From positions 1 through 43,389 of the IMG/VR virus record IMGVR_UViG_3300046517_001820: DNA of 43,389 nucleotides; one strand, 5' to 3'. How positions within the stretch are numbered: the first letter of the stretch is position 1; each line of letters starts with the position of its first letter. The translations under genes and the position numbers were made by a program. The DNA comes from a virus. The notes under the pieces were generated by a model. It saw only the letters and a list, made by a program, of their open reading frames with translations. It was not told the DNA's origin and searched no databases. Shown one piece after another: positions 1 through 43,389 of this stretch.

Positions 1-2
1 TC

Positions 3-3000
3 ACCCCCTTCGAATCCGCGGGAGCACGGTTGGGCACCAGGCTGACCGAGCAGTTCCATGGCAAGGCTGGACCGGACGCTGCCGGTGGCGTCGCCCAGGA
101 ACAGCCATCGCCTAAAGCCGGAACCACAGTCGAGCCTGGCGCCGCTGCAGCCACGCCGGAAGCGACGGCCCCCGCCGGCGACAGAACCGGTCCGGAGGAC
201 TACGGCAAGGCGGAGGAGCCCCCAGCCGAGTCGGCGCCGACTGAGCAACCCATCACGAATACCGATCCGGCGTTGGACGCAGCGATCCGCGCCAAGATGG
301 AGCCCGAGGGCGAGCCTACGGCCCCGCCGCCGGGACAAGAGCCAGCAGCTCCAGCCGCACCGGGTCAGCCGGCACAACCGCCTGCCGCCGCCCAAGCAGC
401 CATTGCGAACAGCAAAGGCTTTAGCGTTCGATGGAACCCGGATGAATTCCAGTTCGAGGCCGTTTCAAAAGACGGCAAGGTGATCGGGCATCTGTTGGAT
501 GCCATGCCGGAGAAGGGCACCCCAGAGAACCCAGCGTTTACGGCTGGCGCGGAAGTTGATGAGCCCTGGCGCCGTAAAGGAGTGGCGTCTGCGCTTTATG
601 ACGCATTCGCCGCCAAGCACGACGGCAACATCGCGCCAGCTGGAAATACGAGCCGAGAGGCGTGGGATTTTTGGCTTAAGAAGTATCCAGACAAGACCGC
701 CGACTATGTCAAACAACAGGCTGCCGACATTGCTGCGAATGCAAGAAGCGGTAATTTTGATCCAGAGGCATTTACGGATCAATCTATCCGCAATAATTAT
801 GACCATCCTAAAATTCAGGATATGATCATTAAAGAGCTGCGTAGCGCAGCTCCCGCAGCCCCATCTGTTGCCGCCGAGCAGCAGGCGCAGCCGGCAACCC
901 CGCGCGAGGCCATCGAACAGCGCGCTCCGGGCGAGACCGTGGGCGACATTCTACGGCAGCCGGCATCGCTTGGCGCTGCGGCTACCGGCGAAGTCCCTTC
1001 TGCTGGCGCGCCGCCAACATCACCACCCGGGGCGCTCACCAGCACTATTCGTGCGGCTTCCGACAAGCTCTTTGATATCGGCCGCGACATACAGATGAAG
1101 GTTGCTCCGATGGCGACCGGCACGCGTGACAGCATGGCTGCTGCCAAGGATTTTGCCAACGGGATGCGGGGCATCGACCACGACTGGTCTCTCACCGATA
1201 CCAAGCTCGAGCGCGGATTTACTCCGGAACAACGCAAGCGCATGTGGGATGCCAATGACGAAGAAAGCGTCATGCAGCAGCGGGGCGAGGCAAACGAGCA
1301 TATGGGGCTGGCCACCCTCACGCCAGAAGAGCGCGCTGGGATCGCAGAGCCACAGGCAGATGCGGCGGCGACATGGAAGCAGGCCTACGATGCCGGCATA
1401 GTCAAGAGCGAGACGGGTCTGCCAAATTATACTCCGCGTATGATGATCAATGCCGCAACCGGGGAAACAGGACCTCGCGCGCTCGATCGAATTGGTGGCA
1501 ATTTGCGCACCACGACTCCGCAGCTGCGTCAGCGCAAATATCAGACGGCGGAGGAGACCGAAGCCGCCGCGAAAGCCAGGCTTGGCGAGCAGGCCGAGCT
1601 TGCACGCGATATCCGGACGCTGCCATTGGCAACCGCACAGCTCAAGAAAGCCATCGCCGGCCGAACGCTGATCAACAACATCAAGGAGATCGGTAAGAGG
1701 ACCGGACAGGAGACCGTGGCAGAAGGGACCAAGCCCGGGCCCGGCTGGTTCACCATCGATCATCCGGCGTTCTATAGTTGGCGTCCGAAAATGGAAGAAG
1801 CCGATACCGCAACCTACCGTGCGGCGGCGGAACAACGCAGCGGCATTGAAGTGCCGCCGGCCAAGATCCCTCTTTTAGACCGTAATGGCGAGACGGTCTG
1901 GGACAAGGTACCGCTCTACGTGCGCGGTGACTTCGAAGGGCCGCTCCGCTCGGTGCTGACCAAACCATCCGGTGCGGCCTACAGCCAGTTGATGAACCTC
2001 AAAGGCAAGACCATGGGGCTGATCATGAACTCGCCGCTGATCCACAACGCCGTGGAATGGGGGCGCGCGCTGCCGGCCATGCCGGGCAAGGTGGCCACCT
2101 TCAAGGTCTATTTCGAGGGCAATCGCGCCAAGAACGATCCCGCCACCATGCGCGAGGCCATAGACAACGGCCTAGTGCCGATCGGCAAGCGATTCTTCAA
2201 CCAGGACATTTCCTCCATCATGGAGCAGCCGAACCTGACGCCTGGCCGGTCCTGGACGTCCCAGGTGCTGGGCTTCGTGCCGGGATTGTTCAGCCCAGCG
2301 AAGGGCGTTACGGTCAAACAGGCAATCGATCGCGCCGGCGACTTCTGGCACAACACCTTGCTGTGGGATCGCGTCGGCGACCTGCAAATGGGGCTCTACA
2401 CCAATTTCCGCGACGATCTTACGGCAAAAGGCATCGACCCGCAGTCATCTGCACGGATAGCCGCGCATTGGGCCAATCGTTATGCCGGCGCGCTCCCGCA
2501 GGAAGCCATGTCGGATGCCGCGCGCAAGATCAGCAACATGCTGCTGTTCTCGCGTTCCTTCACGCTGGGCAACCTCGGCGCCATGAAGGATATGCTCAAC
2601 GGGATGCCGCGCGATGTGCGAGCGCAGATCTCGCGCGATGTCGGCAACCTCAATCCGCAGGCCGAGGGCTACATCAAATCGCTTGCCCAGCGTAAAGCGG
2701 TCAGCATTATCATGCTCGACATGGGGCTTATGTACTTGGGCAATTCACTCCTGCAGAGCGGCCTCAACGTGATGAAAGGCGACAAGACCCTCGGCGAGGA
2801 AGGGCAAGGCTACGCGGATCGCCTGTCCGCTGCGTTGCAGCGGGTGCGCGACCACCCGTTGTCGTTGCTGCAGCCGTTGGATCTGGCGCAATCGCTGTCG
2901 TCGACCGCAGAGCACGAGCCCGGCAAGCAGGACCGCATTCTGGTTGGGCACACCAAAGACGGCACCGCCATCTATGCCCGCAATCCGGTCGGCAAGATCG

Positions 3001-3608
3001 GTGAGGAATTCACCGGTTATCTGAGCGGTCCGCTCGATATGCTGCGCCGCAAGCTCGGCACGATAGCTCGACCTGTCTGGCAGGTCCTTGCCAACGACAA
3101 GGGATTTGGCCGCAAGGTTTACGATCCGAACGCCGACACCCCCGAAAAATATCTCAAGAATGCAGGCGCGATCGCATCGCACTTCGCTACATCGCAAATA
3201 CCTGAAATTCAACTTAGCTCCGCCGCTGATCTTGCCACCGGCCAGGGCGACAGAACCTTGGCCCTCGCGCAAACTTTCGGTCCGATAGCCGGCGTCACAT
3301 TCTCGAAGGGTGCCCCGGGTGGCCCGGATCAAGGCGTGCTTTACAATCTGCAAGCACAGGAGAGATTTGCCCAAGCTGAAGCGATGCCGGAAATCAGGAA
3401 AATGATCCAGAGCGGCGATATCCCGGGCGCATACCAGCGCATGCGGGAGTTGAACATCAAGCCCGGCTTGCAGCAGTTTTATGTTCGTTCAACGCTCAAT
3501 CCTGCGGCACGGTTTTCACCGAAGGCAATACAACAAATCCTCCGAGGTGCCACGCCTGAACAGCGCGAACGCTTCCAGCGAGCAAGAGGGCTGCAGCCGT
3601 CGCCATGA
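3..3608 (+). CDS. Large virion-associated protein with GNAT-like segment (5' partial)
   Basis: The frame is open to the left edge, so the true start lies outside; the first internal candidate is TTG at 30. About 1,200 residues are visible. Counting from that TTG, residues 1-125 are Pro/Ala-rich and probably disordered. Residues about 130-215 resemble a GNAT acetyltransferase fold, with an acetyl-CoA-binding style motif RRKGVA at 181-186. The rest is a long helical body with a hydrophobic segment near residue 900. Long multidomain proteins at the end of a podovirus late cluster are usually internal or ejected virion proteins; that role is inferred. It is coupled by an ATGA overlap to the next gene. 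Whether the GNAT part is active cannot be judged from sequence alone. Confidence 0.7.
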   Translation, partial: TPFESAGARLGTRLTEQFHGKAGPDAAGGVAQEQPSPKAGTTVEPGAAAATPEATAPAGDRTGPEDYGKAEEPPAESAPTEQPITNTDPALDAAIRAKMEPEGEPTAPPPGQEPAAPAAPGQPAQPPAAAQAAIANSKGFSVRWNPDEFQFEAVSKDGKVIGHLLDAMPEKGTPENPAFTAGAEVDEPWRRKGVASALYDAFAAKHDGNIAPAGNTSREAWDFWLKKYPDKTADYVKQQAADIAANARSGNFDPEAFTDQSIRNNYDHPKIQDMIIKELRSAAPAAPSVAAEQQAQPATPREAIEQRAPGETVGDILRQPASLGAAATGEVPSAGAPPTSPPGALTSTIRAASDKLFDIGRDIQMKVAPMATGTRDSMAAAKDFANGMRGIDHDWSLTDTKLERGFTPEQRKRMWDANDEESVMQQRGEANEHMGLATLTPEERAGIAEPQADAAATWKQAYDAGIVKSETGLPNYTPRMMINAATGETGPRALDRIGGNLRTTTPQLRQRKYQTAEETEAAAKARLGEQAELARDIRTLPLATAQLKKAIAGRTLINNIKEIGKRTGQETVAEGTKPGPGWFTIDHPAFYSWRPKMEEADTATYRAAAEQRSGIEVPPAKIPLLDRNGETVWDKVPLYVRGDFEGPLRSVLTKPSGAAYSQLMNLKGKTMGLIMNSPLIHNAVEWGRALPAMPGKVATFKVYFEGNRAKNDPATMREAIDNGLVPIGKRFFNQDISSIMEQPNLTPGRSWTSQVLGFVPGLFSPAKGVTVKQAIDRAGDFWHNTLLWDRVGDLQMGLYTNFRDDLTAKGIDPQSSARIAAHWANRYAGALPQEAMSDAARKISNMLLFSRSFTLGNLGAMKDMLNGMPRDVRAQISRDVGNLNPQAEGYIKSLAQRKAVSIIMLDMGLMYLGNSLLQSGLNVMKGDKTLGEEGQGYADRLSAALQRVRDHPLSLLQPLDLAQSLSSTAEHEPGKQDRILVGHTKDGTAIYARNPVGKIGEEFTGYLSGPLDMLRRKLGTIARPVWQVLANDKGFGRKVYDPNADTPEKYLKNAGAIASHFATSQIPEIQLSSAADLATGQGDRTLALAQTFGPIAGVTFSKGAPGGPDQGVLYNLQAQERFAQAEAMPEIRKMIQSGDIPGAYQRMRELNIKPGLQQFYVRSTLNPAARFSPKAIQQILRGATPEQRERFQRARGLQPSP

Positions 3609-3778
3609 AGATGTCCCACAAGGCCGCAGGCTACCGCCCCGCCCCCAAGCCCTCGGCAGCGCGTCGCTGCGCCACCTGCAGCATGTACCGGACCGGCACC
3701 TCGCCGAGCTGCACGCTGGTGGAGAGCCCCATCCGGCCGCAGGACACCTGCAATTATTGGGAAGCAAAGAGGAGATAG
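3605..3778 (+). CDS. Small four-cysteine protein
   Basis: A 57-residue basic protein whose ATG overlaps the previous stop (ATGA), indicating translational coupling. It has cysteines at 22, 25, 36 and 49 (CATC, then two single Cys), spaced like a small metal-binding or HiPIP-like iron-sulfur fold. Similar short Cys proteins are common near phage structural genes. No function is established; iron-sulfur or zinc binding is inference from the cysteine pattern only. Confidence 0.6.
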
Positions 3779-3782
3779 AGCT

Positions 3783-4082
3783 ATGGCGCCAATAGTCAGC
3801 GACCCCCAGCGGAAGGCCATGTTCGCCGCCGCAAAAGGCAAGAGCACGCTCGGTATCCCGCGATCGGTCGGGCGGGAGTTCACCAAGGGCAGCGGGCCGA
3901 TGCCCGCCAGCTATGCCGAGGGCGGGCCGGTGATCCAGCAATCGCGCAGCCGCTTCTTCAAGGCGCCCGACCAGTTCCGCGAGAACATCGAACGCCAAAG
4001 CTATCCTAAGTCTGGCAAAACGGGCGAGATGTCGAACACCACCAAGGATAAGTCATTGCCCGCGATTAAACCGCGCGCCTGA
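3783..4082 (+). CDS. Small late protein, unknown
   Basis: A 99-residue basic protein starting 4 nt after the previous stop, with a purine-rich GGAGATAG ribosome site just upstream. It contains a YAEGGPV segment, and a similar Gly-Gly context occurs in the small late protein at 38174-38398. It is the last gene of the rightward late operon before the gene-free stretch. The family is not recognised with certainty; a minor virion role is inferred from position. Confidence 0.6.
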
Positions 4083-4437
4083 TTTACCCAGGAGTTCCGA
4101 GTGTCGACGGGCGATGAATGGTTCCTGTCCCGAATCACATAGCTCGGGAAAGCCAAGGACGGTCAAACTCTCTCGTTGGTTGACATCAGACCGATCTGCG
4201 GAGTGCGGCACTCGGAAGCTTCTTGCGGGACCATTCATGAAATCTCCGACTCACGTGAAACATTCTCTCCTTGCGCCACGTGGCGGCTTATTGCCTTCTC
4301 GGTCACTGCTGACATTCAATGATTTCAATGGCCCGGCGCTTTTGGGCGCTGAGCGGAAACACCCCTTAACCAATTGAAATCGCTAGATCCTGGTAGTCAA
4401 TGCTAGTCATCGATGTTCGCGTTGCGTTTACGGTGAT
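4083..4437. other. Gene-free stretch, candidate attP region
   Basis: No convincing gene was found here. A short dyad TCCCGA/TCGGGA (4128-4133, 4144-4149) may end late transcription. TTCAATG occurs twice near 4315-4330, and TAGTCA occurs twice at 4394-4399 and 4404-4409, one helical turn apart, like integrase arm sites. The stretch directly abuts the 3' end of the integrase gene, the usual attP position. The core site cannot be identified without host junctions. Confidence 0.4.
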
Positions 4438-5667
4438 TTATGACACATCCGTTCCCGCCTTGTTCCGGCTTGCGGCACGGCCCTTCATGACCCTGGCGAT
4501 TGCCTTGGTGTCGTCCCGCGAGTAGGCCTGGGTCTGGCTGACGTTGCTGTGGGTCGCGGTGCGGCGAACGTCATCCATGGCGGCAACGTCCGTCCCTTCC
4601 GTGATCGCGCCGGCCCGGCTGTCCATGTTCCAGACGTGGTTTGGGACTCCGGCCGCAGTCGCGACCTTGCGCCACTTCTCGCGGAAGTTCTTGGCTTGCC
4701 ACGCCACTCCGGTTGCCTCGCAAATGATCAGCGGGCCCTTCTCGGGGAACTTGCCGGCTAGATCCAGTTCCGCCATGACCATCGGGGCCAGGCGCAGGTC
4801 GACCTCGACCGGCTTCTGCCGTTTGCTGGTCATGTGGCGCAGGATCAGATTGGCATCGATCTCCTCGCCCCTGATGCCTCTAAGCCACTTCCATTGACCG
4901 TCGTGGATCTCCGACAGTTCCGGCTCGCCCATCGGTACCCATTCCCCGATCACGTCCTTTTGCCGCAGGGTGCATTCGAACTGGAACGCCTGGGCGAGCG
5001 CGATCGAGTGGCGGCCGAGCTCGTGGGCCTTGGCGATGATGGCGAGTGCCTGGGTCGCCGTGATGTATTCCTTCCGGGGCTTGCCCATCTTGAAGCGCAG
5101 CAGCCCGGCATCCTCGCGCAGCCGCCGGCATTCGGGATCTCCGCGCTTTCCGACCAAGGTGGAGCCGAACGCGAAGAGTGTGCGGAGCTGCCCGACCTTG
5201 CCGTGGGCCGACGGGGTCCGGCCGTCCGAGGTCCACGCCCGCCACCAATCCTTGATCATGCGGGCGTCGATGTCCGAAAGCAGCGTGTCGCCGTAGTCCC
5301 TGGCGATCAGTTTGCACCGGCTGTCGTCATTCATCCGGCTCGCGTAGCGAAGTTCCTGATACGAGGAATCCTTGTCGGTCTGATAGAGCCGGATCAGGCT
5401 GCCCAGCGTGCCGTCGAAGGCGTCTGCGATCACCGGGATGCCGCCGCGGCCCCAGACCAGCATCTCGGCCTGGAGGCGGGTGCATTGGTCGGAGATCAGG
5501 GCGCAGTCCGTCTCGGAGGGCCATTCCCCGGCCCAGACGCGGGCGCGCTGGGGCAGGAAGCCGCGCTTGATCAGGTCGGTGCGGGCGTGCCATTCCGCCA
5601 CCCAGCCGGCTTTGCGGGGCGCCCACACCAAACCTGGAGAGTCGCTGACTTTCGGCCTATCGCTCAT
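4438..5667 (-). CDS. int: Tyrosine recombinase/integrase
   Basis: A 409-residue site-specific recombinase that should join attP to a host attB. The start at 5667 is chosen because GGAG lies 6 nt upstream of the ATG and it overlaps the preceding gene by 11 nt; longer upstream extensions read as low-complexity antisense. Catalytic candidates are R235 (TLRQKD), K282, R351, H373 (ATHSN) and the nucleophile Y382 (AYSRDD). The usual HxxR box reads MDSR (348-351), so the first His is replaced by Met, a variant I believe occurs in some rhizobial phage integrases. It is the last gene of the leftward operon and faces the presumed attP. Confidence 0.9.
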   Translation of the reverse strand: MSDRPKVSDSPGLVWAPRKAGWVAEWHARTDLIKRGFLPQRARVWAGEWPSETDCALISDQCTRLQAEMLVWGRGGIPVIADAFDGTLGSLIRLYQTDKDSSYQELRYASRMNDDSRCKLIARDYGDTLLSDIDARMIKDWWRAWTSDGRTPSAHGKVGQLRTLFAFGSTLVGKRGDPECRRLREDAGLLRFKMGKPRKEYITATQALAIIAKAHELGRHSIALAQAFQFECTLRQKDVIGEWVPMGEPELSEIHDGQWKWLRGIRGEEIDANLILRHMTSKRQKPVEVDLRLAPMVMAELDLAGKFPEKGPLIICEATGVAWQAKNFREKWRKVATAAGVPNHVWNMDSRAGAITEGTDVAAMDDVRRTATHSNVSQTQAYSRDDTKAIARVMKGRAASRNKAGTDVS

Positions 5668-5986
5668 CGGAAGCTCCAGTATCGGCGAGAAGCCGTTCGA
5701 CGGTGGCGAGGCGGGTCGCAAGCTCTGCATTCTCGGCCTGTACGCGATTGACGTCGGCATACAGCGCCTCGATCTCGCCAGCGGTGACATTGGTGCGGGC
5801 GAAATCGTTGAAGGCCGCCCTGAGCGCGCGACTGTCCTGCTGCAGCACCACGAGCGCACGGCTGATGAGCGGCAGCCCGTCTAATTGCGCCCGCATAGGA
5901 GCCAGTTGCGCCCGTAGCCCGTCTAACTGCGCCCGGATAGGAGCCAACTCGGCCCGCAGGATGGTGCGAAAATCGTCATCGCTCAT
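5657..5986 (-). CDS. Coiled-coil protein with internal repeat
   Basis: A 109-residue protein predicted to be almost all helical. An internal duplication, about RAQLDGLRAQLAPMRAQLDG, is visible at residues 18-37 and is mirrored in the DNA near 5885-5945. The C-terminal half (about 70-105) has heptad-like leucine, alanine and valine spacing. It overlaps both neighbours by 11 nt (integrase downstream, HTH gene upstream), so all three are probably translated together. The function is unknown. Confidence 0.6.
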   Translation of the reverse strand: MSDDDFRTILRAELAPIRAQLDGLRAQLAPMRAQLDGLPLISRALVVLQQDSRALRAAFNDFARTNVTAGEIEALYADVNRVQAENAELATRLATVERLLADTGASDER

Positions 5987-6209
5987 GTGATGCCTCGATG
6001 TCCTTTGGCGTGAGCTTCCGATAATAGGGGGTCACCGAGAACCCAGCGCCGCGAAGAATGGCCGGACCGGGGCGGCGCCGGCCGAGCAGAAAGTCAGAGA
6101 GGTAGGCGGCCGATATCCCGTGCTTTTCAGCCCACTCCTTTTGGGAGCCAGGGCCGATCTGCTTCTTTACGACCGCAACAATTTCTTCATCGGTTATATA
6201 AATTGCCAT
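5976..6209 (-). CDS. Small HTH DNA-binding protein (XRE/Cro-like)
   Basis: 77 residues. The stretch from SQKEWAEKHGIS through YLSDFLLGRRRPG is a plausible helix-turn-helix with the Cro/XRE pattern (QxxxAxxxGIS..YLSD...GRR). Its position directly upstream of the integrase module suggests a local regulator of integration or excision. This is inferred from position; the target site is unknown. Confidence 0.6.
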   Translation of the reverse strand: MAIYITDEEIVAVVKKQIGPGSQKEWAEKHGISAAYLSDFLLGRRRPGPAILRGAGFSVTPYYRKLTPKDIEASHER

Positions 6210-6241
6210 GCTGCCGCATATAATCAGCGCATACGCTTATG

Positions 6242-6478
6242 TCAAGCCGATGTGCGCTCCCGGGGGATAAGTCCGCTCGCCCGATCAAAGTAAGCCTTGC
6301 ACGCCGGCCAATATCTCCGGTTCCCAAATAGCTTTTGCTTCTGGGGAAAACCGCTGGCCCGGTTCGCGTCGAGCGCCCGGATGGCCTCCCGCGCGATCTT
6401 CTCAGGCACGCCCATGCGCCGGATCAGCTCCGCGTCCGTGACGTACAGGGTATCGCGCTCGCCGGTCTCGTCCGTCAT
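6242..6478 (-). CDS. Excisionase-like winged-helix protein
   Basis: 78 residues. The N-terminal half (LYVTDAELIRRMGVPEKIA) reads as a short HTH. The C-terminal part, FGNRRYWPACKAYFDR, resembles the wing and tail of phage excisionase or MerR-type small proteins that bind att DNA. It sits in the integrase module, as expected for Xis. The assignment rests on pattern and position only. Confidence 0.55.
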   Translation of the reverse strand: MTDETGERDTLYVTDAELIRRMGVPEKIAREAIRALDANRASGFPQKQKLFGNRRYWPACKAYFDRASGLIPRERTSA

Positions 6479-6494
6479 CCGGGTAGCTCATCTG

Positions 6495-7121
6495 TCATGT
6501 GGGCCCCGCAGCAATGCTGATCAGCAAATCGCGGGACTCGAGAGGGGTAGCCGCGCGCTGTCTGGCCGATAGCCGCTGACATGCGCCGGTCTTGATCGCT
6601 CGCGCCCGCTCCTCCTTGGAATGGAATCCTTCCGCGAGCCGCACGAAGTCTCCCGGCGCTGCGCCCCATTTCAGCGGCGGCGGGTCAACTCCGAAGCAAT
6701 AGAGCCACGTCGTTTTGCGTGCTCGGTGTCCGTACCAACCCTGCTCGACGCAGCACGTCCAGCCGCCGGCGAATAGGCCCGCGCTGACCCAGCCGCCATC
6801 ACGGGGAGGCGCAACGATTCCGAAGTGCCGCCAAGCGTGGCTACCTTCGGGGTGCTCCAGAACGCCGCCCCAGCGGCGCACCGCCTCAATCGCCGCGGCG
6901 AAACATCCGTCATCGTCCCCAAGTTTCTTGCGCTCAGTCTGCCATGGCGCGCCGCCCCAATATCGGCCCCACCTGGCGCACGGCGGGTGGGCAACAACCG
7001 GGAGCGGCCCCGCGTAGGTCCGTGCGTCCCGTCGAATATCCCAAGGGTCCACTTCGGGAACCCCGAAGTAGCATCCGTTAGTTTCGACAAAGAGGGCGGC
7101 GATCATTTCTGGTTTCCACAT
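6495..7121 (-). CDS. Cytosine C5-methyltransferase-like phage protein
   Basis: 208 residues. HPPCARWGRYWGG (about 46-58) resembles motif IV of C5 DNA methyltransferases (PPC with the catalytic Cys). GGVLEHPEG (about 84-92) resembles motif VI (ENV/ENP), with Asn replaced by His. A full motif I (S-adenosylmethionine-binding loop) and a target-recognition domain are not visible, and the protein is short for an active enzyme. It may be a degenerate methylase fold used for another purpose. It overlaps the upstream gene by 19 nt. Confidence 0.45.
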   Translation of the reverse strand: MWKPEMIAALFVETNGCYFGVPEVDPWDIRRDARTYAGPLPVVAHPPCARWGRYWGGAPWQTERKKLGDDDGCFAAAIEAVRRWGGVLEHPEGSHAWRHFGIVAPPRDGGWVSAGLFAGGWTCCVEQGWYGHRARKTTWLYCFGVDPPPLKWGAAPGDFVRLAEGFHSKEERARAIKTGACQRLSARQRAATPLESRDLLISIAAGPT

Positions 7122-7567
7122 TCCGTATGTGGGCAGCGCTCAAGGATGAGCAGCCCGCCCTTGGTCATTCCGCATCGCCGCCACCCTGCTTTGAGAAAGC
7201 AATATCCAGGATTCGCGCTCCTGATCTTTCCCGGATTGACCTTGGTGTAATGCCTCTCACTAGGCCAGACGTGAGCAGCGATTGCGTCCGCCTGCTTGAC
7301 AAGCTCGGAACTTTCGTAGCGGCCGGGCGCTTCATTTCGGAATACGGCGCATTCGACTCCATGCTGCTTGGGGATGGTGTCGTCGACATACTTTCGCCAG
7401 ACAAAAAGGGCATCAGCATCTGCTGTTCGGAGGGCGACGACCTCGCCGGGACCAACGAATTGGGTTCGCTCCCGGCCGTCCGCGTAGTGGTTGCAGCTGT
7501 AGTGTCGCTCATAAAGTTCCAGGCAAGACTTGTCGCCATCCCTTGTCAGATACCAAAGCGGTTCCAT
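7103..7567 (-). CDS. Conserved-looking phage protein, unknown
   Basis: 154 residues from the ATG at 7567, which follows the previous gene's TGA by one base; an upstream in-frame start at 7624 is possible but lies inside that gene. It is rich in Trp, Tyr and Cys, with pairs CLELYERHYSCNHY and CPHTEC at the C-terminus that could bind metal. No family was recognised. It is translated with its neighbours in the leftward operon. Confidence 0.6.
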   Translation of the reverse strand: MEPLWYLTRDGDKSCLELYERHYSCNHYADGRERTQFVGPGEVVALRTADADALFVWRKYVDDTIPKQHGVECAVFRNEAPGRYESSELVKQADAIAAHVWPSERHYTKVNPGKIRSANPGYCFLKAGWRRCGMTKGGLLILERCPHTECGNQK

Positions 7568-7568
7568 C

Positions 7569-7775
7569 TCAAATCTGGTGCGCAGAACTCTCGTGAGCGC
7601 CGCGCAGGTGTTCCCGCCGCGCAAAATTGACTAGGCACATGATGAGGAACACGGCCTTCTGCTCCCTCACTTCCTGGCCGACGAACGCTCCCAACGAGTC
7701 CAATCGCTCGAACTGATCGAGTATTTCATTCGCCTCAGTAGCGGCCCTATCTTTCATCTGGCCGTCCATCATCAT
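7569..7775 (-). CDS. Small helical protein, unknown
   Basis: 68 residues, acidic then basic, predicted helical. It overlaps the end of the HNH gene by 29 nt and ends one base before the next gene, which argues for a real coupled gene. Several Met codons cluster at the start (7775, 7772, 7769), so the exact start is uncertain. No known domain was seen. Confidence 0.5.
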   Translation of the reverse strand: MMMDGQMKDRAATEANEILDQFERLDSLGAFVGQEVREQKAVFLIMCLVNFARREHLRGAHESSAHQI

Positions 7776-8325
7776 CCCCTATGGTGCGCAGACTCTCGAC
7801 TGGGGAGCGCAGTATTGGCTCCCCGCGCATTCGCCGCTTGGCGTGCTTGCCCGGCTCATGCTTCCAATTCTTGCCGCGAACGATGTGGCCGATATTCTCG
7901 CGTGTGCAGCCGAACCGTGCCGCCAGCTCATCCTGCGAAAGGATGCCGTCGAGCGATCGGATTTCGACGGCCTGCTGATAGGTCAGCTTGTAACGGCGTC
8001 CCGGCATGAGTTTGCCGGCTCTGCCGTGCGCTTTGCGGTCGGCTTGGTTGGCTGTCGGTGTTTTCCACGACAGATGCCGTGGATTGCAGCAGCCACCAGT
8101 TCCGTTGCCACAGGAATGAGCCGCCTCGTGGCCTTCCGGTGCCGGCCCGTGGGCCATCTCGCACATGACCCGATGGGCCTTGAGGATGGTTCCGTTGATG
8201 CTGACACAGCCGTAGCCCCGGATGCGGTTAAGCGGCCACGCTAGACAATCGTCGCCGTCGTAGGCAACGCGCGCCTTGAGCCACGCTAGACCGGTGCCTT
8301 TGCCTCTGTTCGGTGGATGCGCCAT
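7747..8325 (-). CDS. HNH endonuclease with C-terminal HTH
   Basis: 192 residues. The start at 8325 is chosen for its AAAGGA ribosome site. An HNH_3-type nuclease core runs from AHRVMCEMAHG (about 52-62) through HEAAHSCGNG, CCNPRHL and NQADR (about 67-97): His-His-Asn catalytic residues with Cys ligands. A helix-turn-helix, SQDELAARFGCTRENIG, follows near 130-145 and probably contacts DNA. Such stand-alone HNH proteins in phages are usually homing endonucleases; a host-attack or packaging role is less likely this far from the terminase. Confidence 0.8.
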   Translation of the reverse strand: MAHPPNRGKGTGLAWLKARVAYDGDDCLAWPLNRIRGYGCVSINGTILKAHRVMCEMAHGPAPEGHEAAHSCGNGTGGCCNPRHLSWKTPTANQADRKAHGRAGKLMPGRRYKLTYQQAVEIRSLDGILSQDELAARFGCTRENIGHIVRGKNWKHEPGKHAKRRMRGEPILRSPVESLRTIGDDDGRPDER

Positions 8326-8362
8326 AACAATTCCTTTGGTGCACATGATTCCCGTCTGCGCC

Positions 8363-8656
8363 CTAGATCGAACGCATGGTCAGTTCCATTTCTTCCAAGC
8401 CTTCGACAAAGGCGATCGGGCACCAATCCTCCAAGACATGCATCCCGTAGCTGTTCACCCCGATTGGCTTGCCGTCCTTCGTGATGACCAGGAAAAGCGC
8501 GGCCTCCCCTTGGTAGGGAGGTCGCCCCTCTGTGATCGCGATCAGAACTTGCAGATGACCGTCGCGCAGACCGCGCCCGCCACGGATATGATAGACGTTG
8601 CCAATACGGGTCGGCGTCAGAGGCGAAAACTCGGTCGCCTGGATCGCGATTTTCAC
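8363..8656 (-). CDS. Small protein, unknown, GTG start
   Basis: 97 residues from a GTG at 8656. The GTG overlaps the upstream stop as GTGA and is preceded by AAGGAG 8 nt upstream, which decides this start over a longer frame. It reads as an alpha/beta protein with hydrophobic strands (VLIAITEG, ALFLVITKDG). It is translationally coupled to the Acb2-like gene, so it may belong to the same anti-defence cassette; this is inferred from linkage only. Confidence 0.6.
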   Translation of the reverse strand: MKIAIQATEFSPLTPTRIGNVYHIRGGRGLRDGHLQVLIAITEGRPPYQGEAALFLVITKDGKPIGVNSYGMHVLEDWCPIAFVEGLEEMELTMRSI

Positions 8657-8901
8657 GCTGTCAACTCCTTCACGATCCACATGACGGATTGTTCGAGCGA
8701 GGTGACGGCGAGCGCGTTGTAGCGACCCGGCTTCACCTTCGCGAACAGGCTCTCCAATTCCGCCGCCTTGTCCTTGAGGGCGTCGTGGAGCGCCTTTTCC
8801 TCATCCGTGAGCGCCCGGTAGCGGGGTCGGAATCGGCTTACCGGCGCGTTCACGTCGCCCGACTGGCGTCCGTCTGTCTTGCCTTCGTACACATTCGTCA
8901 T
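8653..8901 (-). CDS. Acb2/Tad1-type hairpin protein, likely cyclic-nucleotide sponge
   Basis: 82 residues. From residue 27 the pattern RYRALTDEEKALHDALK, AAELESLF and then TSLEQSVMWIVKELT matches my memory of the Acb2/Tad1 hairpin family (RxLxxxEkxlidxiK...L...alaxTxLqxgfMwlvrai). Acb2 proteins form hexamers that sequester the cyclic oligonucleotide messengers of CBASS and Thoeris and so block host immunity. Length fits the family. It sits among small accessory genes of the leftward early operon, consistent with early expression. The binding pocket cannot be verified by eye. Confidence 0.7.
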   Translation of the reverse strand: MTNVYEGKTDGRQSGDVNAPVSRFRPRYRALTDEEKALHDALKDKAAELESLFAKVKPGRYNALAVTSLEQSVMWIVKELTA

Positions 8902-8956
8902 GTCGTCTCCTTGGGTTGGTAGTCAAAATCCGGTTCGCTCACCTGCTGACACCACC

Positions 8957-9094
8957 CTACTTTGCCCAGCGTACCCTTGCGGCTGCGGTCGCCAATTCCG
9001 CGTTGAACACGTAGGGGCTATATTGGTCTGGTTCCCACTCTCTCGTGACCGCCTCGCGCGATTGATGGCACCCACGATGGCAAGCGGTGATCCG
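8957..9094 (-). pseudogene. Possible headless gene fragment
   Basis: After the TAG that ends the 9095 gene, the same frame stays open for 45 codons. It reads plausibly near its end (REWEPDQYSPYVF, then ELATAAARVRWAK) and stops at 8957-8959. There is no ATG, GTG or TTG in this frame. It may be the 3' remnant of a gene, or an extension of the upstream gene in relatives that lack the TAG. Confidence 0.25.
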
Positions 9095-9520
9095 CTACAC
9101 TATAGCGTTGGCGGTGGTGCCGGTGTTCGGCTGGCTGGTCTGGCCGACACCGACCAAAGACGGGTAGCGGGAATTAAGCTTGCTGAGTTCGTCGCTAAAG
9201 AATTGGCCCTCGGTCTTGTGCTTCAGTTCATCTCGATAGGCCCGGCCGGTCGCGTCGTCCGGCCCCGGCCGCCGGGGATCGTCCGCCGTCTGCCCTTCGA
9301 GAATGGTGTAACCCTCAAGAATCTTCTCGGTGGCGGCCTTGCGGCTGGCGATACCCTCGTCGATCCGGCGGGCCTCGTCGTTGGCCTGGGCCAGGACGAT
9401 GTCGGCCACCGACTTGGCCCGGTCGAGCTCGGCCTGCGCCTTGGTCAACTGATCCTGCGCGGCCTGCACGATGGCCTTGGCCAGATCCTCGCCCAGCTTC
9501 ACGATGTCGTCTGAGTTCAT
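9095..9520 (-). CDS. Coiled-coil protein, unknown
   Basis: 141 residues from an ATG that overlaps the previous stop (ATGA). Residues 1-70 are a long amphipathic helix rich in Ala, Gln, Lys and Asp (KAQAELDRAKSVADIVLAQA). A charged linker and a Thr/Asn-rich C-terminal end follow. No enzymatic motif was seen. It belongs to the leftward operon. Confidence 0.6.
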   Translation of the reverse strand: MNSDDIVKLGEDLAKAIVQAAQDQLTKAQAELDRAKSVADIVLAQANDEARRIDEGIASRKAATEKILEGYTILEGQTADDPRRPGPDDATGRAYRDELKHKTEGQFFSDELSKLNSRYPSLVGVGQTSQPNTGTTANAIV

Positions 9521-9729
9521 GCCTCTTCTCCGTCGTAGTTCCACGTTTTGAGTTTCTCCTCCAAGCGCCGCTGCCTTAGCGCGTCGGCGATCGCGATCTG
9601 AATGTGACCGGCCTTGAAGGCGGTGGCCAGCATCGCGGCGAGGTCCATGACGTCCAGTTCGTCCCGCAGGCGCTGGATGCGTCGATCCTCCACGGTCGCA
9701 GCGATCTCGTCGGGGTTGGGTGGCACCAT
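9517..9729 (-). CDS. Small helical protein, unknown
   Basis: 70 residues, strongly helical and charged (RRIQRLRDELDVMDLAAML). It overlaps the next gene by ATGA and begins one base after the small basic gene upstream. It was not recognised. Confidence 0.55.
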   Translation of the reverse strand: MVPPNPDEIAATVEDRRIQRLRDELDVMDLAAMLATAFKAGHIQIAIADALRQRRLEEKLKTWNYDGEEA

Positions 9730-9730
9730 C

Positions 9731-9853
9731 TCATTTGCCTCGTTTAGAGCCTCGGACGCGGATGCGTCTGGTGCTGCCGTTCTTGTTACGGATGACCCGC
9801 CAATGGGCGACCACCGTGTGGCGGCGTTTCTTGCTGGGCCGGTGTCTCGTCAT
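9731..9853 (-). CDS. 40-residue basic protein
   Basis: A short gene of 41 codons starting MTRHRPSKKRRHTVV and ending RIRVRGSKRGK. Nearly half the residues are Arg, Lys or His, suggesting nucleic-acid binding. Its TGA lies one base before the ATG of the next gene, the tight spacing seen throughout this operon. The ribosome site is weak, so the call is moderate. Confidence 0.45.
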   Translation of the reverse strand: MTRHRPSKKRRHTVVAHWRVIRNKNGSTRRIRVRGSKRGK

Positions 9854-9947
9854 GGTGGCCCGCCGGGCGGGATGCCGATGGATGGCGGTATCATCCCGGC
9901 GGGCCTGTACACTGACGGAGCGGGAAGCAACGTCAGCCTACGCGCTA

Positions 9948-10712
9948 TTACGCAAGACGATTACTCTGACGCTTACGCACAAGCCCGGCGAGGCCGACGA
10001 GGCCGATGCCGAACAGGAAGGCCGAGGCCGGCAGCGGGGTCTGCGCCACCGCCGGTGCCGCCTCGATGAAGAACGAGTCGGGTCCATCGTTTAGTCCAGT
10101 CATGATCGCCACGAAGCCAATCGTGTCGCCCAGGTGGACATCGTTGAGGTTGAGCAGGCTCCCGGTGATGCTGTAGTCCGGGATGCCGGTGCCGTTGTGA
10201 ACCGACGGCACGTTGCCGGTGAGTCCGCCAGTGAAGGAGGCCAGCACCGTGTGGGTGGTGTAGTCGAGGAAGTAGAAGGCGTTGAGCGTCTGCGCGTTGC
10301 CGTTGTCGTTGACGTCGACGCCGATGCTAAAGCCGAGGCTGGTGTCACCGACACCAAGCAGATAGGCTAGAAAAGCACTTCCGATGCCGACTTGGTAGCC
10401 GTCACCGACGGTGTTGTTGGCCAGCGTGTTCCGAGCACCATTGCCTTGGTCGGAGAAGGCGGTGGCCGCCGTCAGATTGCCGCCGTTCTGGTAGTCGTTG
10501 TAGCCGAAGTTCGCCGGCTGCTGGGGCTGGTTGGCACCGCAGATGACGCACGGCGCGTTCTGCGGCTGATTCCCGGCGGGCACTACGTTGCCGAGGCTCA
10601 GGCTGCCGGAATTGGTGGTGTCCCAGGTCTGGCCACCTAGTGTGACGGTGCTGGCCGCAGCCGGCACCGCAAGCGCCGCCAGGATGGCGGACGTAGCTAG
10701 TAGTCGTTTCAT
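9948..10712 (-). CDS. Secreted protein with VPLPA-CTERM-like sorting signal
   Basis: 254 residues from an ATG with AGGAA upstream. An N-terminal signal peptide (MKRLLATSAILAALAVPAAA) has a cleavage site near residue 20. The middle is Asn, Gly, Thr and Ser-rich with predicted beta strands and a CVIC pair. The C-terminus has TPLPAS, a hydrophobic helix and an RKR cluster, the tripartite layout of exosortase-sorted VPLPA/PEP-CTERM proteins. Such proteins are processed by a host exosortase and shown on the surface or in exopolysaccharide. On a phage this suggests a lysogenic-conversion cargo gene; its start sits downstream of RecT-linked genes. Confidence 0.7.
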   Translation of the reverse strand: MKRLLATSAILAALAVPAAASTVTLGGQTWDTTNSGSLSLGNVVPAGNQPQNAPCVICGANQPQQPANFGYNDYQNGGNLTAATAFSDQGNGARNTLANNTVGDGYQVGIGSAFLAYLLGVGDTSLGFSIGVDVNDNGNAQTLNAFYFLDYTTHTVLASFTGGLTGNVPSVHNGTGIPDYSITGSLLNLNDVHLGDTIGFVAIMTGLNDGPDSFFIEAAPAVAQTPLPASAFLFGIGLVGLAGLVRKRQSNRLA

Positions 10713-10765
10713 TTGCTTTCCTCGTTGAAAAAGTGGTTTGATTCCCAGCCTAGTTGGTTGTTTGT

Positions 10766-11080
10766 TCATCGCCCTCCTTTGTGCCCATCCACCGCGTCCT
10801 GATGGCGCGCAGCCACGTAATCGATGTAGCCGCCACCAACAACCCACTCGCCGCACAGGCACCATTTGCCGTACCTGATGCAGCGGATGTCCAATCCGTA
10901 GAAATCGCGAAGCTGAAACAAGGTGTTCTTGTTCTTGCCGAGAAGGACCATGGGTATGACAACTCCTGGCGTGGACTGGAACAGGTCCCATATCTTGCGC
11001 AGATGGGTGCCTTCACGCGGAATGCGGTTCGTATGCCCCATGCCGTTGCCCTTCATCCGCGCCGCCGAGATCGTCCTCAT
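10766..11080 (-). CDS. Small protein, unknown
   Basis: 104 residues. Its ATG overlaps the previous stop (ATGA). The central part, FYGLDIRCIRYGKWCLCGEW, is rich in Cys, Trp and Tyr and looks like a compact beta fold. A second frame over the same DNA has a poorer composition and lacks the coupling. It lies between the anchored proline-rich protein and the VPLPA-CTERM gene. Confidence 0.5.
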   Translation of the reverse strand: MRTISAARMKGNGMGHTNRIPREGTHLRKIWDLFQSTPGVVIPMVLLGKNKNTLFQLRDFYGLDIRCIRYGKWCLCGEWVVGGGYIDYVAARHQDAVDGHKGGR

Positions 11081-11421
11081 CGATTACATCTCCAGTACCG
11101 CCAGCCGTTGTCTTTCGTGTACCAAGTCCGCCCGCGCGCCCCGCAGACCGGATCGGCGTGTGGCTTGGGCGGCGGCGCCTCAGCAACTGCGGCCAGCGGT
11201 GGCTCGATCATCTCGGCGACCGGAGGCGGCGGGGGCACCGGCTTCGGCAGAGGCGGTGGCGGCTTCGGGACCGATAGCCGATCGGACTTCAGCGGCGGCT
11301 CCGCCAGCAGCGACACGGGCGCCGGCTTGGCGGTGGACGGCTTTGTCGCATATCCGCGCATCGACACCGTCACCAACAACACCGCGATGGCGGCGACGGT
11401 CACGGCATAGATCGCCCTCAT
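11077..11421 (-). CDS. Membrane-anchored proline-rich protein
   Basis: 114 residues from the ATG overlapping the upstream stop (ATGA). Residues 1-20 form a signal anchor (MRAIYAVTVAAIAVLLVTV). A Pro-rich stretch (about 50-75, PPPPLPKPVPPPPP) probably spans the periplasm, and the C-terminus has Cys and aromatic residues (RTWYTKDNGWRYWRCNR). The layout is that of an envelope-facing small protein. A spanin-like or surface-exclusion role is conceivable but unsupported, and the gene is not in the lysis cluster. Confidence 0.55.
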   Translation of the reverse strand: MRAIYAVTVAAIAVLLVTVSMRGYATKPSTAKPAPVSLLAEPPLKSDRLSVPKPPPPLPKPVPPPPPVAEMIEPPLAAVAEAPPPKPHADPVCGARGRTWYTKDNGWRYWRCNR

Positions 11422-11747
11422 AATGGTAGCTCCGTGCGGGCGGCAAATTCCGCGGCGATCTCGTCCATCATGGCGATCTCGTGATCGGCCTGCTCCTGCG
11501 TCATGCGCCCCTTGGCAACGCTGTTTGGATAGACCCTTCGCCGCCAGGCCGCCTCGCGCAGCGCGCACTTGGCCTTTTCCTCGTCGGTGAAACGCGGATC
11601 CTCGTCCGCGTCAGGTTTTTTCCGCGGCATGGGCTCACCCTGTGGCTCTGGCTCGGTCGTCTTCCATTTATCGTAGTTCGTCATGCGTAGATCGAGTTGG
11701 TTCGTATCCATTCCGGCTTTGGCAAATGCGTCCTTGAACGCAGTCAT
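11418..11747 (-). CDS. Early protein sharing an N-terminal module with the 15526 gene
   Basis: 109 residues. The start is at 11747 with GGAGGAA upstream and an ATGA overlap with the RecT stop. It opens with MTAFKDAFAKAGMDT, nearly identical to the opening of the protein at 15526-16230. The rest is charged and helical. The shared opening suggests a docking or stability tag used by several proteins of this operon; the function is unknown. Confidence 0.6.
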   Translation of the reverse strand: MTAFKDAFAKAGMDTNQLDLRMTNYDKWKTTEPEPQGEPMPRKKPDADEDPRFTDEEKAKCALREAAWRRRVYPNSVAKGRMTQEQADHEIAMMDEIAAEFAARTELPL

Positions 11748-12772
11748 TTCGATTCCTCCGGGAACGTCGGCATTGGCGCGCCGTCGAAACCGGCTTCCCA
11801 AGCGCTTGCCTCGCGCGAATGCTCCGGGTCGCGGTATTCGGGCGGCATGCCTTTGCGCGGGCGGGCGAGCTCGCGCCAAGTCACGCCGCGCTTATAGGCA
11901 ACCTCGACAACGTCACCGCGGGCGGTCGGCGCAGGGCGAGGTGGATTGGGTGTGGCCTCGCCCTGCGCCTCGCCGGCCGCCTCCGGTCCTGACTCCATCG
12001 GCGGCGGCGTTTCGGGCTCGCCGGTCCCGGCAAAATGATCGAGCACGTTGCCGAAGACCGCGCCGCGCTGATCGGAGATCGTCTCGACGGGTTCAACGCC
12101 GAGCGATTCCGCCTCGTCGCGCTGCAGGAAGATGTCGATGTCGCTGGATTTCGGCAGCAGCTTCGACAGCACGCGCAGTGCAGTCTTGCGGCACATTTCT
12201 TCGAACCATTGTTTCCAAGGTGCATCGTCGCGCGAGGCTCGGCTCATGGCGCGGCGCTTGTCGATTTCGGCCATGGAAAGATCGGCGATGAAGCTGCCAC
12301 CGTCCTTGGTGGTGGCCAACGCATAGACCCGGCGGATTTTCTTGCCGGAATTGTCGTCCGCTGGAACGTGCTTGAAGTGCTCGCCCTCCTGGGTGATCCA
12401 GTGCTCATAAATATCGCCCTCGAAGACGATGCCGGTGCCGACCCAGCGGAATTGCCCGCTGTTGCGGAACTTCTTCAACAGCCCTTGGTACATCGGCAAA
12501 TATTGCGCCTTGTCCTTGTAGGGCACGATCGCCGCTTCCTGGCCGTCCGGCAGCAAGCCGTCTTGCGCGCAGCGCATGCAGGAAAGCCAGAGCGAACGCC
12601 GTTCGCACGCCATCAAAGCAGGGTTGAGCTGCACCGCGGTCATCACCGACGAGATAAACCTCTCTGGTTTCATGTGGGGCGGCAATGCCGTGCGCAAGGA
12701 ATCGACGCGCTCTTGCAGGTACGTGTTGAGCACGACCAGCGGGTGGTTTTGTTTTGTCACGGCTTCGGCCAT
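11744..12772 (-). CDS. recT: RecT-family single-strand annealing protein
   Basis: 342 residues from ATG 12772 (AGGA upstream; the ATG shares one base with the stop of the HNH gene). The RecT core is visible: FISSVMTAVQLNPALMAC, CAQDGLLPDGQEAAIVPYK, YLPMYQGLLKKFRNSGQF and the DDAPWKQWFEEMCRKTALR segment. RecT anneals single strands produced by its partner exonuclease and drives phage recombination. The last about 90 residues are Pro/Ala-rich. The partner YqaJ exonuclease is upstream, separated by an inserted HNH gene. Confidence 0.92.
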   Translation of the reverse strand: MAEAVTKQNHPLVVLNTYLQERVDSLRTALPPHMKPERFISSVMTAVQLNPALMACERRSLWLSCMRCAQDGLLPDGQEAAIVPYKDKAQYLPMYQGLLKKFRNSGQFRWVGTGIVFEGDIYEHWITQEGEHFKHVPADDNSGKKIRRVYALATTKDGGSFIADLSMAEIDKRRAMSRASRDDAPWKQWFEEMCRKTALRVLSKLLPKSSDIDIFLQRDEAESLGVEPVETISDQRGAVFGNVLDHFAGTGEPETPPPMESGPEAAGEAQGEATPNPPRPAPTARGDVVEVAYKRGVTWRELARPRKGMPPEYRDPEHSREASAWEAGFDGAPMPTFPEESK

Positions 12773-13293
12773 CAGCGTTGTCCTTTCGTCACTCTCCGAT
12801 TGCTGCTTTGCTCTGATTTCGTGGCCCATCGGCAATTGTCTGGCGAGTAGCCGCTATCGTTATCAATGCGGTCGATCGAATGATTTGCTGATGGCTTAGG
12901 CCCCATATCCTCGAAAAAATTCTCGAAACTATCCAGCCAGCGCTCGCAAACAGAAATGTCGCGCCCGCCATAATGTTTGAAATCCTTATTGTTTGGATTG
13001 TTGCACCGTTGTCTCATATGTATCCAGGAGTCATATTCTGGAGTCATGCCATTTCGACACTTTTGACCATGTTTCAAGGCCGGCTTGGTTTCGTGCCTCA
13101 GGCAACCACAAGATTGTTGGCCACCTAGTAATACTGAAAGGCGACGGGTAACTTGACGGCCGCAGTCGCATCGGCAGACCCAAAAACTTCGATCATCGCG
13201 GAATCCGTCCAAGCGGATTACGAGCAATCGTCCGTATCGTTCACCTGAACGATCACGAAAGCGCGGATGCTGTTTTCCTTTAAGGCGCGGCAC
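12772..13293 (-). CDS. HNH homing endonuclease between exonuclease and recT
   Basis: 173 residues. A zinc-ribbon-like part (CRCDCGRQ, then CGCLRHE, about residues 41-66) precedes a nuclease core with YGGRDISVCERW, SIDRIDNDSGY and NCRWATKSEQ. This family is typical of phage-borne, NUMOD-like HNH homing endonucleases. The DNA is visibly richer in A+T than its neighbours, a sign of separate origin. It overlaps the exonuclease gene by 14 nt and abuts recT, so it slots into the operon without breaking either gene. A relative lies at 36317-36913. Confidence 0.82.
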   Translation of the reverse strand: MPRLKGKQHPRFRDRSGERYGRLLVIRLDGFRDDRSFWVCRCDCGRQVTRRLSVLLGGQQSCGCLRHETKPALKHGQKCRNGMTPEYDSWIHMRQRCNNPNNKDFKHYGGRDISVCERWLDSFENFFEDMGPKPSANHSIDRIDNDSGYSPDNCRWATKSEQSSNRRVTKGQR

Positions 13294-14206
13294 TTTTCTT
13301 CCTCGTTATTCTCAACGTGCGAACTTCCTTCGCTGGCACAGTGAACTCATTGCGCAATACACTTTTCCAAGTGACGTTCCATTCCGGCAGGCCGACGACG
13401 CTCGACGCATCTCGCATCTTGAATTTCAGCATCGTTTCGATCTCGTCTTTGCGGGCCTCGAAGCCTTTGATCCCCGTCATGATTTCCTCGCGCTGCTCGA
13501 GCAGCGCGGGCAGTTCGTTGTCGCCGCTCAGGTCGACCGTCGTGCCGGCAACCTCGTGCGGCGCGATCACCTTGAGCAGCTCGGCGTCCCGGTTATAATC
13601 TGCATCGGGTTCGCGCCGGGTGGCGATGTCATCCCAGAACTGGACGACCGCCGCTTTGATGCGCTGCTCGGCGGCAGGGTGCCGCGGCACCTCGATGAGG
13701 GCCAATGCGAGATCGAAGGCATCGACCCGCAGGACGGCGACGGCTCCGAAGGCGGCCTTGGTCAGCATCGCTTCGGTAAGGACCTGCAACTGAATCCAAA
13801 ACGGCACCGTGGCGCCGCCTTCCCAATCGCGCTCAAAGATGTGTGGCGCGGCGGTCTTGGTTTGCAAAACGCCGAGGCCGCGCGGATCGCCGTGAATGAA
13901 GAAATCGGGAGTGGCACCGAGATGGAGCTCGGGATCACGATAATAAGAATCGCATTTCTCGATCTTCCAGTCCGGCCGCTCCTCGCTCACCGCCAGCGCG
14001 ACCGCCGGCTCCATCAACCGCCCGCGCCGCAACACGCGATCATCGGCCTGGTCGAATTCGACACCGGAATGAGCGAGATAAAGTTTGAGCGCCGACGTGT
14101 AGGGGTGAGCGCCGAAAAGGGCCGCAACGACACTGGCAGTCACGTCGGACTTGCGCAGATTCAGCCATTGATCGCGGCTGGTGATCTCGACGCGCTCAAT
14201 GCTCAT
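13280..14206 (-). CDS. YqaJ-type recombination exonuclease
   Basis: 308 residues, family of lambda-exonuclease-like PD-(D/E)XK nucleases that resect DNA ends for RecT. Visible motifs are RKSDVTASVVAALFG (about 18-32), RRGRLMEPAVAL, GATPDFFIHGD (Asp of the active site) and GVLQTKTA (the ExK-like element with Glu replaced by Gln), then WIQLQVLTEAML. A coiled-coil-like segment follows at about 235-265. The start at 14206 has GGAG upstream. The leader of this gene is hairpin array R1. Confidence 0.85.
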   Translation of the reverse strand: MSIERVEITSRDQWLNLRKSDVTASVVAALFGAHPYTSALKLYLAHSGVEFDQADDRVLRRGRLMEPAVALAVSEERPDWKIEKCDSYYRDPELHLGATPDFFIHGDPRGLGVLQTKTAAPHIFERDWEGGATVPFWIQLQVLTEAMLTKAAFGAVAVLRVDAFDLALALIEVPRHPAAEQRIKAAVVQFWDDIATRREPDADYNRDAELLKVIAPHEVAGTTVDLSGDNELPALLEQREEIMTGIKGFEARKDEIETMLKFKMRDASSVVGLPEWNVTWKSVLRNEFTVPAKEVRTLRITRKKSAAP

Positions 14207-14450
14207 TCATCATCTCCAAGAAAAGTGCGCGCCCGGCAAGAATCAAGTGGAAATCAAGGGTTCCAAGGCCGGGCGCGCTTCGCAGTCGCACCTTCGCCTT
14301 GGGCTTCATCGTCAGCCTGGCGACCGCAAACTGAGAAGGAGGAACGCGCCCGGCAAAGGGTGAATGGGAATCAACCAACATCTGGCCGGGCGCGCTTCGC
14401 GGTCGCAGTCGGAAGGTGGGCTTCACTGGTCTTCTGGCGACCGCAAACAT
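14196..14450 (-). CDS. Open frame running through hairpin array R1
   Basis: 84 residues, uninterrupted across the whole array. It starts 7 nt after the Transposase_20-like gene with GGAG 9 nt upstream and overlaps the exonuclease start by 11 nt. The peptide is Arg, Pro and Ala-rich and repeats the theme AVA-x3-VKP / RSAPG / AGR. It may be a real repeat protein, a leader peptide, or a by-product of G+C-rich hairpins that lack stops. See the array entry. Confidence 0.35.
   Translation of the reverse strand: MFAVARRPVKPTFRLRPRSAPGQMLVDSHSPFAGRVPPSQFAVARLTMKPKAKVRLRSAPGLGTLDFHLILAGRALFLEMMNEH
14225..14445. repeat. Hairpin array R1 (two units, four hairpins)
   Basis: Two units of about 117 bp. 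On the + strand each unit is a type B hairpin (GCGCGCCCGGCA ... TGGCCGGGCGCGC) followed by a type A hairpin (GGTCGCA ... TGGCGACC). Each loop is 27 nt: 9 variable, a 9-nt core near TGGGCWTCA, 9 variable. All eight variable segments are exactly 9 nt and none repeat. It lies between the Transposase_20-like gene and the exonuclease gene. Confidence 0.9.
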
Positions 14451-14456
14451 GATCGT

Positions 14457-15278
14457 TTACTCCGCGGCTTCGCGTTGGGGACGTTCGATCACATGGCCGG
14501 CGCGGGCATGCCATTCCACATGCAGGTCTTTGAGAAAAGCTTTCATCGCGACCCGCAGGCCGTCCATCCGTGAATGACCCTTCGTCCAATCCGGGTGAGT
14601 GATCGCCGTGTGCGCGCGGCGCGCAGCATAAATCTCGCCATATCGACCGTTCGGCTTCCCTTCGTCCGCGCCGGCCTTCTTGGCGCTTATCCATTGGGCA
14701 TTCACCAGCCAGATGGCGAGCTGGTGCATGAGCGCGTATCGTTGCCCGGAGAAAGGATGCTCGACCCACTCCTCGGAAGTCAGCGCGCGCGGGCGCCAGG
14801 ACGTGCGCTTCCAGGTCGAGCCGGCAAGCCCGTCGTAGGGCGCGAAGCCGAGCCGCTTCCAGAGCTTGGCGGGGTTCGAGTAGTTTGACAGATCGCCGGC
14901 CTCCGCGACGATGGTCGCGAGCCCGCGCAGACCGGCACCGTGAATGCTCTCGACCCAATCGGCGACCGGCAGCGATGCTGCAAGTTCCTCCATCCGCTTT
15001 TCGCAACCGGCGCGCAGCTTGTCGAATGGCTCGCGGCCCTTGTCGACCGTCAGCACCAGCTCGACAATGCGCTGATCGCCAGTCCCCTCGCGCGCAGCCG
15101 CGATGATCGCCTTGACCTCGCGATTGTATTTCTCGCGTTCCTTTTCGTCGGCGTCCCAAGACCAATCCGTGGCGTTGATACGGATGAACGACTCGAGCGA
15201 GCGATCCATCTTTTGTTGCTGCTTCATGGCCTGGCGGCGGAATCGATGCTCTGTTTTGACGTCGGCGATGGCGGTCAT
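14457..15278 (-). CDS. Transposase_20 (IS110-type C-terminal domain)-like protein
   Basis: 273 residues with AGGAG upstream; its ATG overlaps the stop of the array R2 frame (ATGA). Residues 1-105 are helical and charged. IHGAGLRGLATIVAEAGDL (112-130) and KLWKRLGFAPYDGLAGSTW (138-156) match the helix-hairpin-helix part of the Transposase_20 domain of IS110/IS1111 transposases, where a catalytic Ser lies just after this motif (S154 is a candidate). The N-terminal DEDD RuvC-like domain of full IS110 enzymes is absent. It lies between hairpin arrays R2 and R1 and next to a YqaJ/RecT pair. A domesticated recombinase or RNA-binding partner of the arrays is inference. Confidence 0.6.
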   Translation of the reverse strand: MTAIADVKTEHRFRRQAMKQQQKMDRSLESFIRINATDWSWDADEKEREKYNREVKAIIAAAREGTGDQRIVELVLTVDKGREPFDKLRAGCEKRMEELAASLPVADWVESIHGAGLRGLATIVAEAGDLSNYSNPAKLWKRLGFAPYDGLAGSTWKRTSWRPRALTSEEWVEHPFSGQRYALMHQLAIWLVNAQWISAKKAGADEGKPNGRYGEIYAARRAHTAITHPDWTKGHSRMDGLRVAMKAFLKDLHVEWHARAGHVIERPQREAAE

Positions 15279-15529
15279 GCGTGTTCGCTCCTGTGAGAAA
15301 GTGCGCGCCCGGCATCCGGTCGCTGGGGTTCACTGGACGTGTGGCCGGGCGCGCGCGGTCGCATTCCTGTGGTGGGCTTCACGGGTAGTTTGGCGACCGC
15401 ATTCGAGATAGGTGCGCGCCCGGCATCCTTAGAATGGGCATCACCATGGGCTTGGCCGGGCGCGCGCGGTCGCACAACGGCTTTGGGTTTCACCGCTGTG
15501 ATGGCGACCGCATTCGGAATATTGTTCAT
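15275..15529 (-). CDS. Open frame running through hairpin array R2
   Basis: 84 residues. Its ATG overlaps the stop of the gene before it (ATGA) and its TGA overlaps the ATG of the Transposase_20-like gene (ATGA). Double coupling is a real sign of translation. The peptide repeats AVA-x3-VKP-x-RPRAPG-x-DAGRA twice. It may be a genuine repeat protein or a translated leader that keeps ribosomes moving over structured RNA. Confidence 0.45.
   Translation of the reverse strand: MNNIPNAVAITAVKPKAVVRPRAPGQAHGDAHSKDAGRAPISNAVAKLPVKPTTGMRPRAPGHTSSEPQRPDAGRALSHRSEHA
15301..15510. repeat. Hairpin array R2 (two units, four hairpins)
   Basis: Two units with a 111-bp period and the same B-then-A architecture as R1. 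All eight loop segments are 9 nt and unique. Loop cores are TGGGGTTCA, TGGGCTTCA, TGGGCATCA and TGGGTTTCA. Stems are near identical to those of R1 and R3. The array ends 23 nt before the start of the Transposase_20-like gene. Confidence 0.9.
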
Positions 15530-16230
15530 GGCGCGATGGCTCGGCGGTTGTCGCGTTGCGTCTCGAGCCATGTGACCCACGCTTGCATTCCTTCCCCGAT
15601 CAGGCGCGGCGCCTCGACGTCCGCCTCGTCGCTGAGGATCTGCAGTTGCGTTTCGCTGATGGCGTCCTTCACCTTCACGGCGTGATCAGTGACGCGGACG
15701 TGTGCCTCTATCTTGTCGAGCAGAATGAAATTGGCCGTGGCTTCGTTGCCGTACCGGAGGTAGCTGGCCGCGTTGAAAGCGTTATTGTGCCGCAACGCTT
15801 GCAGCTCGCCCCACCGCAGTTCGCCGATCGGACGGCCGTCGATTTGGCGGTCATAGGCGCTTGCCATCGATGCTGCGGCATGACCCGCGGATCGCAAAGC
15901 GGCCTCGCGCTCCTCGTGGGTGCGGCGGCGATGCTGGCGAACCTTGTGCTCCTTGACCTTGATCGATCCGGCGGCCGGCGTGGCTGATGGCTGTGCCTGC
16001 GGCTGTTCTGCGGCGGCCAGTTGTGGCGGCTCGGCGGCAAGGCGCTCCAGATAATCGAGCGCGATCGCCTCGCGGAGATCGCCTTTGCTCTTGAGAACCG
16101 CGGAGAAACGAGTCGCGGCGCGGCCGACGTTGCCCTTGGCGGCATCAAGCGCCTCGGTCGCGGCGGCGCGGAGATCGAGCGCCCGGGTGTTCATTCCCGC
16201 TTTGGCAAAGGCGTCTTTCATAGCTGTCAT
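15526..16230 (-). CDS. Early protein, unknown, shared N-terminal module
   Basis: 234 residues from the ATG at 16230 with AAGGAG upstream. It opens with MTAMKDAFAKAGMNT, a module also found at the start of the 11418-11747 protein. A Gln/Pro/Ala linker (about 70-90) leads to a basic segment HKVRQHRRRTHEERE and a C-terminal helical domain (about 120-234). It is the first conventional gene of the leftward operon, between arrays R3 and R2. The basic centre could bind nucleic acid. No family was recognised. Confidence 0.65.
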   Translation of the reverse strand: MTAMKDAFAKAGMNTRALDLRAAATEALDAAKGNVGRAATRFSAVLKSKGDLREAIALDYLERLAAEPPQLAAAEQPQAQPSATPAAGSIKVKEHKVRQHRRRTHEEREAALRSAGHAAASMASAYDRQIDGRPIGELRWGELQALRHNNAFNAASYLRYGNEATANFILLDKIEAHVRVTDHAVKVKDAISETQLQILSDEADVEAPRLIGEGMQAWVTWLETQRDNRRAIAP

Positions 16231-16252
16231 TTGCAGGTCTCCTTGTGAAAGA

Positions 16253-16699
16253 GTGCGCGCCCGGCACATTGCTATTGGGGGTCAGCTTTCAATTGGCCGG
16301 GCGCGCGCGGTCGCAGAGGTGCAGTGGGCTTCACAAGGAACCTGGCGACCGATTGGGTGATAAGTGCGCGCCCGGCATCCTCGTCCTGGGCATCAAATTT
16401 CATCTGGCCGGGCGCGCGAGGCGGTCGCATTGCAGCGGACCCGATTTGTTCATCGGCAGCGTTGCGACCGCTTTCGGTATGGGGTGCGCGCCCAGCAGGC
16501 CCTTCTTTGGGAACCACATCCGCACTGGCCGGGCGCGCGGACGGTCGCAGTACGATCAGGGGCTCCACAGCTTTGATGGCGACCGTTTTCGGGGAAAGGT
16601 GCGCGCCCGGCAGCAGCCGATTGGGCATCACTTTGGGCGTAGCCGGGCGCGCGGACGGTCGCAATTCGATAGAGGGCTTCACCCGCGAACTGGCGACCG
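16253..16699. repeat. Hairpin array R3 (four units, eight hairpins)
   Basis: Four units with periods of 111, 120 and 115 bp, the same B-then-A hairpins. Variable loop segments are 9 nt, with one of 10 nt (unit 3, type B). One type A loop (unit 2) has a 14-nt core in place of 9. Unit 3 carries a single stem change (CCCAGC for CCCGGC). Spacing changes fall in the linkers between hairpins, not in the loops. It is the first thing transcribed from the leftward promoter. Confidence 0.9.
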
Positions 16700-16715
16700 T
16701 TTTAGGAATTGGCAT
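16272..16715 (-). CDS. Open frame running through hairpin array R3
   Basis: 147 residues, starting MPIPKTVASSRVKP with a strong GGGAG ribosome site 8 nt upstream, and ending at a TAG inside the last loop. In the first two units a 2-nt linker difference shifts the frame, giving RPSARPA where other units read RPRAPGQ, so the peptide repeat is not conserved throughout. That argues that RNA or DNA structure, not the peptide, is the conserved object, though the start signal is good. Confidence 0.4.
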   Translation of the reverse strand: MPIPKTVASSRVKPSIELRPSARPATPKVMPNRLLPGAHLSPKTVAIKAVEPLIVLRPSARPASADVVPKEGPAGRAPHTESGRNAADEQIGSAAMRPPRAPGQMKFDAQDEDAGRALITQSVARFLVKPTAPLRPRAPGQLKADPQ

Positions 16716-16746
16716 GAATCGGGCTCCCCGTTTGTAGCGGAGAGCA

Positions 16747-16775
16747 CACTAATTCACAGAACGTGAATATGTCAA
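16747..16775 (-). promoter_or_regulatory. Leftward early promoter (pL-like)
   Basis: Reading leftward, TTGACA (16775-16770) is followed after exactly 17 nt by TTAGTG (16752-16747). Operator O1 fills the spacer, so repressor binding would block RNA polymerase. Transcription would begin near 16740 and enter array R3. Confidence 0.65.
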
Positions 16776-16798
16776 CGAGTTATTTCACGGTGCGTGAA
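16753..16798. promoter_or_regulatory. Operators O1 and O2 (TTCAC-N5-GTGAA)
   Basis: Two 15-bp dyads, TTCACAGAACGTGAA (16753-16767) and TTCACGGTGCGTGAA (16784-16798), lie between the leftward operon and the repressor stop. They share half-sites with O3 and O4 on the other side of the repressor, the usual layout of left and right phage operators. Confidence 0.8.
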
Positions 16799-16799
16799 T

Positions 16800-17177
16800 T
16801 TAGTGGGGAGGGCGCCGCTTGGGTTTGCGACCGCGCTTCCGACTCAGATCGACGGGGCCGAGCCGCTCAGCATGACGGATTTTCTCCAGCAGGTCGGCCG
16901 GCAGGCGGCTGCGGTCACCGTCAAAAATCCAATCGAACGTAACGCCGTACTCGTCTTTGAGCCGATACATGACGTCGATGGTGATCCGCCGCCCGCGATC
17001 TGGGTCTGGGTCGATATATTGTGACCACTGGTTGTCGCTCAACCCAACGTTCTCGCAAAAAATTGGGGTCGAGACGTCGAGGGCTATGCGCGTCAATTCG
17101 AGCCGAGTGGCTATGTCACGCTGGGTTCTGGACATGGCCGAAGTTGGGTCAGGTTCACGGTCTGTGAAAATCGCCAT
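16800..17177 (-). CDS. CI-like phage repressor (XRE HTH)
   Basis: 125 residues if started at 17177; a shorter start at 17135 (MSRTQRDIATR) is also plausible and would leave operator O3 outside the gene. The N-terminal half has an XRE-type HTH (VGLSDNQWSQYIDPD...RRITIDVMYRL). The C-terminus is short and basic (KRGRKPKRR). There is no LexA-like peptidase domain, so induction would not be by RecA self-cleavage in cis. Flanking operators and divergent promoters make a lysogeny repressor the likeliest role. Confidence 0.7.
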   Translation of the reverse strand: MAIFTDREPDPTSAMSRTQRDIATRLELTRIALDVSTPIFCENVGLSDNQWSQYIDPDPDRGRRITIDVMYRLKDEYGVTFDWIFDGDRSRLPADLLEKIRHAERLGPVDLSRKRGRKPKRRPPH

Positions 17178-17211
17178 GTTGTGAATTCTTGACTTATTCA
17201 CGTAACGTGAA
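17154..17211. promoter_or_regulatory. Operators O3 and O4 (TTCAC-N5-GTGAA)
   Basis: O3 is TTCACGGTCTGTGAA (17154-17168) and O4 is TTCACGTAACGTGAA (17197-17211). O4 sits exactly in the spacer of the rightward promoter. O3 overlaps the start region of the repressor and may set its autoregulation. Confidence 0.8.
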
Positions 17212-17217
17212 TATCAA
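17189..17217 (+). promoter_or_regulatory. Rightward early promoter (pR-like)
   Basis: TTGACT (17189-17194), a 17-nt spacer that contains O4, and TATCAA (17212-17217). The expected start point falls at or next to the ATG at 17224, so the first message may be leaderless. Confidence 0.7.
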
Positions 17218-17223
17218 GGCTCT

Positions 17224-17451
17224 ATGCTCACCACCGTCGACTCCATCATCGAAGCTCTTGGTGGCCCGGCCGCCACGGCAGCTATTGTTGGTGTGGTCCC
17301 GTCTGCGATCAGCAATTGGAAGACGCGTGGCGGCATACCGTCCGACAAGTTCATGCTTTTGGAGAAAGCCCTTGTTGAACGAGGCAAGGGCAAGCCGTCG
17401 CCCGACCTCTTTGGATTTGAGATGCCGGCCGAGGCGGCGAGATCTTCCTAA
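17224..17451 (+). CDS. Cro-like HTH repressor
   Basis: 75 residues. ATAAIVGVVPSAISNWKTRG (about 17-36) is a Cro/YdaS-type helix-turn-helix, followed by a dimerisation-like segment. It is divergent from the CI-like repressor and first in the rightward operon, the classic Cro place. No ribosome site precedes the ATG; translation from a leaderless message is expected from the promoter geometry. Confidence 0.75.
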   Translation: MLTTVDSIIEALGGPAATAAIVGVVPSAISNWKTRGGIPSDKFMLLEKALVERGKGKPSPDLFGFEMPAEAARSS

Positions 17452-17462
17452 ACGCAACGCGG

Positions 17463-17984
17463 GTGCTGTTCATGCGCAGAATATCGAGCAGTGCTGCGCT
17501 TTCAGCGAATCATGGGGGTGGCGGAACGTGCACCACTTCGGGCACAGCGCGGCACCTGAATTCCGCGATAGTCCAATGTTTGCGGGCAAATTTTCCGCGC
17601 AAGACGTGGCTCCGATTGATTGAATTTACTGGCCTTTCGGAGCGCACCGCAAAGTATCGAATGAGCGGACAGCGCGATTTCAGCGCCAGCGAACTCGCCG
17701 CCTTATTGCGCTCCGAGCGCGGGCTCGACTTCCTCGCCGCCATCATGGCCGACGCCGAGCCGAAATGGTGGGTGATGGTCCGCTCCGCATTCAAGCTTGG
17801 CGCCATGCGCCGTCACCGGCAGCAATTGCAAGAGGCGATCAATGAAGCCGAGCGACTGGGGGACACGCTGGCCCGGGCGGAAACTGCCCTGGGCGTTTGC
17901 GATGAGGAATTCCATCGCCCTCAGATTGATGCGCTGGACGCGATCCGTAGCGATCTTTGTCGCGCCCTGGCTCGGAAACGATGA
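17463..17984 (+). CDS. Putative DNA-binding early regulator
   Basis: 173 residues from GTG 17463, or 170 from ATG 17472; no clear ribosome site decides. FTGLSERTAKYRMSGQRDFS (about 55-74) followed by ELAALLRSERGLDFL resembles an HTH found in small phage regulators. The C-terminal third is a coiled coil (QQLQEAINEAERLGDTLARA). A CII-like or replication-control role is possible from position, but no close family was recognised. Confidence 0.55.
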   Translation: MLFMRRISSSAALSANHGGGGTCTTSGTARHLNSAIVQCLRANFPRKTWLRLIEFTGLSERTAKYRMSGQRDFSASELAALLRSERGLDFLAAIMADAEPKWWVMVRSAFKLGAMRRHRQQLQEAINEAERLGDTLARAETALGVCDEEFHRPQIDALDAIRSDLCRALARKR

Positions 17985-18012
17985 CAGCCTGCATCGACGA
18001 TGAGGACGCGCC

Positions 18013-18315
18013 ATGGAAATGCGCTGCCCGCGGTGCCACCAACCGATCCGCCGTGAGCGGTTCGGCGTCTATCTGCCTGAACTCAAGGCGCGCATCGTCG
18101 ACGCGATCGCGGCGGCCGGCGACATCGGGATCGGCGTCGACGACCTGATCGCGACCGTCTGGGGAACGGGCGGCAGCAACCGCAACACCGTCAAGTCGCA
18201 TATCCAGCAACTCAACGAGCTGCTCGCCGACAGCGGCGTGCGGATTCGCCGTGAGGGCTGCCGGTACCAGCCGGGGCATTACTTCATCACGCGTAGCAAG
18301 AGGGCAGCGGCATGA
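18013..18315 (+). CDS. Zinc-ribbon and winged-helix regulator
   Basis: 100 residues. CPRCHQPIRRE at the N-terminus is a short CxxC knuckle. Residues about 25-95 read as a winged helix (VDDLIATVWG, NRNTVKSHIQQLNELL, RIRREGCRYQPGHY) close to the OmpR-type C-terminal DNA-binding fold. The stop overlaps the next ATG (ATGA). It is probably a transcription regulator of the rightward early genes. Confidence 0.65.
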   Translation: MEMRCPRCHQPIRRERFGVYLPELKARIVDAIAAAGDIGIGVDDLIATVWGTGGSNRNTVKSHIQQLNELLADSGVRIRREGCRYQPGHYFITRSKRAAA

Positions 18316-18365
18316 CCGACATCCTGGCGCTCGATCTCGCGACCGTTGCCGGCTATGCGCGCGGC
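18312..18365 (+). pseudogene. Truncated start of a RuvC-like resolvase
   Basis: The ATG at 18312 overlaps the previous stop (ATGA) and the first 18 codons read MTDILALDLATVAGYARG, the first strand and catalytic Asp region of RuvC-like phage Holliday-junction resolvases (ILALDxxTxxGxA). After that the frame stays open but turns into the antisense of two well-formed minus-strand genes. The natural reading is a resolvase gene cut short by a foreign block. Confidence 0.5.
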
Positions 18366-18544
18366 AGTCGCCGTTTGGTGGCGCGCCGCAGCACGGCATT
18401 GATCTGGGTTTGCCAGCCCGGGCCGAACTTTCGGAAATGGTCGAGCACTTCGGGATCGAGGCGAAGCTTGATCGCCAGCTTTGGATTGGGCTTGCGCGGC
18501 CGGCCACCGCGATTGACGACGGCCGTGAGGGTTTTTTTGGGCAT
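18353..18544 (-). CDS. BrnA-like antitoxin, orphan
   Basis: 63 residues. LAIKLRLDPEVLDHFRKFGPGWQTQINAVLR matches the BrnA antitoxin pattern (v.iRLDpdVl.wFk..G.GyqtrINavLr) in two adjoining stretches around residues 24-54, which form a ribbon-helix-helix DNA-binding fold. No BrnT toxin is next to it, so it may act only as a regulator. It lies opposite to the surrounding genes, inside the interrupted resolvase. Confidence 0.65.
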   Translation of the reverse strand: MPKKTLTAVVNRGGRPRKPNPKLAIKLRLDPEVLDHFRKFGPGWQTQINAVLRRATKRRLPRA

Positions 18545-18551
18545 CGTGGGC

Positions 18552-18788
18552 TCAGGGCTTCGCGGGCTCGGACACTGTCGTTCCAGGCGGCATCTGCAGC
18601 TGGATGATGATCGGCGGTGGGGGGGGTATTTGCCCAAGTTTGAAGCCGACGGCGCCGGCGACTGCTGCTGCCACGCCGACCAGGAGAGCAATGTTGCGCG
18701 GGTGCTCCCAGATGTCTTGCTTGCGCCGCAGATTTACGTCGGCCATGAGCAGCTCCTGTCGCCATTGTTTTTCTTCATCGTCGGTCAT
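18552..18788 (-). CDS. Small single-pass membrane protein
   Basis: 78 residues from ATG 18788 (an alternative start lies at 18827). A charged N-terminal helix (EEKQWRQELLMADVNLRRKQ) precedes one membrane span, IALLVGVAAAVAGAVGF, and a Pro-rich tail. It is paired with the BrnA-like gene on the minus strand. Holin-like and superinfection-exclusion roles are possible; nothing in the sequence decides. Confidence 0.5.
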   Translation of the reverse strand: MTDDEEKQWRQELLMADVNLRRKQDIWEHPRNIALLVGVAAAVAGAVGFKLGQIPPPPPIIIQLQMPPGTTVSEPAKP

Positions 18789-18844
18789 CCAATTTATGTA
18801 CCCCCAAAAACCACCACCGTCAAGCACGGCGACGGAGCGCGGTC

Positions 18845-19369
18845 ATGACCAAGCTCGGCAAGCGCCTGATCAAGGCCGCAGATGAAGCTCTCGCCATCGC
18901 GCGCGGCGAAGCCACCGCGCGCCAACTCAATCTCTTCCGTGGCAAGCGTCAGCGCGGCGAGCGGGTCGATGTCTCGCCGTCTGAATTCCAATTGCAATGC
19001 GAGGTGGCGGATCTGCTGCGGCGCTGCGCCAAACCGACGTGGCTGTGGACCCACCTTCCGTTCGGCGAGGCGCGGCCGGCGGAATTCCGCAACGGGGTGC
19101 GGGTGAGTTACGCGGGCGAGCGGCTGAAGCGGATGGGCGTGCGGCCGGGGTGGCCGGATTTCATTTTCCTGGCGCCGAAGGACGCTGATCATCCGGTCCA
19201 TTTCCTCGAATTGAAGCGCAAAGGCGGGCGGCTGTCGGAGCATCAGGCCGGCTTCGCGCTCTGGTGTCTGCTTAACGGCGTTCCGCACGCCGTCGTGGAC
19301 AACGTGGAGGCTGCCGTCGCGGTGCTCGAGCGGTGGGACGTGTGGCGCCTCAAGCCGGAGGTGCAATGA
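18845..19369 (+). CDS. VRR-NUC domain nuclease
   Basis: 174 residues. The C-terminal half carries the VRR-NUC signature: GWPDFIFLAP (catalytic Asp), HFLELKRKGGRLSEHQ (ExK) and a QxGF-like segment, in a PD-(D/E)XK fold. Such proteins cut branched DNA and may replace the lost RuvC-like resolvase in this operon. The N-terminal about 55 residues are basic. The stop overlaps the next gene (ATGA). Confidence 0.85.
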   Translation: MTKLGKRLIKAADEALAIARGEATARQLNLFRGKRQRGERVDVSPSEFQLQCEVADLLRRCAKPTWLWTHLPFGEARPAEFRNGVRVSYAGERLKRMGVRPGWPDFIFLAPKDADHPVHFLELKRKGGRLSEHQAGFALWCLLNGVPHAVVDNVEAAVAVLERWDVWRLKPEVQ

Positions 19370-19590
19370 TGGTTGCACGACTGCAGCAGACCGAAGACGG
19401 CAACGGCGCCAAGGAAGCGTTGCAGCGCTATTTTGCCTCGCATTTTGACACGGCCGAAGACACCGATGACGCCGTGACGCACCTGTTGGCGTGGCTGTGG
19501 GACCATGGTTTTGTTGTTGTTCCATTGTCCGATGAGCGAGCTTTGGAAACGTTGAAAAAGCTGTTTCGCGCCGGGAGGGACTTAATATGA
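19366..19590 (+). CDS. Small early protein, unknown (paralogue pair A)
   Basis: 74 residues with GGAGG before the ATG and an ATGA overlap with the nuclease gene. Its C-terminus (DERALETLKKLFRAG) resembles that of the following gene (DERAMDALKKLFPPRG). A short 14-codon frame between them repeats VVPLSDE. This suggests a local duplication. No function is known. Confidence 0.6.
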   Translation: MMVARLQQTEDGNGAKEALQRYFASHFDTAEDTDDAVTHLLAWLWDHGFVVVPLSDERALETLKKLFRAGRDLI

Positions 19591-19627
19591 AGCACGTTGT
19601 TCCATTATCGGACGAGGTGGAGGTCGC

Positions 19628-19846
19628 GTGACCGACGACCTCGAGCTGGAGCAAGCCAAGGCAAAGGCGCTGGCCTATTGGCGCCGCGCCCAAGCCCGCC
19701 TCGGCTGGATATTCGACCACGACTATCCCGAGCCGAGCGACACGATGAAGCCGTTCGTCTACGCGCTGATGACGCGCGCCGTCGATGAGGACGACGAGCG
19801 AGCTATGGATGCGTTGAAAAAGCTGTTCCCGCCGAGAGGGACTTGA
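19628..19846 (+). CDS. Small early protein, unknown (paralogue pair B)
   Basis: 72 residues, helical and acidic, with GGAGG upstream of GTG/ATG starts near 19628. It shares its C-terminal 15-residue theme with the previous gene. No domain was recognised. Confidence 0.55.
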   Translation: MTDDLELEQAKAKALAYWRRAQARLGWIFDHDYPEPSDTMKPFVYALMTRAVDEDDERAMDALKKLFPPRGT

Positions 19847-19876
19847 GCCCCGGAGCAAAAACAGGAGGAGCAACCA

Positions 19877-20170
19877 GTGTCGAAGAGACCTAGTCTCGAG
19901 AAACCGGCCCGGAAGGACGTGGGGACTCGTCCCTCGGCGAGCGCGGTCAATGAGGCGGTCCACATCGCCTTCAATCAAAAGGGCACCCCCGACGCGATCG
20001 ACATCATCGCGGACCAGAGCGGCGAGGAACTGCGGTCGCTTGGGGATAGGCTGCGGGTGCAGCGCGGCATCCTGGCCGAGCGGCGGGCGCAGGTGCAGCA
20101 CGTCGTCAACGCGCTTGATGCGCAGATCGAGGTCCTGGATCGCGCGGTTGCCCTGATCGAGGCGAACTGA
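19877..20170 (+). CDS. Small coiled-coil protein
   Basis: 97 residues from a GTG preceded by AGGAGGAG, a strong ribosome site. Residues about 45-95 form a continuous amphipathic helix (LGDRLRVQRGILAERRAQVQ). It belongs to the rightward early operon upstream of the helicase-like gene and was not recognised. Confidence 0.55.
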   Translation: MSKRPSLEKPARKDVGTRPSASAVNEAVHIAFNQKGTPDAIDIIADQSGEELRSLGDRLRVQRGILAERRAQVQHVVNALDAQIEVLDRAVALIEAN

Positions 20171-20263
20171 CCGTGGCGTCCGTGGTCCGTTCGCTTCGTG
20201 ACCGGCCATAGCCTGATCGCCGTGCTCGACGGCGACGCCTGAATTTTTTTTACGGAAAACGCT

Positions 20264-20476
20264 ATGTCGGATACCGCTCTCATTGCACCGATCCTGGTCC
20301 TGCGCGCGCGCGCCGAGGCGCGGGCCTTGCTCTACGGCTGCCATGAATTCGACTACGGCGCGGCGACCGATCCGCTGCTGGCCTACGCCTGGCGGGCCGG
20401 GCTCATCGACCTGCTGGGCATCTCGGCCTGCGAGGCCATCATCTGCAATCCGTTCGCCAGGTATTTCACCGCATGA
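20264..20476 (+). CDS. Small early protein, unknown
   Basis: 70 residues, Ala/Leu-rich with Cys near the C-terminus. It ends by ATGA overlap with the ATPase gene, so the two are made together. A T-rich tract (ATTTTTTTTA) precedes it. No family was recognised. Confidence 0.55.
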   Translation: MSDTALIAPILVLRARAEARALLYGCHEFDYGAATDPLLAYAWRAGLIDLLGISACEAIICNPFARYFTA

Positions 20477-21903
20477 CCATCGACGATCGCTTCCGGGAAG
20501 GTTTGGCGAACTGGCGGGCGGTGCTGGCCAGCCTGGGCGAGGGCGACCTCGAGGCGCGCACCACGGCCTTCGACGAGGCCGCCAAGGACGCCGCCGGCTA
20601 CGTCGCGGGCGGGCTCCCCATGGCCACGGCAATCGATGCCCTCTACGAGATGGCGCAGGCCCACGGGCTGGTCGCCCACCTCGGCGAGGACGCCCTGCAG
20701 ACCCGCATCGCAGCCGCCTTCGCCGGCGTCCAGCGGCCGACCCCACCAGGCAGCAACGGGCCCGCCAAAGGGGGCCACAAACCCACCGGCCCCAAGACCG
20801 CGCCCGCGGCCGCGCCCCGCAAAGTCCTCAGCCAGGCCGAATTCATCCTGGGCTTCATCCCGCCCGACTACCTGGTCGAAGGCATCCTCCAGCGCCGCTT
20901 CATCTACGCCCTGACCGGCCAGACCGGCCACGCCAAGACCGCCGTCGCCCTCCACCTCGCCGAGCGCGTCGCCTGCCTCGACCGCAACGCCATGTTCGGT
21001 TCCCACCGCCTCGAAAAAGGCCGCGTCCTCTACTTCGTCGGCGAAAACCCCGACGATATCCGCATGCGCGTCATCGGCGCCAACAGCTTCCGAAACGATA
21101 ACCCCGACAAGGATACCATCTACTTCCTCCCCGGCGTCTTCGACATCGAGCAGATGTGGCCCACAATCGAGGCCGACGGCAAGGTCGTGGGCGAATTCAG
21201 CCTCATCATCGTCGATACCAGCGCGGCGTATTTTTTGGGCAACGAGGAGCTCAGCAATACCCAGATGGGCGCCTATGCCAGAACGCTGCGAAGGCTCACG
21301 ACGTTGCCGGGCCAACCCTGCGTCCTCGTGCTGTGCCACCCCATCAAATACGTCACCGACCCTTCCCAATTGCTCCCCCGCGGCGGCGGCGCATATCTCG
21401 CCGAAATGGACGGTAACCTCACCCTCGCCAGAACCACCGACGACGTGGTCGAACTCCACTACAACAAAATCCGCGGCCCCGGCTTCCAGGCCATGTCCTT
21501 CAAGCTCGAGCCCATCAAATCCCCAGCCCTCGTCGACCAAAAAGGCCGCCAAATCACCACCGTGCGCGCCGTCCCCATCTCCCAACGCGAGGAAGAACAG
21601 CATACCGACAAGGCCGAGGAAGACGAAGACCGGGTGTTGACCGCCATGCTCAACATGCCCGCCGACCACGGCGGATCCTTCGCCAACTGGGCAAGCGATC
21701 TCGGATGGGTCTCCGAAAGCGGCGAAGCCTACCGGAAAAAGGTCGAGCGCCTCGTCAATGACCTCGAAAAGAAGAAGCCTAAATTAACAACCAAACTCCG
21801 TAATAAGTGGCACCTCACCGATGAAGGCAAGGACGCCGCCCGCCAAGCCGTCCTCCGCTTCAACCGGCAACAGAATACCGGTAACCAAAAGAACTTGTTC
21901 TAA
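20473..21903 (+). CDS. RepA/DnaB-fold replication ATPase (AAA_25-like)
   Basis: 476 residues. The N-terminal about 110 residues are helical, then comes a Pro/Lys-rich linker. A RecA-fold ATPase follows: Walker A TGQTGHAKT near 154-162, Walker B FSLIIVDTSAA near 243-253, and a CHPIKY sensor-like motif. The C-terminal about 80 residues look like a winged helix (LEKKKPKLTTKL, WHLTDEGKDAARQA). Such proteins are phage helicases or helicase loaders, and the candidate origin lies directly downstream. Confidence 0.8.
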   Translation: MTIDDRFREGLANWRAVLASLGEGDLEARTTAFDEAAKDAAGYVAGGLPMATAIDALYEMAQAHGLVAHLGEDALQTRIAAAFAGVQRPTPPGSNGPAKGGHKPTGPKTAPAAAPRKVLSQAEFILGFIPPDYLVEGILQRRFIYALTGQTGHAKTAVALHLAERVACLDRNAMFGSHRLEKGRVLYFVGENPDDIRMRVIGANSFRNDNPDKDTIYFLPGVFDIEQMWPTIEADGKVVGEFSLIIVDTSAAYFLGNEELSNTQMGAYARTLRRLTTLPGQPCVLVLCHPIKYVTDPSQLLPRGGGAYLAEMDGNLTLARTTDDVVELHYNKIRGPGFQAMSFKLEPIKSPALVDQKGRQITTVRAVPISQREEEQHTDKAEEDEDRVLTAMLNMPADHGGSFANWASDLGWVSESGEAYRKKVERLVNDLEKKKPKLTTKLRNKWHLTDEGKDAARQAVLRFNRQQNTGNQKNLF

Positions 21904-21958
21904 GCGGCCGAGGCCCGCCAAAACCTCAAAATCACCCTCCATTCTGGCTGTCACAATC

Positions 21959-22151
21959 TGGGACAGGTTGTGTCCCAAAACCAAGCAAACTTTTCAGGTT
22001 TTTTACGCTTTTTTTATATTGGGACAGCCGTTTTGTCCCAATTGTCCCAAAATCAATCAAGCCACTATAAAACAACAAAAAAGCCTGGGACAACTCTTGT
22101 CCCAACGCCCACGCCGGAATCCATACCCGGCAGGGGAGCGGTATTGGGACA
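21959..22151. repeat. Cluster of TGGGACA motifs, candidate origin or operator
   Basis: Eight copies of TGGGACA or its complement occur at 21959, 21971, 22020, 22034, 22043, 22086, 22098 and 22145. Several form inverted pairs, for example TGGGACA-N5-TGTCCCA. An A+T-rich tract (21991-22019) lies between. Position next to the replication ATPase suggests iterons of an origin, or a regulator's operator cluster. Confidence 0.7.
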
Positions 22152-22684
22152 GGACAAGGTCTAGTCCTATATAGGGGAAACCCAAAATCGAAATTCTAAA
22201 ACCAACAAGGCGAACCACTGTCGAATTCTATACTAACGGTTGTAAGGGGAAAACAGCGGCCAGATATTTCAGGGGCACTGAGATAGAAGATCGACGGGGG
22301 TGGCCTGGCCAGCGTCCCCCCCGGGGTGGCGGGGGGCGTACCGGGGCGGCGGCGATCGTCGAGCGGCGCGCGGAGAGCTGCATCTCGCAGCTAGCGGAAA
22401 TTGGTGGGATGGCTTGCGAGGCGCGTCGAGCGGCGTGAGCTAGGGTAGGGTGGCGGCTGGTCCCGTTAAACGCGCCCTTGGCCTTCCTAGGGCGTCCTGG
22501 GGGCATCCTATTGGCGACCGGCGCCTAGTCTGGCCGCAAGGCTACGGCGCGAAGAGCCTCCGGCAGGGCCCGTCTAACCCACCCCACTACCTCAATTCAA
22601 TAAATTCAATGACTTAGCCGTTCACGGCCCTCACGCGTGCTGTGCGCACCGGCTGAACCGAGCTTCAACGGCATCCTGCCGGCT
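22152..22684. other. Gene-free stretch
   Basis: No convincing gene was found. A minus-strand frame (22228-22506) starts MPPGRPRKAKG but continues with low-complexity Pro/Arg sequence and is not credited. The stretch is very G+C-rich around 22290-22370, with C and G runs that could fold. Confidence 0.5.
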
Positions 22685-22821
22685 GTGCCGTTTTGGAAAC
22701 GCTCCATCGTGGCACTAAATAGGCCGTATGGCACTAAAACTGCCAGATGATATGAACTTTTCCCGGCTCGAGCGCGCGAAGGCACAAATCGAGAGCCCCT
22801 CACCTGTTTCCTAAACGGCAC
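22685..22821. repeat. Inverted repeat pair with internal direct repeat
   Basis: GTGCCGTTTTGGAAA (22685-22699) and TTTCCTAAACGGCAC (22807-22821) are inverted repeats with 14 of 15 matches. Between them TGGCACTAAA occurs at 22710 and 22729, 19 bp apart. There is no gene inside. It could be a regulator-binding region or the relic of a small non-autonomous element. Confidence 0.5.
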
Positions 22822-22851
22822 ATGGCGAGGCGCAACAATCTTGCTTGCTCA

Positions 22852-22890
22852 TGTGCGGAAATGTGCGGATCTTTCCGGTTCTTTCCGGTT
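22852..22890 (+). promoter_or_regulatory. TGTGCGG tandem motif upstream of accessory genes
   Basis: TGTGCGGAnn occurs twice in register (22852 and 22862), followed by a tandem CTTTCCGGTT (22871 and 22881). A related block, two TGTGCGG 10 bp apart followed by TTCCGGT, occurs at 24471-24507. Both lie about 75-110 bp before a gene start, so a shared activator or promoter element is likely. Confidence 0.5.
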
Positions 22891-22965
22891 GTGCATTTGT
22901 ATTTGTTTGATAGATTGTTGATTGCAAGCCGGGTTGGCGCCTGGCACAAAGCGAGGACCAAACAA

Positions 22966-23217
22966 ATGACTGAGAGCATACAGATACAGATCAAGTCGGT
23001 TTACGGGACGGAGACGGCTTATCCCGTCTGCGCCAAGGCGAAGGCTTTTGCCGCCATCGCGGGAACCAAGACGATAACGCGCCACACTCTGCTGCAGGCG
23101 ATGGCCATCGGCTTCTCGATTGAGGTTCTGGATCGCTACGGCCGGTGTGGCATGGTCTTTGATCCGGCTGGAACTAATCAGACTCGCGGCTCGCAGCTCA
23201 TTCATTGTCTAGCGTGA
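22966..23217 (+). CDS. Small accessory protein, unknown
   Basis: 83 residues from the ATG after GCGAGGACCAAACAA, a leader repeated before several later genes. It is a mixed alpha/beta protein with hydrophobic segments (TLLQAMAIGFSIEVL). No domain was recognised. Confidence 0.55.
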   Translation: MTESIQIQIKSVYGTETAYPVCAKAKAFAAIAGTKTITRHTLLQAMAIGFSIEVLDRYGRCGMVFDPAGTNQTRGSQLIHCLA

Positions 23218-23230
23218 AAGGAACGAACAA

Positions 23231-23407
23231 ATGACTGAAGACCAGATTGAACGCCGTGTTGAGCGTGCGATGGATAGGTTGGACGCACGGCTTATGTCCG
23301 ACCGATTGTCGCAAGCGGAATACGATCGCGAGATAGTCGCGTTGGACAAGTGGGCATCGCAGCAAGCGCGCTATGTAGATGCGATCCAAGTTGATTGGAG
23401 GGATTGA
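23231..23407 (+). CDS. Small helical SHOCT-like protein
   Basis: 58 residues, starting 13 nt after the previous gene with GAACGAACAA before the ATG. RLMSDRLSQAEYDREIVALD resembles the short SHOCT-type helical motif (L.G.IsqeEyd..k..L) seen in small phage and bacterial proteins. The function is unknown. Confidence 0.55.
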   Translation: MTEDQIERRVERAMDRLDARLMSDRLSQAEYDREIVALDKWASQQARYVDAIQVDWRD

Positions 23408-23518
23408 AGGTCGAAACGGGCTTTTGCCCGTCTGGCGGTCATGCCGCCACTGATGAGACCAGACACGACGAATGGGCGCTTTGGCGAGTGCCCGACAACA
23501 TGAGCGAGGACAACGGAA

Positions 23519-24301
23519 ATGGAACTAAACGCAGGATCGAGAGGGTTCCGGCTTTTGACGCCGGGCAACCCCAAAACCGAAAAAGGCCGCGCGCAAGGCT
23601 ATTGGACGTTCATTCTGCATTTTGCTCCGGCCGATTTGTCTGGGTTCAATGTGTGTGCGTTGTCGACGGCAGGATGTCGCAAGGCCTGTCTCAATACGGC
23701 TGGACGCGGCGGCATCGCGCGGGGCGGATTGCTAACCTATCGCGACGTGACGCGCGGCAAGCGCAATGAAATACAGAATGCACGGCGATTACGGACGCGA
23801 GCGTTCTTTCAATTCCGCTCCGAGTTCATGTTGGAGCTGGCGAAGGAAATTGAGAAAGCGATTATCAAGGCGAAGCGCGAAGGATACATCCCGGTATTCC
23901 GCCTTAATGGAACATCGGATATCCGCTGGGAAAGCGTACCGGTCGCCAATTTCCCTAACGTCATGGCGATGTTTCCCGACGTACAGTTTTACGATTATAC
24001 GAAGCTTCCCAATCGGAAGAACATTCCTTCAAACTACCATCTCACATTCAGCCTCGCCGATGGTAACGACACATTTGCGCGAGCCGCATTGGCTAATGGC
24101 ATGAATGTTGCGGCTGTGTTCCGCAGCAAGGAGACCGTCGCGCGCTATATGGACTCCGGGATCAATATCGGCGGCGCCCATGTGCCAGTAGCGCGTGGCG
24201 ACGATACCGACCTGCGTTTCTTGGACGCGCCACGGCATTGCATCGGGCTCTATGCGAAGGGCAACGCCAAGCGTGACCGCAGCGGCTTTGTGAGGGACTG
24301 A
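23519..24301 (+). CDS. GP88-like phage protein
   Basis: 260 residues. NPKTEKGRAQGYWTF near the N-terminus, then CALSTAGCRKACLNTAGRGG (about 46-65) with three Cys, matches the pattern I know from the phage gene-product-88 family (NxKT.KG...C..aT.gC...Cl...GRG). The fold is mixed, ending in a conserved-looking HVPVARGDDTDLRFLD and GLYAKGNAKRD. The family's biochemical role is not established. The Cys cluster could bind metal or an iron-sulfur cluster. Confidence 0.7.
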   Translation: MELNAGSRGFRLLTPGNPKTEKGRAQGYWTFILHFAPADLSGFNVCALSTAGCRKACLNTAGRGGIARGGLLTYRDVTRGKRNEIQNARRLRTRAFFQFRSEFMLELAKEIEKAIIKAKREGYIPVFRLNGTSDIRWESVPVANFPNVMAMFPDVQFYDYTKLPNRKNIPSNYHLTFSLADGNDTFARAALANGMNVAAVFRSKETVARYMDSGINIGGAHVPVARGDDTDLRFLDAPRHCIGLYAKGNAKRDRSGFVRD

Positions 24302-24305
24302 GGCT

Positions 24306-24470
24306 ATGAACAGAATTGTTGAACGGATCCGCGCCATGCTCCGGCGGAAGGAAACGATACCGCCGGCCGACATCGAAGACTTATGCGACGAGACCGACGC
24401 ACTGCAAGGCGTTGTTGACCGGATTGCGCGGGCGGTTGGCGACTATGCACCGAAATCGGAAAAGGATTGA
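24306..24470 (+). CDS. Small helical protein
   Basis: 54 residues, charged and helical (MNRIVERIRAMLRRKETIPP), starting 4 nt after the GP88-like gene. It ends exactly where the second TGTGCGG motif block begins. Not recognised. Confidence 0.5.
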   Translation: MNRIVERIRAMLRRKETIPPADIEDLCDETDALQGVVDRIARAVGDYAPKSEKD

Positions 24471-24507
24471 TGTGCGGCTTTGTGCGGATATTCACTGTTT
24501 TTTCCGG
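24471..24507 (+). promoter_or_regulatory. Second TGTGCGG motif block
   Basis: TGTGCGG at 24471 and 24481, again 10 bp apart, followed by a TTTTTTCCGG stretch. The block matches that at 22852-22890 and precedes the next gene by about 76 bp. Confidence 0.5.
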
Positions 24508-24582
24508 TATTCGCACATTCCGATCTCTGCTCTTCTAACCCTTGCCGGATGGCCCGGCAGTAAACAGACAAGGACCAAGATC

Positions 24583-24810
24583 ATGGCAATGAGTTTTCTT
24601 AAATTCGCTGAACGATATCCCGACGCCGCACAAGCCAAGCTGGAAGCGGCCGGTCGCAAGCTCAATGCGTTGCGCAAACGCGGTATTTGCGCCCATGGCT
24701 GGATGCAAGGACCTCCCGGTAAGCCTGTTTTGACTTGCCTCGATTGTGGCCGGGAATTCGCATCCAGGGACGAGCACGAAGCGGCGCGCCGCGAAGCGCT
24801 GTGCAGTTAA
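24583..24810 (+). CDS. Small zinc-ribbon protein
   Basis: 75 residues from an ATG after AAGGACCAAGATC. CAHGW and LTCLDCGREF supply three Cys and a His that could form a zinc site in the second half, with a helical N-terminus. Zinc ribbons of this size usually bind nucleic acid or proteins; the role here is unknown. Confidence 0.6.
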   Translation: MAMSFLKFAERYPDAAQAKLEAAGRKLNALRKRGICAHGWMQGPPGKPVLTCLDCGREFASRDEHEAARREALCS

Positions 24811-24824
24811 AGGAGCGCCGGGCA

Positions 24825-25028
24825 ATGGACAGCACAAACGACAATCAAGGCCCGCCGACGCAGGCCGAGGTTGAGGCCATCCACCGCGAGTTGATGGAAG
24901 CCGACCGTTTCCTCCCCGCTATGCTGCCCACCAATAACCGGTTGACCGACCTGCACATGCGTGCCGCTCTGATGATCGCGCGGCTCGAGCGGGCCTGGCT
25001 GGAGGTGAAGGCGTCTGCCTGGCGTTAG
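24825..25028 (+). CDS. Small helical protein
   Basis: 67 residues with AAAGGAG 9 nt before the ATG. Residues 15-65 look fully helical (AALMIARLERAWLEVKA). It is followed by a strong hairpin, so it probably ends a transcription unit. Confidence 0.5.
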   Translation: MDSTNDNQGPPTQAEVEAIHRELMEADRFLPAMLPTNNRLTDLHMRAALMIARLERAWLEVKASAWR

Positions 25029-25033
25029 GAGGC

Positions 25034-25064
25034 GGGCCGGCGGGATTGGCGTCCCGGCCGGCCC
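25034..25064 (+). terminator. Strong stem-loop after 25028
   Basis: GGGCCGGCGGGA and TCCCGGCCGGCCC form a 12-bp stem with one bulged G and a 6-nt loop, just after the stop at 25028. There is no clear T-run, so it may be a weak or factor-dependent terminator, or an RNA-stability element. Confidence 0.5.
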
Positions 25065-25247
25065 TATCCTTCCGCGGGCATCCGGGACAAGGTCCCTTGG
25101 CTGCCGCGAGGACCGAAGCAGCCGGCCCGGCGGACGGAATGATTAAACATTAACAGAGGCCGCCGCTCTTGCGCCATGGGGCGCTCTGGGCAATATTACC
25201 GGAACCGGGGCGGCCTTGGCGGGCGCCCACATAGCGAGGACAAATCA

Positions 25248-25409
25248 ATGCTAAAGCGAGAAAATATTTTCCTGGCGTTAGCGGCACTGCTGCTGCTGAG
25301 CTATTGGCTTTCCCCTCATAAGGCAGCGGTGCACGAGGGAGATGCTTGCGGCCCGCATCACCATTGGGTCTGGATTGGTGATCTGTCCTGCGAGGACGAT
25401 GACCGATGA
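25248..25409 (+). CDS. Small exported or membrane-anchored protein
   Basis: 53 residues. A hydrophobic segment, IFLALAALLLLSYWL (6-20), acts as signal or anchor. The C-terminus, GDACGPHHHWVWIGDLSC, has two Cys and three His suggesting a small metal or disulfide motif. The leader is AGCGAGGACAAATCA. The stop overlaps the next start (ATGA). Confidence 0.55.
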   Translation: MLKRENIFLALAALLLLSYWLSPHKAAVHEGDACGPHHHWVWIGDLSCEDDDR

Positions 25410-25615
25410 CCGACATCCACCACCCAGAAGGCGAGTTGAATATCCGCGAGCAAATCGTGCGGATCGATCAAATGCTCGCCGATCATGACCGCAAGCGGCA
25501 TGAAATGAGATGTGCGCCATGGGTGCTTATCCTTCCGGTCGTGGTCGGGGCACTAACGGCCGGTGCGGCATTGTTCGCGGCCGGCGCTGCTTTCATGAAA
25601 TTGTTTAACGGCTGA
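25406..25615 (+). CDS. Small single-span membrane protein (paralogue 1)
   Basis: 69 residues. An N-terminal soluble helix (IREQIVRIDQMLADHDR), then EMRCAPW, and a C-terminal membrane span rich in Ala/Gly. The protein at 26145-26360 has the same plan and the same REQ-VRID-ML and EMR-APW anchors, so the pair arose by duplication. The function is unknown. Confidence 0.6.
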   Translation: MTDIHHPEGELNIREQIVRIDQMLADHDRKRHEMRCAPWVLILPVVVGALTAGAALFAAGAAFMKLFNG

Positions 25616-25723
25616 CAGGACGAAACCGGCCTGTGCTGGTCGCACCGTTACGCGGTGCCTGATGAGTCCAGTTCCGACTCTAACGAACGCCGCATGGCGC
25701 GGCGCACAAGCGAGGACTAAAAC

Positions 25724-25855
25724 ATGAGAACTATCCTTACCGTCAAGAAAGTTATGCTTGCGATGGCCATTCTGGCGAGCTTTGCGGTGCCGATGGCATC
25801 GTCTGGGCACGCGGGTCCGTGCAATGACGCCGTTGGTCATTGGACTTGCGGATGA
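25724..25855 (+). CDS. Tiny secreted peptide
   Basis: 43 residues with a clear signal peptide (MRTILTVKKVMLAMAILASF, cleavage after Ala near 30) and a mature tail of about 13 residues holding two Cys (GPCNDAVGHWTCG). The leader AGCGAGGACTAAAAC matches neighbouring genes. It may be exported to the periplasm. Confidence 0.5.
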   Translation: MRTILTVKKVMLAMAILASFAVPMASSGHAGPCNDAVGHWTCG

Positions 25856-25925
25856 TTGATTGACGTTTCGCCTCCGCGCATCCTCCGGGGTGCGCGGCAC
25901 GAAACGCCAAGGAGCACGACCTCGA

Positions 25926-26126
25926 ATGACCGTCATGATGGCAAAACTCTACGCTGCATTGCGGGCCGGCGACGTGCCGGACGAGATAGCGCGCGCCGCT
26001 GCCGAAGAGGCCGCCGGCTATGAAAACCGGGCCGGCAAGATCGAAACCGATCTGACGGTCTTGAAATGGATGGTCGGCACCAACATGGCGATGACAAGCG
26101 CAATCCTATTCAAGATGTTTGCTTGA
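25926..26126 (+). CDS. Small coiled-coil membrane-tail protein
   Basis: 66 residues. An acidic helix is followed by KIETDLTVLKWMVGTNMAMT and a hydrophobic C-terminus, the layout of DUF1640-type coiled-coil proteins with a C-terminal membrane helix. AAGGAG lies upstream of the ATG. Confidence 0.5.
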   Translation: MTVMMAKLYAALRAGDVPDEIARAAAEEAAGYENRAGKIETDLTVLKWMVGTNMAMTSAILFKMFA

Positions 26127-26144
26127 AAGTGCCCAGAGGACCAA

Positions 26145-26360
26145 ATGCCGGACATCAATCCGATTGACACGCGCGAGCAAACCGTTCGCATCGACAAGAT
26201 GCTGACGGAGATCCATCGCAACTTTGCCGAATCCGATCGCCGGCATCAGGAAATGCGCCATGCGCCGTGGCAAGTTGCATTTGCCGGCATGACCGCCGGC
26301 GCCGCGCTGTTGGCGGCCGGCGTCGCGCTCGGCGCCACGATTGTCAAGCTGTTTGGTTGA
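26145..26360 (+). CDS. Small single-span membrane protein (paralogue 2)
   Basis: 71 residues, duplicate in plan of the 25406 gene (TREQTVRIDKML, EMRHAPW, then an Ala/Gly membrane span ending VKLFG). AGAGGACCAA precedes the ATG. Confidence 0.6.
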   Translation: MPDINPIDTREQTVRIDKMLTEIHRNFAESDRRHQEMRHAPWQVAFAGMTAGAALLAAGVALGATIVKLFG

Positions 26361-26363
26361 ACC

Positions 26364-26609
26364 ATGATATGGAAGCCGCCCCCGGAATGGGCTTATGCTT
26401 TTAACCGTGGCTGGCGATCTCGTCAGGTGTACGGTCAAATCCCACGGGAATTGACCGACGCCCGGGCCTTGGCCGCATTGGAAGCCCACGAGGCCGGCAT
26501 GACGTATGCTCAGATTGCCAAGGAACTTGGTTGCCTATCCCCTGAGCGTGCCGGCCAACTCGTGCGTAGGGGCATACGAGTCCGGTTGAAAACCGCCGCC
26601 GTCGAATAG
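26364..26609 (+). CDS. Small HTH protein
   Basis: 81 residues. AHEAGMTYAQIAKELGCLSP (about 42-61) is a sigma-like helix-turn-helix and the C-terminus is basic. It is convergent with the minus-strand gene that ends one base later, so it closes the rightward accessory operon. It is probably a DNA-binding regulator. Confidence 0.6.
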   Translation: MIWKPPPEWAYAFNRGWRSRQVYGQIPRELTDARALAALEAHEAGMTYAQIAKELGCLSPERAGQLVRRGIRVRLKTAAVE

Positions 26610-26610
26610 C

Positions 26611-27369
26611 TTACTTTCTTCGCAGGAATGCCGGTATGTCCGGCAATTCGAACGGCGCGGCAGCCGCCTTGGCTGGCTTCGCGGCTGGCTCGGGTGGCGG
26701 TTGCGGCCTCGGCTTCTCGGCTGGCGCCATGGTGACCTGGGTGACCGGGATGTCGAGCGGATTGGGATTACGAGGCGGCAGGCCCCGCTTGTGCTGCGGC
26801 ATGGCCACCGGCGCCTCGGGGTTGAGCTCGTTATGCCGGCCGACCCAATTGCGGATCGTCTGCTTCGGTATCCCGAATTGGTCCGCAAGCTCGGCCGGAT
26901 GCTTCCCGGAGCGGACCAATTCCACGACTTGCCGCTTGAATGCCGGCCAGCCGATCTTCGGCCGCCGCACCTGCCGCACCCCCAGCTCGGCCCGTCTTTT
27001 CTCGTCGGCGGTCGGCGGCTTCTTGTGCCGGGCATCGCGGCAGAAGCCATGCACCTGCTCACGGTAGCCGCCCGCCGTTATGCCGTGGATGCGGTGCGAC
27101 GACCACCCGAGCTCGATCATGATCTTGGTCAGCCGCTGGTAGTGCTCGTTCTTGCGCTTGCCCATCGGCACCTTGAGGATGTCGAGCAGCGACTGCGACG
27201 TGATGCGCTCGATCCCGTCATGATCGACCACCCCCTTGGCCCGCTCGAGGATCGGCACCCAGACGTCGGCGTTGCGGTTCTCCAGCCGCACCTTCTCGGA
27301 ATGAAGCCGCTCCAGCCACGACAGCGGAAAGTTCGGGACCAGGTCGTCCCCTTGCTGTGCATCGCTCAT
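26611..27369 (-). CDS. HTH DNA-binding protein near terminase
   Basis: 252 residues. Residues 48-110 (RITSQSLLDILKVPMGKRK ... ELGW) resemble the DNA-binding tail seen in VapE-like phage proteins. Residues 143-176 hold a transposase-like HTH (LADQFGIPKQTIRNWVGRHN). The last about 50 residues are Pro/Ala-rich. It lies at the end of the minus-strand packaging operon, where a regulator or packaging-recognition factor would fit. Confidence 0.55.
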   Translation of the reverse strand: MSDAQQGDDLVPNFPLSWLERLHSEKVRLENRNADVWVPILERAKGVVDHDGIERITSQSLLDILKVPMGKRKNEHYQRLTKIMIELGWSSHRIHGITAGGYREQVHGFCRDARHKKPPTADEKRRAELGVRQVRRPKIGWPAFKRQVVELVRSGKHPAELADQFGIPKQTIRNWVGRHNELNPEAPVAMPQHKRGLPPRNPNPLDIPVTQVTMAPAEKPRPQPPPEPAAKPAKAAAAPFELPDIPAFLRRK

Positions 27370-27372
27370 TAG

Positions 27373-27645
27373 TCATGACCTGAATAGTTGATGCCATTGG
27401 TCGCGGTGCTCATCCCCCGGCACGAGCTCGACGCCGTTCGGGCCCGCTGTGCCCCACGTCGCCAGATAACGATCCTTCTCGATCGGCGGAATGCAAAGAA
27501 TTCCGTTGAAAGAGAGCGCACGGATCTGGCCGTTTCGAACCGCATTACGAATGACGCTGGGGGTCTGATCGACCTCGGGCAGCGCCGCGAACTGGGAGAT
27601 CGTGTAGCCGGGCCGCCGGGGGGACCGACGTTTGCGCGGTCGCAT
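27373..27645 (-). CDS. Small HTH-like protein
   Basis: 90 residues. A basic N-terminus (RPRKRRSPRRPG) is followed by an excisionase-like pattern, TISQFAALPEVDQTPSVIRN, and LCIPPIEKDRY. It ends 3 nt before the next gene of the minus-strand packaging group. It probably binds DNA. Confidence 0.5.
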   Translation of the reverse strand: MRPRKRRSPRRPGYTISQFAALPEVDQTPSVIRNAVRNGQIRALSFNGILCIPPIEKDRYLATWGTAGPNGVELVPGDEHRDQWHQLFRS

Positions 27646-27675
27646 TGCCGCCTCCTCGCTCAGTTAGCCGTTGGC

Positions 27676-29133
27676 TCAGGTCCATCCCGCCGCCGTGACG
27701 TGCCGCTCAACGGGCCGCTTGCGTGGCACCAATCGGCGGGCATATTCTTGCACAAGGTTTCTATTCTGGGCCACCAAACACACATATTGCAAGCAATCGA
27801 CCACGTGCGAATAGCCCTCGGCGTCGAACTTCTCCGGGATTGCCCGCAAGCTCCCTTCCCGGTGGCGCTTGAACCGATAGCCGCCGCTCATGGCGCGGAC
27901 CAGCATAGGGCAGCCGCGTCCGTTGATCACCAGCGATGGGCCGCCATTGGTTTGCCGCCCAAGCATGGTCTCCACAGCGCGCAACCGAGCGTCAATGTCA
28001 TTGGTGGGAGCCGGAAAAGCCGGCAAACCCATGCGCTTCAAGGCATCAAAGCTGGTTTCTTCCGCTATGGTTCCCTTGGCCACACCCGCCGGATCGCCAA
28101 CAAGCATTATCTTCGCGCCGGCGAACTTGTTGCTGAACAGTCGTGGCCGTATTCTTTCCTCGACCTGTTTCTCCAGGCCGATATTGATTGCCGGAATTTC
28201 CTCGTGAACCAGCAGCCGCCCCTGATGATCGACCTGGCAGACCAGGCTCCAAGGATTGCGTCCAAAGTCGATTCCTACAAGGAGGCTGTAACCTGGTATG
28301 CAAAAAGTATCGTCCACCACGTGGAAAGAACTCCGGAACGTCGCCTTGAACACCGCCTCGCCGCTGGGGTCATCGGCATATTCGGCATAAACGTAGCGCC
28401 GAACCCACGGATGATCCGAGCCGTAAAGCTCCAAGAACCGCTCGTAATACTTCCGCCCCTGCGCCAGCCGGTCAGGATGGTTGATCGGTAGTTTCGACGT
28501 CTCCTCGGTCTGCAGCAGATGATTTAGATTTTCCGCGTTCGGCGCCATCCCGGACGGTTGCCGGAAAATCTGGAAGTCCGCCGGCGGATCAACCATCAAC
28601 TTGTGCCAATCAGTCAGAAGCTGCGGCATGTTGGTATCAGCGATTATTCCATAGAAGGTCGGTGAACCTCGGTTGCCGGAAGGATAGCGCCCGATGCGTC
28701 CGGAGATTGGGGCAATCACGTTGACATCGCACTCGATTGCTTCGCTGATCCAACACATCGTGAGCTGCATGCTGAGCAGTCGCGCCTGGTCTGCCGCATC
28801 TTCCAGGGGGATCAAAATCCACTCGCTCTTTACGTCGCCAAAGTCCAAGTAGAACGTGTTCTCACTCACCTTAAATTCCCCAAGCCCCGCCAACCACGTC
28901 ACGCAATCCTTGAGTACAGTGTCTTTGAGTTGTCGAAGCGTCTGTCTCACTATGGCGACGCGAGAATACCGACACCCGTCCGGGGCCTTGGCTTGCGCCA
29001 TGCATCGGCGCAGCAGTTCTATGACGCAAGCGGTCGTCTTTCCACTGCCCACAGGGCCGGCGGCGATACGGCCGAAAGCGTTCGACTTCATGAACCGGGA
29101 GAGCGTCGGCGGCGCCGTGTAGGTCAGGGACAT
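27676..29133 (-). CDS. terL: Terminase large subunit
   Basis: 485 residues, the ATP-driven packaging motor and nuclease. Walker A GPVGSGKTT (26-34), Walker B LTMCWISEA (125-132, Asp replaced by Ser-Glu in this reading) and the ATPase coupling region are visible. The RNase H-like nuclease shows GIDFGRNP (D289), VGDPAG (D347) and YSHVVDCLQY (D446). Length fits podovirus TerL. It overlaps the upstream gene by 10 nt. It is transcribed away from the portal gene, which is unusual since terminase and portal normally share an operon. Confidence 0.92.
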   Translation of the reverse strand: MSLTYTAPPTLSRFMKSNAFGRIAAGPVGSGKTTACVIELLRRCMAQAKAPDGCRYSRVAIVRQTLRQLKDTVLKDCVTWLAGLGEFKVSENTFYLDFGDVKSEWILIPLEDAADQARLLSMQLTMCWISEAIECDVNVIAPISGRIGRYPSGNRGSPTFYGIIADTNMPQLLTDWHKLMVDPPADFQIFRQPSGMAPNAENLNHLLQTEETSKLPINHPDRLAQGRKYYERFLELYGSDHPWVRRYVYAEYADDPSGEAVFKATFRSSFHVVDDTFCIPGYSLLVGIDFGRNPWSLVCQVDHQGRLLVHEEIPAINIGLEKQVEERIRPRLFSNKFAGAKIMLVGDPAGVAKGTIAEETSFDALKRMGLPAFPAPTNDIDARLRAVETMLGRQTNGGPSLVINGRGCPMLVRAMSGGYRFKRHREGSLRAIPEKFDAEGYSHVVDCLQYVCLVAQNRNLVQEYARRLVPRKRPVERHVTAAGWT

Positions 29134-29471
29134 GAATCAAAATCCCGCCAGAGGCGCCTCCAGTACTGCTTTGTTCCTACATCCGCCGGCTCAACGATCT
29201 CCTGCTGGCAAAAGGCCTGGCTCCCGTCAGGTTTGCGCACCGTAGCCCGGAACAAGTGCATGGGGGGCTTCAGGTACCCAAGCGTCAAAACCTCGCTGCT
29301 CTCGACAACCCACCCACATGGCGGCTCAACCAGCGGCTTGCAGTCCATATACTGAAGTTTGGCAGCCTCCCGCTCCAACGCCGCCAACGCGTCAGCCTCC
29401 GGCAAGGACAAACCCGCAAGAGGGGCAAGCGCGCGGGTCAACCGGGCGTGTAAGCTCTCTGCCTTCGCCAC
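29124..29471 (-). CDS. Phage protein between terminase subunits
   Basis: 115 residues: a helical N-terminus and a beta-rich C-terminus (GWVVESSEVLTLGYLKPP, MHLFRATVRKPDG). It overlaps terL by 10 nt. Position suggests a packaging accessory; no motif was recognised. Confidence 0.55.
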   Translation of the reverse strand: MAKAESLHARLTRALAPLAGLSLPEADALAALEREAAKLQYMDCKPLVEPPCGWVVESSEVLTLGYLKPPMHLFRATVRKPDGSQAFCQQEIVEPADVGTKQYWRRLWRDFDSCP

Positions 29472-29473
29472 AG

Positions 29474-29692
29474 CTAGTCCTTGCCGATGCCAGGAAACTT
29501 GGCGTGAACCTTGGCCCGCACCTTGGCCTCGACAGGTTTACCAGATGCGCGAGCAAGCGCGTTTCTGGCGTGTGAGGCATCAGGAATCGGGAACGAGCCG
29601 CTTCCCTTTCCACTTTTCCCCGCGCCCTTCCCCGGCAATGCAAAATCGCTCGACGGCAGCCGCTTGCGCTGCCCGCTCGATAGCTTGGCCAT
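29474..29692 (-). CDS. Small DUF6582-like protein
   Basis: 72 residues. The pattern KRLPSSDFALPGKG, YPIPDASHARNAL-like (here FPIPDASHARNAL) and VHAKFPGIG matches small proteins found next to phage portal or terminase genes and often grouped as DUF6582. No function is known. Its start is one base from the stop of the small terminase gene. Confidence 0.65.
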   Translation of the reverse strand: MAKLSSGQRKRLPSSDFALPGKGAGKSGKGSGSFPIPDASHARNALARASGKPVEAKVRAKVHAKFPGIGKD

Positions 29693-30262
29693 CTAGTCCT
29701 CCTCCTGCCTCGGGGTTTTCCGCGGCCGCCCGGGCCCGCGCTTCACCACCACCTCGGCGGCAGGCTCGGCGGCAATCAGGTCGATGTCCTTGGGGCCCAT
29801 CCTCTCGATCGGCTTGTCGTACTTCTCGACCACCGGCTTGCCCTCGCCATCCTCGCCAAGGTTTATGGTGATCACGAATCTTTCGTTGCTCTTGGCCTCC
29901 TTGGGATCGCCCCCCAGCCCCGCATTGCGCGAGAACAGCTTGGCCACCTCGGTCGCCGCCGACAGCGATTCGTCGCTCATCATCCGCCCGCCCAGCCGCG
30001 GCAGCGCCTGCTCCAGATAAGCCGCGCTGATCAGCTTGACCCGCTCGTTGGTGGACAGCGCCGAATTCCATTCCAGCGTGAACTGCTCAAACGCGCGCTT
30101 GTAGAACGGCAGCTTGGATATCTCGTAGAAGTCCTGCTCGCTGATGCCAAAATCCGCGAAAATAACCGTATAACTGCGGATCGCCATCGCCATCTCGCGG
30201 GCGAGCTTCGCTACGGCAACTTCATCTAAATTTTGATCGGGCGGCTCAGTGGGCTCGGACAT
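29693..30262 (-). CDS. terS: Putative terminase small subunit
   Basis: 189 residues, first gene of the packaging operon and 37 bp from the divergent portal gene. The N-terminal helical part (IFADFGISEQDFYEISKLPF) could bind packaging DNA and the middle could oligomerise. An AT-hook-like GPGRPRKTPRQ ends the protein. The sequence does not match a well-known TerS domain by eye; the call depends on position and length. Confidence 0.5.
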   Translation of the reverse strand: MSEPTEPPDQNLDEVAVAKLAREMAMAIRSYTVIFADFGISEQDFYEISKLPFYKRAFEQFTLEWNSALSTNERVKLISAAYLEQALPRLGGRMMSDESLSAATEVAKLFSRNAGLGGDPKEAKSNERFVITINLGEDGEGKPVVEKYDKPIERMGPKDIDLIAAEPAAEVVVKRGPGRPRKTPRQEED

Positions 30263-30299
30263 CCGCGCACCCTATAACATTTCCCGCCAGTAGGGTAGG

Positions 30300-32618
30300 A
30301 TGGCCCGCATGGCAACCAACCCACTCGGCCAGCAAGGCGTCCTGCAGGTCGTTCCTCCGGCCGCGCTGGAGGCGCATCTCCAGCAGCAACAATTGGCCAA
30401 AGCCCAGGCTAATGCCCCACCAGAACCAGCGCCGCCGCAGCTCGCCGGATTCATCCGCGGCCAGTTCGAAATCTTCCGCAATCACCGCAATACCGCCGCC
30501 GGCTGGTCCAATCGCCTGCTCGAGGCCCTGCGCACCTTCAACGGCCAATATTCCCCAACCAAATTCCAGGAAGTGAAGAAGTTTGGGGGCTCGGAGGTTT
30601 TTGCAAGATTGTCCGCCCAAAAGTGCCGCGCCGCCTCCTCGCTCCTGCGCGACATCTACCTCGGCTCCGACCGCCCCTGGTCGATCCGCCCGCCGGCCGA
30701 TCCCGACGTCCCGCCCGATATCGTCCAGAAGATCGATGCGCTCATGGCCCACGAGCAGCAGGTGATCATGCAGACCATGGGCCAGGCCCCGTCCCCGCAG
30801 GACGTCCAGATGCGTCGCGCCGCCCTCATGGCATCAGCCTCCGACGCCGCCAAGAAGAAAGCCGCCGACCAGGCCCAGGTCGCCGAGGACAAGATCGAGG
30901 AGATCCTGCGCGAGGGTGGATTTTATCACGCCCTGGCCGAGTTCATCGTGGATCTCCCCATCTTCCCGTTCGCCTGCATCAAAGGACCAACCGTCCGGAT
31001 CGCGCCCGAGGTCAAGTGGAACAACGGCCAGCCGCTGGTGCGCCAGATCCCGAAGATGGTCTGGAGCCGGATATCCCCCTTCGATATCTGGTTTACGCCA
31101 GGCGTGGCGGACATCGCCAACGCCAACGTCATCGAGAAATCACGCCTGACACGCGCCGAGCTCAACGATCTCCTCGACCTGCCCGGCTTCGACCAGGACG
31201 AGGTCCGCGCCGTCCTCGACGAATACGGCCGCGGCGGCCTCTACGACAACTGGGACACCACCGACGCCGAACGTTCCGTCCTCGAAAGCCGCGAGAACCC
31301 CGCCTGGAACCGCTCCGGCCTCATCACCCAGATGGAATTCCACGGCAACGTCCAGGGCCGCCTCCTGCAAGACTACGGCATGCCCGGTATCGCCGACGAA
31401 CTGCGCGACTACCACATCGACGCCTACATCATCGGCAGCCACATCATCAAGGCCAACCTCTCCCCCTCGCCGCGAGCAAGACATTCCTATTACATAACCA
31501 GCTTCGAGAAAGTCCCCGGCACCCCCGTCGGCAACGGCCTCACCGACATGATCGCCGATCTCCAGGACGTCGCCAACGCCACGCTCCGCTCGCTGGTCAA
31601 CAATCTCTCCATTTCCTCCGGACCCATGGTGGTTATCAACGACGATCGCGTGCGGCCCGAGGACAATGTTGAGGAGCTGTATCCTTGGAAGAGATTTCAC
31701 GCGAGCTCCGACCCGGTCGGAAATAATAGTAAACCTCCGGTTGAATTTTTTCAACCCAACAGCAATTCGCAAGACCTGCTGACCGTGTTCAAAGCCTTTG
31801 TCGATCTAGCGGACGACATCTCAGCAATCCCCAAATACATCGGCGGCCAGCCCGGTGGCGGCGCCGGACGCACCGCATCCGGTTTGGCCATGCTCATGAA
31901 CAATGCGAGCAAAGTGCTTCAAAGTGTGGCTGCGAACTTAGACCGCGAGCTGTTCGAGCCTGCGCTACAACAGCTTGTAGACTTGGTGTTGCTCAGTGAT
32001 ACGACCGGGCTTTTGACTGGCGAGGAAAATGTTTCGGTGCAAGGAGTGAGCGTCGCTATTCAGCGTGAAACCCAACGACAGCGTCAGGTGGAATTTCTTC
32101 AAAGCACAGCGAATCCAATTGATATGGGGATCATCGGAATCAAGGGCCGTGGCGCGGTACTTCGCAGCGTCGCTCAGACCATCGGCCTCGACGGCGACGA
32201 AATCGTACCGTCCGACGACGATCTCGAAAAACTCCAGCAACAGCAACAAGGCGGCGGCGAGCAGCAGGCGCTCGCCCAGAAAGTCGAGGCCGGCGTGCAG
32301 CAAGGCGTGCAAATGGGCGTCCAGAAAATTGCCTCCGACCTGACCGCCGGACTGCTGGCGAGCCAAGCCGGCGTGCCGGCCGGCCAGCGCGGCATCCTTC
32401 CAGCCCTGACCGGTGGCGCGCCGTTGGGTCCTCTCGGCGCTCCCACGCCCGGAGCGCCGGGCGGCGGCATGGACCAGATGGCGCGCCAGGCACAGGGCAA
32501 CCAGCCGTCACCATTGTCGCAAGGCAACACCATGCCGACTAGTCTGGTTGGGAATCAGCCCGCGCCTCCGGGCCCTGGAGCGCGACCGCCGGTGCCTGTT
32601 GGCGGGCCGCCAGGGTAG
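30300..32618 (+). CDS. Portal protein
   Basis: 772 residues from ATG 30300 (an ATG at 30309 with AGGA upstream is equally good). The core has podovirus portal features: KFQEVKKFGGSEVFARLSAQ, FPFACIKGPTVRIAP, ISPFDIWFTPGVADI and a helical stem region, then a Gln-rich coiled coil (about 645-690) and a Pro/Gly-rich tail. The dodecameric portal forms the DNA entry vertex and binds terminase and scaffold. It is divergent from the packaging operon. Confidence 0.88.
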   Translation: MARMATNPLGQQGVLQVVPPAALEAHLQQQQLAKAQANAPPEPAPPQLAGFIRGQFEIFRNHRNTAAGWSNRLLEALRTFNGQYSPTKFQEVKKFGGSEVFARLSAQKCRAASSLLRDIYLGSDRPWSIRPPADPDVPPDIVQKIDALMAHEQQVIMQTMGQAPSPQDVQMRRAALMASASDAAKKKAADQAQVAEDKIEEILREGGFYHALAEFIVDLPIFPFACIKGPTVRIAPEVKWNNGQPLVRQIPKMVWSRISPFDIWFTPGVADIANANVIEKSRLTRAELNDLLDLPGFDQDEVRAVLDEYGRGGLYDNWDTTDAERSVLESRENPAWNRSGLITQMEFHGNVQGRLLQDYGMPGIADELRDYHIDAYIIGSHIIKANLSPSPRARHSYYITSFEKVPGTPVGNGLTDMIADLQDVANATLRSLVNNLSISSGPMVVINDDRVRPEDNVEELYPWKRFHASSDPVGNNSKPPVEFFQPNSNSQDLLTVFKAFVDLADDISAIPKYIGGQPGGGAGRTASGLAMLMNNASKVLQSVAANLDRELFEPALQQLVDLVLLSDTTGLLTGEENVSVQGVSVAIQRETQRQRQVEFLQSTANPIDMGIIGIKGRGAVLRSVAQTIGLDGDEIVPSDDDLEKLQQQQQGGGEQQALAQKVEAGVQQGVQMGVQKIASDLTAGLLASQAGVPAGQRGILPALTGGAPLGPLGAPTPGAPGGGMDQMARQAQGNQPSPLSQGNTMPTSLVGNQPAPPGPGARPPVPVGGPPG

Positions 32619-32666
32619 AGAACTCGTAAGCAACCGTTCGATCTTAACCAGAGAGGAGTACGTCCA

Positions 32667-33029
32667 ATGCCGTCCTATGAGGTTAAATCCCGTGTTACCC
32701 ACGCCGCCACCGTCGAGACCATCGAGGCGCTGCACCGCGAGGATGCGGTTCATCAGGTCGTGACCAACGTCACCGCCACTCCCGGCGACGAGGTCGACGT
32801 TTTGACCGTCACCGAGCTGCCCGGCACCGCCGGCGGCGGCGAGGGCGTGACCGGCGCCACCGGCGGCATGTTCGGTGTTGGTGAAACCAGGTCGACCAAG
32901 GCGCAGCTCAACGACATGACTAAGGACGAGTTGCTGAGCGTGGCTGCCAGCGAGGGTGCCGAGGTCAGCGAGCATTGGAACAAGGGCGATATCATCGACG
33001 CCATCGTTAAGCATCGCAAGCACGCGTGA
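32667..33029 (+). CDS. Small protein with HeH/SAP-like C-terminus
   Basis: 120 residues with AGAGGAG 9 nt before the ATG. The N-terminal half is beta-rich (YEVKSRVTHAATVETIEAL). It is joined by a Gly-rich linker to a C-terminal helix-extension-helix, DMTKDELLSVAASEGAEV...KGDIIDAI, like Rho-N/SAP motifs. It may be a head completion or decoration factor; this is inferred from position after the portal. Confidence 0.6.
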   Translation: MPSYEVKSRVTHAATVETIEALHREDAVHQVVTNVTATPGDEVDVLTVTELPGTAGGGEGVTGATGGMFGVGETRSTKAQLNDMTKDELLSVAASEGAEVSEHWNKGDIIDAIVKHRKHA

Positions 33030-33194
33030 AGCTTGCCTGAATTTTTCCAGGTAGTTGATCGCGCGTTGAAGAAGATCGGTGCGGTCTTTGAAGTGGCCAA
33101 GACCTAGCCATCGTCGAGGTTTCCTCTCGGCTGGTGGTAAGGGCTGGCGTGGCGTTGAAGCCGCTGCGTCAGCCCGCTATCGCAGGAATATAAC

Positions 33195-35195
33195 GTGCGT
33201 TTGGTATGGAACTCAATTGTTAAAGATGAAGCCCGTATAATAGAGCGCTGTGTCGACAGTCTGCTTCCGCACATCGATGGGGCTATTATTGTAGATACAG
33301 GATCGTCTGATGGGACTCCAGACATTCTTAAGAAGCTATTTGTGGATGCGGGTAAACCGCTTGAGATTTCTCACGCGCCATTCGATAATTTTTCGCAAGC
33401 GCGTAATGTTGCGTTGCAAGCAGCTCGCGATAGTAAGCTTGAATTTTCGTATCTTCTTTTGTCCGACGCAGACATGGCCTTGCAGGTCGACGATCCCGAC
33501 TGGAAGCGGCAACTCAACGGCGGTCTTGCTTACGACGTGCGGCAGGTGGCCGGAACACTGAACTACTGGAACCGGCGCATACTGAGCCGCAAGGCTACCG
33601 GTGACTATAAGTGCCCCACGCACGAATTTTTAGACGTGCCCACGGCGGGCAACTTGGACGGCATCTGGTTCAAGGACCACGCCGACGGGCACAACAGGCC
33701 GGGGAAATTCGAGCGGGACATCAAGCTGCTCGAAGAGATGCTGAAGACCGAGACCAACGAAGGTCTCATACAGCGCGCCCATTTTTATTTAGGCCAATCA
33801 TATTTCGACGCCAAAAATTGGTCCAAGGCGGCCGAGCACTACAAGATACGCGCCGGCCTGGGTGGTTTCGCGGAGGAGGCGTGGAACGCGCAGCTGCATT
33901 ACGCTCACGCGCTTGGCAATTTAGGCCGCCATGCGGAGTTCCTTTGGGAGATGCTGCAGGCCTATCAGATGCGTCCGTCGCGGGCCGAAGTGCTGTATGA
34001 CGTAGCTAGGTTCTTCAGGGAGCGCGGCGAGAACCACTCGAGCCTGCTGTTCTCGGAAGCCGGCATGCAGATAAAGCGGCCCGACGACCAGCTGTTCGTC
34101 AACGACTTCGTCTACAAATCGGGCTGCCGGGAGGAATTCGCCATCTGCGCCTATTACGCAGGCGGTAAAATCCGCGACCGCGGCGCGCAGGTCTGCAACG
34201 AACTGGCGCTGGAGGGCAGCGAGCAGGCGCGCGGCAATATGTTCTGGTACCTCAAACCGCTGGTGGACCATGTTCCTTCCTGTCGATCCGTCCGACTTCA
34301 ACCCCAGATCGCCGAGGGCTACGTCGCCACCAATCCGTCGATCATCAACTACGAGGGCAAGCCGCTCGTGCTGGTCCGCGCCGTCAACTACACGATCACG
34401 CCGGAGGGGGTGTATGCGATCCGGGGTAAAGATGGCACTTGCAGTCCTGATTGGTTTGTCAATCCTATCAATACCCGCAATTATCTGGTGCATTTATCCG
34501 ACTTTTTGGACGTCCTCGAGGTAGACGAGCTGCCATTGCCGGAGAATTGGCCGGAACCGAAGTTTCATCCGGTACGCGGTCTGGAAGATAGCCGGTTGTT
34601 CGAATGGCAGGGCGCCCTGTGGACGATCTCGAACGTGCGCGAGCTCAACCCGGAGGGCTGGTGCGAGCAAGTCCTGGTCCCGCTCAACGCGCGCGGCCAG
34701 CCTTGGAAGAAAATTCTGCCCAAGGAACGCAAACACGAAAAGAATTGGATGCCGTTGGTCGACGGGGACAATTTGTATTTCATTTATCGGCTTGGGACGG
34801 CGCTCAAGGTCGATGGCAGCGTGTTCAACAGCTATGATCCTGGCTTCGATGCCAGCCACATAAGTGGGGGATCGCAGGTCATCGAAGTTCCTGGAGGGCT
34901 CCTATGCCTGGTGCATGAGGCGAGGACGATCCCAGGCCGGTCCAACCGTTATTACCAGCACCGCTTTGCCCTTATGGTGCATGGTGCAGGCATCCGGCTC
35001 TCGCCGCCGTTCGTGTTTCACGACAAGCAGATCGAATTCTGCGCCGGCTTGGCCTACTTCCCCGATGAGTACGTCGATCACGGACCCGATGGGGAGGGAT
35101 TGTTGATGGCAAGTTTCGGCGTCATGGACCGGGAAGCCTGGGTTTGTGTGTTAGATCTACAGGAGGTTTTACGGTTCATCGAGAAGCCGCGATGA
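33195..35195 (+). CDS. GT2 glycosyltransferase fused to TPR and propeller modules
   Basis: 666 residues. Residues 1-130 are a GT-A glycosyltransferase: IVDTGSSDGTPD (32-43) and the metal-binding DAD (91-93) after LLLS. Residues about 165-260 show TPR-like helices. From about 355 to the end come repeats with NPSIINYEGKPLVLVR, GLEDSRLFEWQGALW and SGGSQVIEVPGGLLC. These resemble the five-bladed propeller of GH130/GH43-type sugar enzymes, which would act on or bind glycans. Coupling (ATGA) to the next glycosyltransferase-like gene suggests a two-gene glycan cassette in the late operon. The target (host surface sugar or virion protein) is unknown. Confidence 0.75.
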   Translation: MRLVWNSIVKDEARIIERCVDSLLPHIDGAIIVDTGSSDGTPDILKKLFVDAGKPLEISHAPFDNFSQARNVALQAARDSKLEFSYLLLSDADMALQVDDPDWKRQLNGGLAYDVRQVAGTLNYWNRRILSRKATGDYKCPTHEFLDVPTAGNLDGIWFKDHADGHNRPGKFERDIKLLEEMLKTETNEGLIQRAHFYLGQSYFDAKNWSKAAEHYKIRAGLGGFAEEAWNAQLHYAHALGNLGRHAEFLWEMLQAYQMRPSRAEVLYDVARFFRERGENHSSLLFSEAGMQIKRPDDQLFVNDFVYKSGCREEFAICAYYAGGKIRDRGAQVCNELALEGSEQARGNMFWYLKPLVDHVPSCRSVRLQPQIAEGYVATNPSIINYEGKPLVLVRAVNYTITPEGVYAIRGKDGTCSPDWFVNPINTRNYLVHLSDFLDVLEVDELPLPENWPEPKFHPVRGLEDSRLFEWQGALWTISNVRELNPEGWCEQVLVPLNARGQPWKKILPKERKHEKNWMPLVDGDNLYFIYRLGTALKVDGSVFNSYDPGFDASHISGGSQVIEVPGGLLCLVHEARTIPGRSNRYYQHRFALMVHGAGIRLSPPFVFHDKQIEFCAGLAYFPDEYVDHGPDGEGLLMASFGVMDREAWVCVLDLQEVLRFIEKPR

Positions 35196-35911
35196 GCGTG
35201 CTGGCCGTCACCGGCTTTATCCCAATCCCCGGCCATCCCCGCCCGGCGCAGGACTACGAAAGGCTCGGCGCGCAAATGGCCGCGGCCGACATCACCGCGC
35301 TCCTGCGCCTCGACACCGCGCTTGAGGACTGCTGGCTCTCCAAGTATCTGCAAAAGCGCCGCGGCCCCCCGATCACCCACTCGACCGCCGACAACCCGGC
35401 CAAGAACTCGCTCGCCTACCACATCGTACAGGCGCAGAAGTCCGAGCTCATCGCGGAGGCCGCCGAGCTGGTTCCCGGCGCCGACGTCATCGTCTGGATC
35501 GATCTCGGCATCTTCCATCTGCCGGGAATGACCGCCGCCGTGATCGAGGATTTCATGGCCCGCGCCGAGGCCGAAGAAGCCATCGCCATCCCCGGCTGCT
35601 GGGAGAGGAACTACCAATACGACGATCGCTACCCGATGTGGAGATTCTGCGGGGGCCTCCTGGTCGTGCCGCGCAAGCTCGCCGCCGCGCTCGCCGCCGT
35701 GATGAGGGACGAATGCAAGCGCCATCTGCGGGAGACAGGTAACCTGAGTTGGGAAATTAATACCCTGGCGCGGGTCGAAGAACGCTACCCGGAACTACCA
35801 ATCCGGTGGTATGGTCCCTGCAATCATGATGCGTCCATGTTTTCAAACTATCGGGCAACGGAGCACGCCGATGGCTGGAAAGCGCAAGGGTTACGAGGGG
35901 TCCAAGGCTGA
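35192..35911 (+). CDS. HtrL/YibB-like glycosyltransferase
   Basis: 239 residues with an ATGA overlap. VIVWIDLGIFHLPG (about 101-114), FCGGLLVVPRKLAAAL and WEINTLARVEERYPELPI read like the HtrL/YibB family of sugar transferases (WxDxG for the nucleotide-sugar site, then a WExN acceptor region). Partner of the preceding fused enzyme. It is possibly a virion or receptor glycan modifier. Confidence 0.55.
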   Translation: MSVLAVTGFIPIPGHPRPAQDYERLGAQMAAADITALLRLDTALEDCWLSKYLQKRRGPPITHSTADNPAKNSLAYHIVQAQKSELIAEAAELVPGADVIVWIDLGIFHLPGMTAAVIEDFMARAEAEEAIAIPGCWERNYQYDDRYPMWRFCGGLLVVPRKLAAALAAVMRDECKRHLRETGNLSWEINTLARVEERYPELPIRWYGPCNHDASMFSNYRATEHADGWKAQGLRGVQG

Positions 35912-36032
35912 CCTGGCCGAGGACAAGCGCGGCGCCAAGCGCAAGGGCATGTCGCTCAAGGACTACGAGACTTCCGCGCAGGACAAGGCCGAGGACCGCA
36001 AGGGCCAGGCCAAGCTGGGCCGCAAGAAGTGA
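35871..36032 (+). CDS. Small highly charged protein
   Basis: 53 residues, almost all Lys, Arg, Asp, Glu, Gly and Ala (MAGKRKGYEGSKADLAEDKR). It overlaps the preceding gene by 41 nt in another frame. Similar Lys-rich small proteins accompany phage lysis or head genes; no function is known. Confidence 0.5.
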   Translation: MAGKRKGYEGSKADLAEDKRGAKRKGMSLKDYETSAQDKAEDRKGQAKLGRKK

Positions 36033-36035
36033 GCC

Positions 36036-36314
36036 ATGATGACGAGCGTCCGCTCATGGTTCGCGGACAACCAGGCGCTGGTTTATTTCCTGGTGGCGCA
36101 GGGCATCGCGATCGGCGCTGCGGTCCTGTCGATCACTGCCTACATGGTCAAGCTGGAGACGCGGGTGAGCACGCTGGAGATTCGCGGTTCGCCGCACTTG
36201 GTGACGGTCGATAGCCGGTTGACGGTATTGGAGAGTCAGACCAAGGCTAACAAGGGAAGCATCGATAGGATCGTTGACGTGATGACCAAAAAACTCTCGA
36301 TAAATCCTCAATAG
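36036..36314 (+). CDS. Membrane-anchored coiled-coil, possible lysis protein
   Basis: 92 residues. One membrane span (LVYFLVAQGIAIGAAVLSI, about 15-33) is followed by a coiled coil (KLETRVSTLEIRGSPHL). The layout fits an Rz-like spanin or a type II holin and it is close to the lysozyme and a two-span protein, but an HNH gene separates them. Confidence 0.55.
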   Translation: MMTSVRSWFADNQALVYFLVAQGIAIGAAVLSITAYMVKLETRVSTLEIRGSPHLVTVDSRLTVLESQTKANKGSIDRIVDVMTKKLSINPQ

Positions 36315-36316
36315 GA

Positions 36317-36913
36317 CTATTTCCAGATATCGCCTTTTTTGATCATGCAGACAAGAGAAACCGAGACGCCATGTGTATGTGCTATTTCTCTGTAACGCCT
36401 GATATCCGCTCGAATGAGTTCTGCATCCGCGGCGGTTATTTTACTGCATCGTCTGTTTCGAACTTGTTCAGCGCTCGTGGCCCAACGACAATTGTCGGGT
36501 TCATAGTCTCCGTTTGTATTTATTCTATCAAGGCTACGGCCGGCTGGACTTTCGCCCATGTCGGCAAGAAAGTTTTCAAACCTATGCCAGCGGTCGCAAA
36601 CGGTAATTCCGCGCCCGCCGTAGTGGATAAAGGACTTGTGAGTTGGAATGCAGCATCGCTCCAGCATAGCTGTCCACGCCGCGTGGGTCTTGGACCTTCC
36701 TCCTATCGTGTGTCCATGCCGGAGGAGGCGAGCAGAAGAAGCTTCGGCTCTGAAACAACCGCACGATACCGTGCTGCCGCGAATAACGTTGTGCTTGTCT
36801 ATTATTTTCTCGTTGCCGCATTCGCAATGAAACAGCCATCGTGGATGACTGATTTCTTTGACGGCGACCAGTCGCCCGAAACAGTTACCGGTGATATCTA
36901 TCGGCTTGGGCAT
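36317..36913 (-). CDS. HNH homing endonuclease in the lysis region
   Basis: 198 residues from MPKPIDITG, on the strand opposite to the late operon. It shares the fold of the 12772 protein: YGGRGITVCDRW, SLDRINTNGDYEP, NCRWATSAEQVRNRR and a Cys-pair N-terminus (CECGNE, CGCFRAE). A C-terminal HTH-like part (EIAHTHGVSVSLVC) adds DNA contacts. The A+T-richer DNA and the opposite orientation argue for a recent, selfish insertion. Confidence 0.82.
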   Translation of the reverse strand: MPKPIDITGNCFGRLVAVKEISHPRWLFHCECGNEKIIDKHNVIRGSTVSCGCFRAEASSARLLRHGHTIGGRSKTHAAWTAMLERCCIPTHKSFIHYGGRGITVCDRWHRFENFLADMGESPAGRSLDRINTNGDYEPDNCRWATSAEQVRNRRCSKITAADAELIRADIRRYREIAHTHGVSVSLVCMIKKGDIWK

Positions 36914-37000
36914 CGTTCCGCTCCTGCGGTTCGAGGTCAAGTGGCGGGCTCGATGCTGAACACATCGACCCGCTGCGCAATATAGCACAGAGGCGCGCCC

Positions 37001-37054
37001 ATGCGCTATGATCGTACGATGTACGGGACTAAGAGGTTGAACATCAATCCATGA
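37001..37054 (+). CDS. 17-residue duplicated leader frame
   Basis: ATG 37001 opens a 17-codon frame whose first nine codons (MRYDRTMYG) match the start of the 37611 gene; the DNA differs at 2 of 26 positions. Its TGA overlaps the lysozyme ATG. It contains the palindrome ATCGTACGAT. It may be a relic of duplication around the HNH insertion. Confidence 0.35.
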   Translation: MRYDRTMYGTKRLNINP

Positions 37055-37608
37055 ACGAGGATCGCAGCCTGAGTTCTGCGGGTGCTAATTTAATCAAGCA
37101 CTACGAAGGCTGTTTGAAGAAAGTTGGCGATTATTATCAACCGTACCGTTGCCCTGCTGGAGTTCTCACAATTTGTTGGGGCCATACTCATCATCACGGG
37201 AGAGAGTTCAATGCCGACTCTCGATGGACGATGGAAGAGTGCGATCAAGCGTTTCTGGAAGACATGGGGACGTTTGAGCGAGCTGTACGTAAACTTGTCA
37301 AAGTGCCTCTCGAGCCATGGCAGTTCGACGCCCTCGTCTCCTTCTGCTACAACTGCGGAGAAGGAAATCTCGCCAAAAGCACTCTCCTCAAAAAAGTAAA
37401 CGCAGGCGATTTCGAGGGTGCCGCCCTCGAGTTCCACAAATGGAACAAGGGCGGCGGGAAGGTGCTGGCTGGCTTGACGCGTCGGCGCGCCAGCGAGGCG
37501 CTGCTGTTCCAGAACATCGTTGACGCGGACTACGATGGCAAGCCTGACAAGGTCATCGTGCCGATCCCGGAGCCGATGCCGCAGGCGGTCGACGATCCGG
37601 AGGGTTAG
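37051..37608 (+). CDS. GH24 lysozyme (endolysin)
   Basis: 185 residues, T4-type muramidase that degrades host peptidoglycan at lysis. The catalytic arrangement is E19 (KHYEGCL), C34 in place of Asp (YRCPAG) and T40, with TICWGHTHHHG after it. VSFCYNCGEGNLAKSTLLKK and GGKVLAGLTRRRASEA are the usual core. There is no signal peptide, so a holin is needed; the small membrane proteins downstream are candidates. The C-terminal 25 residues are a non-enzymatic Pro-rich tail. Confidence 0.9.
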   Translation: MNEDRSLSSAGANLIKHYEGCLKKVGDYYQPYRCPAGVLTICWGHTHHHGREFNADSRWTMEECDQAFLEDMGTFERAVRKLVKVPLEPWQFDALVSFCYNCGEGNLAKSTLLKKVNAGDFEGAALEFHKWNKGGGKVLAGLTRRRASEALLFQNIVDADYDGKPDKVIVPIPEPMPQAVDDPEG

Positions 37609-37610
37609 CT

Positions 37611-37721
37611 ATGCGGTACGATCGTACGATGTACGGTGCCGCTGCGATATTCGTGGCTCTCGTGATCATGATGCTTGCGCTGTATTTTTTCAGCGACGTG
37701 CCCCCACCGATAGGCGAATAG
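37611..37721 (+). CDS. 36-residue membrane peptide
   Basis: 36 residues beginning MRYDRTMYGAAAIF with a span, AAIFVALVIMMLALYF, and starting 3 nt after the lysozyme. It could assist the holin. The palindrome ATCGTACGAT lies in its first codons. Confidence 0.5.
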   Translation: MRYDRTMYGAAAIFVALVIMMLALYFFSDVPPPIGE

Positions 37722-37730
37722 GAGGCGACA

Positions 37731-37955
37731 ATGGTCAGCATAGCAATTTCGCTCTTGTGGTTTTTGATTGGTCTGATTGTTCTGTGCGGGGTGATTTACT
37801 TGGTAATTTGGGTCATCGAGTCATTCGTGACGCCGATCCCAGCACAGATCAAGAAGGGCGTCTGGGTGATCGTTCTGCTCTTAGCTTTGATTGCGCTACT
37901 GACCGTGCTGGTGGGCGGCGGCGGCGGGTCCATTCACATGCCCAGCTTGCGATAG
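37731..37955 (+). CDS. Two-span membrane protein, holin candidate
   Basis: 74 residues. Two membrane helices (about 5-32 and 44-62) are joined by a short loop ESFVTPIPAQIKKG, and the tail is Gly-rich. Size and topology fit a class II holin that lets the lysozyme reach the wall. It follows the lysozyme with AGGAGG before the ATG. Confidence 0.6.
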   Translation: MVSIAISLLWFLIGLIVLCGVIYLVIWVIESFVTPIPAQIKKGVWVIVLLLALIALLTVLVGGGGGSIHMPSLR

Positions 37956-37964
37956 GAGGCGATT

Positions 37965-38129
37965 ATGGCGTTGACGACTTTATTGGCGACTATTTCGGCT
38001 GGGCAGTCGGTATCGGCGATCGCCGGAGCTGATTCAGCGACCCTCGACAGTCCGGTCGTCACGGTCAACGTGCCGGTACAGCCGGCCGGATCGAGACACG
38101 AGGTCATCCTCGATCTGTTGTTCGATTGA
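37965..38129 (+). CDS. Small hydrophobic late protein
   Basis: 54 residues with AGGAGG 5 nt before the ATG. Ala, Ser and Val-rich, with a hydrophobic N-terminus (MALTTLLATISAG) and strands near the end (HEVILDLLFD). It was not recognised. Confidence 0.5.
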   Translation: MALTTLLATISAGQSVSAIAGADSATLDSPVVTVNVPVQPAGSRHEVILDLLFD

Positions 38130-38173
38130 TGGGTTTACGGTAGAATGCGTGGAAACCAGCAGGAGGCAGTGCC

Positions 38174-38398
38174 ATGAACGCCAAAACCAAGACCGAGTCT
38201 GAGAAGGACGTGACCTTTGCAGAAGGTGGCACGACGAAAATGTTCGGACCGCAGGCGGCGGGCCCGGACAAGCCGGGCGACACCGGCAAGGATCAGAGCA
38301 GCGCTCCAGGCGCGAAATTCGCCTCCGGCGGCAAGGCCAAGATGTTCGGCTACAATCCGAGCGTCCCGGCCACGGCCGGACAGACTGGGGCGCGCTGA
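38174..38398 (+). CDS. Small late protein with repeated MFG motif
   Basis: 74 residues. TFAEGGTTKMFGPQAAG and KFASGGKAKMFGYNPS are two copies of a short motif ([TK]FAxGGxxKMFG). AGGAGG lies upstream. Similar repeats are known in small phage virion proteins; the role is unknown. Confidence 0.6.
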   Translation: MNAKTKTESEKDVTFAEGGTTKMFGPQAAGPDKPGDTGKDQSSAPGAKFASGGKAKMFGYNPSVPATAGQTGAR

Positions 38399-38613
38399 TG
38401 GCACGAGGAATGGGACCGCGGATGCCCAAGGTGCCAATGCCGAAGGCGCCCAAGCCGGTCGACCCCACCAAGGCCGTATCGGTGCCCCCGCGGCTCAAGC
38501 CCATCTCCACCCGTGACTACAGCAAGGGCGGAACGCCGCTGTCCGGTGCCCCGAACATGGGCGTCCAGGGCGCCGGCATCGGCTACGGAGGCCCGAAACC
38601 CTATGGTTCTTAA
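38398..38613 (+). CDS. Small Pro/Lys-rich late protein
   Basis: 71 residues; the ATG shares one base with the previous stop. Pro-rich (MPKVPMPKAPKPVD) with a Gly-rich end (GIGYGGPKPYGS). Probably a disordered virion-associated peptide. Confidence 0.55.
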   Translation: MARGMGPRMPKVPMPKAPKPVDPTKAVSVPPRLKPISTRDYSKGGTPLSGAPNMGVQGAGIGYGGPKPYGS

Positions 38614-38893
38614 AAAGCATTTGACCCCCCTTTCGAAACACGGCCGCGTGGTCAAGCACGTCGGCAAAGGCTCGGTCCAGCAGCGCGTTCCTTCCGGTGG
38701 CCGGGAGTCGCTGACGGGCGGCGATCCATTGGCGCAGATGCAAAACAAGTATCCGGCCGCGCCGCAGCCGACCGACGATCAGTCGCAGACGCCGGCCCCG
38801 CCCATGGGCGGCCCGATGTTGGGCTCGAGCCCGCCTCCCGCCATGGGGCCAGGAGCCGGGCCACCGCTTCCGGACGATACCAGTGGGCAATGA
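38603..38893 (+). CDS. Small late protein, unknown
   Basis: 96 residues overlapping the previous gene by 11 nt. The basic N-terminal half (VLKKHLTPLSKHGRVVKHVG) is followed by a Pro/Gly-rich tail. It is coupled (ATGA) to the next gene. Confidence 0.55.
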   Translation: MVLKKHLTPLSKHGRVVKHVGKGSVQQRVPSGGRESLTGGDPLAQMQNKYPAAPQPTDDQSQTPAPPMGGPMLGSSPPPAMGPGAGPPLPDDTSGQ

Positions 38894-39105
38894 GCGTTTC
38901 GACCAAGGAAATTGCTGAAGCGACCCGGTTCCTGCGGAACGCGGCCCCGCAGCAGTACGAGAAATTCGTCGCTGCTTTTGCCAGTTATTCGGCCCAAACC
39001 ACCGACCTGATGGTGCAAGCGACTGGCGATCTGCCGGTCATGCAGGGCCACGCCCAGCAATGCAAGAAGTTGCTGAGAATTTTTGAGGAGATAAAACATG
39101 GCTGA
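38890..39105 (+). CDS. Small helical late protein
   Basis: 71 residues, helical (TKEIAEATRFLRNAAPQQYE), with GGAG absent but an ATGA start. It overlaps the scaffold gene by 8 nt. Position just before the scaffold suggests a head-assembly factor. Confidence 0.55.
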   Translation: MSVSTKEIAEATRFLRNAAPQQYEKFVAAFASYSAQTTDLMVQATGDLPVMQGHAQQCKKLLRIFEEIKHG

Positions 39106-40201
39106 CGTGACCGTCGACGAAAAGCCGATGGCAAAGCTGCCCATCGATCCGAGCTCCATACCCGACGCCGTGAAAAAGCGTGCCGCGGCGGTCGATGCGC
39201 TTTACAACAAGAAAGGCCAGCTTGCTTCGGCTCAACAGGAGAGCGAGCCGCCCGCAAGTGAGCCTAAGCCAGAGCAACCTTCGGTCCCGTCGGAAGCTCC
39301 GGCTTCGCAGGCGTCGGCTCCCGCCGACCAAGGCACACCACCGGCCGAGTCGGCGCCTGCGGAATCCGCTCATTCCCCGCCTCCTCCCCCCGAAGACGAG
39401 AATGCAGGATCGTGGAAGCAGCGCTACGAAAGGATGCACGGTCGTTACAACGCCAGCCAGAAGACGATCGGCGAGATGCAGGAGCAGATGACCCAGCTCG
39501 GTAACGAACTGTTACAGACCCAGCAGACAGTTTACGGCAATGGGCGCACCGCACCGTCTTCGCCGCCGCCGCCACCGGCTTATGTGACAGAGGCCGACGT
39601 CCAGAATTACGGCAGCGACCTGATCAACTTCACCCAACGCGCCGCCGCGCAGGCGCTAAGCCCCAAGCTCCAGGAGATCGAGCAGCAGAACGCCGAGCTA
39701 CAGCGCCGGCTTGCGATCGAGGCGCGGCGGAACCTGGACCAGCGGGTCGAGCTCGCGGTACCGAACTATCGGGAGATCGACCGCGATCCCCGTTGGCGCA
39801 CCTGGTTGCTGTCGCTTGACATGCTTTCGGGCCGTGTTAGACAGCAACTGTTGAATGAGGCGATCCAAGCCGCAGACGCCCCTCGGGTTATCTCATTCTT
39901 CAGGTCGTTCCTTAACGAGGAACAAGCCACCGGCCACATCGAGCCTGCGCCGACTTCCCACCAGGCAGCGCCTCCACGGGAACCGGCGATCACACTGGCC
40001 TCGCTTGCGGCCCCCGGCAGGGCAAGGCCGGCAACGGGCGGTGACGCCTCGGTGCCCCCCGATAAACCCACCTACACACGCGCCCAAGTCAAGCAGCTGT
40101 ACGAACAGCACCGTAAAGGTGCGTATGTCGGTCGCGAAGCCGAGTGGGCTCGGCTGGAGGCCGATATGTTCGCAGCCCAGCGCGAGGGGCGCTACCGATA
40201 A
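39098..40201 (+). CDS. Scaffold-like head assembly protein
   Basis: 367 residues with a disordered Pro/Ala/Glu-rich N-terminal third (45-100). A coiled-coil region follows (about 110-150, 180-215: QEIEQQNAELQRRLAIEARR), then a helical domain and a basic C-terminus (KQLYEQHRKGAYVGREAEW). It directly precedes the capsid gene, the usual place of a scaffold. The call is by composition and position. Confidence 0.65.
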   Translation: MADVTVDEKPMAKLPIDPSSIPDAVKKRAAAVDALYNKKGQLASAQQESEPPASEPKPEQPSVPSEAPASQASAPADQGTPPAESAPAESAHSPPPPPEDENAGSWKQRYERMHGRYNASQKTIGEMQEQMTQLGNELLQTQQTVYGNGRTAPSSPPPPPAYVTEADVQNYGSDLINFTQRAAAQALSPKLQEIEQQNAELQRRLAIEARRNLDQRVELAVPNYREIDRDPRWRTWLLSLDMLSGRVRQQLLNEAIQAADAPRVISFFRSFLNEEQATGHIEPAPTSHQAAPPREPAITLASLAAPGRARPATGGDASVPPDKPTYTRAQVKQLYEQHRKGAYVGREAEWARLEADMFAAQREGRYR

Positions 40202-40231
40202 ACCGGGGGCCGCCCGTATCCCAAGAGGACC

Positions 40232-40257
40232 GGTAGCTCCCAAGCGATGGAGCTACC
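40232..40257 (+). promoter_or_regulatory. Hairpin covering the capsid ribosome site
   Basis: GGTAGCTCC (40232-40240) and GGAGCTACC (40249-40257) form a perfect 9-bp stem with an 8-nt loop. The GGAG of the 3' arm is 8-11 nt before the ATG at 40261, so the stem would hide the ribosome site until opened. Confidence 0.65.
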
Positions 40258-40260
40258 CTC

Positions 40261-40433
40261 ATGCCTATCCCGAGTGCGGGTTTTCCTGGCGCAACGTCAG
40301 GCTCAGTCCCGCCCCTGACCCCCGTAGGGTCTACCGGAAACCTACTCCAATCGACAGGATTCATCCCTGAAATTTGGTTTCAAGCTGGCCAAATTTGATC
40401 AGCTCTGAATGCAGCTAAGCTGGTCGAGAAGTT
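40261..40433 (+). CDS. Major capsid protein, exon 1 (with unexplained TGA)
   Basis: From ATG 40261 the frame reads 39 codons to FIPEIW, a typical N-terminus of podovirus capsid proteins. After codon 45 comes an in-frame TGA (40396-40398). The same frame reads KLVEKF (40417-40434, completed across the splice site), which is what relatives have two residues after FIPEIW. The exon ends ...AAGTT at 40433, with a perfect P1 pairing to the intron. The extra about 33 nt with the stop is unresolved: readthrough, ribosome bypassing, a tandem remnant, or a disrupted gene. Confidence 0.6.
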
Positions 40434-40583
40434 CGCTAGGACTTCTTTAAACTGGATCTGAAAAACGGGAACCTTCATAGTTGGCTGGAACCCGAGGGAA
40501 GCATGAGCACGCACCCGCACAGACTAAGTGATCCAGCAGGGGTTGCCCCTGAAGCGATAGTCGGTCCGGCTTTTGTCGGAAAG
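40434..40583 (+). ncRNA. Group I intron 1 (150 nt, no ORF of its own)
   Basis: All core helices can be drawn. P1 pairs exon AGAAGTT with GACTTCT, with a U:G pair at the splice site. P3 is CTGGATC (40452-40458) with GATCCAG (40530-40536). P4 is CGGG/CCCG (40466, 40491). P6 is GGG/CCC. P7 is GACTA (40522-40526) with TAGTC (40558-40562). P8 is CAGGGG-TTG-CCCCTG (40537-40551). P9 is TCCG/CGGA (40565, 40577). The terminal G is 40583. P10 pairs TAG with exon CTA. Splicing joins KLVEKF to YASTVLSAISN. It is shorter than the about 205-nt Azoarcus tRNA intron. Confidence 0.8.
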
Positions 40584-41615
40584 CTACGCCTCAACCGTGT
40601 TGAGCGCGATCTCGAATTAAACGGTAGTTCGAGCAATACCGGACCTGAAAAACTGGAACCGAAGGGAACCAGAGGCAAGGACCGGCTCAGCGACAAGTAC
40701 CTTGCAGGACTGTTGGATAGCGATGGAAGCATTCAGTTGATGTGGAATCCACCGATGCGGCGCGAAAACTGGGACGGAACAGGGCCGCAGCGTGCTTACG
40801 CTGTAGTTTCGTTTTGTCAGAAAGCACCGGGTCGGAGTTTCATGGAGTTGATTGCATCCAGTCTGACGCCGCCTTCACTTGATAAAGTGTGGGGGCATAT
40901 CGGAATGTATGAAAAGAGTGGTGCCTTTCACTGGAATACAGCGGGCACCAAGGCTGTCAGCGTTCTGATGCGGCTTCGCAAGTTCCTGGTCTTGAAAAGA
41001 GCACTTGCCGACTGCGCCATCGATATGAACGGCGAGGTTATGGACGTGCAGGTGGGGAAGCAGCGGTTTGATGCAGCGCGAGGCGCATCTCCGATGCCGA
41101 AACATCCGACACGAAAATGGGCAGCCGGATATATCGACGGGAATGGATCGTTTGCAATTCGCATCCCAAAGGGCATGTCGGCACAGCCGGTGCTTTCGGT
41201 ATGCGATGAAGCCTTCGAACGGGTTGGTATCGATCTGTTGCAGAAGGCTTACGGAGGATCCGTTCAGGAGTTTGTAACCGAGAATGGTACGTCGATGGTT
41301 AATTGGGTGCTGTCTATGGACGCGGCCAAAGTCCGCTCGATGTTCGAGAGCGGTAAAACTGCATTGGCCAAGCACATGGTGCTCAAGAACGATCAGGCGT
41401 ATTTTCTTATTGGTTGCGCCAGGATGGGACATTTCCGCGACGCGGAGCGTATCCAATTGGCGATGAAACAACTCCAAGTCCAGCCGCACAGACTGAGTGG
41501 TCCGGGCGCTGAAGTGGCCAGGCTTCTGGCGACGGTACGTGATATTCCGTCGTTCATGGGACCTGGTGCGCAACAGCGTAAGCGACAGTGGGAAGCAGAT
41601 CAGGTAAGCGCCTGA
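40503..41615 (+). CDS. LAGLIDADG homing endonuclease/maturase
   Basis: The frame opens at ATG 40503 (GAGGGA upstream) inside intron 1, crosses exon 2 in a different reading frame, and continues through intron 2 to TGA 41615, 370 residues in all. Two LAGLIDADG motifs are visible: YLAGLLDSDGSI (about 67-78) and WAAGYIDGNGSF (about 207-218). In the second the usual catalytic Asp is Asn, so activity may be that of a nickase or maturase. Within intron 2 the motif-bearing part occupies P6, and its C-terminus reads through the intron core. The first ATG inside intron 2 lies after motif 1, so full-length protein needs the unspliced message or a non-ATG start. Confidence 0.75.
   Translation: MSTHPHRLSDPAGVAPEAIVGPAFVGKLRLNRVERDLELNGSSSNTGPEKLEPKGTRGKDRLSDKYLAGLLDSDGSIQLMWNPPMRRENWDGTGPQRAYAVVSFCQKAPGRSFMELIASSLTPPSLDKVWGHIGMYEKSGAFHWNTAGTKAVSVLMRLRKFLVLKRALADCAIDMNGEVMDVQVGKQRFDAARGASPMPKHPTRKWAAGYIDGNGSFAIRIPKGMSAQPVLSVCDEAFERVGIDLLQKAYGGSVQEFVTENGTSMVNWVLSMDAAKVRSMFESGKTALAKHMVLKNDQAYFLIGCARMGHFRDAERIQLAMKQLQVQPHRLSGPGAEVARLLATVRDIPSFMGPGAQQRKRQWEADQVSA
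40584..40617 (+). CDS. Major capsid protein, exon 2 (34-nt micro-exon)
   Basis: C plus 11 codons: completes Phe of KLVEKF and encodes YASTVLSAISN. It is in the same overall frame as exons 1 and 3, and the joined peptide KLVEKFYASTVLSAISN followed by TDYEGEIANQGD is the standard conserved run of this capsid family. A TAA follows directly, so it is unreadable without splicing. Confidence 0.75.
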
Positions 41616-41625
41616 GACGCTAGCG
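40618..41625 (+). ncRNA. Group I intron 2 (1008 nt) hosting LAGLIDADG frame
   Basis: P1 pairs exon CTCGAAT (40611-40617) with GTTCGAG (40627-40633), U:G at the splice site. P10 pairs CGGT (40622-40625) with exon ACCG (41626-41629). P3 is CCGGACC (40639-40645) with GGTCCGG (41499-41505), P4 CTGG/CCAG, P6 GGC/GCC (40674, 41483) enlarged by the endonuclease frame. P8 is GCGCTG (41506-41511) with CAGCGT (41574-41579), P9 CAGG/CCTG. P7 is ACTG (41492) with CAGT (41586); the pair that forms the guanosine site is G opposite G in my alignment, not G-C. Terminal G is 41625. Confidence 0.78.
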
Positions 41626-42459
41626 ACCGACTACGAAGGCGAAATCGCGAACCAAGGCGACCGGGTGAAAATCCGGACAAAGCCTACGATCACGATCCGC
41701 AAGTATCAGGCGGACGGTTTGCTCGGTCTTGATCGACCGACTGGAGGCTCGGTCGAACTCTACATCGGCAACGGCTTTTATTTCTCTCTGATCCTCGACG
41801 ACGTAATGGAGGTGCAGAGCGATCTGAATGTCTTGTCTATATGGAGCGACGACGCTGCCCAGCAGCTCAAAATCGCGGTCGACACGGAAGTGCTCGACGG
41901 CATCGTCAACCAATGCGCGGCGACCAACCGGGGCGCGACGGCCGGCAAGTACGCCAACCTCAACCTCGGGATCAAGGGCACGCCGATCACCATCGTCGGG
42001 CAAGGCGCGACAGCCGGTCAATCCAACCTGATCGACCTACTCTTGCGCATGGGGCAGGTGCTCGACGAGCAGAACATCCCGGAGGTCGGCCGCTGGGTGG
42101 TGATGCCGGCGTGGGCCGGACGGCAGATCAAACAATCGGAACTGCGCCAGGCATATCTGTCGGGCGATCCGGTCTCCATGCTGCGCAATGGCCGGCTCGG
42201 AATGATTGATCGATTCACGTTGTATATCTCGAACCTGCTGCCGACCAACGCGAGCGATTCAGCCAACTTCTCAGCGGGCGAGTTCCCGATCTTTGCTGGC
42301 CACGCCCACGGGATCACCTTTGCCTCGCAGATTTCAAAATTGGAAACGTTGAGGAGTGAGTTGACCTTTGGGCAGATCCTTCGTGGCCTGCAGGTGTACG
42401 GATATCAAGTGATTGACGGCTCGGCCCTGTGCCAAGCTCAGGTCATTTCTGGTGGTTAA
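41626..42459 (+). CDS. Major capsid protein, exon 3
   Basis: 277 codons and stop, starting TDYEGEIANQGDRVKIR. This is the bulk of the HK97-fold capsid subunit of the podovirus type; KPTITIRKYQADGLLGLDRP, the IAVDTEVLDG helix, VVMPAWAGRQIKQSELRQAY and FGQILRGLQVYGYQVIDG are typical. An ATG-initiated reading would begin only at about 41665, which would lose the conserved E-loop start. About 415 copies per head are usual for such phages. Spliced length with exons 1-2 would be about 340 residues. Confidence 0.8.
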   Translation, partial: TDYEGEIANQGDRVKIRTKPTITIRKYQADGLLGLDRPTGGSVELYIGNGFYFSLILDDVMEVQSDLNVLSIWSDDAAQQLKIAVDTEVLDGIVNQCAATNRGATAGKYANLNLGIKGTPITIVGQGATAGQSNLIDLLLRMGQVLDEQNIPEVGRWVVMPAWAGRQIKQSELRQAYLSGDPVSMLRNGRLGMIDRFTLYISNLLPTNASDSANFSAGEFPIFAGHAHGITFASQISKLETLRSELTFGQILRGLQVYGYQVIDGSALCQAQVISGG

Positions 42460-42472
42460 TCAATGACTTATC

Positions 42473-42493
42473 AGAGGCCCTTGACGGGCCTCT
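42473..42493 (+). terminator. Stem-loop after capsid gene
   Basis: AGAGGCCC-TTGAC-GGGCCTCT forms a perfect 8-bp stem 13 nt after the capsid stop. There is no T-run. It probably reduces readthrough or protects the capsid message. Confidence 0.6.
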
Positions 42494-42539
42494 GCTAGTG
42501 TGAGCCTATGATATCCGTATACCAACACGGAGCTAAATC

Positions 42540-43157
42540 ATGGGCTATACGGACAAAGAAAAGGCTGCTGCTTACGCTCGAAAATGGCGTGCAGAACACA
42601 TTGATAAAGTGCGAGAGGATGATCGTGAACGACGGGCAAAGGGGCGAATAGAAGACCCGTCGGCGGCGACGCAGAAGATGCGGGAGTGGCGTCTTGCTAA
42701 TCCAGAGCAAGCGAAGGCTCAAGCAAAGATAGGAAACAAACGTTATAAGAAGCGGTTAAAAACTGATCCTGTTTTTGCGGAGAACGAACGTAAGCGCAAG
42801 GAGGCTTATAAGGCACGTCCTGGTATCAAGGAGCGGACTCGTAAGTACAATACGGAATGGCATAAAACCAGACGTGCGACTGTTCCTGGGTTGATAAGGA
42901 TGCTTCATCTGCAAGCCTACGGCTTAACACCAGAGAAGTATGAGGCGATGGAGTTAGCACAGGAAGGAAGATGCGCTATCTGCCGTGCAGATAGCCCAAA
43001 TAGCAAGCGTAGCAAACACTGGCATATTGACCACTGTCATACGACTAACCAAGTACGAGGGCTTCTCTGCCACGGTTGCAACACTGGATTGGGATCGTTC
43101 AAGGATGATACCGAGAGGCTTCGGTTAGCAATTGCTTATCTGGAGAAGCACCGATGA
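42540..43157 (+). CDS. Endonuclease VII-like (HNH) homing endonuclease
   Basis: 205 residues with GGAG 9 nt before the ATG. A long basic, helical N-terminal half (residues 1-115) leads to a T4 endonuclease VII-type core: CAICRADSP, HIDHCHTTNQVRGLLCHGCN, GLGSFKDD, with two CxxC zinc knuckles. It may be a free-standing homing enzyme; resolving DNA branches for packaging is the alternative. The A+T-rich DNA stands out from the capsid genes around it. The stop overlaps the next start (ATGA). Confidence 0.82.
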   Translation: MGYTDKEKAAAYARKWRAEHIDKVREDDRERRAKGRIEDPSAATQKMREWRLANPEQAKAQAKIGNKRYKKRLKTDPVFAENERKRKEAYKARPGIKERTRKYNTEWHKTRRATVPGLIRMLHLQAYGLTPEKYEAMELAQEGRCAICRADSPNSKRSKHWHIDHCHTTNQVRGLLCHGCNTGLGSFKDDTERLRLAIAYLEKHR

Positions 43158-43389
43158 CCACGTCTCCGTCCTATTTCGGGCAGTTCAGCGACCGCGATCA
43201 GCCGACGCTTGCCACTGTCGCCGATTACGTTGCCGACGCGCGCACGCTCTTGCAGGATATCATTCCGCCTTATCGGTATGACGACGCTTCCTTGCTGACG
43301 TCTCTAAATGTCACTCTGCTGGAAGCACGGCGGCTGCGCACTGATCTGTTCATCTTTAACATGCGGACGCGCGGGCAGACGCAGGCGTT
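43154..43389 (+). CDS. Capsid-proximal head protein (DUF6682-like), 3' partial
   Basis: The frame opens at ATG 43154 (ATGA overlap) and runs off the right edge after 78 codons. TVADYVADARTLLQDIIPPY and LLEARRLRTDLFIFNMRTR match small proteins that follow the capsid gene in podovirus-like phages (DUF6682). A head-completion role is inferred. Confidence 0.6.
   Translation, partial: MTTSPSYFGQFSDRDQPTLATVADYVADARTLLQDIIPPYRYDDASLLTSLNVTLLEARRLRTDLFIFNMRTRGQTQA

Follow-up and report, generated by a model that had tools for sequence, protein, structure and literature searches.

The window analysed here, a 43,389-nt stretch of DNA from a soil phage (IMG/VR record IMGVR_UViG_3300046517_001820), carries three arrays of repeated hairpins, R1 to R3, that are at the same time open reading frames with start signals and stop/start coupling. 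This raises the question of whether the arrays are genes for repetitive proteins, structured RNAs, or, as an original prediction from the letters alone had put it, "dual-purpose or translated leaders". We find that the hairpins belong to a TIGR-Tas system of the type that has the nuclease-less protein TasA, a group whose role was unclear to the discoverers of TIGR-Tas, who also found natural targets hard to identify.

Stem-loop arrays beside a nuclease-less Tas protein

Read on the minus strand, an intact unit has the order stem-CCA-N9-UG-N4-CCA-N9-UG-stem, apart from a few boxes that deviate by one base. The window holds 15 such units plus a decayed one, in arrays interleaved with tasA (Table 1). 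The spacers are 9 nt long in 29 of 30 cases within the 15 intact units and 10 nt in the remaining one. Two stem families alternate, S1 (GCGGTCGC...GCGACCGC) and S2 (GCGCGCCCGG...CCGGGCGCGC), with R2 predicted to fold far more stably than its shuffles (z=-5.9). At curated score, the arrays matched no Rfam family, the only match being a sub-threshold one that we attribute to chance.

Table 1. Features of the hairpin arrays and their surroundings, with the two spacers (A / B) of each intact unit
Feature	Position	Strand	Remarks
R3 open frame	16272..16715	-	GGGGAG then ATG at 16715, 147 codons
R2 open frame	15275..15529	-	84 aa, ATGA overlaps at both ends
R1 open frame	14196..14450	-	84 aa, runs past the exonuclease ATG
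Whole arrays	R3 16715-16257; R2 15529-15275; R1 14450-14196	-	
R3 unit 1	16654..16701	-	S1; GTTCGCGGG / CTATCGAAT; CCT taken as box C'
R3 unit 2	16603..16650	-	S2; CGCCCAAAG / ATCGGCTGC
R3 unit 3	16540..16587	-	S1; TCAAAGCTG / TGATCGTAC
R3 unit 4	16488..16536	-	S2; GTGCGGATG / AAGAAGGGCC; B = 10 nt
R3 unit 5, decayed	16421..16471	-	Keeps its S1 stem but neither its boxes nor its spacer lengths
R3 unit 6	16368..16415	-	S2; GATGAAATT / GGACGAGGA; target in homologs of gene at 17463 (DEEFHRP)
R3 unit 7	16306..16353	-	S1; GGTTCCTTG / CTGCACCTC
R3 unit 8	16257..16304	-	S2; ATTGAAAGC / ATAGCAATG; best match G004 duf
R2 unit 1	15465..15512	-	S1; TCACAGCGG / AAGCCGTTG
R2 unit 2	15416..15463	-	S2; AGCCCATGG / TTCTAAGGA; spacer A common to G002/G003
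R2 unit 3	15354..15401	-	S1; AACTACCCG / CCACAGGAA
R2 unit 4	15305..15352	-	S2; CACGTCCAG / GCGACCGGA; matches tasA of G001-G003
R1 unit 1	14398..14445	-	S1; GAAGACCAG / CCTTCCGAC
R1 unit 2	14346..14393	-	S2; GATGTTGGT / TTCACCCTT
R1 unit 3	14281..14328	-	S1; GGCTGACGA / AGGCGAAGG
R1 unit 4	14229..14276	-	S2; TGGAACCCT / CTTGATTCT
RecT	11744..12835	-	Homologs targeted by G002, G004, G020 guides
HNH endonuclease	12772..13293	-	exo-recT junction; G002, G004, G020 have guides there
RecE-like (YqaJ) exonuclease (exo)	13280..14206	-	Homologs targeted by G002, G020 guides
tasA	14457..15278	-	273 aa; nuclease-less protein of the IS110-C-terminal/Nop type; between R2 and R1
duf	15526..16230	-	DUF6195-like, start codon inferred; upstream of tasA
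Two TTCAC-N5-GTGAA copies, probable operators	16753..16798	.	Upstream of R3
Probable phage repressor	16800..17201	-	
Further TTCAC-N5-GTGAA copies	17154 and 17197		
Gene beside cro	17463..17984	+	DEEFHRP motif

TasA is all-helical, its sole Pfam match is to the C-terminal domain, and all 16 aligned TasA members match Transposase_20. The closest PDB sequence match of the window protein is TasR (9mty, E=2.4e-5), and its AlphaFold model (pLDDT 84.6) places TasR 9mty and TasH at the top of a Foldseek search with probability 1.0, IS621 lying well below. We also considered an IS110 transposon and rejected it, as TasA lacks the DEDD catalytic domain and matches the C-terminal Pfam domain alone.

Stem-loop TIGR systems are recognised by palindromic hairpins that hold two 8-12-nt spacers between boxes C and D, present here in 15 of 16 window units; by a Nop/IS110-C-terminal Tas protein, as TasA is; by an array beside a tas gene in more than one genome; and by spacers that act in tandem on opposite DNA strands, for which the evidence here comes from sequence only. 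Given the CCA/UG boxes, the 9-nt spacers, the stems, and tasA between R2 and R1, we conclude that the hairpins are TIGR guide RNAs and regard the identity of R1-R3 as stem-loop arrays of a TasA system as close to certain.

Searching by protein recovered eight contigs and scanning IMG/VR for the array pattern 24 DNA stretches, together 23 contigs, of which 17 carry TasA; with the window included, the 24 contigs hold 345 units and 299 distinct 9+9 spacer pairs. The near-uniform 9-nt length of the spacers is partly by construction, because the unit detector accepts 8-10-nt spacers and favours 9. One contig (G020) has two guides without tasA in its 27-kb contig. Neither a TasA relative nor the array pattern was found in GTDB species genomes, plasmids gave no match, and among named phages there was a single distant match, to Arthrobacter phage Talia1610. 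Close relatives without TasA exist, with identities of up to 97% for the portal protein and up to 89% for the exonuclease, and the cassette is therefore accessory. The DUF6195-like gene was detected only in TasA-bearing contigs (12/12); TIGR-TasA systems with TasParB have a ParB-like partner in the operon, but for the protein of this gene DUF6195 is the only match, and a weak one, and its structure model is poor (pLDDT 62).

The published TIGR-TasA stem-loop array, from a Peromyscus gut contig (Faure et al. 2025, PMC12045711), shares with the window a nuclease-less Tas, hairpins with two 8-12-nt spacers and boxes C/D, and a layout of three subarrays ~450 nt apart. In contrast to it, the window has two alternating stem families, subarrays interleaved with exo, tasA, and the DUF6195-like gene in an early operon, a frame that is kept open, and spacers that share a central base. 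The dual-repeat arrays of TIGR-TasR/TasH have the same CCA/UG boxes, 9-nt spacers, and Nop fold, and in both the two spacers address a DNA strand each (A, then the reverse complement of B), whereas the window system lacks a nuclease and has hairpins instead of edge repeats. CRISPR and mini-CRISPR likewise combine an array of variable guides with constant parts, but here the guides are split (9+9 nt) within hairpins and no Cas protein was found.

Array frames kept open while the peptide is replaced

The features on which the original prediction was built are real: on the minus strand, R1 and R2 are 84-residue frames with start signals, overlaps, and 9-nt segments, R3 has its start signal and ATG, and the linkers between R3 units do differ by 2 nt. 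R2 is indeed linked at both ends: its ATG at 15529 shares an ATGA with the stop of the upstream gene, and a second ATGA joins its own stop (TGA, 15277-15275) to the tasA ATG at 15278. The R1 frame begins with an ATG at 14450, immediately past tasA, and passes the exonuclease ATG at 14206 by a few codons before it meets a TGA. The R3 frame stops at 16272, inside the last unit, which leaves R3 as the one frame that falls short of its next gene. The interval named in the original prediction does not include R1 (14196-14450).

With random spacers, a stop-free frame has a chance of ~0.5 for R1 or R2 alone, and the window frames by themselves therefore prove little. Across the 24 contigs, one frame is free of stops in 25 of 35 arrays, compared with 15.2 +/- 2.4 in a per-array test that permutes the real spacers (highest count in 300 shuffles, 21) and 16.6 +/- 2.2 when genomic 9-mers drawn at random take their place; the minimum stops summed over the 35 arrays number 20 against 37.4 +/- 4.7 with permuted spacers. 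The permuted-spacer null replaces an earlier one based on single-base composition (12.0 +/- 2.4), which exaggerates the effect. Pooled over all units, stop depletion by codon offset is weak because S1 and S2 units sit in different frames, which makes the per-array test the valid one. The R2 frame and both of its overlaps are kept in the window and in G001-G004 despite differing spacers, and G001 and G002 have an open R1 as well. Two large arrays, those of G007 and G022, have stops in every frame, so translation is not obligatory and the need for it would vary with context.

Do these frames encode proteins? Spacers, and hence the peptide, are swapped between phages whose TasA is 86-91% identical, and no codon-level purifying selection on the peptide was seen among close relatives. 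A frame that is open above chance while its peptide is replaced indicates that openness is selected and the peptide is not. The conserved peptide of a conventional protein-coding gene is thus missing, and the arrays do not represent a new kind of protein gene. That they encode repetitive proteins of AVAxxxVKPxxxLRPRAPGQ repeats, with the hairpins as by-products of codon repetition, would suit the excess of stop-free frames, the ATG, and the coupling signals, yet we consider it very improbable: the S1 and S2 units of R2 lie in different frames and so give different residues for one box motif, the linkers of R3 change by 2 nt, the array peptides match no family, stem pairing is maintained where S1 and S2 differ (in part, again, by construction of the detector), the peptide is replaced even at 90% TasA identity, and the spacers match other phages as split guides. 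The original prediction had named codon-level selection as the result that would weaken an RNA model and in-frame stops in relatives as the result that would weaken a protein model; the former is absent, and the latter are rarer than chance, yet present in the closed arrays of G007 and G022. Its dual-purpose or leader reading holds as far as the open frame and the retained coupling of R2 go, and it had missed that the hairpins are guide RNAs.

Split guides and their probable targets in sibling phages

Among the 299 spacer pairs, one cell of the 9x9 spacer matrix covaries strongly, A9-B9 (z=9.8), where bases are Watson-Crick complementary in 48% of pairs against ~22% expected (72% counting G-U), while complementarity at other A-B positions is near background. 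In a search for split matches, the excess was confined to one layout, spacer A and then the reverse complement of B with a single base in common, and an enlarged set of 84 contigs gave this result again; same-strand (A+B) and inverted (rcA+B) arrangements, and every other gap between -3 and +4, stayed at background. The matched sites are 17 bp long, their central base pair common to both spacers. This differs from the rule for TasR, whose spacers read 18 contiguous bp and show no covariation, and it recalls the IS621 bridge RNA, in which two guides on opposite strands both include the core and hence overlap (PMC11208160). IS110/IS621 thus resembles the window system in overlapping guides and a related C-terminal domain, but it has a 2-nt core, a DEDD recombinase domain, and a donor loop, whereas the window TasA lacks a catalytic domain and has arrays. 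The A9-B9 covariation could also reflect RNA-RNA pairing within the guide.

Within the window's own phage group (25 contigs, 56 guides), three guides match exactly once the shared base is left aside, against 0.08 expected, and six have at most one mismatch, against 0.82; none of the 2000 shuffles that reassigned B spacers to A spacers reached these values (both P<1/2000); the exact-target counts are small, with three to four independent cases. Two-mismatch sites numbered 23 against 9 +/- 3, and 52% of their mismatches fell at codon position 3 against 28% in shuffles. Peptide-level matching over the whole group's genes (up to four mismatches) did no better than the best shuffles and was set aside in favour of these stricter tests. 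Candidate targets in related phages comprise tasA, recT, exo, a VRR-type nuclease gene, the gene beside cro, and a repressor operator. Guides of G002, G004, and G020 match recT or exo, and a G002 guide (at 3808) matches exactly the predicted VRR-type nuclease gene of four relatives.

Targets could be assigned for three of the 15 intact window guides, one of them weakly (two mismatches). First, R2 unit 4 (15341) matches a 17-bp site in tasA of G001-G003 with 9/9 bases of spacer A and 8/9 of spacer B, base 9 of B being the mismatch; the site reads CACGTCCAGCCGGTCGC in G001 and CAAGACCAATCCGTGGC in the window's own tasA, which has six mismatches. Second, for R3 unit 6 (16404), a one-mismatch match in G020 prompted a search of IMG/VR for the exact 17-mer, which gave five matches. 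One (L319) lies at the DEEFHRP motif of a homolog of the window gene at 17463 (36% over 171 residues) and another (L317) has the same motif; of the remaining three, L318 probably arose by chance, while L316 and L320 are of doubtful value. The window gene itself differs from the unit 6 guide by three synonymous changes. Third, R3 unit 8 (16293) is best matched at codon 144 of the adjacent duf gene in G004 (two mismatches, against five in the own copy), and its exact 17-mer gave 40 scattered matches in IMG/VR, none in a duf homolog, so the search lends this target no backing.

Guides tend to resemble the gene beside them. Translating each guide in the gene's frame and asking for a five-residue match on its own contig with up to four mismatches, we found 10 adjacent-gene matches against 1.7 expected, or seven against 0.7 for unrelated phages alone (both P<1/400), while matches to non-adjacent genes were at background (8 against 9.3). 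At the same time, 0 of 299 guides match their own contig exactly, and the own copies have two to six mismatches, mostly at synonymous sites and at least as many as the best rival allele. The excess and the missing self matches together indicate that a guide resembles the neighbouring gene but spells a different, mostly synonymous allele of it.

These patterns bear on two other readings. If guides autoregulated the carrier's own flanking genes, their likeness to adjacent genes far above chance would follow, and one guide does match a repressor operator of a relative: the G001 guide at 1749 matches exactly one of three CTTTGC-N5-GCAAAG operators around the G020 repressor, and another with one mismatch. 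We nevertheless judge autoregulation improbable, given that no guide matches its own contig exactly and that relatives match as well as or better than the mismatched own copies. Dyad-symmetric sites are not enriched among targets, and operator targeting was rejected as a general rule. A general defence against unrelated mobile elements, with sibling matches incidental, would accommodate the guides, the majority, for which no target has been found so far, and competition between elements was considered by the original authors. It strikes us as quite improbable, because guides of other phage groups have 0 exact matches on the window group's contigs, where the group's own guides do match, and because the bias is towards adjacent homologous genes.

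A proposed model of local exclusion between phage alleles

We propose, at a probability of roughly three in four, that these arrays serve RNA-guided local exclusion of rival alleles, on a transcript that is kept translatable and couples the flanking genes. Each hairpin would yield one guide RNA, its stem joining boxes C (CCA) and D (UG) around the two 9-nt spacers, and the guide would be bound by a TasA dimer, by analogy with TasR and the published TasA stem-loop array. The statistical pattern of matches suggests that it reads 17 bp of double-stranded DNA, spacer A on one strand, B on the other, and both at the central base pair. Targets would be alleles of close relatives, probably competitors for the same hosts, and often those of the guide's flanking gene; the carrier's own allele would escape by its differences, mostly at synonymous positions. 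As TasA has no nuclease domain, it probably keeps the rival allele from being transcribed or replicated, or else biases recombination in mixed infections towards the carrier's allele. The arrays may be stop-free because they are placed between early genes of one operon, where ribosomes would traverse the array to the coupled next start or keep Rho off.

A drive-like form of allele exclusion, in which a guide linked to a resistant neighbour allele acts against other alleles of that gene in siblings and spreads with its own, while the array is a translated, stop-free coupler of the genes that it guards, is possible, and we hold it tentatively, at somewhat less than even odds. It resembles synthetic cleave-and-rescue drives in that guide and resistant flanking gene would spread together, here without a nuclease. 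Alternatively, TasA may bend or mark the rival allele and leave RecE/RecT-type recombination to install the carrier's allele, i.e., homing without cleavage. Guides lie beside exo, recT, and tasA and have these genes as probable targets, the window has an HNH endonuclease at the exo-recT junction where some relatives carry guides, and local marker exclusion by free-standing homing endonucleases is on record (PMC2988022); the missing nuclease domain of TasA speaks against it, and on balance we find it rather unlikely. Like the window system as proposed, the free-standing endonucleases SegF and SegG act on the rival's neighbourhood while the carrier is resistant (PMC2988022), whereas recognition here would be by RNA guides, with many sites per array and no known cleavage.

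As far as the open-access literature shows, the shared base, the natural targets, and the stop-free arrays appear to be new, although this is not certain. The window family supplies probable natural targets for a TIGR-Tas system, together with their geometry, a logic of sibling alleles, and the side constraint of a stop-free array. If local exclusion of rival alleles is true, TIGR-TasA would join the weapons of inter-phage competition, linked to intronless homing.

Guide units with and without tasA

Two near-twin guides of one phage (G010) differ by a single base (spacers AGAAGCGCG or AGAAGCGTG / GCGCCGCTT) and look as if they cover two variants of one target. Another phage, G020, carries two guide units although tasA is absent from its 27-kb contig; these units are possibly an orphan array, which the TasA of another phage might serve, or else a remnant. 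The DUF6195-like gene, found in TasA-bearing contigs only, encodes a candidate Tas partner. Within the window, the decayed unit of R3 has lost its boxes and spacer lengths and retains its stem. A 42-nt tandem repeat (two copies, 85% matches) is unrelated to the arrays.

Immunity region and exo-recT junction

Repressor and cro-like protein are 99-100% identical between the window and phage contig G027, which lacks tasA despite this common immunity region, and the four TTCAC-N5-GTGAA sites are probably operators. The exo-recT slot hosts two kinds of exclusion element: an HNH endonuclease in the window and, at the same junction in G002, G004 and G020, guide units against exo or recT.

Positions of features in the window and compared phages
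Feature	Genome	Position	Strand	Remark
Tandem repeat	window	5874-5956		
HNH endonuclease gene	window	12772-13293	-	PHROG 374; exo-recT junction
DUF6195-like gene	window	15526-16230	-	upstream of tasA
Decayed unit	window	16421-16471	-	
TTCAC-N5-GTGAA sites (4)	window	16753, 16784, 17154, 17197		within and around repressor gene
Guide units (2)	G010 (L075)	7950, 9700		nearly identical
Guide units (2)	G020 (L092)	5968, 6020		directed at recT and exo
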